Source of the DNA: Bacillota bacterium
GTDB lineage: Bacteria > Bacillota > Dethiobacteria > DTU022 > UBA8154
Direction: 5' to 3'
Assembly: GCA_012520035.1 (NCBI GenBank)
Contig: JAAYOY010000183.1
Location: 1-37,649 of the forward strand
Length of the DNA stretch: 37,649 nt
In this document: positions 1 to 37,649 of the stretch, one piece after another
Numbering within the stretch: the first letter of the stretch is position 1
Layout: each line of letters opens with the position of its first letter
Translations under genes and position numbers: made by a program
Notes under the pieces: model-generated
Database searches by the model: none
What the model was told of the DNA's origin: nothing
The model's input: the letters and a program-made list of their open reading frames with translations, nothing else

Positions 1-353
1 GAGCGGTGGCGAAACTCTTCCCGGGCATAAATATTGGAAAGGTGCACTTCCACCGCAGGCAGGTCAATCCCTGCCAGCCCGTCGCGCAATGCAATGCTGT
101 AATGTGTATAGGCGCCGGGGTTAATAATTATTCCATCATACTTTTCAGGTGCGCGGTGAATATAGTCCAGCAGCGCACCTTCGCTGTTGGATTGATAGCA
201 TTCCACCTTTACCGAGAGCCTTTCCGCTTCTTTATGGAGCAGATTATTTATGTCTTCCAGTGTCATGCTGCCGTAAATTCCCACTTCCCTTCTGCCCAGC
301 AGGTTAAGGTTGGGACCGTGAAGCACTAAAAAGATCTTCTTTCTAACAACCAT
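1..353 (-). CDS. aroQ: Type II 3-dehydroquinate dehydratase, truncated by window edge (C-terminus missing)
   Basis: Reverse-strand translation from the start at 353 reads [37 protein letters not shown]...[22 protein letters not shown], with the type II dehydroquinase GPNLNLLG and NPGAYTHYS motifs. Absent from the ORF track because it has no stop inside the window. Confidence 0.95.
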
Positions 354-481
354 AGAAAAACCCCTTTGTAAATGATTGTTTGTTTCTTATCCGGACAAGG
401 ATCCCGCTGGAATACATGAATATTCTCAGATATTCTCATAGGCGGTACTCTAAGCCAAGGGGGGCTCACACCTGGCAGGCC

Positions 482-1066
482 TTACCGCCCTGAGCGGAGC
501 ACGACAGTGCCGAATATCTCTTGGGCTATCTCCTCAACGGTTTTTCCGGAAGTATCGACTGCCAGATCCGCCTGCCGGTAGAAAGGCCTCCTTTCCTGCA
601 GCAGTTCCCGGATTACTTTACAGGGATTAGCCACCCTAAGAAGCGGCCGGTTTTTTTTATATTTTATCCTGCGATAGGCCTCCTCCGCCGATACATCGAG
701 GTAAACAACAAGGCCGTTTTTTCTCATTGCAGCGATATTTTCTTCCCTCAGAACCGCCCCGCCTCCGGTGGAGACCACGCAGGTTCCCGGCGGTTTGTTT
801 CCCAGGATTCTTAAGGCTTCCGTTTCCCTGTTGCGGAAAAACTCTTCGCCGTAGCGCTTGAAGATTTCATTCACGCTCATTTTCTGTTCCCGGATTATCA
901 ATCCATCCGTATCAAAAAAATCTACTTTTAATAAATCAGCCAGCAGTATACCCACGCTGGTTTTTCCTGAGCCCATAAACCCTGTCAGAAAGATATTCTT
1001 TTTCAGCATGGGCTTAGCTGAAGAAAAGTCAATCCCCGCAGTTTTATCCCGATTAGAGTTAAGCAT
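482..1066 (-). CDS. aroK: Shikimate kinase
   Basis: NIFLTGFMGSGKTSVG P-loop, FFDTDGLI, STGGGAVLR motifs. Confidence 0.95.
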   Translation of the reverse strand: MLNSNRDKTAGIDFSSAKPMLKKNIFLTGFMGSGKTSVGILLADLLKVDFFDTDGLIIREQKMSVNEIFKRYGEEFFRNRETEALRILGNKPPGTCVVSTGGGAVLREENIAAMRKNGLVVYLDVSAEEAYRRIKYKKNRPLLRVANPCKVIRELLQERRPFYRQADLAVDTSGKTVEEIAQEIFGTVVLRSGR

Positions 1067-1114
1067 TTGTTAGCCCCGCAAGCTTTAATAGTTATGTTAT
1101 TTCTTAAGGTATCT

Positions 1115-2014
1115 CTATTTCTGAAGATATTTCTTTTGGTTGTTTCTCAACGCATCCTGCATGACTTCCAAAGGTGCCTCTGCCCCGGTAAAAATTTCGA
1201 AAGCTTTTACTCCCTGTCCAAGGAGCATCCCCAGGCCGTCGATGTACGGAATACCTTCCGCCTTTGCCCACTTTTCAAAAGGTGTTTGCCTTTGCCCATA
1301 GCGCAGGTCTATCGCTGCAGAGCAACCCGGCAGGTTATCTGGGAGTAACAAACCCAGTTCAACAGGATCTTCGCTTAAGGCATTGATAATCCAGGTGATG
1401 CCTGAAATACTGCCCCTGCACAACTGCTTAAGACTAATAATATTGACCTGTTTTGCGTTGAAATAACCTCCCCGGGTTAGCAGTGCGGCCAGCATTTCAG
1501 CTTTACCGGTGGTTCGGTTGGCGATAAGCAGCGCTTTCACTTTAATCCTGCCCAGGGCAAGCGCAACAGCCTTTGCGGCACCTCCGGCCCCCATCAACAG
1601 GACTCTTGCTGTTGTAAAAGAATCTCCGAAATTATTCTGCAGCAGGTAGAGAAAACCGTCAACATCGGTATTATAGCCTGTTAGTTTTCCTTCCCTGTTT
1701 ACAATGGTATTAACTGCCCTCAAAAATGTCACTTCCGGGGAAAGTTCATGCAGAAAAGGAACCGCAGCTTCCTTATGCGGGGCAGTAATATTGACACCCT
1801 GCATGTTCAGGGAGATTATGGCCTTCATTGCCGCCGGGAGATCGTTTTTGTGCACAAGAAAAGGCAGGTAACAGTAGTTTAAACCTCTAGCCCTGAAGGC
1901 GGCATTATGCATCGCAGGGGAAAGCGAATGTTTTACCGGATCCCCGTAAATTCCCACTATTTTAGTGTTTCCGTTAATGGCTCCCGGCTCAGTTGTTTCA
2001 CCGTGAGGAAGCAT
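1115..2014 (-). CDS. aroE: Shikimate dehydrogenase
   Basis: GIYGDPVKHSLSPAMHNAAF, VNITAPHKE, GAGGAAKAVA motifs; position in aro operon. Confidence 0.95.
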   Translation of the reverse strand: MLPHGETTEPGAINGNTKIVGIYGDPVKHSLSPAMHNAAFRARGLNYCYLPFLVHKNDLPAAMKAIISLNMQGVNITAPHKEAAVPFLHELSPEVTFLRAVNTIVNREGKLTGYNTDVDGFLYLLQNNFGDSFTTARVLLMGAGGAAKAVALALGRIKVKALLIANRTTGKAEMLAALLTRGGYFNAKQVNIISLKQLCRGSISGITWIINALSEDPVELGLLLPDNLPGCSAAIDLRYGQRQTPFEKWAKAEGIPYIDGLGMLLGQGVKAFEIFTGAEAPLEVMQDALRNNQKKYLQK

Positions 2015-2038
2015 TTTCTCACCGTTCCTTCGCTTTTG

Positions 2039-3178
2039 TTATAATAGTCCCCCGTCCAGGTATTCTTCTATAACCCTTTCTATCAGGGGTGCGGGAGGGG
2101 CCTTAAAGGCCGTTGTTTGGCCGAGAGCCGTAGGAAGGATGAAAACCAGCCCGTCTCCTTCTTTTTTCTTGTCATAAAACAAGGCTTCTGTAACGTCATT
2201 GAGGTTTAACCCTCCCGGAGGGGGAGGAACATGCAGCCGCTTGAGCAGGGCGATAATCCTTTGCCCAAAGGGCGGTTCCAGGATACCCAGCAGTACTGCC
2301 AGCCTGGCAGCCATGGCCATTCCGCAGGCAACAGCCTCTCCATGCAGATAATAACGAAAACCTGTTCCCGCTTCCAGGGCATGCCCGAAAGTATGTCCAA
2401 AGTTTAAAATACGGCGTAAATCTTTTTCCCTTTCGTCCTGACTGACTATTTCCCCTTTGATAATAACAGCGCGGATAATATACTTTAACAGCCGGGTACT
2501 GTTGCTCTCCAGAAAGTATTTTTTAGGGGAAAAATTTTTGCCGGCGAAAAGCGATAACTCCAACTTTTCAAAAAGCGTTTTATCCCGGATGATGCCGTAT
2601 TTAATCAGCTCGGACAGCCCGGCGTTAAATTCACGTTCCGGGAGGGTAATAAGGGTACTCTGGTCAGCCACCACCAGCGCGGGCTGGTAAAAAGCTCCGA
2701 TCAGATTTTTCCCCAGGGGGTGGTTTACAGCAACCTTGCCTCCTACACTGCTATCGACCATCGCCAGCAGCGTTGTTGGCAGCTGGACGCAGGGAACACC
2801 CCTTAAATAAGTGGCCGCCACAAATCCCGCAAGGTCTCCAATTACACCCCCGCCGAGAGCGATTATGATCGCAGACCTGTCCAATCCCGCCTCCAGGGCA
2901 GAGGAATAAAGGGCTGAGGCGGTCGCTAAAGATTTTTCCTTCTCCCCGCCTTCCAGCACTTCCAGGAAGGGCTGGAAACCTCTCTTTCGCAAACTCTCCA
3001 TGCACATTTCCCCGTAATGTGCGGCAACGTTTTTGTCACTTACTAACAGGGTTCTACAGGCGGGTAAATAGCTGGAGATTATCCTGCCAACATTGTTCAG
3101 TACTTTTTTACCCAGTAAAACTGGATAGGTTTTCTGTTCCGTTCTTATCTTTACTTTGTACAATATCTTTTCACCCAA
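2039..3178 (-). CDS. aroB: 3-dehydroquinate synthase
   Basis: GGGVIGDLAGFVAATYLRGVPCVQLPTTLLAMVDSSVGGKVAVNH and GHTFGHALE motifs. Confidence 0.96.
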   Translation of the reverse strand: MGEKILYKVKIRTEQKTYPVLLGKKVLNNVGRIISSYLPACRTLLVSDKNVAAHYGEMCMESLRKRGFQPFLEVLEGGEKEKSLATASALYSSALEAGLDRSAIIIALGGGVIGDLAGFVAATYLRGVPCVQLPTTLLAMVDSSVGGKVAVNHPLGKNLIGAFYQPALVVADQSTLITLPEREFNAGLSELIKYGIIRDKTLFEKLELSLFAGKNFSPKKYFLESNSTRLLKYIIRAVIIKGEIVSQDEREKDLRRILNFGHTFGHALEAGTGFRYYLHGEAVACGMAMAARLAVLLGILEPPFGQRIIALLKRLHVPPPPGGLNLNDVTEALFYDKKKEGDGLVFILPTALGQTTAFKAPPAPLIERVIEEYLDGGLL

Positions 3179-3201
3179 AACAAGAAATTTTTGCTGTAGT
3201 A

Positions 3202-4422
3202 CTAGATATTCATCTTATTTTTCAGGTAACGCTGAACAAGTACCATGTAGTTTTGATAGGCCTGCTCTAATTCTATCATTGTGTCACCGGGGAATTTTTC
3301 CAGGAAAGCCCTGGCTATTTCCCAGGCGGTAACGGCTTCCCCCACCACTGAGGCCGCGGCAATTGCACAAATATCGGACCGTTCCACAGCGGCATTTCTT
3401 TCTTTGCCCGTAGCCAGATCTATGCTGGGCAAAGCCTTTCTCAGGGTCGGAATAGGTTTCATGGCAGCCCTTAAAATGAGGGGTTCGCCGTTGGTTATCC
3501 CCCCCTCAAGCCCCCCGGCATGGTTGGACGACCTCGAGATTTTCTTCTGCTCATCCCATAAAAAAGTATCGTGTATCAACGAACCGCTGCTTTCGGCAGC
3601 GCGAAAACCAAGCCCTATTTCAACGCCTTTAATACCGGGGATACTCATTAAAGCTCCGGCAAGACGCCCATCCAGACGCCTGTCCCAGTGAACATGGCTG
3701 CCCAGGCCGGGAGGGATGCCGTCCACCACGATCTCAAAAACCCCTCCTAAAGTATCCCCCGACTTTATAGCGCGGTCAATCTTCTCCAGCATAAGTTTTT
3801 CCGCTTCAGCATCAGTGCAGTAAAGAAGGGAGCCGGCCGTTTTTTCTTTAATTTCTCTTGCTTTTAAGTTTCGGTTTATTGTAGAAATCGCAATATCACC
3901 TACGGCGATAACATATCCGGCACTTTCAATGTGAAAATGCTTCAGCAATAGAGAGGCTATACTGCCGACAGCCACGCGCATGGCCGTTTCCCTGGCGCTG
4001 GCGCGCTCCAGAACATCGCGCAGATCGCGGTGTAAGTATTTCATCCCGCCGGCCAGATCGGCGTGTCCCGGGCGCGGGCTGCTGATTCTTTTTTCGGATG
4101 TCTTGTCCTGCGGCTTTACTGACATTATCTTCTGCCAGTTTGCCCAATCTTTGTTCTCAATTTCCAGCGTAAGGGGGGCGGCCGTTGTTTTCCCGAAACG
4201 CACACCGGACAGTATTTTCAGGCGATCCTTTTCTATAGCCATACGCCCTCCCCTGCCGTAGCCGCCCTGACGTCTGGAGAGTTGCTGGTTGATGTAATCT
4301 TCTTCGATTTCCAGGCCTGCCGGCAGCCCTTCAATAATACCCACCAGCGCCGGGCCGTGAGATTCACCTGCGGATAAATATCGCATCTTTATGATGGCAG
4401 GAAGTATCAACCTGTTATGCAA
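3202..4422 (-). CDS. aroC: Chorismate synthase
   Basis: MRYLSAGESHGPALVGIIEGLPAG; SPRPGHADLAGGMKY; RASARETAMRVAVG motifs. The true start may be the MRYLS methionine, about 12 codons into the ORF. Confidence 0.95.
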   Translation of the reverse strand: MHNRLILPAIIKMRYLSAGESHGPALVGIIEGLPAGLEIEEDYINQQLSRRQGGYGRGGRMAIEKDRLKILSGVRFGKTTAAPLTLEIENKDWANWQKIMSVKPQDKTSEKRISSPRPGHADLAGGMKYLHRDLRDVLERASARETAMRVAVGSIASLLLKHFHIESAGYVIAVGDIAISTINRNLKAREIKEKTAGSLLYCTDAEAEKLMLEKIDRAIKSGDTLGGVFEIVVDGIPPGLGSHVHWDRRLDGRLAGALMSIPGIKGVEIGLGFRAAESSGSLIHDTFLWDEQKKISRSSNHAGGLEGGITNGEPLILRAAMKPIPTLRKALPSIDLATGKERNAAVERSDICAIAAASVVGEAVTAWEIARAFLEKFPGDTMIELEQAYQNYMVLVQRYLKNKMNI

Positions 4423-4470
4423 AATCTATTGCCAATTTCCTGCCTTCCCTCCTTTTTACAGCATATTATA

Positions 4471-5343
4471 TCAATAAAAGGAGCGTCTCCACAATCTCCC
4501 TTGGGTAAGCTTTTTTGCAACCTCTATTTCATTTTCTTTTTGTATATGGCCATATAGTTCATTTAACTCTTCCAAAAAAAGATTAAGAGCATTACTTAAA
4601 TTATCTTTATTTGTGGAAAAGATATCGGACCACATAGACGGTTCGCCCATGGCAATGCGGGTTGTATCTTTAAAACCGTTTCCGGTAAAAGCAGGGAGTT
4701 GCTCCTGCTTAAAGCCGCTATTTTTCAAAGCGTTGACCAAAGTAACTGCAACCAGGTGCGGAAGGTGGCTGGTCAGGGCTACGAGCCTGTCGTGTTCCTG
4801 CGGATCTACGACAAATGGGAGCGCTTTGATTGTTCGGATGGCCTCCTGCAGCTTATCCAGCGCCTCCTGTGATGTCCCCCGCGCAGGAGTTAACAGGTAA
4901 ACGGAATTTTCCAGCAGAGCAGCATCTGCCACTGCGATACCGGACTGTTCCGAACCGGACATTGGGTGGCCGCCAATGCCGGTTACTCCTTGCGGCAGAA
5001 TCTTTCCCATTGCATCAACAATCATTTTTTTGGTGCTTCCAACGTCGGTAACCAGCACGCCCTGTTGAAGAAACGGGGCGATAACCTTCAGGATTTTAAT
5101 TGTTTGCTTAACCGGCGTGGAGATGATTACCAGTTCGGCATCCTTTAAAACCCTCCGCAACCCGGCGGTTTTATCCACAGCACCCTTTTCCACCGCTTTT
5201 TGCATAGCGTGAATATCTATATCATATCCCCAGCGTTCCTCTACCACATGGTATTTCCCCAGAGCCAATCCCATAGACCCTCCGATAAGACCCAGCCCCA
5301 GAATACAGCATTTTTCAAACAACGGCTTACAAGGTCCGGCCAA
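4471..5343 (-). CDS. tyrA: Prephenate dehydrogenase, apparently without a C-terminal ACT domain
   Basis: GLGLIGGSMGLAL Rossmann motif, GGHPMSGSEQSG, LTSHLPHLVA, GFKDTTRIA motifs; the 290-aa protein ends soon after the catalytic region. Confidence 0.93.
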   Translation of the reverse strand: MAGPCKPLFEKCCILGLGLIGGSMGLALGKYHVVEERWGYDIDIHAMQKAVEKGAVDKTAGLRRVLKDAELVIISTPVKQTIKILKVIAPFLQQGVLVTDVGSTKKMIVDAMGKILPQGVTGIGGHPMSGSEQSGIAVADAALLENSVYLLTPARGTSQEALDKLQEAIRTIKALPFVVDPQEHDRLVALTSHLPHLVAVTLVNALKNSGFKQEQLPAFTGNGFKDTTRIAMGEPSMWSDIFSTNKDNLSNALNLFLEELNELYGHIQKENEIEVAKKLTQGRLWRRSFY

Positions 5344-6337
5344 CGCTCTGCGCCACCCCTCTCAGCGGTTCCAGCATCTGCGCAAATCTTTGTGGAATCA
5401 GCGACTGGGAACCGTCGCAAAGGGCCTCTTCGGGAGAGGGATGCACCTCTACCAGCAGCCCATCAGCTCCGGCAGCAATTGCAGCCAGGCACATGGATGG
5501 AACCCATTTCCATTTCCCCGTTCCATGGCTGGGATCAACAAAAACAGGCAGGTGGCTCAGTTCTTTTGCTATGGGTACAGCGCTGATATCAAGGGTGTTG
5601 CGGGTGTATGTTTCAAATGTGCGTATCCCTCTTTCACAGAGAATAACGCGTTCATTCCCGCTTAAGAGAAGGTACTCCGCTGCCATTAACCATTCTTCAA
5701 TTGTGGCCGACATTCCTCTTTTAAGCAGGACAGGTTTATTCAGCTGTCCCAATTCTTTCAGCAGCTTAAAATTTTGCATATTGCGCGCGCCAACCTGAAT
5801 GATGTCAGCGCATTCGGCAACGGTATCTATGGAGTGTTGATCCAGCACTTCGGTGATCAAGGGAAGCCCTGTTAACTTCCTGGCTTCAACCATTATTTTT
5901 AACCCCTCTTCTTCAAGACCCTGAAAGCTGTAAGGCGATGAGCGAGGCTTATATGCCCCTCCTCTTAAAATATCCGCTCCTGCATTTTTAACCAATTCAG
6001 CCGCTTGAAGATAAGATTCCCCCTCTACTGCACACGGGCCGGCAATAAGGACGATTTTTTCACCGCCGATTTCTACATCTCCTACCTTGAAAACAGTCTT
6101 TTCCCTTTTAAACTCCCGGCTAACAAGCATATAAGGTGGGGAAACAAGCACCACTTTTTCTACAGAGGGTATTCCCTCCAATAGCTCTTTAACATCTTCT
6201 CTGGGTAAACCTATGGCCCCTAAGATGGTGCGTTTTTCTCCGGTGGAACGGTGAACGCTATATCCAAATTCTTTTACTTTTTCCTCTACCTCCAGGATGT
6301 TTTCTTCATCTGCGCCTAAATTCATAACAATAATCAT
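5327..6337 (-). CDS. aroF: 3-deoxy-7-phosphoheptulonate (DAHP) synthase with N-terminal ferredoxin-like regulatory domain; Tyr-T-box copy
   Basis: VLIAGPCAVEGE, LRGGAYKPRSSPYSFQGL, QVGARNMQNF, DPSHGTGK motifs. ORF extends to 6358; I prefer the ATG at 6337 (AAGGGGA Shine-Dalgarno). The 3' end overlaps the tyrA start by 17 nt. Confidence 0.95.
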   Translation of the reverse strand: MIIVMNLGADEENILEVEEKVKEFGYSVHRSTGEKRTILGAIGLPREDVKELLEGIPSVEKVVLVSPPYMLVSREFKREKTVFKVGDVEIGGEKIVLIAGPCAVEGESYLQAAELVKNAGADILRGGAYKPRSSPYSFQGLEEEGLKIMVEARKLTGLPLITEVLDQHSIDTVAECADIIQVGARNMQNFKLLKELGQLNKPVLLKRGMSATIEEWLMAAEYLLLSGNERVILCERGIRTFETYTRNTLDISAVPIAKELSHLPVFVDPSHGTGKWKWVPSMCLAAIAAGADGLLVEVHPSPEEALCDGSQSLIPQRFAQMLEPLRGVAQSVGRTL

Positions 6338-6441
6338 GAGCATCTTCCCCTTTTCCATTTATTCTTTTATCATTGCAACATAAGCAGCTTATCAAAAACC
6401 TTTTAGGCAAATAGCAAACCATTATTCACCGCAAAATAAAA

Positions 6442-6466
6442 ACTTCCGCCCCATAGGGACGGAAGT
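6442..6466 (-). terminator. Intrinsic terminator of the tyrosine T-box leader
   Basis: Minus strand ACTTCCG(T)CCC-TATG-GGG-CGGAAGT followed by TTTTTATTTT. Confidence 0.85.
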
Positions 6467-6757
6467 ATAACTTCACGCGGTACCACCCTGGTTAGGCTAA
6501 ACTAGAATAGAAGCCTCCCTCTTAAAGGGTACGGACCGTAAGAAACCCGGCCTTATACCCCCTCCCTTTTAACGGCGGGAGTCTCCGTCAAAGCCTACTC
6601 ACCGGAATGAATAGTCGCTGGCTGGTTTTCGGTTTGCTTTTCAGGGGTGTATTTCGGCAACTTACGACACCGGGTCACACCTTCCCCCGGCTCTCTGCAG
6701 TCGATCAGAATGCTTACTTATCCCCGTCATCAGTTTTTTCGTGTTACTTATGTTGTC
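6442..6757 (-). promoter_or_regulatory. T-box riboswitch leader, predicted tyrosine (UAC specifier), upstream of aroF-tyrA
   Basis: Minus strand: CTGCAGAGAGCCGGGGG (Stem I start), specifier loop GCCGAAA-UAC-ACCCCUGAA (UAC at 6651-6649), T-box sequence AGGGTGGTACCGCG (6489-6476), overlapping terminator. Confidence 0.9.
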
Positions 6758-6761
6758 CAAC

Positions 6762-6790
6762 ATTTTATCCATTATTAGATTTAATGTCAA
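6762..6790 (-). promoter_or_regulatory. Sigma-A promoter for the Tyr T-box aro operon
   Basis: Minus strand TTGACA-N17-TAAAAT (-35 at 6790-6785, -10 at 6767-6762). Confidence 0.85.
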
Positions 6791-6833
6791 GGATTATTTC
6801 GGGATTTTTCTCCGGAGAAACAAAAAAATTTAG

Positions 6834-6863
6834 TTGACACCGGCTGGTTACTTATGCTAAGAT
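6834..6863 (+). promoter_or_regulatory. Sigma-A promoter for the Phe T-box aroF-pheA operon
   Basis: TTGACA-N18-TAAGAT (-35 at 6834-6839, -10 at 6858-6863). Confidence 0.82.
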
Positions 6864-6869
6864 ATGAAA

Positions 6870-7183
6870 AAATATTAAAATAGTAATGGTAATGAAAGAG
6901 GAAAGTAAACTGGTAATGTAAGCTACAGAGAGGCGGGGCCGTGGCTGAAAGTCCTGCTGGCTAAACACCCGGTTGAAGTTCCCTCTGGAGCTGCAGGCTG
7001 AAACCCATTTTATTAAAGGTTACCGGGTAAGTAGGCTGTGCCGGTTTTTTCAACCGTTAAAAGCGAAACAGGAATCGGATTCTTTAAACGGAATCCCGCT
7101 CCTGACAGAGTGGGCTTATTTTGGCCAACCAGGGTGGTACCGCGGAAACGACTTTCTGTCCCTCAGGGCAGAAAGTTTTTTTT
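6870..7183 (+). promoter_or_regulatory. T-box riboswitch leader, predicted phenylalanine (UUC specifier), upstream of aroF-pheA
   Basis: Stem I 'acagagaggcgggg', specifier loop GTTGAAG-TTC-CCTCTGGAGCTGC (TTC at 6979-6981), T-box AGGGTGGTACCGCG (7131-7144), overlapping terminator. Confidence 0.9.
7151..7183 (+). terminator. Intrinsic terminator of the phenylalanine T-box leader
   Basis: ACTTTCTGTCCCT-CAGGGCAGAAAGTTTTTTTT. Confidence 0.87.
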
Positions 7184-7256
7184 ATAAGTTTACACTTTCG
7201 CCCCTGCGATCGTGTAAACTTTTTATTTTACCTAAAAATTTCAGGGAGTGATAATA

Positions 7257-8315
7257 TTGATCTTAATGATGAAACGCGAAGCGGATAAAACGGCAGTAAA
7301 CAGGGTTGAAAAGCAACTGGAGCAAATGGGCTGCCGTTCTGTGACCATCAGAAGCAGCGAAGGGGTCATTATCAGCGTAACAGGTGGAAACAGGTCGGAA
7401 TGCCTGCAGGACCTTGCCCTGCTCCCGGAGATTGAAAGGGTTATAGATGTTACGGTTCCCTACAAACTTGCCAGCAGAGAAATTAAAAAGGAAAAAAGCA
7501 TGCTGGACCTTCAGGATGGGGTAAGCATAGGCGGCAAAGAGGTAATTGTAATGGCCGGACCCTGTGCCGTAGAAAGCGAAAAAATGCTTTTTACTATTGC
7601 AGAGCAGGTTGCCCGCGCAGGTGCACGGGTCCTGCGCGGCGGAGCATTTAAGCCCAGGACATCCCCCTACAGCTTCCAGGGCCTGGAAGAAAAAGGGCTA
7701 AAAATCCTGGCGGAAGCCGGGAAAAGAACTGGGCTTAAGATTGTTACCGAGGTAATCAGTCCCCAGGACGTGGAACTGGTTGCCTGTTACGCTGATATTT
7801 TGCAGGTAGGCGCCCGCAATATGCAAAACTATTCCCTGTTGCGCAAGCTGGGGAAACAGCAGAAGCCGGTATTATTAAAAAGAGGCTTTTCGGCTACTAT
7901 CGAGGAATGGCTTATGTCTGCGGAATACATCCTGGCAGAAGGGAATTTTAACGTAATTCTTTGTGAAAGAGGGATACGCACATTTGAAACATACACCCGC
8001 AACACTTTGGATATCAGCGCCGTTCCGCTTGTGAAGAATTTGAGTCATCTGCCTGTAATTGTGGATCCCAGCCACAGCAGCGGGGACAGCAGGCTTGTAC
8101 CGGCACTTTCCAGGGCGGCGATCGCTTCCGGAGCCGATGGTCTCTTAATTGAAGTTCATCCGCACCCGGAAGAGGCTTTCTGCGATGGGAATCAATCATT
8201 AAACCCCAGGGAATTTCAATTATTAATGAATGACCTGGCAGATTTCACCAGGGCATGTGAACGTACGCTTAATACAGATAATCTTTCGGCAAAGAATTTT
8301 GTTAAGGCAATCTGA
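7257..8315 (+). CDS. aroF: DAHP synthase with N-terminal ferredoxin-like domain; Phe-T-box paralogue
   Basis: VMAGPCAVESE, LRGGAFKPRTSPYSFQGL, QVGARNMQNYS, DPSHSSGD motifs. ORF extends to GTG 7248; TTG at 7257 has better spacing from AGGGAG. Confidence 0.94.
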   Translation: MILMMKREADKTAVNRVEKQLEQMGCRSVTIRSSEGVIISVTGGNRSECLQDLALLPEIERVIDVTVPYKLASREIKKEKSMLDLQDGVSIGGKEVIVMAGPCAVESEKMLFTIAEQVARAGARVLRGGAFKPRTSPYSFQGLEEKGLKILAEAGKRTGLKIVTEVISPQDVELVACYADILQVGARNMQNYSLLRKLGKQQKPVLLKRGFSATIEEWLMSAEYILAEGNFNVILCERGIRTFETYTRNTLDISAVPLVKNLSHLPVIVDPSHSSGDSRLVPALSRAAIASGADGLLIEVHPHPEEAFCDGNQSLNPREFQLLMNDLADFTRACERTLNTDNLSAKNFVKAI

Positions 8316-8422
8316 CCGGTTGATTGATCCGGCGCCGGTTATACTTGCCGGGCATATATACTAGCCGGCAGTGTAATCTAAATAAATATCACAAAAAGGT
8401 TACTACAGGAGATGATGCTAAC

Positions 8423-9256
8423 ATGGGCAAAATACTTGGTTACCTGGGCCCCCCGGGAACGTTTACAGAAGAAGTATCCATAAAATATGCCGGGGATAAG
8501 GATTTATTGCTTAAATCCTTCCCTGCTCTGGATCAGGTGTTCAGCGCTGTTATGCGCAAAGAAATAGAGTACGGGGTAGTACCTGTAGAAAACTCGCTGG
8601 AGGGATCGGTCAGCCTTACCCATGATCTTCTTTCCAATTCCCGGGTGAAAATACAAGGCGAGCTGCTTTTCCGGGTAAGGCAATTTCTCCTGGCACGCCC
8701 GGGTCAAAAACCCTCCCATATCCGGGAAATCTGTTCCCATCCTCAAGCCCTGGCCCAGTGCCGCTTATACCTGGATAAATTTTATCCCGGAAGGCCGCGG
8801 ATCAACAGCTCAAGCACAGCCGAGGCTGCCGCTGTGGCGTCGCAGAATGACGGAAAAGCTGCGATAGCTTCTTTACGTGCAGCAGAACTGTACGGCCTTG
8901 AAATACTCCAGGGCAACATCCAGGATGAATCATCCAACATCACCCGTTTTCTTCTACTTGCCCTGGACGACGCGCCTCCTACAGGAAAAGATAAAACGTC
9001 TTTATTGGTCGGGCTGGACGACAAGCCGGGAACCCTTTACTCAATACTGGGCATTTTTGCCCGTTACAGTCTTAACCTGACCAAGATTGAATCCCGCCCC
9101 ATCAAGGGTGAGTTAGGAAAATATATCTTTTTCCTGGATTTTGCAGGGCACCGGAAAGATGATACAGTAGCCCGGGCTTTACTGGAAGCAGAAAAACAGG
9201 CGGTATTTTTAAAAGTACTGGGAAGTTACCCGCGTGCGGAAAAAGATGACTGTTGA
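8423..9256 (+). CDS. pheA: Prephenate dehydratase with C-terminal ACT domain
   Basis: GYLGPPGTFTEEVSIKY start after AGGAG; VVPVENSLEGSV; SSNITRFLLL; ACT region LLVGLDDKPGTLYSIL...LTKIESRPIKGELGKYIFFLDF. The annotated ORF start at 8324 is an upstream in-frame extension. Confidence 0.95.
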   Translation: MGKILGYLGPPGTFTEEVSIKYAGDKDLLLKSFPALDQVFSAVMRKEIEYGVVPVENSLEGSVSLTHDLLSNSRVKIQGELLFRVRQFLLARPGQKPSHIREICSHPQALAQCRLYLDKFYPGRPRINSSSTAEAAAVASQNDGKAAIASLRAAELYGLEILQGNIQDESSNITRFLLLALDDAPPTGKDKTSLLVGLDDKPGTLYSILGIFARYSLNLTKIESRPIKGELGKYIFFLDFAGHRKDDTVARALLEAEKQAVFLKVLGSYPRAEKDDC

Positions 9257-9274
9257 GGAAAAAAGTGAGAACAA

Positions 9275-9312
9275 AGAAGCACTCCTTTTTTAAGAAATGC
9301 TTCTTCTCCTTT
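9275..9312 (+). terminator. Putative terminator after pheA
   Basis: AAGAAGCA (9275-9282) ... TGCTTCTT (9298-9305) followed by CTCCTTTT; 8-bp perfect stem, T-tract imperfect. Confidence 0.5.
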
Positions 9313-9354
9313 TGCAAATATTTGCCTACAGTTGCTTCATTATTTAGCCAGGCT

Positions 9355-10830
9355 TTATAAAATGATCACTATTAAACCTCCGCTGCCCTCATTGATTACT
9401 TTTTCAAGGGTTTGCTGGAGTTTTTGCTGGGCATTTAGCGGCATATTGCTCAGTTTAGCGGAAATACCGTCTTTAACCAGTTCATAAAGTGATTTTCCAA
9501 AGATATTGGATTCCCAAAGTTTTTCGGGGTTTTCGGCGAACTCTTCCATCAGGTAATTAACCAGTTCTTCGCTTTGCTTTTCAGTGCCCACAATTGGCGT
9601 AAATTCTGACTTAATATCCACGCGGACCATGTGTAATGAGGGAGCGCTTGCCTGAAGCCGGACCCCAAAACGGCTCCCCTGCCGGATAATTTCCGGTTCT
9701 TCAAGGGTAATCTCCTCCAGGAAGGGCGGTACGATACCATAACCTTTTTCTTTTACTTCTTCAAGTGCTTGTGCCAGTTTGGAATATTCTTTACTGGCAT
9801 ACGAATATTCCTTTAATACTTTTAGAAGATCTGCTTCATCTTCGATTTCAACTCCGCAAATGTCCGATAATATTTTGTCATACAGGCTTTGCGGGGCGGT
9901 AATTTCAATAAATGCGCAGCCGGTACCCAGCTCTATATTCCTGATTATTACATCTTCCACTAGTTCGTTATTCTTCATCTCCGCTATAGAATTTTCGATA
10001 TCCTGCAGGCGCTCTGCGCTGAGGATATGTTCGCGTATAGCTTTTGTATATTCTGCTACAGCCCAGTGGGACGGCTCCAGCACCTCTACCCATGAGGGTA
10101 AATTTATGCTGATCTCCTGAACAGGGAATTCGTAGAGAACTTCTTTAAATAGCAAGTTGATATCGCTTTCCTTCAACTCCAGGCAATTTAAGGAGACTAC
10201 CGGCACCTCATATTTCTGTGCCAGCTCGTCTTTAAGCCGCAGTGCAGTCTGCGATAAGGGATTTACTGAATTAAGGATGACAACAAAGGGTTTCCCGATA
10301 TCCTTCAGCTCCTCAATTACCCTTTTTTCCGCATCTACATAGCTTTCGCGGGGAATATCCGTAATTGTGCCATCTGTAGTCACGACAATCCCGATAGTGG
10401 AGTGCTCCTGGATTACCTTGCGCGTTCCCGTCTCCGCAGCTGCTTCAAAAGGAATAGGATCATCAAACCAGGGAGTGGACACCATCCTTTGATTCCCCTG
10501 GTCATCATAACCCAATGCCCCTTCAACCGTATATCCCACACAATCTACCAGTCTAACGCGCATTGAGATATTATCTGCCACATTTATTTCTATAGCATCA
10601 TCGGGAATAAATTTCGGCTCTGTAGTCATAATTGTCCTTCCGGCACTACCCTGTGGCAACTCATCCTTTGTCCTTTCCAGCACATGGGGGTTATCAATAT
10701 TGGGGAGAACGAGTATTTCCATAAATTTTTTAATAAAGGTTGATTTACCCGTCCTTACAGGACCTGCAACTCCTAAATAAATATCCCCTCCCGTCCGCTC
10801 AACAATATCCTGAAAAAGGTCGAACTTCAC
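9355..10830 (-). CDS. spoIVA: Stage IV sporulation protein A (spore coat morphogenetic ATPase)
   Basis: VKFDLFQDIVERTGGDIYLGVAGPVRTGKSTFIKKFME...GSAGRTIMTTEPKF; 491 aa from GTG at 10830 preceded by AAGGAGGGGAG; ORF extension to 10980 rejected as start. Confidence 0.97.
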   Translation of the reverse strand: MKFDLFQDIVERTGGDIYLGVAGPVRTGKSTFIKKFMEILVLPNIDNPHVLERTKDELPQGSAGRTIMTTEPKFIPDDAIEINVADNISMRVRLVDCVGYTVEGALGYDDQGNQRMVSTPWFDDPIPFEAAAETGTRKVIQEHSTIGIVVTTDGTITDIPRESYVDAEKRVIEELKDIGKPFVVILNSVNPLSQTALRLKDELAQKYEVPVVSLNCLELKESDINLLFKEVLYEFPVQEISINLPSWVEVLEPSHWAVAEYTKAIREHILSAERLQDIENSIAEMKNNELVEDVIIRNIELGTGCAFIEITAPQSLYDKILSDICGVEIEDEADLLKVLKEYSYASKEYSKLAQALEEVKEKGYGIVPPFLEEITLEEPEIIRQGSRFGVRLQASAPSLHMVRVDIKSEFTPIVGTEKQSEELVNYLMEEFAENPEKLWESNIFGKSLYELVKDGISAKLSNMPLNAQQKLQQTLEKVINEGSGGLIVIIL

Positions 10831-10889
10831 AATTTCTCCCCTCCTTTTGGTTTTCAGGCATGTTATAACTAAAAATGTTTTAACGTTAT

Positions 10890-10918
10890 ATTTATATGAA
10901 GATAAAAGGACAATATTA
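10890..10918 (-). promoter_or_regulatory. Candidate sigma-E promoter for spoIVA
   Basis: Minus strand TAATATT-N13-CATATAAAT, close to the sigma-E consensus KMATATT/CATACAHT, ~60 nt upstream of the spoIVA start. Confidence 0.55.
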
Positions 10919-10929
10919 CCTAAAATAAA

Positions 10930-10957
10930 GAAAAAAGCTATCTTGTAAAAAGACAGC
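10930..10957 (-). terminator. Intrinsic terminator downstream of gpsA operon
   Basis: Minus strand GCTGTCTT-TTTAC-AAGATAGC-TTTTTTCTTTATTTT. Confidence 0.7.
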
Positions 10958-11088
10958 CTTAAAAAGAAATAAAATGCCACAAGCGTTTTACTTATGTTAA
11001 AGGTGAAGCTATGATGACGTGAATGATGATGCTGGGTTATATTTCTGTCCCTGACCGGTTTCTGACCGTGATACCCGGTTGTTAATAC

Positions 11089-12105
11089 CTAATCAAAGGC
11101 CATTTCCTCAATTTCCCGTGTTTTATCCCTTTTCATCAAGCTTTCCACTGCATCTTGGGGCTTAACGCCCAGAAATAAAACCCGGTATACTTCATCAGTA
11201 ATCGGCATCTCGATCCCGAGCCTTTGCGCCAGCAGGTATGCTGCTTTTGTTGTTTTGATGCCTTCTGCAATCATTTTCATAGAAGATATTATCTCTTCGA
11301 TAGATTTTCCCTTACCGAGCATCATCCCAACATAACGGTTCCTGCTATGGGGGCTTGTACACGTTACAATGAGGTCTCCTATTCCTGTTAGCCCGCTGAA
11401 AGTTCCACGTTTTGCCCCCATGGCCATCCCAAGGCGGGTTATCTCCGCTATTCCCCGTGTTATGAGCGCTGCCTTGGTGTTATCACCAAAGTTCATACCT
11501 TCACAGGCGCCGGCTCCTATAGCGATTACATTTTTTAAAGCGCCGCCCAGTTCAACCCCTATAATATCCGTATTGGTATAAACCCTGAAAAAGGAAGACA
11601 TAAAGATATCCTGGACAGTTTTAGCTATATTCTCATCTTCAGCAGCTACTACTGTCGCAGTAGGAATAAACCGGCATACTTCTTCAGCATGATTGGGACC
11701 TGATAAAACTGCAACTTTACAGGATAAATCGTCTGGAAGCCCTTCGGCTATCACCTGTGAAAGGCGCTTTAGTGAACCTTCCGCCAGCCCCTTGGCAGCG
11801 TTGACTATGATTGTACCCTCCCCGATAAAGCCTCTTATCTTATTTATCAGCTCCTCAACCGCATGTGAAGGAACGGCGATAACCAGCAGATTTTTTTCCC
11901 GAACTGCCTCTTCAAGATTATTGGTAAGCTTTATATTCTCAGGTAAATAAACACCGGGTAAATAATCGCTGTTTTCCCGTGTTTTGGACAATTTTTCCAG
12001 TAAATTTTTTCTTCGTATCCAAAGAGTTACTTGAAAACCTTTTGAACCCAGCAGTATTGCCAGTGCTGTTCCCCAGCTTCCTGCTCCGATTAGTCCTATA
12101 TTCAT
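11089..12105 (-). CDS. gpsA: NAD(P)H-dependent glycerol-3-phosphate dehydrogenase
   Basis: MNIGLIGAGSWGTALAILL; LSGPNHAEEV; NVIAIGAGACEGMNFGDNTKAALITRG; LTGIGDLIVTCTSPHSRNR. Confidence 0.96.
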   Translation of the reverse strand: MNIGLIGAGSWGTALAILLGSKGFQVTLWIRRKNLLEKLSKTRENSDYLPGVYLPENIKLTNNLEEAVREKNLLVIAVPSHAVEELINKIRGFIGEGTIIVNAAKGLAEGSLKRLSQVIAEGLPDDLSCKVAVLSGPNHAEEVCRFIPTATVVAAEDENIAKTVQDIFMSSFFRVYTNTDIIGVELGGALKNVIAIGAGACEGMNFGDNTKAALITRGIAEITRLGMAMGAKRGTFSGLTGIGDLIVTCTSPHSRNRYVGMMLGKGKSIEEIISSMKMIAEGIKTTKAAYLLAQRLGIEMPITDEVYRVLFLGVKPQDAVESLMKRDKTREIEEMAFD

Positions 12106-12124
12106 ATCCGATACTACCTTCCTT

Positions 12125-12721
12125 TTAAGGGATTTTTACTTTATCCCCCAGTTTTGATTCCTTGCCCTGCAGCAGCCTTTTTATATTCGGATAATGTCTC
12201 CATAAAAGAATGAAACAGACAGACAACCCAAAAATAAAGTAATTCAGGGGATACCTTAAAAAATACATGGTAAGAGGGATTAATAAAGCTGCGACTATAG
12301 TGCCAAGCGATACGTAACGGCTGATTAGAATAATAGCGATAAAAAGACCAAATACTACCAGTGTTGGAACAGGCGCCAGACCCAGGAATACTCCCAGCGT
12401 TGTTGCTGCTCCCCTGCCTCCTTTGAAAGCAAGAAATATAGGCCAGTTGTGACCAATTATTACTGCCAGGCCGCAGAGCAGTATAACCCAAGTTTCGGTT
12501 GCCAGATAAGACGATATGAGAATTGCCAGTAAACCTTTAAACGCATCAAGGATTAAGACGATGATTGCATATTTAAATCCCATTAATCTGGAGATATTTG
12601 TTGCCCCGGCGTTCCCGCTGCCAATTTTTCTGATATCCACTCCTTTTAGCGTTTTAGCAAATAAGTAGCCGAAAGAAACAGAGCCTAATAAATAAGAAAG
12701 AATGATCAGCAGTACGGACAT
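12125..12721 (-). CDS. plsY: Glycerol-3-phosphate acyltransferase
   Basis: YLLGSVSFGYLFAKTLKGVDIRKIGSGNAGATNISR; GHNWPIFLAFKGGRGAATTLG. Confidence 0.95.
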   Translation of the reverse strand: MSVLLIILSYLLGSVSFGYLFAKTLKGVDIRKIGSGNAGATNISRLMGFKYAIIVLILDAFKGLLAILISSYLATETWVILLCGLAVIIGHNWPIFLAFKGGRGAATTLGVFLGLAPVPTLVVFGLFIAIILISRYVSLGTIVAALLIPLTMYFLRYPLNYFIFGLSVCFILLWRHYPNIKRLLQGKESKLGDKVKIP

Positions 12722-12723
12722 TC

Positions 12724-14064
12724 CTATTTTCCTCCTTTCCTTTTACGAGATTTTACCAGCAATCTTAAAGGTGTACCTTTAAAATTAAAGGCTTCTCTTA
12801 AACGGTTTTCCAGATATCTCAAATAAGAAAAGTGTATCAGGGAAGAATTATTCACAAAGAGAACAAAGGTTGGAGGCCTGGTCGCAGATTGTGTCCAGTA
12901 ATATATGCGACCTTTCTTTCCGCCGGAGGTTGGTAACGGATTCACTCCCTGTGCTTCCGCCAGGAGGTTGTTCAATACAGAGGTGGAGATGCGCATTTTG
13001 TAATTTTCATGCACTTCCTCGAAGAGGTTGAACATTCTTTTTAAACGGCGGGGTTCATACACAGAGGTAAAGATAATTGGGGCAAAGGATACAAATTTTA
13101 ATTGTTCTTTAACATCATCAATCAGCTCATTAACGAGGCCCTCTCTGCGCTGTTCTTTTACCAGGTCCCATTTATTTAAAGCAATAATCAGGGCTTTGTT
13201 GCTCTCCAGGACATAACCGGCAATTTTTTTATCCTGCTCGGTTACCCCTTCGGTGGCCTCCAGCAGCAGTAAAACCAGATCAGCGTTTTCTATTGCTTTC
13301 AGGGCGCGCAAAACACTGTAGTACTCAACATTTTCAAATACTTTGCTTTTTTTACGAATACCGGCAGTGTCTACAAATATGTATTTTTTTCCGTCCCATT
13401 CCACCAGGGTATCAATTGCGTCCCTGGTCGTCCCCGGTTCATCGGACACGATAACCCTCTCTTCGCCGACCAGGGCATTAATAAAGGATGATTTGCCGAC
13501 ATTAGGGCGTCCAACCACGGCTACCCGTATAGCATCATCTATTTCCAAACTGCCGCACTCCGCCCTGCATGCGGGAAAAAAGGAGATAATTTTATCCAGT
13601 AGATCGCCGATATTCAATCCATGAGCTGCGGAAACAGGCAGGGGATCGTCCAGGCCAAGCTGATAAAAATCTGCTGTGTTCTCTAAGGCGGATTCGATCT
13701 TGTTTACCACCAGCAGCACAGGTTTCCGCTGCCTGCGAAGCATATCCGCAATTTCCTCATCGAGGGGGGTTAGGCCCTGTCTTCCATCCACAAGAAATAC
13801 GATCACTGTAGCCTCTTCCAGGGCAAGTAGAACTTGCTTATGAACCAGCGTTTCTATTTCTTCGTTATCAGAAAGAGTGAGGCCTCCCGTATCGACTACC
13901 AAAAATTCCCTATCCAACCAGTTTGCCTTTCCATACAGTCGGTCCCTGGTAACACCGGCTTTTTTTTCTTCAATAGCCCTTCTTCCACCGGTAATGCGGT
14001 TAAAAAGGGTAGATTTTCCAACATTTGGACGGCCCACGATAGCAACAAGCGGAACCACAGCCAA
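12724..14064 (-). CDS. der: Ribosome biogenesis GTPase Der (EngA)
   Basis: Two G domains (VGRPNVGKSTLFNRI, VGRPNVGKSSFINAL) plus KH-like C-terminus; TTG start at 14064 after AAGGAGAGG; ORF extends to 14136. Confidence 0.95.
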   Translation of the reverse strand: MAVVPLVAIVGRPNVGKSTLFNRITGGRRAIEEKKAGVTRDRLYGKANWLDREFLVVDTGGLTLSDNEEIETLVHKQVLLALEEATVIVFLVDGRQGLTPLDEEIADMLRRQRKPVLLVVNKIESALENTADFYQLGLDDPLPVSAAHGLNIGDLLDKIISFFPACRAECGSLEIDDAIRVAVVGRPNVGKSSFINALVGEERVIVSDEPGTTRDAIDTLVEWDGKKYIFVDTAGIRKKSKVFENVEYYSVLRALKAIENADLVLLLLEATEGVTEQDKKIAGYVLESNKALIIALNKWDLVKEQRREGLVNELIDDVKEQLKFVSFAPIIFTSVYEPRRLKRMFNLFEEVHENYKMRISTSVLNNLLAEAQGVNPLPTSGGKKGRIYYWTQSATRPPTFVLFVNNSSLIHFSYLRYLENRLREAFNFKGTPLRLLVKSRKRKGGK

Positions 14065-14178
14065 TATAAACCTCTCCTTAATAATTGCTTGGATAACCTT
14101 AATGAAAAAGGATAATGCACGAAAGCAAACATGCAAAAAATTATCGCTTCAGGTTGCATGTAATGTACTTAAGCGTTT

Positions 14179-15504
14179 TTATGCTCTTTGGGGGTGGCCA
14201 ATCAAATAGCTCCTGATCTCCGACAGGTGGTTTACGGGTACTATCTGAACTTCTAATTTGCTTGCGAGTTCCCTTAAGGAAATGTCATCCAGGAAGAGAT
14301 CTGTTCCTTCCCTAAGCATAACAGCGGGAATAAAGACAACCTGGCCCAGCTCCTTTTGGGCAAGGCCTGAAAGCAGGTCGCTCCCCGTTAACAATCCCGT
14401 GACCGTAACATTTCCTCCCCAGAATTCGTTGGTGAGGACATGCAGGTTTGCCTTGATACCCCTTATTTTTTCTAACTCGGCCAGAAATAATTTTAAAAAC
14501 GGGCTGCCGGATTGAGCTGTAACAAGAGAGATTTGTATTTCCCCGGGCAGGGATGGCGCAGGAGTTTTTCTCCACTGCTCGAGTTCATTTAAAAACAGCC
14601 TCCCCAGCCCCACCCCGTTTTCTACCTGCTCGTAATTCCCGTAATGTTCATCGGAAGGTATGGGGAAACCGGAAAGAAGGTAAAATTCATCAGCAAGGTA
14701 TACGAACGGGGTCCCCAGGTTCTTCTTAAATTCTGCCTGCAGCCCTGAATAATACTTTACTATATCGGCTGCATCCGCTGGTGTAATACCTTTAAGCGCG
14801 GGGAGACCTTGCCTGTATCTGGTTAAACCGACCGGGACAAGGGCTACTGTCCTTAGAGCAGGATGCAGTTTTGAAAGATCCCTGACAGTCTTCTGCAGGT
14901 GTACACCATCGTTGAGACCGGGGCATACTACTATCTGCCCGTGCATCACTATCCCCGCAGAAGCCAAACGGGACAGTTGTTCCAGAATCCGCCCGGCAAA
15001 ACGGTTCCCCATCATCTTACGTCGGATAGCGGGATCGGTAGAATGTATGGAAATATATAATGGGGATAGGCCTCTGCGGATAATCCTCTTTAAATCCAGG
15101 TCTCCCGTATTCGTCAAAGTAATATAATTGCCGTGAAAAAAAGAAAGGCGGTAATCATCATCTTTTTCGAATAATGAAGGCCTTAATACGGGAGGCTGCT
15201 GGTCAATAAAGCAAAACACGCAGTGGTTCCGGCAGTACCTGACCGGCCCGATGGTAGGCGAAATAAATTCCAGGCCCAGGTCTTCGTCGTATTCTTTTAT
15301 AACGCGGTATTCCCGGTGGATACCTACTTTTTTACGTATGGTTAATGTTAACTCCCGTTCTGCGCAAAGATAATAATAATCAAGCAGATCATAAAAAGGC
15401 AGGCCGTTAATCTTAAGAAGACTATCACCTGTCTCAATGCCCGTCCTGTCGGCCGGTGTTCCTTTTTTTATACCGTTAATTATGAATCCCCTGTCTTTAA
15501 GCAT
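14179..15504 (-). CDS. DUF512 family protein: N-terminal PDZ-like domain plus radical-SAM-type Cys cluster
   Basis: GIKKGTPADRTGIETGDSLLKINGLPFYDLLDYYYLC (PDZ-like); RYCRNHCVFCFIDQQP (CxxxCxxC); DDYRLSFFHGNYITLTN; YISIHSTDPAIRRKMM. Confidence 0.9.
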   Translation of the reverse strand: MLKDRGFIINGIKKGTPADRTGIETGDSLLKINGLPFYDLLDYYYLCAERELTLTIRKKVGIHREYRVIKEYDEDLGLEFISPTIGPVRYCRNHCVFCFIDQQPPVLRPSLFEKDDDYRLSFFHGNYITLTNTGDLDLKRIIRRGLSPLYISIHSTDPAIRRKMMGNRFAGRILEQLSRLASAGIVMHGQIVVCPGLNDGVHLQKTVRDLSKLHPALRTVALVPVGLTRYRQGLPALKGITPADAADIVKYYSGLQAEFKKNLGTPFVYLADEFYLLSGFPIPSDEHYGNYEQVENGVGLGRLFLNELEQWRKTPAPSLPGEIQISLVTAQSGSPFLKLFLAELEKIRGIKANLHVLTNEFWGGNVTVTGLLTGSDLLSGLAQKELGQVVFIPAVMLREGTDLFLDDISLRELASKLEVQIVPVNHLSEIRSYLIGHPQRA

Positions 15505-15539
15505 TGCCGCAGTTCACCAAGTGAAATCTTGATAAAATC

Positions 15540-16034
15540 TTAACTCATTATCCTATTAACATTCCTTTCTGTCAAGGCACTTACTTTCTTGTTTTTTACC
15601 CGGTTCACGACCTTTACAATTTTATTAAAGGCTATTCTGCAGCCGGGAATTAAAAAAAGCCTGCCCACAGTTTCCAGGTGCAGGCTCCTGGAAATAAAGC
15701 CTCCCACCCTCATCAAGATATTGAGACAGGGAACTGTGTCCACTATCATTATTTCGTCCGGATTAATCCCCTTAATTTTGCAGAAATTTATTAGCGCCCG
15801 TTCTACAATATAACCGGCGTTTTTACAGCCCATAATAAATATTTCATGGCCTTTTTCATCTTGACCCATATAAAATATCTTTCCAAAGTCTGCACTGCTC
15901 TGCCGGTCAAAATAAGGAAGCGCCAGGAGTTCTTTACCTGCCGGTTTCCTGTCCCCGGGTAAAAGTTCAAGATGAAGGGAAGCCGCCATTACAGAAGAAT
16001 GTGTGCCCCCGTAGCAGTGGTAAATAATAATCAT
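15540..16034 (-). CDS. DUF3189 family protein
   Basis: MIIIYHCYGGTHSSVMAASLHLELLP; family recognised from memory and from the neighbouring genes. Confidence 0.75.
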   Translation of the reverse strand: MIIIYHCYGGTHSSVMAASLHLELLPGDRKPAGKELLALPYFDRQSSADFGKIFYMGQDEKGHEIFIMGCKNAGYIVERALINFCKIKGINPDEIMIVDTVPCLNILMRVGGFISRSLHLETVGRLFLIPGCRIAFNKIVKVVNRVKNKKVSALTERNVNRIMS

Positions 16035-16042
16035 AAGTCCCC

Positions 16043-16231
16043 CTAGTGTTTGACGATTACATAAGTTCCATTTTCAAGGTCATGGACAATGCCCTCCATG
16101 ACTCGCGAGAGGTAGGTAGCCACCTTGTCCTGTTCTTCTTTAGTTGAAGCATAAAAAATGGGCGCGCCACACCCGCCTACTTTCCCCGCATCCAGAGTAA
16201 CAATCGCAACTATATATTTTTCAAGCTCCAA
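16043..16231 (-). CDS. Small protein, likely 'capping complex subunit for YIEGIA'
   Basis: 62 aa, YIVAIVTLDAGKVGGCGAPIFYAS; immediately upstream of the DUF3189 gene and downstream of the YIEGIA gene. Confidence 0.7.
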   Translation of the reverse strand: MELEKYIVAIVTLDAGKVGGCGAPIFYASTKEEQDKVATYLSRVMEGIVHDLENGTYVIVKH

Positions 16232-16248
16232 ACTTGATAGTCCCCCTT

Positions 16249-17157
16249 TTAATCTGCAGCTTTCCTGCCCAGGTAGCTTTTTAGAGGCGTGCTTACGGCG
16301 CTTTCCAGTACAGGGACTCTTTTTACCGCTTCCAAAAGATACTCGATGTCTTTTTCTAACGGAACGAAAATCAGCGCCAGCCTTCCGGTATCAAGATCCC
16401 TCCGCACTATTGGAGTGAATTCCGGAGTATCTACATCTTTGTAAATTCCCATTAAAGCGGCGGCATCGTGGGCGATTGCAATACGTTGGCCATTATTTGC
16501 CAGTGTTGCCCGGCCATCATCGTTATACGGCTCAATGACTACGCCCAGCGCTCTTTCCAGGTATTCCTTCCTCACTTTCTCCATCCCCAGGTTCATTAAG
16601 TGTATATCTTCTACAAAAAGGTTGGGCCCTTCAAAAGATACCCTTCCTTCTCTCACACGGGCAATGTCGCCTAATACTTTTCCTCCCATCAGTTTTTGTG
16701 AAACCAAATAAGCAAAAAAACCGGCCACCAGACCATAAAAAATATTACCCCAGTAAGTTGCACCGCCTACTAATAACGCTGCAAACATCACGAGATAATT
16801 TCTCGCTTCAAAAACCCTGGCTATGCCTTCTATATAGTCAGGTCCCCTGGGGACCAGATTTGTTTTATCCAACTCCTCCAGCATAATTCTTTCCATTGCC
16901 CGCACTTCTCTGAACTGGGTTGCCGCCAAAGCCAGAAAAGTAACCGCAGTGTATTCCTCTTCCATTAAGGCAGGTATCGCTATAGCCCCGATCACAGCCG
17001 CAATAAAAGCCATGGAAAGGTGGGTGATTACTCCATGTGGATAACTCGGATACTGGCGGTAATCTCTTTTGAGCAGGAAGTAACGAATTAGAACCCCAAG
17101 AATTACCCCGTTTAATACTGCCTGCAGATAAGAAGAATTTATCATCGCTGTGTGCAC
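16249..17157 (-). CDS. YIEGIA family multi-pass membrane protein
   Basis: Contains the literal signature PDYIEGIARVFEARNYLVM; several N-terminal hydrophobic segments and a soluble C-terminal region. Confidence 0.85.
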   Translation of the reverse strand: MHTAMINSSYLQAVLNGVILGVLIRYFLLKRDYRQYPSYPHGVITHLSMAFIAAVIGAIAIPALMEEEYTAVTFLALAATQFREVRAMERIMLEELDKTNLVPRGPDYIEGIARVFEARNYLVMFAALLVGGATYWGNIFYGLVAGFFAYLVSQKLMGGKVLGDIARVREGRVSFEGPNLFVEDIHLMNLGMEKVRKEYLERALGVVIEPYNDDGRATLANNGQRIAIAHDAAALMGIYKDVDTPEFTPIVRRDLDTGRLALIFVPLEKDIEYLLEAVKRVPVLESAVSTPLKSYLGRKAAD

Positions 17158-17166
17158 TCCCCGGAA

Positions 17167-18336
17167 CTATTCGCTGCCCTCACCTTCCCTGTTTCCTTTT
17201 CTGCCAAATTCCGCGAACTCCTTTTTAAAGAAATGTGCCAGTTTGGCACGCAATTCTTCTGTACTACCGGTGCCAATAAGCATATATACGCCCAGGGCAA
17301 CTGCGGCAATTAAAATTATCCAGAGAATGCTTCGCAAAGCAACCATACCCAGGCCTTCTCTTGCCTCTGCACTTTCTGCTCCAAAATAGGCCCCTACCGC
17401 ATCAGCAAAAAGAGCAACTGAATTTTCCGCCCCTTCTTTTGTATTTTCATGCGCCCCTACCTCCAGCAATATTGCCATGGGCAGCATATCCTGGTTGTAG
17501 TTTCCTCTGGCCATAAAAATTCCTTTAATCAGGTTAGGATACTCTTCATCGGTAATTTTTTTAAGACTCTCGGCAAAATCCCTGTTGGCTTCGAGATTCT
17601 GGTTTTGGCGCCCGACAACAAGCTGTATCTGAACCTCTTCTTCATTGTTGACAACTTCAATATACTCCTCCGGAGGGACAGCATCGCGGTGAACATCGAA
17701 TAAAGCTGCGGCCCCGGATCTGAGGAGTTCCTCGGCAGTTCTCCTGGATCTTTGATAGGCCATGGCATCGTGCGGTACATGTGTCTCAGTTGAGTGTATG
17801 ACCTTAAAACCCTTTTGCTCCAGTGCATGCGCAAAGTTGTTCCCGACATCGATAATTCCGCCGCCCTGCGGAATGCTTTCACTTCCATCCGAAGGGACAT
17901 ATGACTCCGCACCATGGGAATGATATATTCCCAGCACCGTCTCACCGGTTTGCTCTTTTTGTCCCTCCAAAAAATATGTATCGGTATTGCCTATATTGCC
18001 TAAAAAAACTTCCCGGTTAAAATCGGAGAGTGTAATCTTTCCAAGATTGCGTGCCCAGGCGGTATTCCCTTCTACACGCTCAACACGGTACAGAATATTG
18101 TCCTGGTTAATATATTCATCGTCTGTATGTATCAGCCTTGCAGTTTTCATGATTATTTCCTCTGTTTCCAGATCTCTCATAGAATAAAATCCCTCTTTTG
18201 AAGAACGTTCATCGAGAATATCAGGAAACCCTGCAGCTTCCGTGCATGGCACAAAGATAACCATTACCATCAAAAACGCTGCCAGTAGGCAGATCTCCCG
18301 GTACAATTGTTTTCTAACCAGTATCATTATCAACAC
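17167..18336 (-). CDS. spoIIP: Stage II sporulation protein P (peptidoglycan amidase/endopeptidase)
   Basis: ILGIYHSHGAESYVPSDG-type motif, LFDVHRDAVPPEEY, FMARGNYNQDMLPMAILLEVGAHENTKEGAENS; extra C-terminal TM segment. Confidence 0.9.
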   Translation of the reverse strand: MLIMILVRKQLYREICLLAAFLMVMVIFVPCTEAAGFPDILDERSSKEGFYSMRDLETEEIIMKTARLIHTDDEYINQDNILYRVERVEGNTAWARNLGKITLSDFNREVFLGNIGNTDTYFLEGQKEQTGETVLGIYHSHGAESYVPSDGSESIPQGGGIIDVGNNFAHALEQKGFKVIHSTETHVPHDAMAYQRSRRTAEELLRSGAAALFDVHRDAVPPEEYIEVVNNEEEVQIQLVVGRQNQNLEANRDFAESLKKITDEEYPNLIKGIFMARGNYNQDMLPMAILLEVGAHENTKEGAENSVALFADAVGAYFGAESAEAREGLGMVALRSILWIILIAAVALGVYMLIGTGSTEELRAKLAHFFKKEFAEFGRKGNREGEGSE

Positions 18337-18468
18337 CTGCCTAAAAAAATTTCAATATTTTATTCCAATAATATTGATGAAAAACTACAAAATCTGTAAT
18401 TGGAGTTGTTTTTTTTCACCGGAGTTTGTAATGCGCCGGCAATTTTAACGGTTCATCCTTCAGACGGT

Positions 18469-19200
18469 TCATCCTTCAGTATGGTTATCCTCTTCAGCCG
18501 GTTGATTTTCTTCATCAGCTTTTTGTTTAAATTCTTGATTAGAATTTTCGGCCGCATCGCCGGTATGAATATCGTTTCCTTTTTTTTCTTCCCCTCCTGT
18601 TTCGAGGTTTACCCTTTCAACTGTCTCGCCGACTAATTCTGCCAGCCCAAGGGCAATGAAACCGGAAATCACCACAGCATCAAAGACACCGGCGCCTCCG
18701 ATGGTAATGTTGGAGGCGGCTCCGGCAAACATATTTTCTATCAACGCCGCCAGATCATTAATTACTATGGCCATTGAACCGGCGATAAACGATCCCCTTC
18801 TTGTTCTTCCCGAAGCGTAAGCTACCAAACCGGATATTAATGCAATAATATACAATGGATCTAAAAAGAAATTATAAGTGGGTTCCAGCGGCATAATCTT
18901 CATTGCTGCATATACTACAGCTGAAGTAATTATTACAGCAGCTATGGATCTGCTTACCTCAGACCTGTCACATTTACTCCAGAGGTAGACCGCAAGGATA
19001 ATCGGTATTACACCGCCCCCCAGGTTAATGCTGGCATTTCCGCCCAAAGGTATATCCGGTAAATAGGTTCCAACAATCATGGCCACCAGAAAGAGCAGGG
19101 CTGTGCGGTCATTTAAACGCAACCTGTCAAGCGCTCTCTGTGCAAATCCAAAGTATACAATAACGGCAATTACAAGCAAAAACACAACACCAAAATTCAC
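18469..19200 (-). CDS. DUF1614 family membrane protein
   Basis: LFLVAMIVGTYLPDIPLGGNASINLGGGVIPIILAVYLW...GAGVFDAVVISGFIALGLAEL. ORF extends to TTG 19296 inside a terminator stem; GTG at 19200 looks more likely. Confidence 0.8.
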   Translation of the reverse strand: MNFGVVFLLVIAVIVYFGFAQRALDRLRLNDRTALLFLVAMIVGTYLPDIPLGGNASINLGGGVIPIILAVYLWSKCDRSEVSRSIAAVIITSAVVYAAMKIMPLEPTYNFFLDPLYIIALISGLVAYASGRTRRGSFIAGSMAIVINDLAALIENMFAGAASNITIGGAGVFDAVVISGFIALGLAELVGETVERVNLETGGEEKKGNDIHTGDAAENSNQEFKQKADEENQPAEEDNHTEG

Positions 19201-19294
19201 TATCCGTCGCCCCTTTTTTTCTGATAAAACGTTATATCCTTCAAATAGATTTACCCTGAATTGTATTAATTTATGCGCTGCGGTTATCCTCGCC

Positions 19295-19320
19295 AAAAAA
19301 AAACCGGCCTTTTGGGGCCG
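19295..19320 (-). terminator. Terminator after ispH-rpsA
   Basis: Minus strand CGGCC-CCAAAA-GGCCGG-TTTTTTTTT. Confidence 0.8.
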
Positions 19321-19365
19321 ATTTACTGAATCTAAAATAAAAATAAATTCGATTTCGGGCTGGCA

Positions 19366-21390
19366 TTATTTTTCAGCCTCATCCGCATTGCCGGACTGGC
19401 CGTTAAAAAGATCTCCAAAAACATCCCCGAGAGTAACATTTTGATTTTCACTTTCTCCCTGCATGGAATGTGCAGAGTAATCCCTGGGAGCAGGCCGTGC
19501 TTTCTTTATACTTAAGCTGATTCTTTTATTTTCTATATTGATATCCAGGATTTTTGCTTCAATTTCTTCTCCTTCCTGGATAATTTCCGAAGGGTGCTTG
19601 ACATGAAAATCAGCCATTTGTGAGATATGCACTAAGCCCTCAACTCCGGGAATAAGCTCTATAAAAGCACCAAAATTTACAATCCTGGTTACCTTACCCT
19701 TGATGATATCCCCGGCGCTGAACTGCTGACCGGCTGTAACCCAGGGATCCGGCTGAGCCTGCCGGATACTGAGGCTGATCCTTTCTCTCTCCGGGATTAC
19801 CTCCAACACCTTAACATCTACCTGCTCTCCGACCTTTAAGACATCCTGGGGATGGCCTACCCGTTGCCAGGAAACTTCAGAGATATGGACTAAACCGTCA
19901 ATGCCTCCTACATCAACAAAAGCCCCGAAGTCGGTCAATCTCTTAACGGTTCCGTTGATGATTTCTCCTACTTTTAAATTTTCTATTGTTTCTTTCTTCT
20001 GTTTTGCTATTTCTTTTTCCAGCATCTGTTTTCTGGATACGATTACCTTGTCCCTATCCCGGTTTAATTCTATGACGTTAAAAGAAAATTCCTGCCCTAA
20101 GAACTGCTGAAAATCGGGAATATAGCGTACATCTACCAGAGAACCGGGCATAAAGCCCTCTATTCCGCAGCCTAAATCAATTATTATGCCGGCAGGAACT
20201 ACCTCTTTTACAATACCTTTCATAGTTAATCCTGATTCCACCGCTTCTTCAAGCTCTTTCCAGCGCCTTTCTCTGTCTAAGCGCTTTTTAGAAACGATTA
20301 TTTTTTCATCCTGTTGTTCTATTTTTAATACCAACAGGTCGATCTCTTCCCCCTCGGAGTATTTTTCTTTCAGTGTGGTTTCGCCCTCTAAAAAAACTTC
20401 GTTTCGGGGAAGAACTGCCTCAGATTTGTAACCGATATCGAACAGAACCTGATCATCCTCCACCAGCACAACCTTACCTGTGATAATATCACCCGGCCGG
20501 TACACTCTAGCCTCTTCAGCGGAAAAAGTTTCTTCTGTTCCGGTTTCTAAGTTGCCATCTTCCAACATAACCATGACCTCCTTTGTCGTCCAGGATGGGG
20601 TTGAAGCCCCTGCGGTTACCCCAACTTTTTTGATCCCCACCAGCCACTCCCTCGAAACGTCCCGGGCTCCGGCAACCTGGTGAGTTTTTGTTATTTCACG
20701 GCAGACCTCTGTCAGCTTGCAGGTATTGGAACTCTTAACGTCACCTACTACAAGCATCAGGTCTACTCTTGAAGCCAGTTTAGCAGCAGCTTCCTGCCTT
20801 TGCGCAGTTGCTTTACAGATTGTATTGATAACCTTAAGATCCGGGCATATTTTTTTCAACTTTCCAGCTGCCTTTAGAAACCCGGCTTCCTGCTGGGTTG
20901 TTTGTGAAATAAATAAAGCCCTGGAAGAAAGGTTTAAATTATTTATATCCGGTCCGGTTTCGTCCGGCTCAATCACCCTAGCTTTTTCCCGGGACCACCC
21001 GAGCAAAGCTTGTACTTCGGGATGTTGACGGTTGCCATAGATTAAAATATCAAAACCTTTTTGCTCATAATTGCGGGCAAGCATTTGTACCCGCTTAACA
21101 AACGGGCAGGTGGCATCAATTACTTCAAGATCGCCCCGCTGAAAAAGGCGTTCAAGGATATCCGGCGCAACACCATGCGTGCGAATTATTACGGTGCAGC
21201 TCTCAAACTCATCCGGGCTGTCGGCGCGCTCTACACCCTTTTCGCGCAAGAAGCGGGTTACGATATCATTGTGTACCAAAGGGCCCAGTGTGACAACTTT
21301 TTTCCCGCTGCCGGCTTCCTGAAGGGCAATTTTAAATGCGTTTTCGACACCTTTACAAAAACCCGCATGTTCTGCCAGAAGGACCTCCAA
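19366..21390 (-). CDS. ispH: Bifunctional 4-hydroxy-3-methylbut-2-enyl diphosphate reductase / S1 RNA-binding (RpsA) fusion
   Basis: IspH: HAGFCKGVENAF, VIDATCPFVKRV, INTICKATAQRQ, VGDVKSSNTCKL. Followed by four S1 domains (e.g. GTVKRLTDFGAFVDVGGIDGLVHISEVSW). One uninterrupted 674-codon frame. Confidence 0.95.
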   Translation of the reverse strand: MEVLLAEHAGFCKGVENAFKIALQEAGSGKKVVTLGPLVHNDIVTRFLREKGVERADSPDEFESCTVIIRTHGVAPDILERLFQRGDLEVIDATCPFVKRVQMLARNYEQKGFDILIYGNRQHPEVQALLGWSREKARVIEPDETGPDINNLNLSSRALFISQTTQQEAGFLKAAGKLKKICPDLKVINTICKATAQRQEAAAKLASRVDLMLVVGDVKSSNTCKLTEVCREITKTHQVAGARDVSREWLVGIKKVGVTAGASTPSWTTKEVMVMLEDGNLETGTEETFSAEEARVYRPGDIITGKVVLVEDDQVLFDIGYKSEAVLPRNEVFLEGETTLKEKYSEGEEIDLLVLKIEQQDEKIIVSKKRLDRERRWKELEEAVESGLTMKGIVKEVVPAGIIIDLGCGIEGFMPGSLVDVRYIPDFQQFLGQEFSFNVIELNRDRDKVIVSRKQMLEKEIAKQKKETIENLKVGEIINGTVKRLTDFGAFVDVGGIDGLVHISEVSWQRVGHPQDVLKVGEQVDVKVLEVIPERERISLSIRQAQPDPWVTAGQQFSAGDIIKGKVTRIVNFGAFIELIPGVEGLVHISQMADFHVKHPSEIIQEGEEIEAKILDINIENKRISLSIKKARPAPRDYSAHSMQGESENQNVTLGDVFGDLFNGQSGNADEAEK

Positions 21391-21393
21391 TCA

Positions 21394-21984
21394 TCAGACC
21401 TCCCCCATATTAGCAGCAAGCAGATTTATTTCTTCCATGATTCTAAAGCTAACTTTTTCTAATACTTCACTTTTTAGTTTGCCCTCTTCTTTAAAATATA
21501 TCAAAGAACCTATACCGACCTTCACGGGCTTAAAAAATCGCGACGGCCATTTGATAAATACAGGGATGACCGGCTTATGGCTTTTCAAGGCAATGAGTGC
21601 TGCTCCATGATGAGGGCTTCCCAGTTCCTTTGTCTTAATCCTCGTTCCCTCGGGGAAAAGAGCAAGAATATCGCCTTCCTCCAGAACTTGAAGCGCACGC
21701 CGGATTGCTGCTCTATCTGCAGTGTTTCTTTTTACCGGAAATGCATAGAGTTTTGTAATTATATACCCAAGAATAAAGATCTTGAAAAGCTCTTCTTTAG
21801 CCATAAAACACAGTCTGTTCCTGGAAAACACACACCCCACAAGAGGCGGGTCAAACCAGCTGGTATGATTGGAGCAGATTATATACGGACCGCTGGAAGG
21901 AATATTATCCGCTCCATACACTTTAACTTTGTAAAAAATATTAAAATAAACGGTGAATAACCATCTCAATATTTTATAAAGCAT
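21394..21984 (-). CDS. plsC: 1-acyl-sn-glycerol-3-phosphate acyltransferase
   Basis: SNHTSWFDPPLVG (HX4D) and ALFPEGTRIK motifs. Confidence 0.93.
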   Translation of the reverse strand: MLYKILRWLFTVYFNIFYKVKVYGADNIPSSGPYIICSNHTSWFDPPLVGCVFSRNRLCFMAKEELFKIFILGYIITKLYAFPVKRNTADRAAIRRALQVLEEGDILALFPEGTRIKTKELGSPHHGAALIALKSHKPVIPVFIKWPSRFFKPVKVGIGSLIYFKEEGKLKSEVLEKVSFRIMEEINLLAANMGEV

Positions 21985-22002
21985 GGCAGCCTCATCAGCA
22001 TA

Positions 22003-22686
22003 TTACGATTCTCTACATGTTTTTTGCCCGTCAAGAATATAATTTAATACAATTTCAATGACCTCTTCCAGGGAATATGAAGTCGTATCAATTATATAAG
22101 CTTCGGGAGCAGCCCTTAGAGGTGATTCTTCTCTTTCCTGATCGATGCGATCCCTCATAGCGATTTCCTCTAATACTTCGTCAAATAAAACGCCGCTCTC
22201 CTTTAAATTTCTTTCCAGCCAGCGTCTGTTGGCACGTTCTTTTATACCGGCAGAAAGAAAAATTTTATAATCCGCCCCTGGAAGGACTTTTGTTCCGATA
22301 TCCCTGCCTTCCATGACAATACCCCCGCTTTTTTCAGCGACTTTCTTTTGAAGAAGTACAAGTTCCTTTCTTACCTCCGGGGTTTTGGCAACCAGGGATA
22401 CGTGTTTATTTACTTCGGAGCTCCTTATTTTTTCGGTTACATCTTCCCCGTCCAGGATTATTGATGTCCCCTTATCTTCATGATATTCAATTTCCATATT
22501 GCATTTCCGCACAAGTTCGCCAAGCTTTTTACCGTCATTTACATCGATTTTTTCTTTCAACGCCTTATAGGTAATAGCACGGTACATCGCTCCCGTATCA
22601 AGGCATTTCAGGTTCATTCGACGGGCAACTTCTCTTGCTACGCTGGTTTTTCCGGCGCCGGCAGGACCATCAATTGCAATTTGCAT
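22003..22686 (-). CDS. cmk: Cytidylate kinase
   Basis: MQIAIDGPAGAGKTSVAREVARRM; LDTGAMYRAITYKAL; MEGRDIGTKVLPGADYKIFLSA; ATG at 22686 after AGAGGTGG. Confidence 0.95.
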   Translation of the reverse strand: MQIAIDGPAGAGKTSVAREVARRMNLKCLDTGAMYRAITYKALKEKIDVNDGKKLGELVRKCNMEIEYHEDKGTSIILDGEDVTEKIRSSEVNKHVSLVAKTPEVRKELVLLQKKVAEKSGGIVMEGRDIGTKVLPGADYKIFLSAGIKERANRRWLERNLKESGVLFDEVLEEIAMRDRIDQEREESPLRAAPEAYIIDTTSYSLEEVIEIVLNYILDGQKTCRES

Positions 22687-22765
22687 TTTTCCACCTCTAT
22701 TAAAAACAGAACTAATTTTCTTTTTGAAAAAAATATACCGGATATCTCGGCATCCTTTTCCAGGA

Positions 22766-22918
22766 TTAGACAAAAAAGAAAGACCTACCGACAAATGATC
22801 CGGTTATTTTTCCCTTATTTATATCTAAAGTTTTTTTTGTTTCTTCAAAAAATGATATAGATACACTCTCAAAAAAACTTTCTGCCCCTTTAGTGTTCTT
22901 CCACCCAACATACTGCAC
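22766..22918 (-). CDS. Candidate 50-aa small ORF in the cmk leader (hypothetical)
   Basis: GTG start preceded by GAGGTGG-N7; translates MQYVGWKNTKGAESFFESVSISFFEETKKTLDINKGKITGSFVGRSFFFV*; lies between the predicted promoter and cmk; below the ORF-track length cutoff. Confidence 0.4.
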   Translation of the reverse strand: MQYVGWKNTKGAESFFESVSISFFEETKKTLDINKGKITGSFVGRSFFFV

Positions 22919-22961
22919 CTTGTTACCACCTCATAGAGAAAAAGAAAACTCACCATAGCAA

Positions 22962-22989
22962 TAATATACTATTCTCTTCTTTTTGACAA
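22962..22989 (-). promoter_or_regulatory. Putative sigma-A promoter for cmk-plsC-ispH/rpsA
   Basis: Minus strand TTGTCA-N16-TATTAT. Confidence 0.5.
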
Positions 22990-23004
22990 CCCTAACATTA
23001 AATT

Positions 23005-23529
23005 TTAAGGTATGATCCAGGCTAAAAGTTCTTTTTCTCCAAAGGAATTAACCTCCAGGCCCTCTTTGGGGGCTCGCAGTTCTCCATAAACTTTCACAAT
23101 TTTGACTGTGGCGGGGGTGTTCCCCGGGACTTCGCCAACCAGTTCCAGTATATCACCGGGTTCTACCGTAACATATATATCCGCTTCTCCAAATTGCGCA
23201 TATATCTTGTTGTTAATTAATAGAAAAAGTTCTATTGAAACCCCTTCGGGGGGCAGAAGCCTTAATACCAGAGCTTTTTCTTCTGCTTTTTCCTCGGCAG
23301 TAACCGGAGATGTTTCTTCTTCTACGATTTTTTTTCCGATTACATCCTGGATATTTTCCATAACAGGTATTCCTTCAAACTGGTGTGTTTTGCTGAGAAA
23401 TAGCCGTGCATCATCTTCCATGAGCAAAGTTTGAATTAGAAAAAGCAGAACAACCAGTCCAAGGGCAAGGCGAAAAATTATTTTTTCTACCTTTGTAACA
23501 AAGCGTTGTAACCATTTATCAAAATCCAT
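23005..23529 (-). CDS. Hypothetical single-pass membrane-anchored protein
   Basis: N-terminal TM segment IIFRLALGLVVLLFLIQTLLM, soluble C-terminal domain; family not recognised. Confidence 0.65.
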   Translation of the reverse strand: MDFDKWLQRFVTKVEKIIFRLALGLVVLLFLIQTLLMEDDARLFLSKTHQFEGIPVMENIQDVIGKKIVEEETSPVTAEEKAEEKALVLRLLPPEGVSIELFLLINNKIYAQFGEADIYVTVEPGDILELVGEVPGNTPATVKIVKVYGELRAPKEGLEVNSFGEKELLAWIIP

Positions 23530-23603
23530 AAAAATGCCCCCCTTATTACATATTTTTATGCAGAAAGGGGAGCTTTATGCTATTTTAGCGATGGAACATC
23601 AGC

Positions 23604-24098
23604 TTAGCGGTTGTTTTCCCTGAGAAGAAAGCTTATCCTGTGCTGTAAATGTTCGTTAATTTTAAAAAGAAGCCTTTCTATTTCCCTGTTGTTGAGAAGA
23701 ATACTCGCCGGCTCCAGGATTTCGATGCGCCTGAATTCTTCTCTGATAATAAAGCGCAGCAGATCTTCCAGTGAATCCGCGCTGACTATCAATTCCAGGG
23801 GGGCATAGGCGATCTCCTCGTTGGATTCCTCATCATATACGCTATATATTTCACCCAGATCCATATTTTCTACATTTATTCCCTGTAAAGGCACATTCCG
23901 CCAGAGTTGCACCTGCTGTTCCCTGTAATCATGCGCGACATTTTCAGTTTTTTTACCGCCGAAAAAAAACCTGGCCGGTTTAGGCTTTCCTTTATAATCA
24001 AATCTAACCTTAAATTTTAACTTCGAATTTGGATGGTTTTCATGCAGGTTATTATTTTCTTTCTCCCTATCCCTGGAATTAATTTCAGTTCTCAACAT
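23604..24098 (-). CDS. Hypothetical protein
   Basis: 164-aa ORF in the operon direction; no recognised domain. Confidence 0.6.
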   Translation of the reverse strand: MLRTEINSRDREKENNNLHENHPNSKLKFKVRFDYKGKPKPARFFFGGKKTENVAHDYREQQVQLWRNVPLQGINVENMDLGEIYSVYDEESNEEIAYAPLELIVSADSLEDLLRFIIREEFRRIEILEPASILLNNREIERLLFKINEHLQHRISFLLRENNR

Positions 24099-24270
24099 TT
24101 CCTACCCCTCCCCCGAAAAAGTGCCGGGTAAATGAGTTATTTTTTCCAACCCTGCCTGATACTATTTTAACCCTTTTACGTGGATCTATTCGAGAAAAAG
24201 AAACAATTTCCTTCCGGTAAAACTGCTTGTCCTGTGAAACAAGTCCAGAAAAAAAATAAGGATAATATGT

Positions 24271-25008
24271 TTATTTTTTTAAACCTGTCAAAACGAAAAG
24301 TTTTTCGATCTCTGCAGGGGTTAGTTCCCTGTATTCACCCTGCCTTAGTCCGCCGAGGTTTAAAAAAGCCAGAGAAATTCTCTTCAGTGACAGTACAGGG
24401 TACCCCAGCGCTTTACACATGCGTTTTACCTGCCTTTTTTTACCTTCATAAAGCGTAATGAGCAGCTGCGCGTTTCCATTATCTGCAGAGAGCACTACGG
24501 CTTCAGCGGGTGATGTGTACCCGTCTTCCAGCAGTATTCCCTTTTTAAACATTTGCAGATCTCTTTCTGTTGGAATACCTTTAATCTTAGCAAGGTATTT
24601 CTTTTTTATTTTAAAACGCGGGTGGGTAAGCCGAAAGGCAATTTCGCCATCATTGGTAAGCAGGAGCAGACCCGTAGTATTTAGATCCAGTCTGCCAACG
24701 GGAAAGAGACCCTTCTGCAGTTCCTCAGGGAACAAATCCAGCACAGTCGGCCTCCTAAAAGGATCTTTTACCGTCGTCAGGTATCCTCTGGGCTTATTCA
24801 GCAGGTAGTATCTTTTTTTTTCGGCTAAAGTAACAATACAATTATCAACTTCAATTTTATCACGAAAGGCATCTACTTTAGTTCCCGTTTTTTTTACTAC
24901 CCTGCCGTTGACTTTTATCCTTCCACTCTCGATCAACTTTTCGGCAGCGCGCCGGGAAGCCACACCTCCGGCTGCCAGGAATTTTTGCAGCCTCATTAAA
25001 TTGCTCAT
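24271..25008 (-). CDS. rluB: Pseudouridine synthase (RsuA/RluB family) with S4 domain
   Basis: MRLQKFLAAGGVASRRAAEKLIESGRIKVNG; GRLDLNTTGLLLLTNDGE; YEGKKRQVKRMCKALGYPV. Confidence 0.92.
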   Translation of the reverse strand: MSNLMRLQKFLAAGGVASRRAAEKLIESGRIKVNGRVVKKTGTKVDAFRDKIEVDNCIVTLAEKKRYYLLNKPRGYLTTVKDPFRRPTVLDLFPEELQKGLFPVGRLDLNTTGLLLLTNDGEIAFRLTHPRFKIKKKYLAKIKGIPTERDLQMFKKGILLEDGYTSPAEAVVLSADNGNAQLLITLYEGKKRQVKRMCKALGYPVLSLKRISLAFLNLGGLRQGEYRELTPAEIEKLFVLTGLKK

Positions 25009-25191
25009 GCCCAGAGTCCCTCTTAAAAACAGTTTTAATGCTGATAAGCATTTGAAGTATTGAAACCGGACGGCATCTAAGGTATCTACATCTATAATCT
25101 ATACATTTAAAGGTTACTTTATTTAATACTAATGAGAACTATAACCGTCCGGGGCTGAATAAATTATCCATTCGTTATTATATTATATACT

Positions 25192-25731
25192 TCAGGCAAA
25201 AACCAGATTGCAAATAAAGACGGATGCCAGAATACCCGCCAGGTCGGCTATTAAACCAACAATCAGGGCATAACGTATTTTTTTTATACCAACCGCCCCG
25301 AAATATACTGTTAAAACATATAAGGTGGTATCAGTGCTCCCCTGCATGGTAGCCGCCATGCGCCCAAGGAGCGAATCGGGTCCGTGGATATTCATTATTT
25401 CTGTGGCGATAGCCAGGGAGCTGCTGCCGGAAGCAGGTCTCATAAAAGCCAGGGGAAGGATATCGGAAGGTATCCCCAGATGACTCAGCAACGGTTCAAT
25501 TAAACTGCTGAGCAGTTCCATGGCGCCGCTGCCTCTAAACAAACCAATAGCAACCATCATCCCAACCAGAAAGGGAATCAGCCTTACGGACATTCCAAAA
25601 CCTTCTTTTGCGCCTTCGACAAAGGTATCAAATACTTTTACCCCGCGAAAATATGCATATATTAGTGCCAGAAGGATAAGTCCGGGTACAATCCATACAG
25701 AGATAACATTAATAATCGCGTAAAGATCCAT
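25192..25731 (-). CDS. spmB: Spore maturation protein B (nucleoside-recognition/gate domain)
   Basis: GAKEGFGMSVRLIPFLVGMMVAIGLFRGSG; MRPASGSSSLAIATEIM; ATMQGSTDTTLYVLTVYFGAVGI. Confidence 0.93.
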   Translation of the reverse strand: MDLYAIINVISVWIVPGLILLALIYAYFRGVKVFDTFVEGAKEGFGMSVRLIPFLVGMMVAIGLFRGSGAMELLSSLIEPLLSHLGIPSDILPLAFMRPASGSSSLAIATEIMNIHGPDSLLGRMAATMQGSTDTTLYVLTVYFGAVGIKKIRYALIVGLIADLAGILASVFICNLVFA

Positions 25732-25747
25732 CTTTCAACCTGTCACT

Positions 25748-26368
25748 TTAATGGAATTTTTTATGATTGGAGATTACACCTTGCTCTTTCTTTTTGCTGT
25801 AAAAACGAAAGAACCTGTCGCCGAGGATGGCTACCGTTATGGAGCATAAGCTCGCTATGATCGTAGTCCCGACAATGTCCGTGGGGTTTTGCGCACCTGT
25901 AGCCGACCTGATGGCAATAATTGTAGTAGGAATCAAGGTAAGACTGGCAGTGTTGATAGCTAAAAAAGTACACATATTGTCCGAAGCGGTATCGCGGTCG
26001 GGATTTAGCTGTTGCATTTCCTCCATCGCCTTGATACCGAACGGCGTGGCAGCATTTCCCATACCAAGCAAGTTGGCGCTCATATTCATCAACATGGCGT
26101 TCATGGCTTTGTGATTGCGCGGAATGCCTGGAAATAACCAGTAGGCCAGTGGTTTTAAAAAAAAGATTACCAGATGAATAAAACCCGATTTTTCAATAAT
26201 TTTCATAATACCCAGCCAGAAGACCATAATACTGATCATGCTTAAAGAGATATTTACCGCGTTTTCTGCCGAACTAAAAATAATTGGTGTAATTGTCTCG
26301 ATTTTTCCGTTTATTCCGGCAACTGCAATCGCGATGATAATCATTCCTGCCCAGAGTAAATTTACCAC
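25748..26368 (-). CDS. spmA: Spore maturation protein A
   Basis: MVNLLWAGMIIIAIAVAGING; GIMKIIEKSGF; MNAMLMNMSANLLGMGNAATPFGIKAMEEMQ. Confidence 0.93.
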   Translation of the reverse strand: MVNLLWAGMIIIAIAVAGINGKIETITPIIFSSAENAVNISLSMISIMVFWLGIMKIIEKSGFIHLVIFFLKPLAYWLFPGIPRNHKAMNAMLMNMSANLLGMGNAATPFGIKAMEEMQQLNPDRDTASDNMCTFLAINTASLTLIPTTIIAIRSATGAQNPTDIVGTTIIASLCSITVAILGDRFFRFYSKKKEQGVISNHKKFH

Positions 26369-26369
26369 A

Positions 26370-27518
26370 TCATTCCCCCCTCCCGAAATACCTTTTAATA
26401 CGGCTCCAAAGACTTAATCTTTGAACCTCGTCGCCGGCCAGCAAATCAACTACACCTGCCAGCTCATCCTCAAAATAAACCTCCAGCTCTCCAATTCTTT
26501 CACCTTTTTTTAAAGGAGCTTTTAAGGGTTCATTTAAAACAAAACGGTATGATACCTTGGCTTCCTCCAACGGCTGCATCGGATAATAATAGTTTCCGCC
26601 GGCAACGGCTTTTATTTTTTTCTGCATGCCATCTGCTACCGCAACCGATTTTAAAAATTGGCCATCTGTTACAAGGTTTCTATTAGTAAAGTAATTGTAG
26701 CCATAGTCCAGTAAAGCAACAGTATCCTCCCACATCTGCGGGGCGTTTAAGACTACGGAAATCAGCCTGCGGCCATTTCTTTCGGCCGATCCGACAAAAC
26801 AACGCCCTGCCGGGGTAGTCCATCCGGTTTTTATGCCTTCAGCTCCCTCATAAAGATCAAATAATTTATTCTGGTTATAGAGATAGCGGGACCAGGGATG
26901 TCCCGGCCAGGAAATAGTTTTACTGGGGGTCGAAATAATATTACGAAATTCTTTTAACCCCATGGCATGCGCGGCAATGACCGATAAGTCATAAGCGGTG
27001 GTATAATGCTCAGGATCGTGCAGGCCGTGGGGATTGCGAAAAGAGGTATTTTTTGCCCCCAGTTCTCTCGCTCTCCTGGTCATTAATTCGGCAAATGATT
27101 CCACGCTTCCGGAGATATGTTCGCTGATTGCCACCGCAGCATCATTCCCGGAGCGCAACATCAGCCCGTACACCAGTTCTTCAAGAGTTTTTTTCTCTCC
27201 CTCTTCCAGCCAAATTGATGAACCTCCGGTATTAGCGGCCCTGGGGCTGGTGATGACCTCTTCGTCCATCTTACCCCTTTCCAGGGCGATAATCGCAGTC
27301 ATTATTTTTGTTGTACTGGCCATATATTTGGGTAAATGCGGATTTCTGGCATAGAGGATTCTTCCGCTGTTCCAGTCTAGTAAAATCGCCGCTTCAGCAG
27401 AGATTTCCGGTGGTGCTGTTTTGGCCGCGGCAGTCTTTACACCGGGTACGGCGGATAATAATGTACATGTAAACAACAAACAAATAGAGAAAAAGATAAT
27501 AATAAATCTTCTGGTCAT
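26370..27518 (-). CDS. D-alanyl-D-alanine carboxypeptidase (DacB/DacF type, S11)
   Basis: MASTTKIMTAIIALE (SxxK), LMLRSGNDAAVAISEHISG (SGN), GIKTGWTTPAGRCFVGSA (KTG). Confidence 0.92.
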   Translation of the reverse strand: MTRRFIIIFFSICLLFTCTLLSAVPGVKTAAAKTAPPEISAEAAILLDWNSGRILYARNPHLPKYMASTTKIMTAIIALERGKMDEEVITSPRAANTGGSSIWLEEGEKKTLEELVYGLMLRSGNDAAVAISEHISGSVESFAELMTRRARELGAKNTSFRNPHGLHDPEHYTTAYDLSVIAAHAMGLKEFRNIISTPSKTISWPGHPWSRYLYNQNKLFDLYEGAEGIKTGWTTPAGRCFVGSAERNGRRLISVVLNAPQMWEDTVALLDYGYNYFTNRNLVTDGQFLKSVAVADGMQKKIKAVAGGNYYYPMQPLEEAKVSYRFVLNEPLKAPLKKGERIGELEVYFEDELAGVVDLLAGDEVQRLSLWSRIKRYFGRGE

Positions 27519-27664
27519 TTCTTCCCCCTGAAGCGATACGCAGCAGAAACTGCATACTGCAACCGCAGCAGCAACAAATTACTGCTATGCGGCAGAACTG
27601 CAAACTTGAAGCGATCAGTTTCTCTAGCTATATTTATTCTGCTCTGAAGATAATAATTCATCAT
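27515..27664 (-). CDS. Candidate 49-aa small ORF filling the ytfJ-dac gap (hypothetical)
   Basis: ATG right after the ytfJ stop region; TGA overlaps the dac ATG (ATGA); MMNYYLQSRINIARETDRFKFAVLPHSSNLLLLRLQYAVSAAYRFRGKK*. Weak Shine-Dalgarno. Confidence 0.25.
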   Translation of the reverse strand: MMNYYLQSRINIARETDRFKFAVLPHSSNLLLLRLQYAVSAAYRFRGKK

Positions 27665-27665
27665 C

Positions 27666-28106
27666 TCATAGTTTGGTGATATTGCTTTTTGACCTGTCCG
27701 GTTTAATTAAGTCTTCAAGATGTTGAAATAGCTGAGGTGCAAGATCGATCAGCCTGTCAAAAACCGCGCTGCGGTCAACCGGTAAAAGCCTCACTTCACC
27801 CGTACCTACAACCAAAAAGGCTATCGGCTGAATAGAGACTCCGCCGCCACTTCCCCCCCCAAAGGGAAAACCAACCGACTGATTTTGGTTCTGGCTCTGG
27901 TTCTGAGCAGCTCCCTTTTGCTGCTCTTCCAGAACATCAAACTCTGTTCCACCTGCTACAAATCCAAATGAAACTCTGGAAACCGGAATGATAACATGGC
28001 CGTCAGGGGTCTCTACAGCATCCCCGACTATTTTATTAACATCAACCATCTCCCTTAAGTTTTCCATCGCCGTAATCATTAAACCCTGAATAGGATGTTC
28101 CGCCAT
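27666..28106 (-). CDS. ytfJ: GerW family sporulation protein YtfJ
   Basis: MAEHPIQGLMITAMENLREMVDVNKIVGDAVETPDGHVIIPVSRVSFGFVAGG; GGGSGGGVSIQPIAFLVVG. Confidence 0.93.
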   Translation of the reverse strand: MAEHPIQGLMITAMENLREMVDVNKIVGDAVETPDGHVIIPVSRVSFGFVAGGTEFDVLEEQQKGAAQNQSQNQNQSVGFPFGGGSGGGVSIQPIAFLVVGTGEVRLLPVDRSAVFDRLIDLAPQLFQHLEDLIKPDRSKSNITKL

Positions 28107-28746
28107 TTTTTATACACCCCCATATTTTTTTAAGATACACGGCAACTGCTAATTCCAGGAAGAGCCTTATTGAGTAATAAATGACCCTTAATCCGTTAAA
28201 GCGAAATTCTGCATTAAAAGTAAAAACAAGCTCTTTTTGAAAAAAAGAAGGGTAAACAAATATTCCAGGCCTCCGGCGAGATCCTGTTGTTTTTGATATG
28301 TATAAGGACAGCATGTCGGACAAAAAACTCAAAAAGCCTGTTATTATCCCGGTCCAGGATGGATCACCGGTTCCCAGCTTGACATGCAGATCCATCCTTT
28401 CCCAACCAAATGCAGTTATTAAACGGTAGATGATTAATAAGTGCTTTTTTATTCCTCTTTCGCGTGGCTCTATCCGGCCCTGCTTTTTCTTCATAAATGA
28501 AAGCAGCAACGGGAGTAGGCCCTCTTCTTCCTCCTTTAAAGAAAGCAGGTGTCTTTGATATGAAAAAAGTTTAAACCTTCTCCAGAAAAAAAGGTTCAGT
28601 TCAAAGAATACGGTATTAGTTTTCCGCAAATTATTTATTGATATGCGTATCTTTAAAGGCAGCAGGAGAATAACCAGTAATAAGGAGAGCAACAATAAAA
28701 GGAGAAACAAAAAATAAAAAGACTTTTCCGCTAACATGAAGAACAC
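28042..28746 (-). CDS. DUF2953 family protein
   Basis: N-terminal TM, conserved position upstream of ytfJ; GMTDLHVKLGTGDPSWTGIITGFL-like segment (ERMDLHVKLGTGDPSWTGIITGFLSFL). Confidence 0.75.
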   Translation of the reverse strand: MFFMLAEKSFYFLFLLLLLLSLLLVILLLPLKIRISINNLRKTNTVFFELNLFFWRRFKLFSYQRHLLSLKEEEEGLLPLLLSFMKKKQGRIEPRERGIKKHLLIIYRLITAFGWERMDLHVKLGTGDPSWTGIITGFLSFLSDMLSLYISKTTGSRRRPGIFVYPSFFQKELVFTFNAEFRFNGLRVIYYSIRLFLELAVAVYLKKIWGCIKNGGTSYSGFNDYGDGKLKGDG

Positions 28747-28802
28747 CTGCTTTTTAGTTAAGTCTTCTTATTTTAGTTTCTCCAATTTAAGGATAATAAG
28801 TA

Positions 28803-29342
28803 TTAAGTATCCAGATTCATTAATTCCTCTAATTCTTTAGAATCTTTAATACCGAAATAGTGCAAGAACTTTTCAGTTACTCCATAAAGAAGAGGTCTCC
28901 CCAATCCTTCCTTGCGCCCAGTTATTCTGATTAACCCTCTTTTTAACAGATTATCAATGACTCCATCTGCTTTAACACCGCGGATATTCTCAATCTCCAA
29001 TCTGGTGACAGGCTGTTTTGCAGCGATAATTGCAAGCGTTTCCAATGCTGCTTGACTCAAAGGGGTGTTAATTTGGTCTGCGGTAAATAATTTTTCTACA
29101 CAGGCCGCTGTTTCCGGTTTGGTTCCCAATTGGAAACCTTTCGAGGTTTCCAATAGGACAAGCCCTCTTTCATTTCTTGCCAGATCTGCCTTTATTTTTT
29201 GCAGCGAATCTTTGATTACAGCAAGGGGTACTCCACAAATCTGCCCCAGTTTATCAAGGGGTAAAGGTTCCTGGCTTAAAAAAAGAGCAGCCTCTATGAT
29301 CGCTGTTGTGGTTACTTTTTGTCCTGCGTCGTTTCCGCGCAT
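28803..29342 (-). CDS. scpB: Segregation and condensation protein B
   Basis: IIEAALFLSQEPLPLDKL; LSQAALETLAIIAAKQPVTRLEIENIRGVKADGVIDNLLKRGLI; GRPLLYGVTEKFLHYFGI. Confidence 0.94.
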   Translation of the reverse strand: MRGNDAGQKVTTTAIIEAALFLSQEPLPLDKLGQICGVPLAVIKDSLQKIKADLARNERGLVLLETSKGFQLGTKPETAACVEKLFTADQINTPLSQAALETLAIIAAKQPVTRLEIENIRGVKADGVIDNLLKRGLIRITGRKEGLGRPLLYGVTEKFLHYFGIKDSKELEELMNLDT

Positions 29343-29427
29343 TATATACCTCCGCCAAGCCGGATCCGAAGATGAAAAGCACTGTTTTCAGCTTGAAATA
29401 CACCTGTGGTTTATGTCTGATAGTAGA

Positions 29428-30204
29428 TTACATTTTTTTAGACACCTGAATCCGATGGGAATTATCCTTCTGATGAAGAGAAAGCTTTCCTCGTTTTGCC
29501 AGCTCCAAAAGGGCGGCAAATGTTAAGATTATCTCACGTTTCTCAAATTTTAGAAGGAAATCTTCCAGGAAACAGGTGGTACATTCTTTTAACCTGGAGG
29601 CAATATATCTGACTTTTTTAAGAAAGGATATTCCATCCGGCAACCTGATTTTTCCCCGTTCCGCTTCTTTTTTCGCTTCTTTTTTGTGCTTCCTCTCCCT
29701 GATGTTTAACAATGCCTGTTGTAGAACTCCTAGATCATAACCATAAAAATTTAACTGCGTGTTAACCATTAATATTTTCGGCGGCCCTGGTGAACGTAAA
29801 AAAATTTTATTCTGCTCCTCTTCCCTGTTTTTTAGTTTCGCAGCAACAGACTTATAAAAATTATATTCCAGCAGGTGCCGCACAAGCTCTTCTTTTGATC
29901 CAAAAAAAAGGGCCTCCTCCTCCCTGCCCTGGAGAAAAGAAGGAGCCTGCGGCAACAGGATTTGCGATTTTAAATATAAAAGGGAAGCGGCCATAACTAA
30001 AAAATCTCCCGCCCTGTCGGTATTCAATTGGGGTAAAGAATGCAGGTAATCGAGATACTGGTCAGTAATTTTACTTAAAGAAATATCCCGGATATCCACT
30101 TCTTCTTTATTTATAAGGTGAAAGAGGAGATCAAAGGGACCCTCGAAAGCGGACAACTTTACGTAATAAGGGTCCACTTGTTCCTGTTTGAGTAACGTTT
30201 CCAT
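29428..30204 (-). CDS. scpA: Segregation and condensation protein A
   Basis: FEGPFDLLFHLINKEEVDIRDISLSKITDQYLDYL; FLVMAASLLYLKSQILLP. Confidence 0.94.
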   Translation of the reverse strand: METLLKQEQVDPYYVKLSAFEGPFDLLFHLINKEEVDIRDISLSKITDQYLDYLHSLPQLNTDRAGDFLVMAASLLYLKSQILLPQAPSFLQGREEEALFFGSKEELVRHLLEYNFYKSVAAKLKNREEEQNKIFLRSPGPPKILMVNTQLNFYGYDLGVLQQALLNIRERKHKKEAKKEAERGKIRLPDGISFLKKVRYIASRLKECTTCFLEDFLLKFEKREIILTFAALLELAKRGKLSLHQKDNSHRIQVSKKM

Positions 30205-30418
30205 GCGTTATTCGTATACCTCCATAACCCCCTGTACGAACTTGCCGACGGATCCATTTATAAAAACCTGCCTATAGTAAACTCCTTGCTGATCTGCTCC
30301 ATTTATACTAAACGGGGCACAATACGCTTAAACAACGGGGATTCCCCTTTGATGAGTGCCGACTGGAGGAATTCCCCCAAATGCACGGCACTTAGCGGGC
30401 AAGCTTTATACGCTCCGC

Positions 30419-31408
30419 CTACACGCCCATTGCCTGGCGGACCTCCTCCATTGTTTTACGGGCTACCTTTACGGCTTTTTCCCTTCCTTCTTCCAGAATT
30501 TCATCGATTACCCGGGGGTTATTTTCTAATTCCCTGCGCCTATCATAGACCGGTGCCAGGAAATTTTGCATCCAGCCGGAAAGGTCCTTTTTACATTCCA
30601 CACAGCCAATCGCTCCTGCCCTGCAGGATTCTTCAATACCGGAAAGACCGGCAGTGTTAAAAATGCGGTGAAAGGCATAAATACTGCATATTTGCGGATT
30701 ACCCGGATCATTTTTTCGAATACGGCCCGGATCGGTTACCATCATCCGCACTTTCCCCGATATTTTTTCCGGCGGAATCGATATCTCGATGATGTTATCA
30801 TAACTCTTGCTCATTTTCCGATTATCAAGACCGGGAACCACTTTATATTCGTTTAAAATAGTAGCCGGTTCCGGAAAAATGGGTTTTTTATACAGGTAGT
30901 TTGCCCTGCGGGCAACCTCCCTGGTAAACTCGATGTGGGGTGCCTGATCCTCGCCGACAGGAACAGCATCTGCTTTGTAAAGAAGAATATCCGCCGCCTG
31001 CAAAAGGGGATAGCCCAAAAAACCGTAGGTCGCCAGGTTGCGCCCCTCGATTTGCTTTAGCTGTTCTTTGTAAGTCGGCACCCGCTCCAGCCAGGAAAGG
31101 GGGGTTATCATGGAAAGCAGCAGGTGCAGCTCCGCATGTTCTTTAACATCGGACTGCTTGAATATCACCGACTTTTCAGGATCTATTCCGCAGCTCAGCC
31201 AGTCAATAACCATTTCCTTAACATTATCCCTGATATCCTCAGTATCTTCATAGGCCGTTGTCAAAGCGTGCCAGTCCACCACACAGAAAAAACAGCGATA
31301 CTCATCCTGAAGTTTAACCCAATTTTCCAGAGCGCCAAATAAATTCCCCAGGTGAAGTTTCCCCGTTGGCCTCATTCCGCTGAGGATTGTCCCTTTTTTT
31401 GATTGCAA
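30419..31408 (-). CDS. trpS: Tryptophanyl-tRNA synthetase
   Basis: SGMRPTGKLHLGNLFGAL, GYPLLQAADILLYKADAVPVGEDQAPHIEFTREVARR, DNRKMSKSYDN. Confidence 0.96.
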   Translation of the reverse strand: MQSKKGTILSGMRPTGKLHLGNLFGALENWVKLQDEYRCFFCVVDWHALTTAYEDTEDIRDNVKEMVIDWLSCGIDPEKSVIFKQSDVKEHAELHLLLSMITPLSWLERVPTYKEQLKQIEGRNLATYGFLGYPLLQAADILLYKADAVPVGEDQAPHIEFTREVARRANYLYKKPIFPEPATILNEYKVVPGLDNRKMSKSYDNIIEISIPPEKISGKVRMMVTDPGRIRKNDPGNPQICSIYAFHRIFNTAGLSGIEESCRAGAIGCVECKKDLSGWMQNFLAPVYDRRRELENNPRVIDEILEEGREKAVKVARKTMEEVRQAMGV

Positions 31409-31442
31409 GTCAGATCAACCCTTTCAACTTTCTTTTGCTTTA

Positions 31443-32093
31443 CTAAAGAAATGGACTAACTATAATAGAAACAACTGTTTCATAAAGATTAATGATAAAA
31501 AATCCAACAGGACCCAAAATACTTCCCAACCCGCCAAAAATTAGGAGCAAAATAAGCAACAAAGGCCCATAAGGTTCAATTTGGTAATAAGTTTGCAGAT
31601 TCCGCCCTTTCAGCATTGTAGATAGTATTTTAGAGCCGTCAAGAGGCGGCAACGGTATCATATTAAAAATTGCCAGGAAAACATTATAAATTACCAGATT
31701 AAACAGGATACTGTCCAATATGCTGTACAGGCTGCTTCCATAAATATTATGCGCGGTTATTCTAAATACAATTAAGAAAAACGTAGCCAGGAAACCCAGG
31801 ATCAAATTAATTCCCGGCCCGGCAAAAGAAACCCAGAACAGGCCTTTCCTGCGATCCTTGAAGTTGAAAGGGTTAATGGGAACAGGCCTTGCCCAGCCAA
31901 AACGGACGATAACCAGCATAAGCAGGCCAATAGGATCCAGGTGGGCTAAAGGATTTAAAGTCAGTCTTCCCTGGAGTTTGGCTGTCGGATCACCCCAGTA
32001 GTATGCCATCCTGCCATGGGCATATTCGTGAAAGGTTATTGCAATCAGCAAAGCGGGTATACGTCCCAGTAAATCTGTAGGCAATGAAAACAT
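31443..32093 (-). CDS. Site-2 protease (M50) family membrane metalloprotease
   Basis: ITFHEYAHGRMAYYWGDPTAKLQGRLTLNPLAHLDPIGLL; FNMIPLPPLDGSKIL. Confidence 0.92.
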   Translation of the reverse strand: MFSLPTDLLGRIPALLIAITFHEYAHGRMAYYWGDPTAKLQGRLTLNPLAHLDPIGLLMLVIVRFGWARPVPINPFNFKDRRKGLFWVSFAGPGINLILGFLATFFLIVFRITAHNIYGSSLYSILDSILFNLVIYNVFLAIFNMIPLPPLDGSKILSTMLKGRNLQTYYQIEPYGPLLLILLLIFGGLGSILGPVGFFIINLYETVVSIIVSPFL

Positions 32094-33409
32094 TAATTAT
32101 CCCCTTCCCCGGCTTCTTCACATATTTTATTTTTTTTTATAAGAAAGGTGACAAATGCTAATTCCTCTTCTTTCCCCGCAACTTTCCCATCAAGGACAGC
32201 TTCATAGAGGCTTTTTAAGACCCTGTTAAAGGCAGGCCCGGGTTTTAAACCCTTTTCCAACAGATCTTTCCCGGTTATTAACGGCCGCCGGCAAGCCAGT
32301 TCCTGTTTAAAATAAGAGATCTGCTCACAAAGATGCGGATCCCTTTCCAGTACCGTCATTAGCGCAAGTCCTTCTTTCGGCAATTCATGAAGGAGAAAAT
32401 AAAGCTGCGCCGGGCTGACAGACGCTTGCTTAATTTTAGATATAGCTTCAGGAACCTTCTTTAAAATAGCAAACAAAGCAAGGCGTTCCTTCCTTTTCAG
32501 GCGCATGAGATGGCAGAGATAAGCAGTATCATGTTCGGATAAATCGTAAAAAAGGGCTGAAAGATAGAGAATAAAGTAATTACAATTTCCTTCAAGGCCG
32601 CTTTCCGCTGGTTCTGCAATCCTCTTTTCCAATAGAAGCAGCCTTTCTTTGAGTTGACCATTAAATTCCAGGCGAGGGAAAATATCTTTGAACAACTGCA
32701 GTTCATTCAGCCGTATTAAGATCTTTAGAGGAGAAGGTTCTTTGAAAACTAAACGGATTTCGTTATAAAGGCGTTCCTTGCTTACCTTTTCAAGCATCCT
32801 ATTCGCTATGGCTTTGCGCAGCATGAGATACGTATCTTCCTCAATTATAAAATCAAACCTTTGTTCAAAGCGAATAGCCCGGATAATGCGCAGGGGATCA
32901 TCCACAAAGCTCAGATTATACAGGATTCTGATAATTCCTCTTTCCAGATCTTCCCGTCCTCCAAAATAATCATAAAGGCGTCCAAACTTTTCAGGATTCA
33001 GGGCGCAGGCCATGGTATTGATGGTAAAGTCCCTGCGGTAAAGGTCGTTTTTCAAAGATGAGCGTTCAATATCCGGCAGCGCACCGGGGCCGGCATAAAA
33101 TTCTTGCCTTGCGGTTACCAGATCAAAAATAATTCCCCTGGATAAAATCAATTTGGCTGTACCGAATCTCTCAAAGCACTGGAGCCGCCCCGGCAATATT
33201 TTTGCTACATGCTTTGCATACTCTGTAGCAGAGCGATCGACAACTAAATCCAGATCGCGGTTTTCTTTACCCAGGAGAAGATCCCTGACAAAACCTCCCA
33301 CTGCAAAGACCTTAAATGACTCCCTCTGAGCCAAATATCCCAGAAGATAAATTGTCGCATGAAGCTCTTTGGAAAGGGAACTATTGATTAGCGGGGTAAG
33401 GTTGGTCAT
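32093..33409 (-). CDS. cca: CCA tRNA nucleotidyltransferase / poly(A) polymerase family
   Basis: VFAVGGFVRDLLLGKENRDLDLVV; RRDFTINTMACAL; DPLRIIRAIRFEQRFDF. Confidence 0.9.
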   Translation of the reverse strand: MTNLTPLINSSLSKELHATIYLLGYLAQRESFKVFAVGGFVRDLLLGKENRDLDLVVDRSATEYAKHVAKILPGRLQCFERFGTAKLILSRGIIFDLVTARQEFYAGPGALPDIERSSLKNDLYRRDFTINTMACALNPEKFGRLYDYFGGREDLERGIIRILYNLSFVDDPLRIIRAIRFEQRFDFIIEEDTYLMLRKAIANRMLEKVSKERLYNEIRLVFKEPSPLKILIRLNELQLFKDIFPRLEFNGQLKERLLLLEKRIAEPAESGLEGNCNYFILYLSALFYDLSEHDTAYLCHLMRLKRKERLALFAILKKVPEAISKIKQASVSPAQLYFLLHELPKEGLALMTVLERDPHLCEQISYFKQELACRRPLITGKDLLEKGLKPGPAFNRVLKSLYEAVLDGKVAGKEEELAFVTFLIKKNKICEEAGEGDN

Positions 33410-33654
33410 TATAATAACCCTTTGATTTTAATAAATGTTTACTTAAAAACGCTCGTTAACTGGTAACTTGTCCAAACTTCTATTGATTATACCATATAAT
33501 AACAAAAGAAAAAATATCAGAGAGAATCATAAATCACCGCCGCAATTAACCGCTAAACGAGAGGTAAGATTAAATCTTGCCCAATGCAAGGCGTTATCAG
33601 CTCTATTGAAATGCATTAGAGAAGAATGAAAGCAATTACACGATATATTGATAA

Positions 33655-33801
33655 ATTACCAGTTAATTTCTGGGTATTTCCAGTAATATTTTAGCAATTA
33701 CCAGTTATTATTTGGTAACTCCCAGTTAATAATTGGCAATTTCCAGGTAATTATTGGATTGTGCCAGGTAATTTGAACTGTTCTCCGGTAATAAATGCCT
33801 T
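33655..33801. repeat. Seven tandem degenerate 21-bp repeats
   Basis: ATTACCAGTTAATTTCTGGGT / ATTTCCAGTAATATTTTAGCA / ATTACCAGTTATTATTTGGTA / ACTCCCAGTTAATAATTGGCA / ATTTCCAGGTAATTATTGGAT / TGTGCCAGGTAATTTGAACTG / TTCTCCGGTAATAAATGCCTT; exact 21-nt period. Confidence 0.85.
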
Positions 33802-35284
33802 ATTTCTCCCCCGGAGGTGAAGTGTCGGTATCACGTGTCCGTAAAAAGGAAGGCCTGAACCCCTTAACCGGTACCGGTTTTCGAAATAAAACATTAAAAA
33901 GAGCTTTGCCGTTGAACGGCAGTAGAGGCCATAAATAGGGAAGGTTAAATGAGCGGGTGGTAGCCAGTCTGAGGAACACAAGCAATAAACCGGCGACAAA
34001 CCCATAGATTTGAAAAAACCCCGTTAATAACAATAACAGAATTTGCACCAGTCTGTTTGCCAAACCCAGCTCCCAGCTGGGGGTCGAAAAAATGCCGATC
34101 GCTACCAGTCCTATATATAGCAATACCTCGGGTACAAAAAAACCTACTGTAACAGCGATATCACCGATTAACAGCGCCCCGACAAGACCCAGGGCGGTGG
34201 CAAGCGGAGACGGAGTATGAATGCTGGCCATTCTCAGTAAATCAAGGCCGATATTTGCTACAATAAATTGCAGAAAAAGGGGGAGGGCAACCTTTTCTTT
34301 GGGACCAATAAATTGTAAAGCCTCCGGCAGCATCTCACTGTAATTTACTAATAAAAGCCAGAGGGGAACCAAAAAAATTGAAATAAAGATACCCAGCAGG
34401 CGAACCCAGCGGATATATACCCCCACAATGGGGTTATGCCTGAATTCCTCCGCATGCTGAATATGATGAAAATATGTAACGGGGGCAATCATCACGGAAG
34501 GGGATGTATCTACGATAATACACACATGCCCCTCCAGTAGATGCACTGCGGCTACATCCGGCCTTTCCGTGTAACGTACCTCGGGAAAAGGATTCCAGAA
34601 ATCACCGGTGATAAATTCTTCAACTGTTTTTTCCGCCATCGGCAAACCATCAACATCTATTTTTAAAAGCCTGCTTCTTATCTCTTCCAGGATGGCAGGA
34701 TTTATGATATCTTCGATATATAACAGCGCAACATCCGATAAAGACCTGCTGCCGATAGTAATAGCCTCGACCCTCAGTTTCGGGTCCCTCAATCTTCTTC
34801 TTATGAGGGCAACGTTAAAGAGCAGCGTTTCTACAAAACCATCTCTCGAGCCGCGGGTAATTTTTTCGATATCGGGCTCATCGGGTTGCCTGGAAGGATA
34901 CTGCCGTATATCCAAAATGATAATTTTTTTTTCGCCATCTATTAAAAATACAAGCGGGCCGCCTAAAACCTCATTGACCGCTTCTTCCAGATTATCAACC
35001 AGGGTGATTTCTCCATAAGGTAACAGTTTTGCTGTTATTTTCTCCAGCGGATTGGGCACAATGTCTTCCTGTTTTGCATCCAGGAGCGTTTGCATGATAT
35101 AGATAATTACCTCTCCGTTGGCAAAACCGTCGAGAAAGATAAAGGCTACCTTTTTGCGGCCAATATTAAACTCCCTTAAAATAACGTCAAAGCTAATGCC
35201 GATTCCTAATTCCCGGCGAAAATAATCGATATTGTCCTCGATTTTAGGATAGATAATCGTTTTATCTGCTGTCTTTTCCGGCAT
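33800..35284 (-). CDS. spoVAF: Stage V sporulation protein AF (GerA-family)
   Basis: GerA-like: GLPMAEKTVEEFITGDFWNPFPEVRYTERPDVAAVHLLEGHVCIIVDTSPSVMIAPVTYFHHIQHAEEFRHNP; downstream of spoVAE. Confidence 0.93.
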   Translation of the reverse strand: MPEKTADKTIIYPKIEDNIDYFRRELGIGISFDVILREFNIGRKKVAFIFLDGFANGEVIIYIMQTLLDAKQEDIVPNPLEKITAKLLPYGEITLVDNLEEAVNEVLGGPLVFLIDGEKKIIILDIRQYPSRQPDEPDIEKITRGSRDGFVETLLFNVALIRRRLRDPKLRVEAITIGSRSLSDVALLYIEDIINPAILEEIRSRLLKIDVDGLPMAEKTVEEFITGDFWNPFPEVRYTERPDVAAVHLLEGHVCIIVDTSPSVMIAPVTYFHHIQHAEEFRHNPIVGVYIRWVRLLGIFISIFLVPLWLLLVNYSEMLPEALQFIGPKEKVALPLFLQFIVANIGLDLLRMASIHTPSPLATALGLVGALLIGDIAVTVGFFVPEVLLYIGLVAIGIFSTPSWELGLANRLVQILLLLLTGFFQIYGFVAGLLLVFLRLATTRSFNLPYLWPLLPFNGKALFNVLFRKPVPVKGFRPSFLRTRDTDTSPPGEK

Positions 35285-35302
35285 AAAATATTTCTCCTCT
35301 TT

Positions 35303-35656
35303 CTATCCTTTTGGCTTAAAACATAGCGCCATAATAAAACCAAAAATAATTGCGGCTGTTATTCCTGTGGAGGTAAGTTCAAACATACCGGTTAACACCC
35401 CAATTACCCCGGTACGGGCAGCCTCCGACATGGCGCCTTTTGCCAGGGAATTACCGAAACTGGAGATGGGCAGCAGCGCTCCTGCACCGGCAAAATCAAT
35501 CAGACGGTCATAGAGGCCGAGCCCTCCCAGGATACCTCCTCCTATGGTAAAGCCGGTTAAAATATGACCCGGGGTTAATGGAGTCAGGTCAAATAACAAC
35601 TGTCCGATAATGCAAATAACACCGCCTACTATAAAGGCCGTTAAATAATTACCCAA
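35303..35656 (-). CDS. spoVAE: Stage V sporulation protein AE (SpoVAEB type)
   Basis: AFIVGGVICIIGQLLFDLTPLTPGHILTGFTIGGGILGGLGLYDRLIDFAGAGALLPISSFGNSLAKGA. Confidence 0.94.
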   Translation of the reverse strand: MGNYLTAFIVGGVICIIGQLLFDLTPLTPGHILTGFTIGGGILGGLGLYDRLIDFAGAGALLPISSFGNSLAKGAMSEAARTGVIGVLTGMFELTSTGITAAIIFGFIMALCFKPKG

Positions 35657-35678
35657 TGATTACACCCCTTCAGCGTGA

Positions 35679-36698
35679 TTAGATTTCCAGTGAAACGGCA
35701 TGAGCAATACAGGGAATGCTTTCCTGCTGCAATACCGTGGTGGGACTGTGAAGGGCTCCGGTGGCTACGAGCAGGACTTTACGGAGTTCTTTTGCCATCA
35801 TTTTACGATAAAAATGGCCGAGAAAAACCAGAGCCGAGGAGGCGCACCCGCTGGCTCCGGGACCGGCTTTCTGGTGTGGATAATACAATAAAACGCCGCA
35901 ATCGGCATAATTGGCCTGAATATCATATCCCTTAGCCGCAAGGATATCTTCATTTAATTTTTTTCCAACCCCGCCCAGATCACCTGTGAGGATTATGTTG
36001 TAGTAAGACGGATTTCTGTCCAGATCTCTAAAATGGTTGTAAATTGTATCCGCTGCTGCTCCCGCCATTGCCGTGCCGAGGGCAAGAGGGTCTTTGATAC
36101 CGGTATCGACTACTTTGCCTGTAGTAATTGATTCCACACGGGGACCTTCCCCCCCGCTCCCCAAAACAACCGCCCCTGCTCCTGTTGCGGTCCACTGCGC
36201 GTAACCCGGCCTCTGGAAACCATATTCCGTTGGATAACGGTACTGTCTTTCCGCACTGCAGTTATGGCTGGACGTACCGGTAAGTATATGTTTGGCAAAA
36301 CCGCCCTCGATCAACATTGCTCCCAGGGATAACCCTTCCGCAAAGGTTGAACATGCACCATAGATGCCCAGGAAAGGTATAGCAAGCTTTCTGGCACAAA
36401 AAGAAGCTGTCACCACCTGGTTGAGAAGATCTCCGGCGATAAACAAATCTATATCCTCCGGAGTAAGCTTTGCCTTTCCCAGTGCCAGGTAACATGCCTC
36501 CTCCAGCATGTGGCACTCTGCTCTTTCAAAACTTTTTTCTTTAATAATATTATCGCTGCAGATGCGATCAAAATCGGCCGACAAAGGCCCCAAACCTTCT
36601 TTGGGGCCTGCAACCGTTGCTGAAGAAAGCAACATTATATCTTTTTCCAGAAGCACACTCTGTTTTCCAATTTTCCTTTCAACTGTAAGAGTTTGCAA
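35679..36698 (-). CDS. spoVAD: Stage V sporulation protein AD (thiolase-fold DPA-binding protein)
   Basis: GICAPCSTFAEGL-like GIYGACSTFAEGLSLGAMLIEGG; SHNCSAERQYRYPTEYGFQRPGYAQWTATGAGAVVL. Confidence 0.95.
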   Translation of the reverse strand: MQTLTVERKIGKQSVLLEKDIMLLSSATVAGPKEGLGPLSADFDRICSDNIIKEKSFERAECHMLEEACYLALGKAKLTPEDIDLFIAGDLLNQVVTASFCARKLAIPFLGIYGACSTFAEGLSLGAMLIEGGFAKHILTGTSSHNCSAERQYRYPTEYGFQRPGYAQWTATGAGAVVLGSGGEGPRVESITTGKVVDTGIKDPLALGTAMAGAAADTIYNHFRDLDRNPSYYNIILTGDLGGVGKKLNEDILAAKGYDIQANYADCGVLLYYPHQKAGPGASGCASSALVFLGHFYRKMMAKELRKVLLVATGALHSPTTVLQQESIPCIAHAVSLEI

Positions 36699-36725
36699 TA
36701 CCAGCTCCCCCCCTTGCCGGCTTCC

Positions 36726-37226
36726 TTAGATTAATGCCGATATCAACCCCACAACAAAAGCGGTCACCACGCCGAAAACGATGATCGAGCCGGCCAGGGC
36801 GAACATCTTGGACCCTGTTCCTGTGACTAACCCTTCTCTTCTAAATTCCATAGCCATGGAAGTTACAGAATTGGCAAACCCTGTTACAGGAACTGCAATG
36901 CCCGCTCCTGCAAGCTGTGCAATATTATCGAAAACGCCTGCGGCAGTGAGCGATGCTGCAATAAAAATAACCGTTGCTACAGTCGGGTTTCCCGCTTCCT
37001 GTTGAGGAACGCCTAAGGAAACATAAATATTTAAAATAAGCTGGCCGAACATACATATCAAACCTCCAAAAATAAAAGCATAGATGATATTTTTTATTAT
37101 TGGAGGTTTGGGTTGTTTTAGCCGCTGCCAGTTGTTAATCCAATTTCTGTCAATTAAGATATCCTCTGTTTCTTTTGCGGTACTAATAGTCCTCACTTCC
37201 CTTGCAAGCCGACTACTGGCGTACAC
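36726..37226 (-). CDS. spoVAC: Stage V sporulation protein AC
   Basis: AFIFGGLICMFGQLILNIYVSLGV; GVFDNIAQLAGAGIAVPVTGFANSVTSMAMEFRREGLVTGTGSKMFALAGSIIVFGV; GTG start at 37226 overlaps the dodecin ORF, but a later start is possible. Confidence 0.94.
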   Translation of the reverse strand: MYASSRLAREVRTISTAKETEDILIDRNWINNWQRLKQPKPPIIKNIIYAFIFGGLICMFGQLILNIYVSLGVPQQEAGNPTVATVIFIAASLTAAGVFDNIAQLAGAGIAVPVTGFANSVTSMAMEFRREGLVTGTGSKMFALAGSIIVFGVVTAFVVGLISALI

Positions 37227-37416
37227 CGAAAGCCAGCTTTACATTGGCTTTGAATTCCACAACATCGCCGTCAGACACATTTGCCGTCAGATTTAATACT
37301 TCGACCCCTGTAATTCCCTCTACAGTATCAGAGGCCCTACTTACCGCATCCCTGACCGCATCCTCCCAGCCCTGAGTTGATTCGCCGATTAATTCAATTA
37401 CCTTTGCAACTCCCAT
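37213..37416 (-). CDS. Dodecin family protein
   Basis: 67 aa MGVAKVIELIGESTQGWEDAVRDAVSRASDTVEGITGVEVLNLTANVSDGDVVEFKANVKLAFGVRQ; canonical dodecin length and motifs; AGAAAGGAG Shine-Dalgarno. Confidence 0.92.
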   Translation of the reverse strand: MGVAKVIELIGESTQGWEDAVRDAVSRASDTVEGITGVEVLNLTANVSDGDVVEFKANVKLAFGVRQ

Positions 37417-37450
37417 TTTTTTCTCCTTTCTATTGTTTGGATTTGATAAG

Positions 37451-37479
37451 TATATTGATTTGGATTGTTAATTGGATTC
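37451..37479 (-). promoter_or_regulatory. Candidate sigma-G promoter for dodecin-spoVA operon
   Basis: Minus strand GAATC-N17-CAATATA, near the sigma-G consensus (GHATR / CATHHTA), 35 nt upstream of the dodecin ATG. Confidence 0.35.
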
Positions 37480-37537
37480 GGTTAATATATTTAACCTTCC
37501 ATTCTTCGATAGTTTACCTCATTATTTTATCTTCTAT

Positions 37538-37593
37538 TCTAATGCGATATCTAATGCGATAATCAAATGTGATAAAGATCTTCTAATGCAATA
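37538..37593. repeat. Short direct repeats TCTAATGCGATA (tandem) plus a degenerate third copy
   Basis: TCTAATGCGATA at 37538-37549 and 37550-37561; TCTAATGCAATA at 37582-37593. Confidence 0.7.
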
Positions 37594-37620
37594 AAGAGCT
37601 ATGACATGGTGCTATAGAGT

Positions 37621-37649
37621 GCGACAGTGAGAACCGTCCCCTTTGTCGC
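37621..37649. repeat. REP/IS-end-like inverted repeat GCGACA...TGTCGC
   Basis: GCGACAGTGAGAACCGTCCCCTTTGTCGC: perfect 6-bp inverted termini flanking GAACCGTCCCC, at the window edge. Confidence 0.55.

Follow-up and report, generated by a model that had tools for sequence, protein, structure and literature searches.

Divergent tyrosine and phenylalanine T-box leaders of two DAHP synthase operons and a candidate two-sensor leader in related Bacillota

Results

Gene content and T-box leaders of the divergent locus

The window, namely the whole stretch of 37,649 bases analysed here, harbors two divergent operons, each of which starts with a T-box leader followed by an aroF gene encoding a DAHP synthase of type I-beta (Table 1). 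The gene order behind the UAC leader on the minus strand is aroF-tyrA-aroC-aroB-aroE-aroK, and that behind the UUC leader on the plus strand is aroF-pheA. A previous sequence-only reading had assigned aroF-tyrA and most shikimate-pathway genes to the minus leader, and aroF-pheA to the plus leader. The family assignments confirmed all six genes of the former, among which aroA (EPSP synthase) is absent, as well as the DAHP synthase and the prephenate dehydratase of the latter. Both AroF proteins score above the curated cut-off of TIGR01361 (267.75 bits), and they are the only DAHP synthases found in this genome. Judging from these protein families, the ferredoxin-like regulatory domain of both AroFs and the ACT domain of PheA make feedback inhibition at the enzyme level a probable further layer of control.

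A cmscan search of the window against Rfam yielded exactly two matches, both to the T-box family RF00230 above the gathering score, and both exceed the curated cut-off of 93 bits. The two leaders lie back to back, with their 5' ends separated by 143 bases; the T-boxes proper occupy positions 6452-7166, and the span of 6442-7183 includes the terminators in addition. Both leaders display the landmarks of Stem I with its AGAGA motif and specifier loop, a IIA/B element, the T-box sequence and a terminator, and AGGGTGGTACCGCG is present in both.

Table 1. Features of the divergent aro locus, with positions in the window.
Feature	Position	Strand	Evidence
aroK, shikimate kinase	482..1066	minus	PF01202 161 bits
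aroE, shikimate dehydrogenase	1115..2014	minus	TIGR00507 223.7 bits
aroB, 3-dehydroquinate synthase	2039..3178	minus	TIGR01357 351 bits
aroC, chorismate synthase	3202..4422	minus	TIGR00033 388 bits
tyrA, prephenate dehydrogenase	4471..5343	minus	PF02153, PF20463
aroF, DAHP synthase type I-beta with ferredoxin-like regulatory domain, Tyr-branch paralogue	5327..6358	minus	TIGR01361 394 bits; PF00793, PF18152
Tyr leader, intrinsic terminator competing with the antiterminator	6442..6466	minus	11-pair stem, 7 GC, T-run
Tyr leader, T-box sequence AGGGUGGUACCGCG, bulge UGGU	6476..6489	minus	sequence, motif scan
Tyr T-box leader, specifier UAC	6739-6452	minus	RF00230 108.9 bits, E=2.2e-23, model 1-219
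Tyr leader, Stem I	6622-6739	minus	Stem I model 113.4 bits
Tyr leader, specifier codon UAC in context CCGAAA-UAC-ACC	6651-6649	minus	column alignment to RF00230 and A1/A2
Tyr leader, promoter-like site TTGACA-N17-TAAAAT	6762..6790	minus	11/12 consensus
Phe leader, promoter-like site TTGACA-N18-TAAGAT, extended -10 (TG)	6834..6863	plus	10/12 consensus
Phe T-box leader, specifier UUC	6883-7166	plus	RF00230 100.5 bits, E=3.4e-21, model 1-219
Phe leader, Stem I	6883-7008	plus	Stem I model 70.3 bits
Phe leader, specifier codon UUC in context UUGAAG-UUC-CCU	6979-6981	plus	column alignment to RF00230 and A1/A2
Phe leader, T-box sequence AGGGUGGUACCGCG, bulge UGGU	7131..7144	plus	sequence, motif scan
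Phe leader, intrinsic terminator competing with the antiterminator	7150..7177	plus	12-pair stem, T-run; -22.5 kcal/mol stretch
Second hairpin and T-run between Phe T-box terminator and aroF	7186..7221	plus	-17.2 kcal/mol
aroF, DAHP synthase type I-beta, Phe-branch paralogue	7248..8315	plus	TIGR01361 403.5 bits; PF00793, PF18152
pheA, prephenate dehydratase with ACT domain	8324..9256	plus	PF00800, PF01842

The specifier codons agree with the downstream genes, UAC with aroF-tyrA and UUC with aroF-pheA. As a control, the same columns were read in the nine other T-boxes of this genome, and eight of them gave a codon that fits the downstream gene: AUC for ileS, CUC for leuA, UUC for pheS, UGG for a trpB-like gene, CGC for argC, GUC for ilvE, UGC for cysS and GGA for glyQ. 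The ninth (L009; C62:2056-2337, minus strand) is a UUC T-box in front of an acyl-CoA ligase gene, an odd target for a Phe sensor. It is hardly conceivable that the specifiers were misread or that the two leaders respond to one and the same tRNA: nothing was found that speaks for it, and misreading was rejected on the eight correctly read T-boxes.

The sequence-only reading of two complete T-boxes with a Tyr and a Phe specifier is upheld by the full-length RF00230 matches and by the covariance-model alignment, which placed no other codon in either specifier loop and no common tRNA on the two leaders. Its further points, competing terminators and a UGGU bulge suited to tRNAs with an A discriminator, also stand: each leader has a hairpin followed by a T-run, and the tRNA-Tyr(GTA) and tRNA-Phe(GAA) of this genome both carry discriminator A and end in ACCA, so that the UGGU bulge suits both leaders.

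The hairpin located between the Phe terminator and aroF is possibly a second terminator. Its 5' arm and loop (CACTTTCGTCCCT-like) are similar to the 3' strand of the antiterminator, and comparable hairpins are found 3' of the Phe T-boxes in L124, L132, L143, L145 and L255.

Age of the paralogue pair

In a survey of the class, 98 genomes, nearly all of them draft assemblies of varying completeness, were searched for DAHP synthases, the DNA around about 120 of which was examined and the neighboring genes mapped. Stem I domains were located with a model built from 26 T-boxes. The detected leaders comprise 38 of aroF-tyrA with UAC, 27 of aroF-pheA with UUC and eight with UUC plus UAC; the crossed pairings, aroF-tyrA with UUC alone or aroF-pheA with UAC, do not occur among the detected leaders of the 98 genomes. 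Across the class, the UAC-led aroF-tyrA and the UUC-led aroF-pheA are usually located at separate loci. In the AroF tree, one branch with an SH-aLRT support of 100% separates all AroFs of UAC/tyrA and dual type (39 rows) from all those of UUC/pheA type. In several more distant Bacillota loci, too, an aroF relative is preceded by this UUC leader.

The sequence-only reading had interpreted the locus as a duplication-and-specialisation event. In that case, aroF and its T-box would have been duplicated within this lineage and one copy turned from Tyr to Phe, and indeed the two paralogues and their T-boxes adjoin each other and both AroFs belong to one family. However, the window paralogues share merely 55% identity, each AroF groups with the same-branch AroFs of other genera and families instead of its neighbor, and the linkage of UAC with tyrA and of UUC with pheA extends over the class. 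We therefore rejected a recent local duplication on the AroF tree and the identity, and consider any lineage-local origin of the pair very improbable. Altogether, the class-wide linkage of specifiers and genes and the fully supported AroF branch indicate that the Tyr/Phe split is older than the class and not an event at the window locus; what is local to the window lineage is only the divergent adjacency.

Leaders with two Stem I domains in related genomes

In nine genomes, the leader contains two Stem I domains in series, of which the first has the specifier UUC (Phe) and the second UAC (Tyr). These dual leaders, found in G003 (L129), G005 (L130), G009 (L134), G012 (L139), G013 (L259), G016 (L141), G017 (L142), G019 (L143) and G046 (L177), precede a Tyr-type aroF and are distributed across several genera. 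The two Stem I matches are connected by a linker of 29-87 nt, and the specifier loops are separate, at a distance of 147-205 nt. In all nine, promoter-like sites (best spacer, 17 nt) are located only upstream of the Phe Stem I, and neither a T-run nor a promoter-like site lies between the two Stem I domains. Moreover, each of the nine has one T-box motif and one antiterminator-terminator. Dual leaders thus do not consist of two complete units with an antiterminator and terminator each, as in tandem T-boxes, nor do they have overlapping codons within one loop, as in the two-codon T-box.

The upstream Phe Stem I is well conserved. Across eight aligned dual leaders, the identity is 78% in the Phe Stem I and 81% in the Tyr Stem I, compared to 36% in the linker and 32% in the upstream control DNA. 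The UUC specifier is invariant in all dual leaders, and 11 of the 27 predicted pairs of the Phe Stem I show at least one two-sided change that preserves pairing (eight dual leaders plus G020). The conservation of Stem I relative to the linker, together with the compensatory changes, indicates that the upstream Phe Stem I is under structural selection. Of the Stem II that follows it, the 5' strand is kept and the usual 3' strand is mostly absent. A minimum-energy fold of one whole dual leader does not resolve the Stem I domains. In the dual-leader genomes, every tRNA-Phe and tRNA-Tyr with a recovered 3' end has discriminator A, and a single UGGU bulge could therefore accept either of them.

A hairpin of the pattern GGUAU..GGCNGG....CNGUCCGUACC is located between Stem II and Stem III in L129, L130, L134, L139, L141, L142, L143, L177 and L256. 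It is present in two copies in dual leaders, and usually in one copy or none in single leaders. Its copy number as a perfect companion of the sensor number was rejected on G004, which has one Stem I and two hairpins; the doubling thus marks only dual ancestry.

Across 399 genomes of the phylum, a search for the UUC...UAC pattern returned 15 matches, of which only that in G003 lies in a T-box leader; the stretches printed for the other matches contain no Stem I. In the minus leader of the window, the DNA from the promoter to Stem I shows no remnant of a Phe Stem I.

Sensor content and pathway content

For comparison of sensors with the pathway, tyrA, pheA and DAHP synthases were searched genome-wide. 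A Tyr-only leader together with a separate Phe-branch aroF is found in G000 (the window genome), G001, G002, G007, G011 and G021. G010 has a Tyr-only leader as well, and no pheA was found in its genome-wide search. A dual leader, with pheA present and no Phe-branch aroF, is found in G003, G009, G012, G016, G017, G019 and G046; in G012 and G046, pheA is on the strand of the dual-led aro genes and downstream of them, and G016 retains a remnant of the Phe-branch aroF between a Phe T-box and pheA. G004 and G020 have a Phe-only leader: aroF is present, tyrA is absent and the Tyr Stem I is lost.

Exceptions occur, and among these genomes G013, which has a dual leader, is only 69% complete. G005 has a dual leader although it retains the Phe-branch aroF. 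By contrast, only a Tyr leader is present in G006, a sister species from the same genus as the window, even though a stub of about 40 N-terminal codons between the Phe T-box and pheA (L124:4740-4800, minus strand) is all that is left of its Phe-branch aroF. G050 keeps pheA with a Tyr-only leader, from which the Phe Stem I has been deleted: only its 5' end survives, and ~100 nt are missing between this end and the Tyr Stem I (L168:7200-7300, minus strand). The states of G006 and G050 look like recent changes. A strict rule, by which a leader is dual if and only if the Phe-branch aroF is missing, was rejected: a dual leader and the Phe-branch aroF occur together in G005, and both are missing in G006 and G050.

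Fisher tests of sensor against pathway content gave p = 0.0055 and 0.0053, values that are not independent of kinship among the genomes. In paired comparisons on the tree, the Tyr Stem I was lost twice, both times along with tyrA, and two events do not suffice for a test. The sensors present follow the pathway genes, with dual leaders mostly where pheA has lost its own aroF.

Other arrangements were observed in two of the dual-leader genomes. In G009, a divergent pheA leader (L134:7709-7870, plus strand) lacks Stem I altogether; it comprises a promoter, a hairpin resembling Stem III, a T-box (UGGC) and a terminator. The same genome has a further Tyr-type aroF after a trpB-like gene, between two UGG (Trp) T-boxes (L135:6231-8737, minus strand), with trp genes downstream. 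G046 (L254) has a decayed aroF after a UGG T-box.

Discussion

Proposed mechanism

We are highly confident that the window holds two independent, divergent T-boxes for Tyr and Phe in front of an ancient paralogue pair, and that it represents one state of an evolving control region. Uncharged tRNA-Tyr would pair with UAC of the minus leader through its anticodon and with the UGGU bulge through its NCCA end; the antiterminator would thereby be stabilised, and RNA polymerase could read into aroF-tyrA-aroCBEK. Uncharged tRNA-Phe would act likewise on aroF-pheA through its UUC leader, so that each end product would switch on its own DAHP synthase and its own terminal branch enzyme. The proposal of the sequence-only reading that each branch has a first enzyme gated by its own tRNA gains support from the specifier-matched T-box in front of each paralogue.

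Among the relatives, where pheA no longer has an aroF to itself, the Tyr leader carries an additional Phe Stem I on its upstream side. Each Stem I may catch its own uncharged tRNA, whose 3' end would then dock in the common bulge, and transcription would go on if Phe or Tyr is short. A first enzyme shared by both branches needs such OR logic, whereas a tandem of two complete T-boxes would respond only when both amino acids are short. We moderately favor the reading in which the dual leader, with UUC and UAC on one antiterminator, is a natural tRNA-Phe OR tRNA-Tyr gate on the shared first enzyme, whose sensors are gained or dropped along with the Phe-branch aroF and tyrA; the window would be the split alternative, with one sensor per enzyme copy. 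The OR logic is suggested by the single bulge and by the existence of Phe-only and Tyr-only derivatives.

The upstream Phe Stem I might instead be the idle relic of a complete Phe T-box. No separate antiterminator belongs to it, its Stem II shows no clear conservation in the 3' half, and G050 has lost most of this Stem I yet keeps pheA. Nevertheless, an idle element accords poorly with the invariant UUC, with an identity more than that of the adjacent linker and with the compensatory changes described above. Moreover, the Phe Stem I is the sole Stem I left in the two tyrA-less genomes, G004 and G020, where it is not idle unless the whole leader is dead. We thus regard a relic as improbable.

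A functional upstream Stem I does not by itself make an OR gate, and the leader might need both tRNAs, or the upstream Stem I might tune or compete with the downstream one. Two Stem I domains on one antiterminator have no known structure or function, and the second hairpin before Stem III in dual leaders makes cross-talk possible. Against this, a single T-box bulge can hold one tRNA 3' end at a time, and either Stem I is found alone in derivatives of this leader, that for Phe in G004 and G020 and that for Tyr in G050; hence neither sensor looks obligatory for the other. A leader of this non-OR kind is unlikely, albeit with a real chance of being correct. The OR gate on a shared first enzyme remains our preferred reading of the dual leader.

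The window pair by itself is a clean yet ordinary usage of T-boxes. Less ordinary is a leader with two tRNA sensors and one output that is conserved over several genera and has natural single-sensor derivatives. Together with the split form of the window, the dual leader and its derivatives with only one sensor make up a comparative series on how two sensors may share one antiterminator, and on how the control of a branched pathway is rewired upon loss of a paralogue.

Comparison with known systems

T-box control of tyrosine biosynthesis has been reported (PMC2494555). The window leaders have all landmarks in common with the transcription-terminating RF00230 T-boxes of Bacillus subtilis tyrS and the tyrosine operon of the B. 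cereus group, and differ only in the divergent placement, whereas those of the relatives have a second Stem I in front. The two-codon T-box of Clostridium acetobutylicum has overlapping codons for two tRNAs (Saad et al. 2013, described in PMC4052509). It resembles the dual leader in that one leader is meant for two tRNAs, but its codons overlap in one loop, compared to two whole Stem I domains with specifier and distal loops of their own in the dual leader.

Tandem complete T-boxes are also known, and their mode of action has been called unresolved (PMC7583486). Similar to dual leaders, they place two tRNA sensors before one operon; however, each unit has its own terminator and the logic is AND-like, in contrast to the single T-box motif and single terminator of dual leaders. 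A survey of contiguous riboswitches describes T-box arrangements as tandemly arranged units (PMC12452182). Riboswitches with adjacent aptamers, such as those for glycine and the guanine/PRPP IMPLY gate, share with dual leaders the combination of two sensors with one expression platform (PMC9481103, PMC12452182). They differ in that each sensor of a dual leader is an ON sensor with a tRNA as its ligand; in addition, the dual-leader linker is longer than the 20-nt cut of PMC12452182. A 2022 review of tandem riboswitches listed OR among the logic gates unobserved in nature, and suggested that two interacting ON switches could form an OR gate (PMC9481103). In the literature covered, no leader was described in which two Stem I domains share an antiterminator, although earlier T-box surveys may mention one.

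What appears to be new is the class-wide picture of sensors that are doubled, split and lost according to pathway content. T-boxes with a duplicated terminator-antiterminator were reportedly described by Vitreschak and colleagues in 2008. Both these and the dual leaders are partial duplications, which concern the expression platform in the former and the sensor in the latter.
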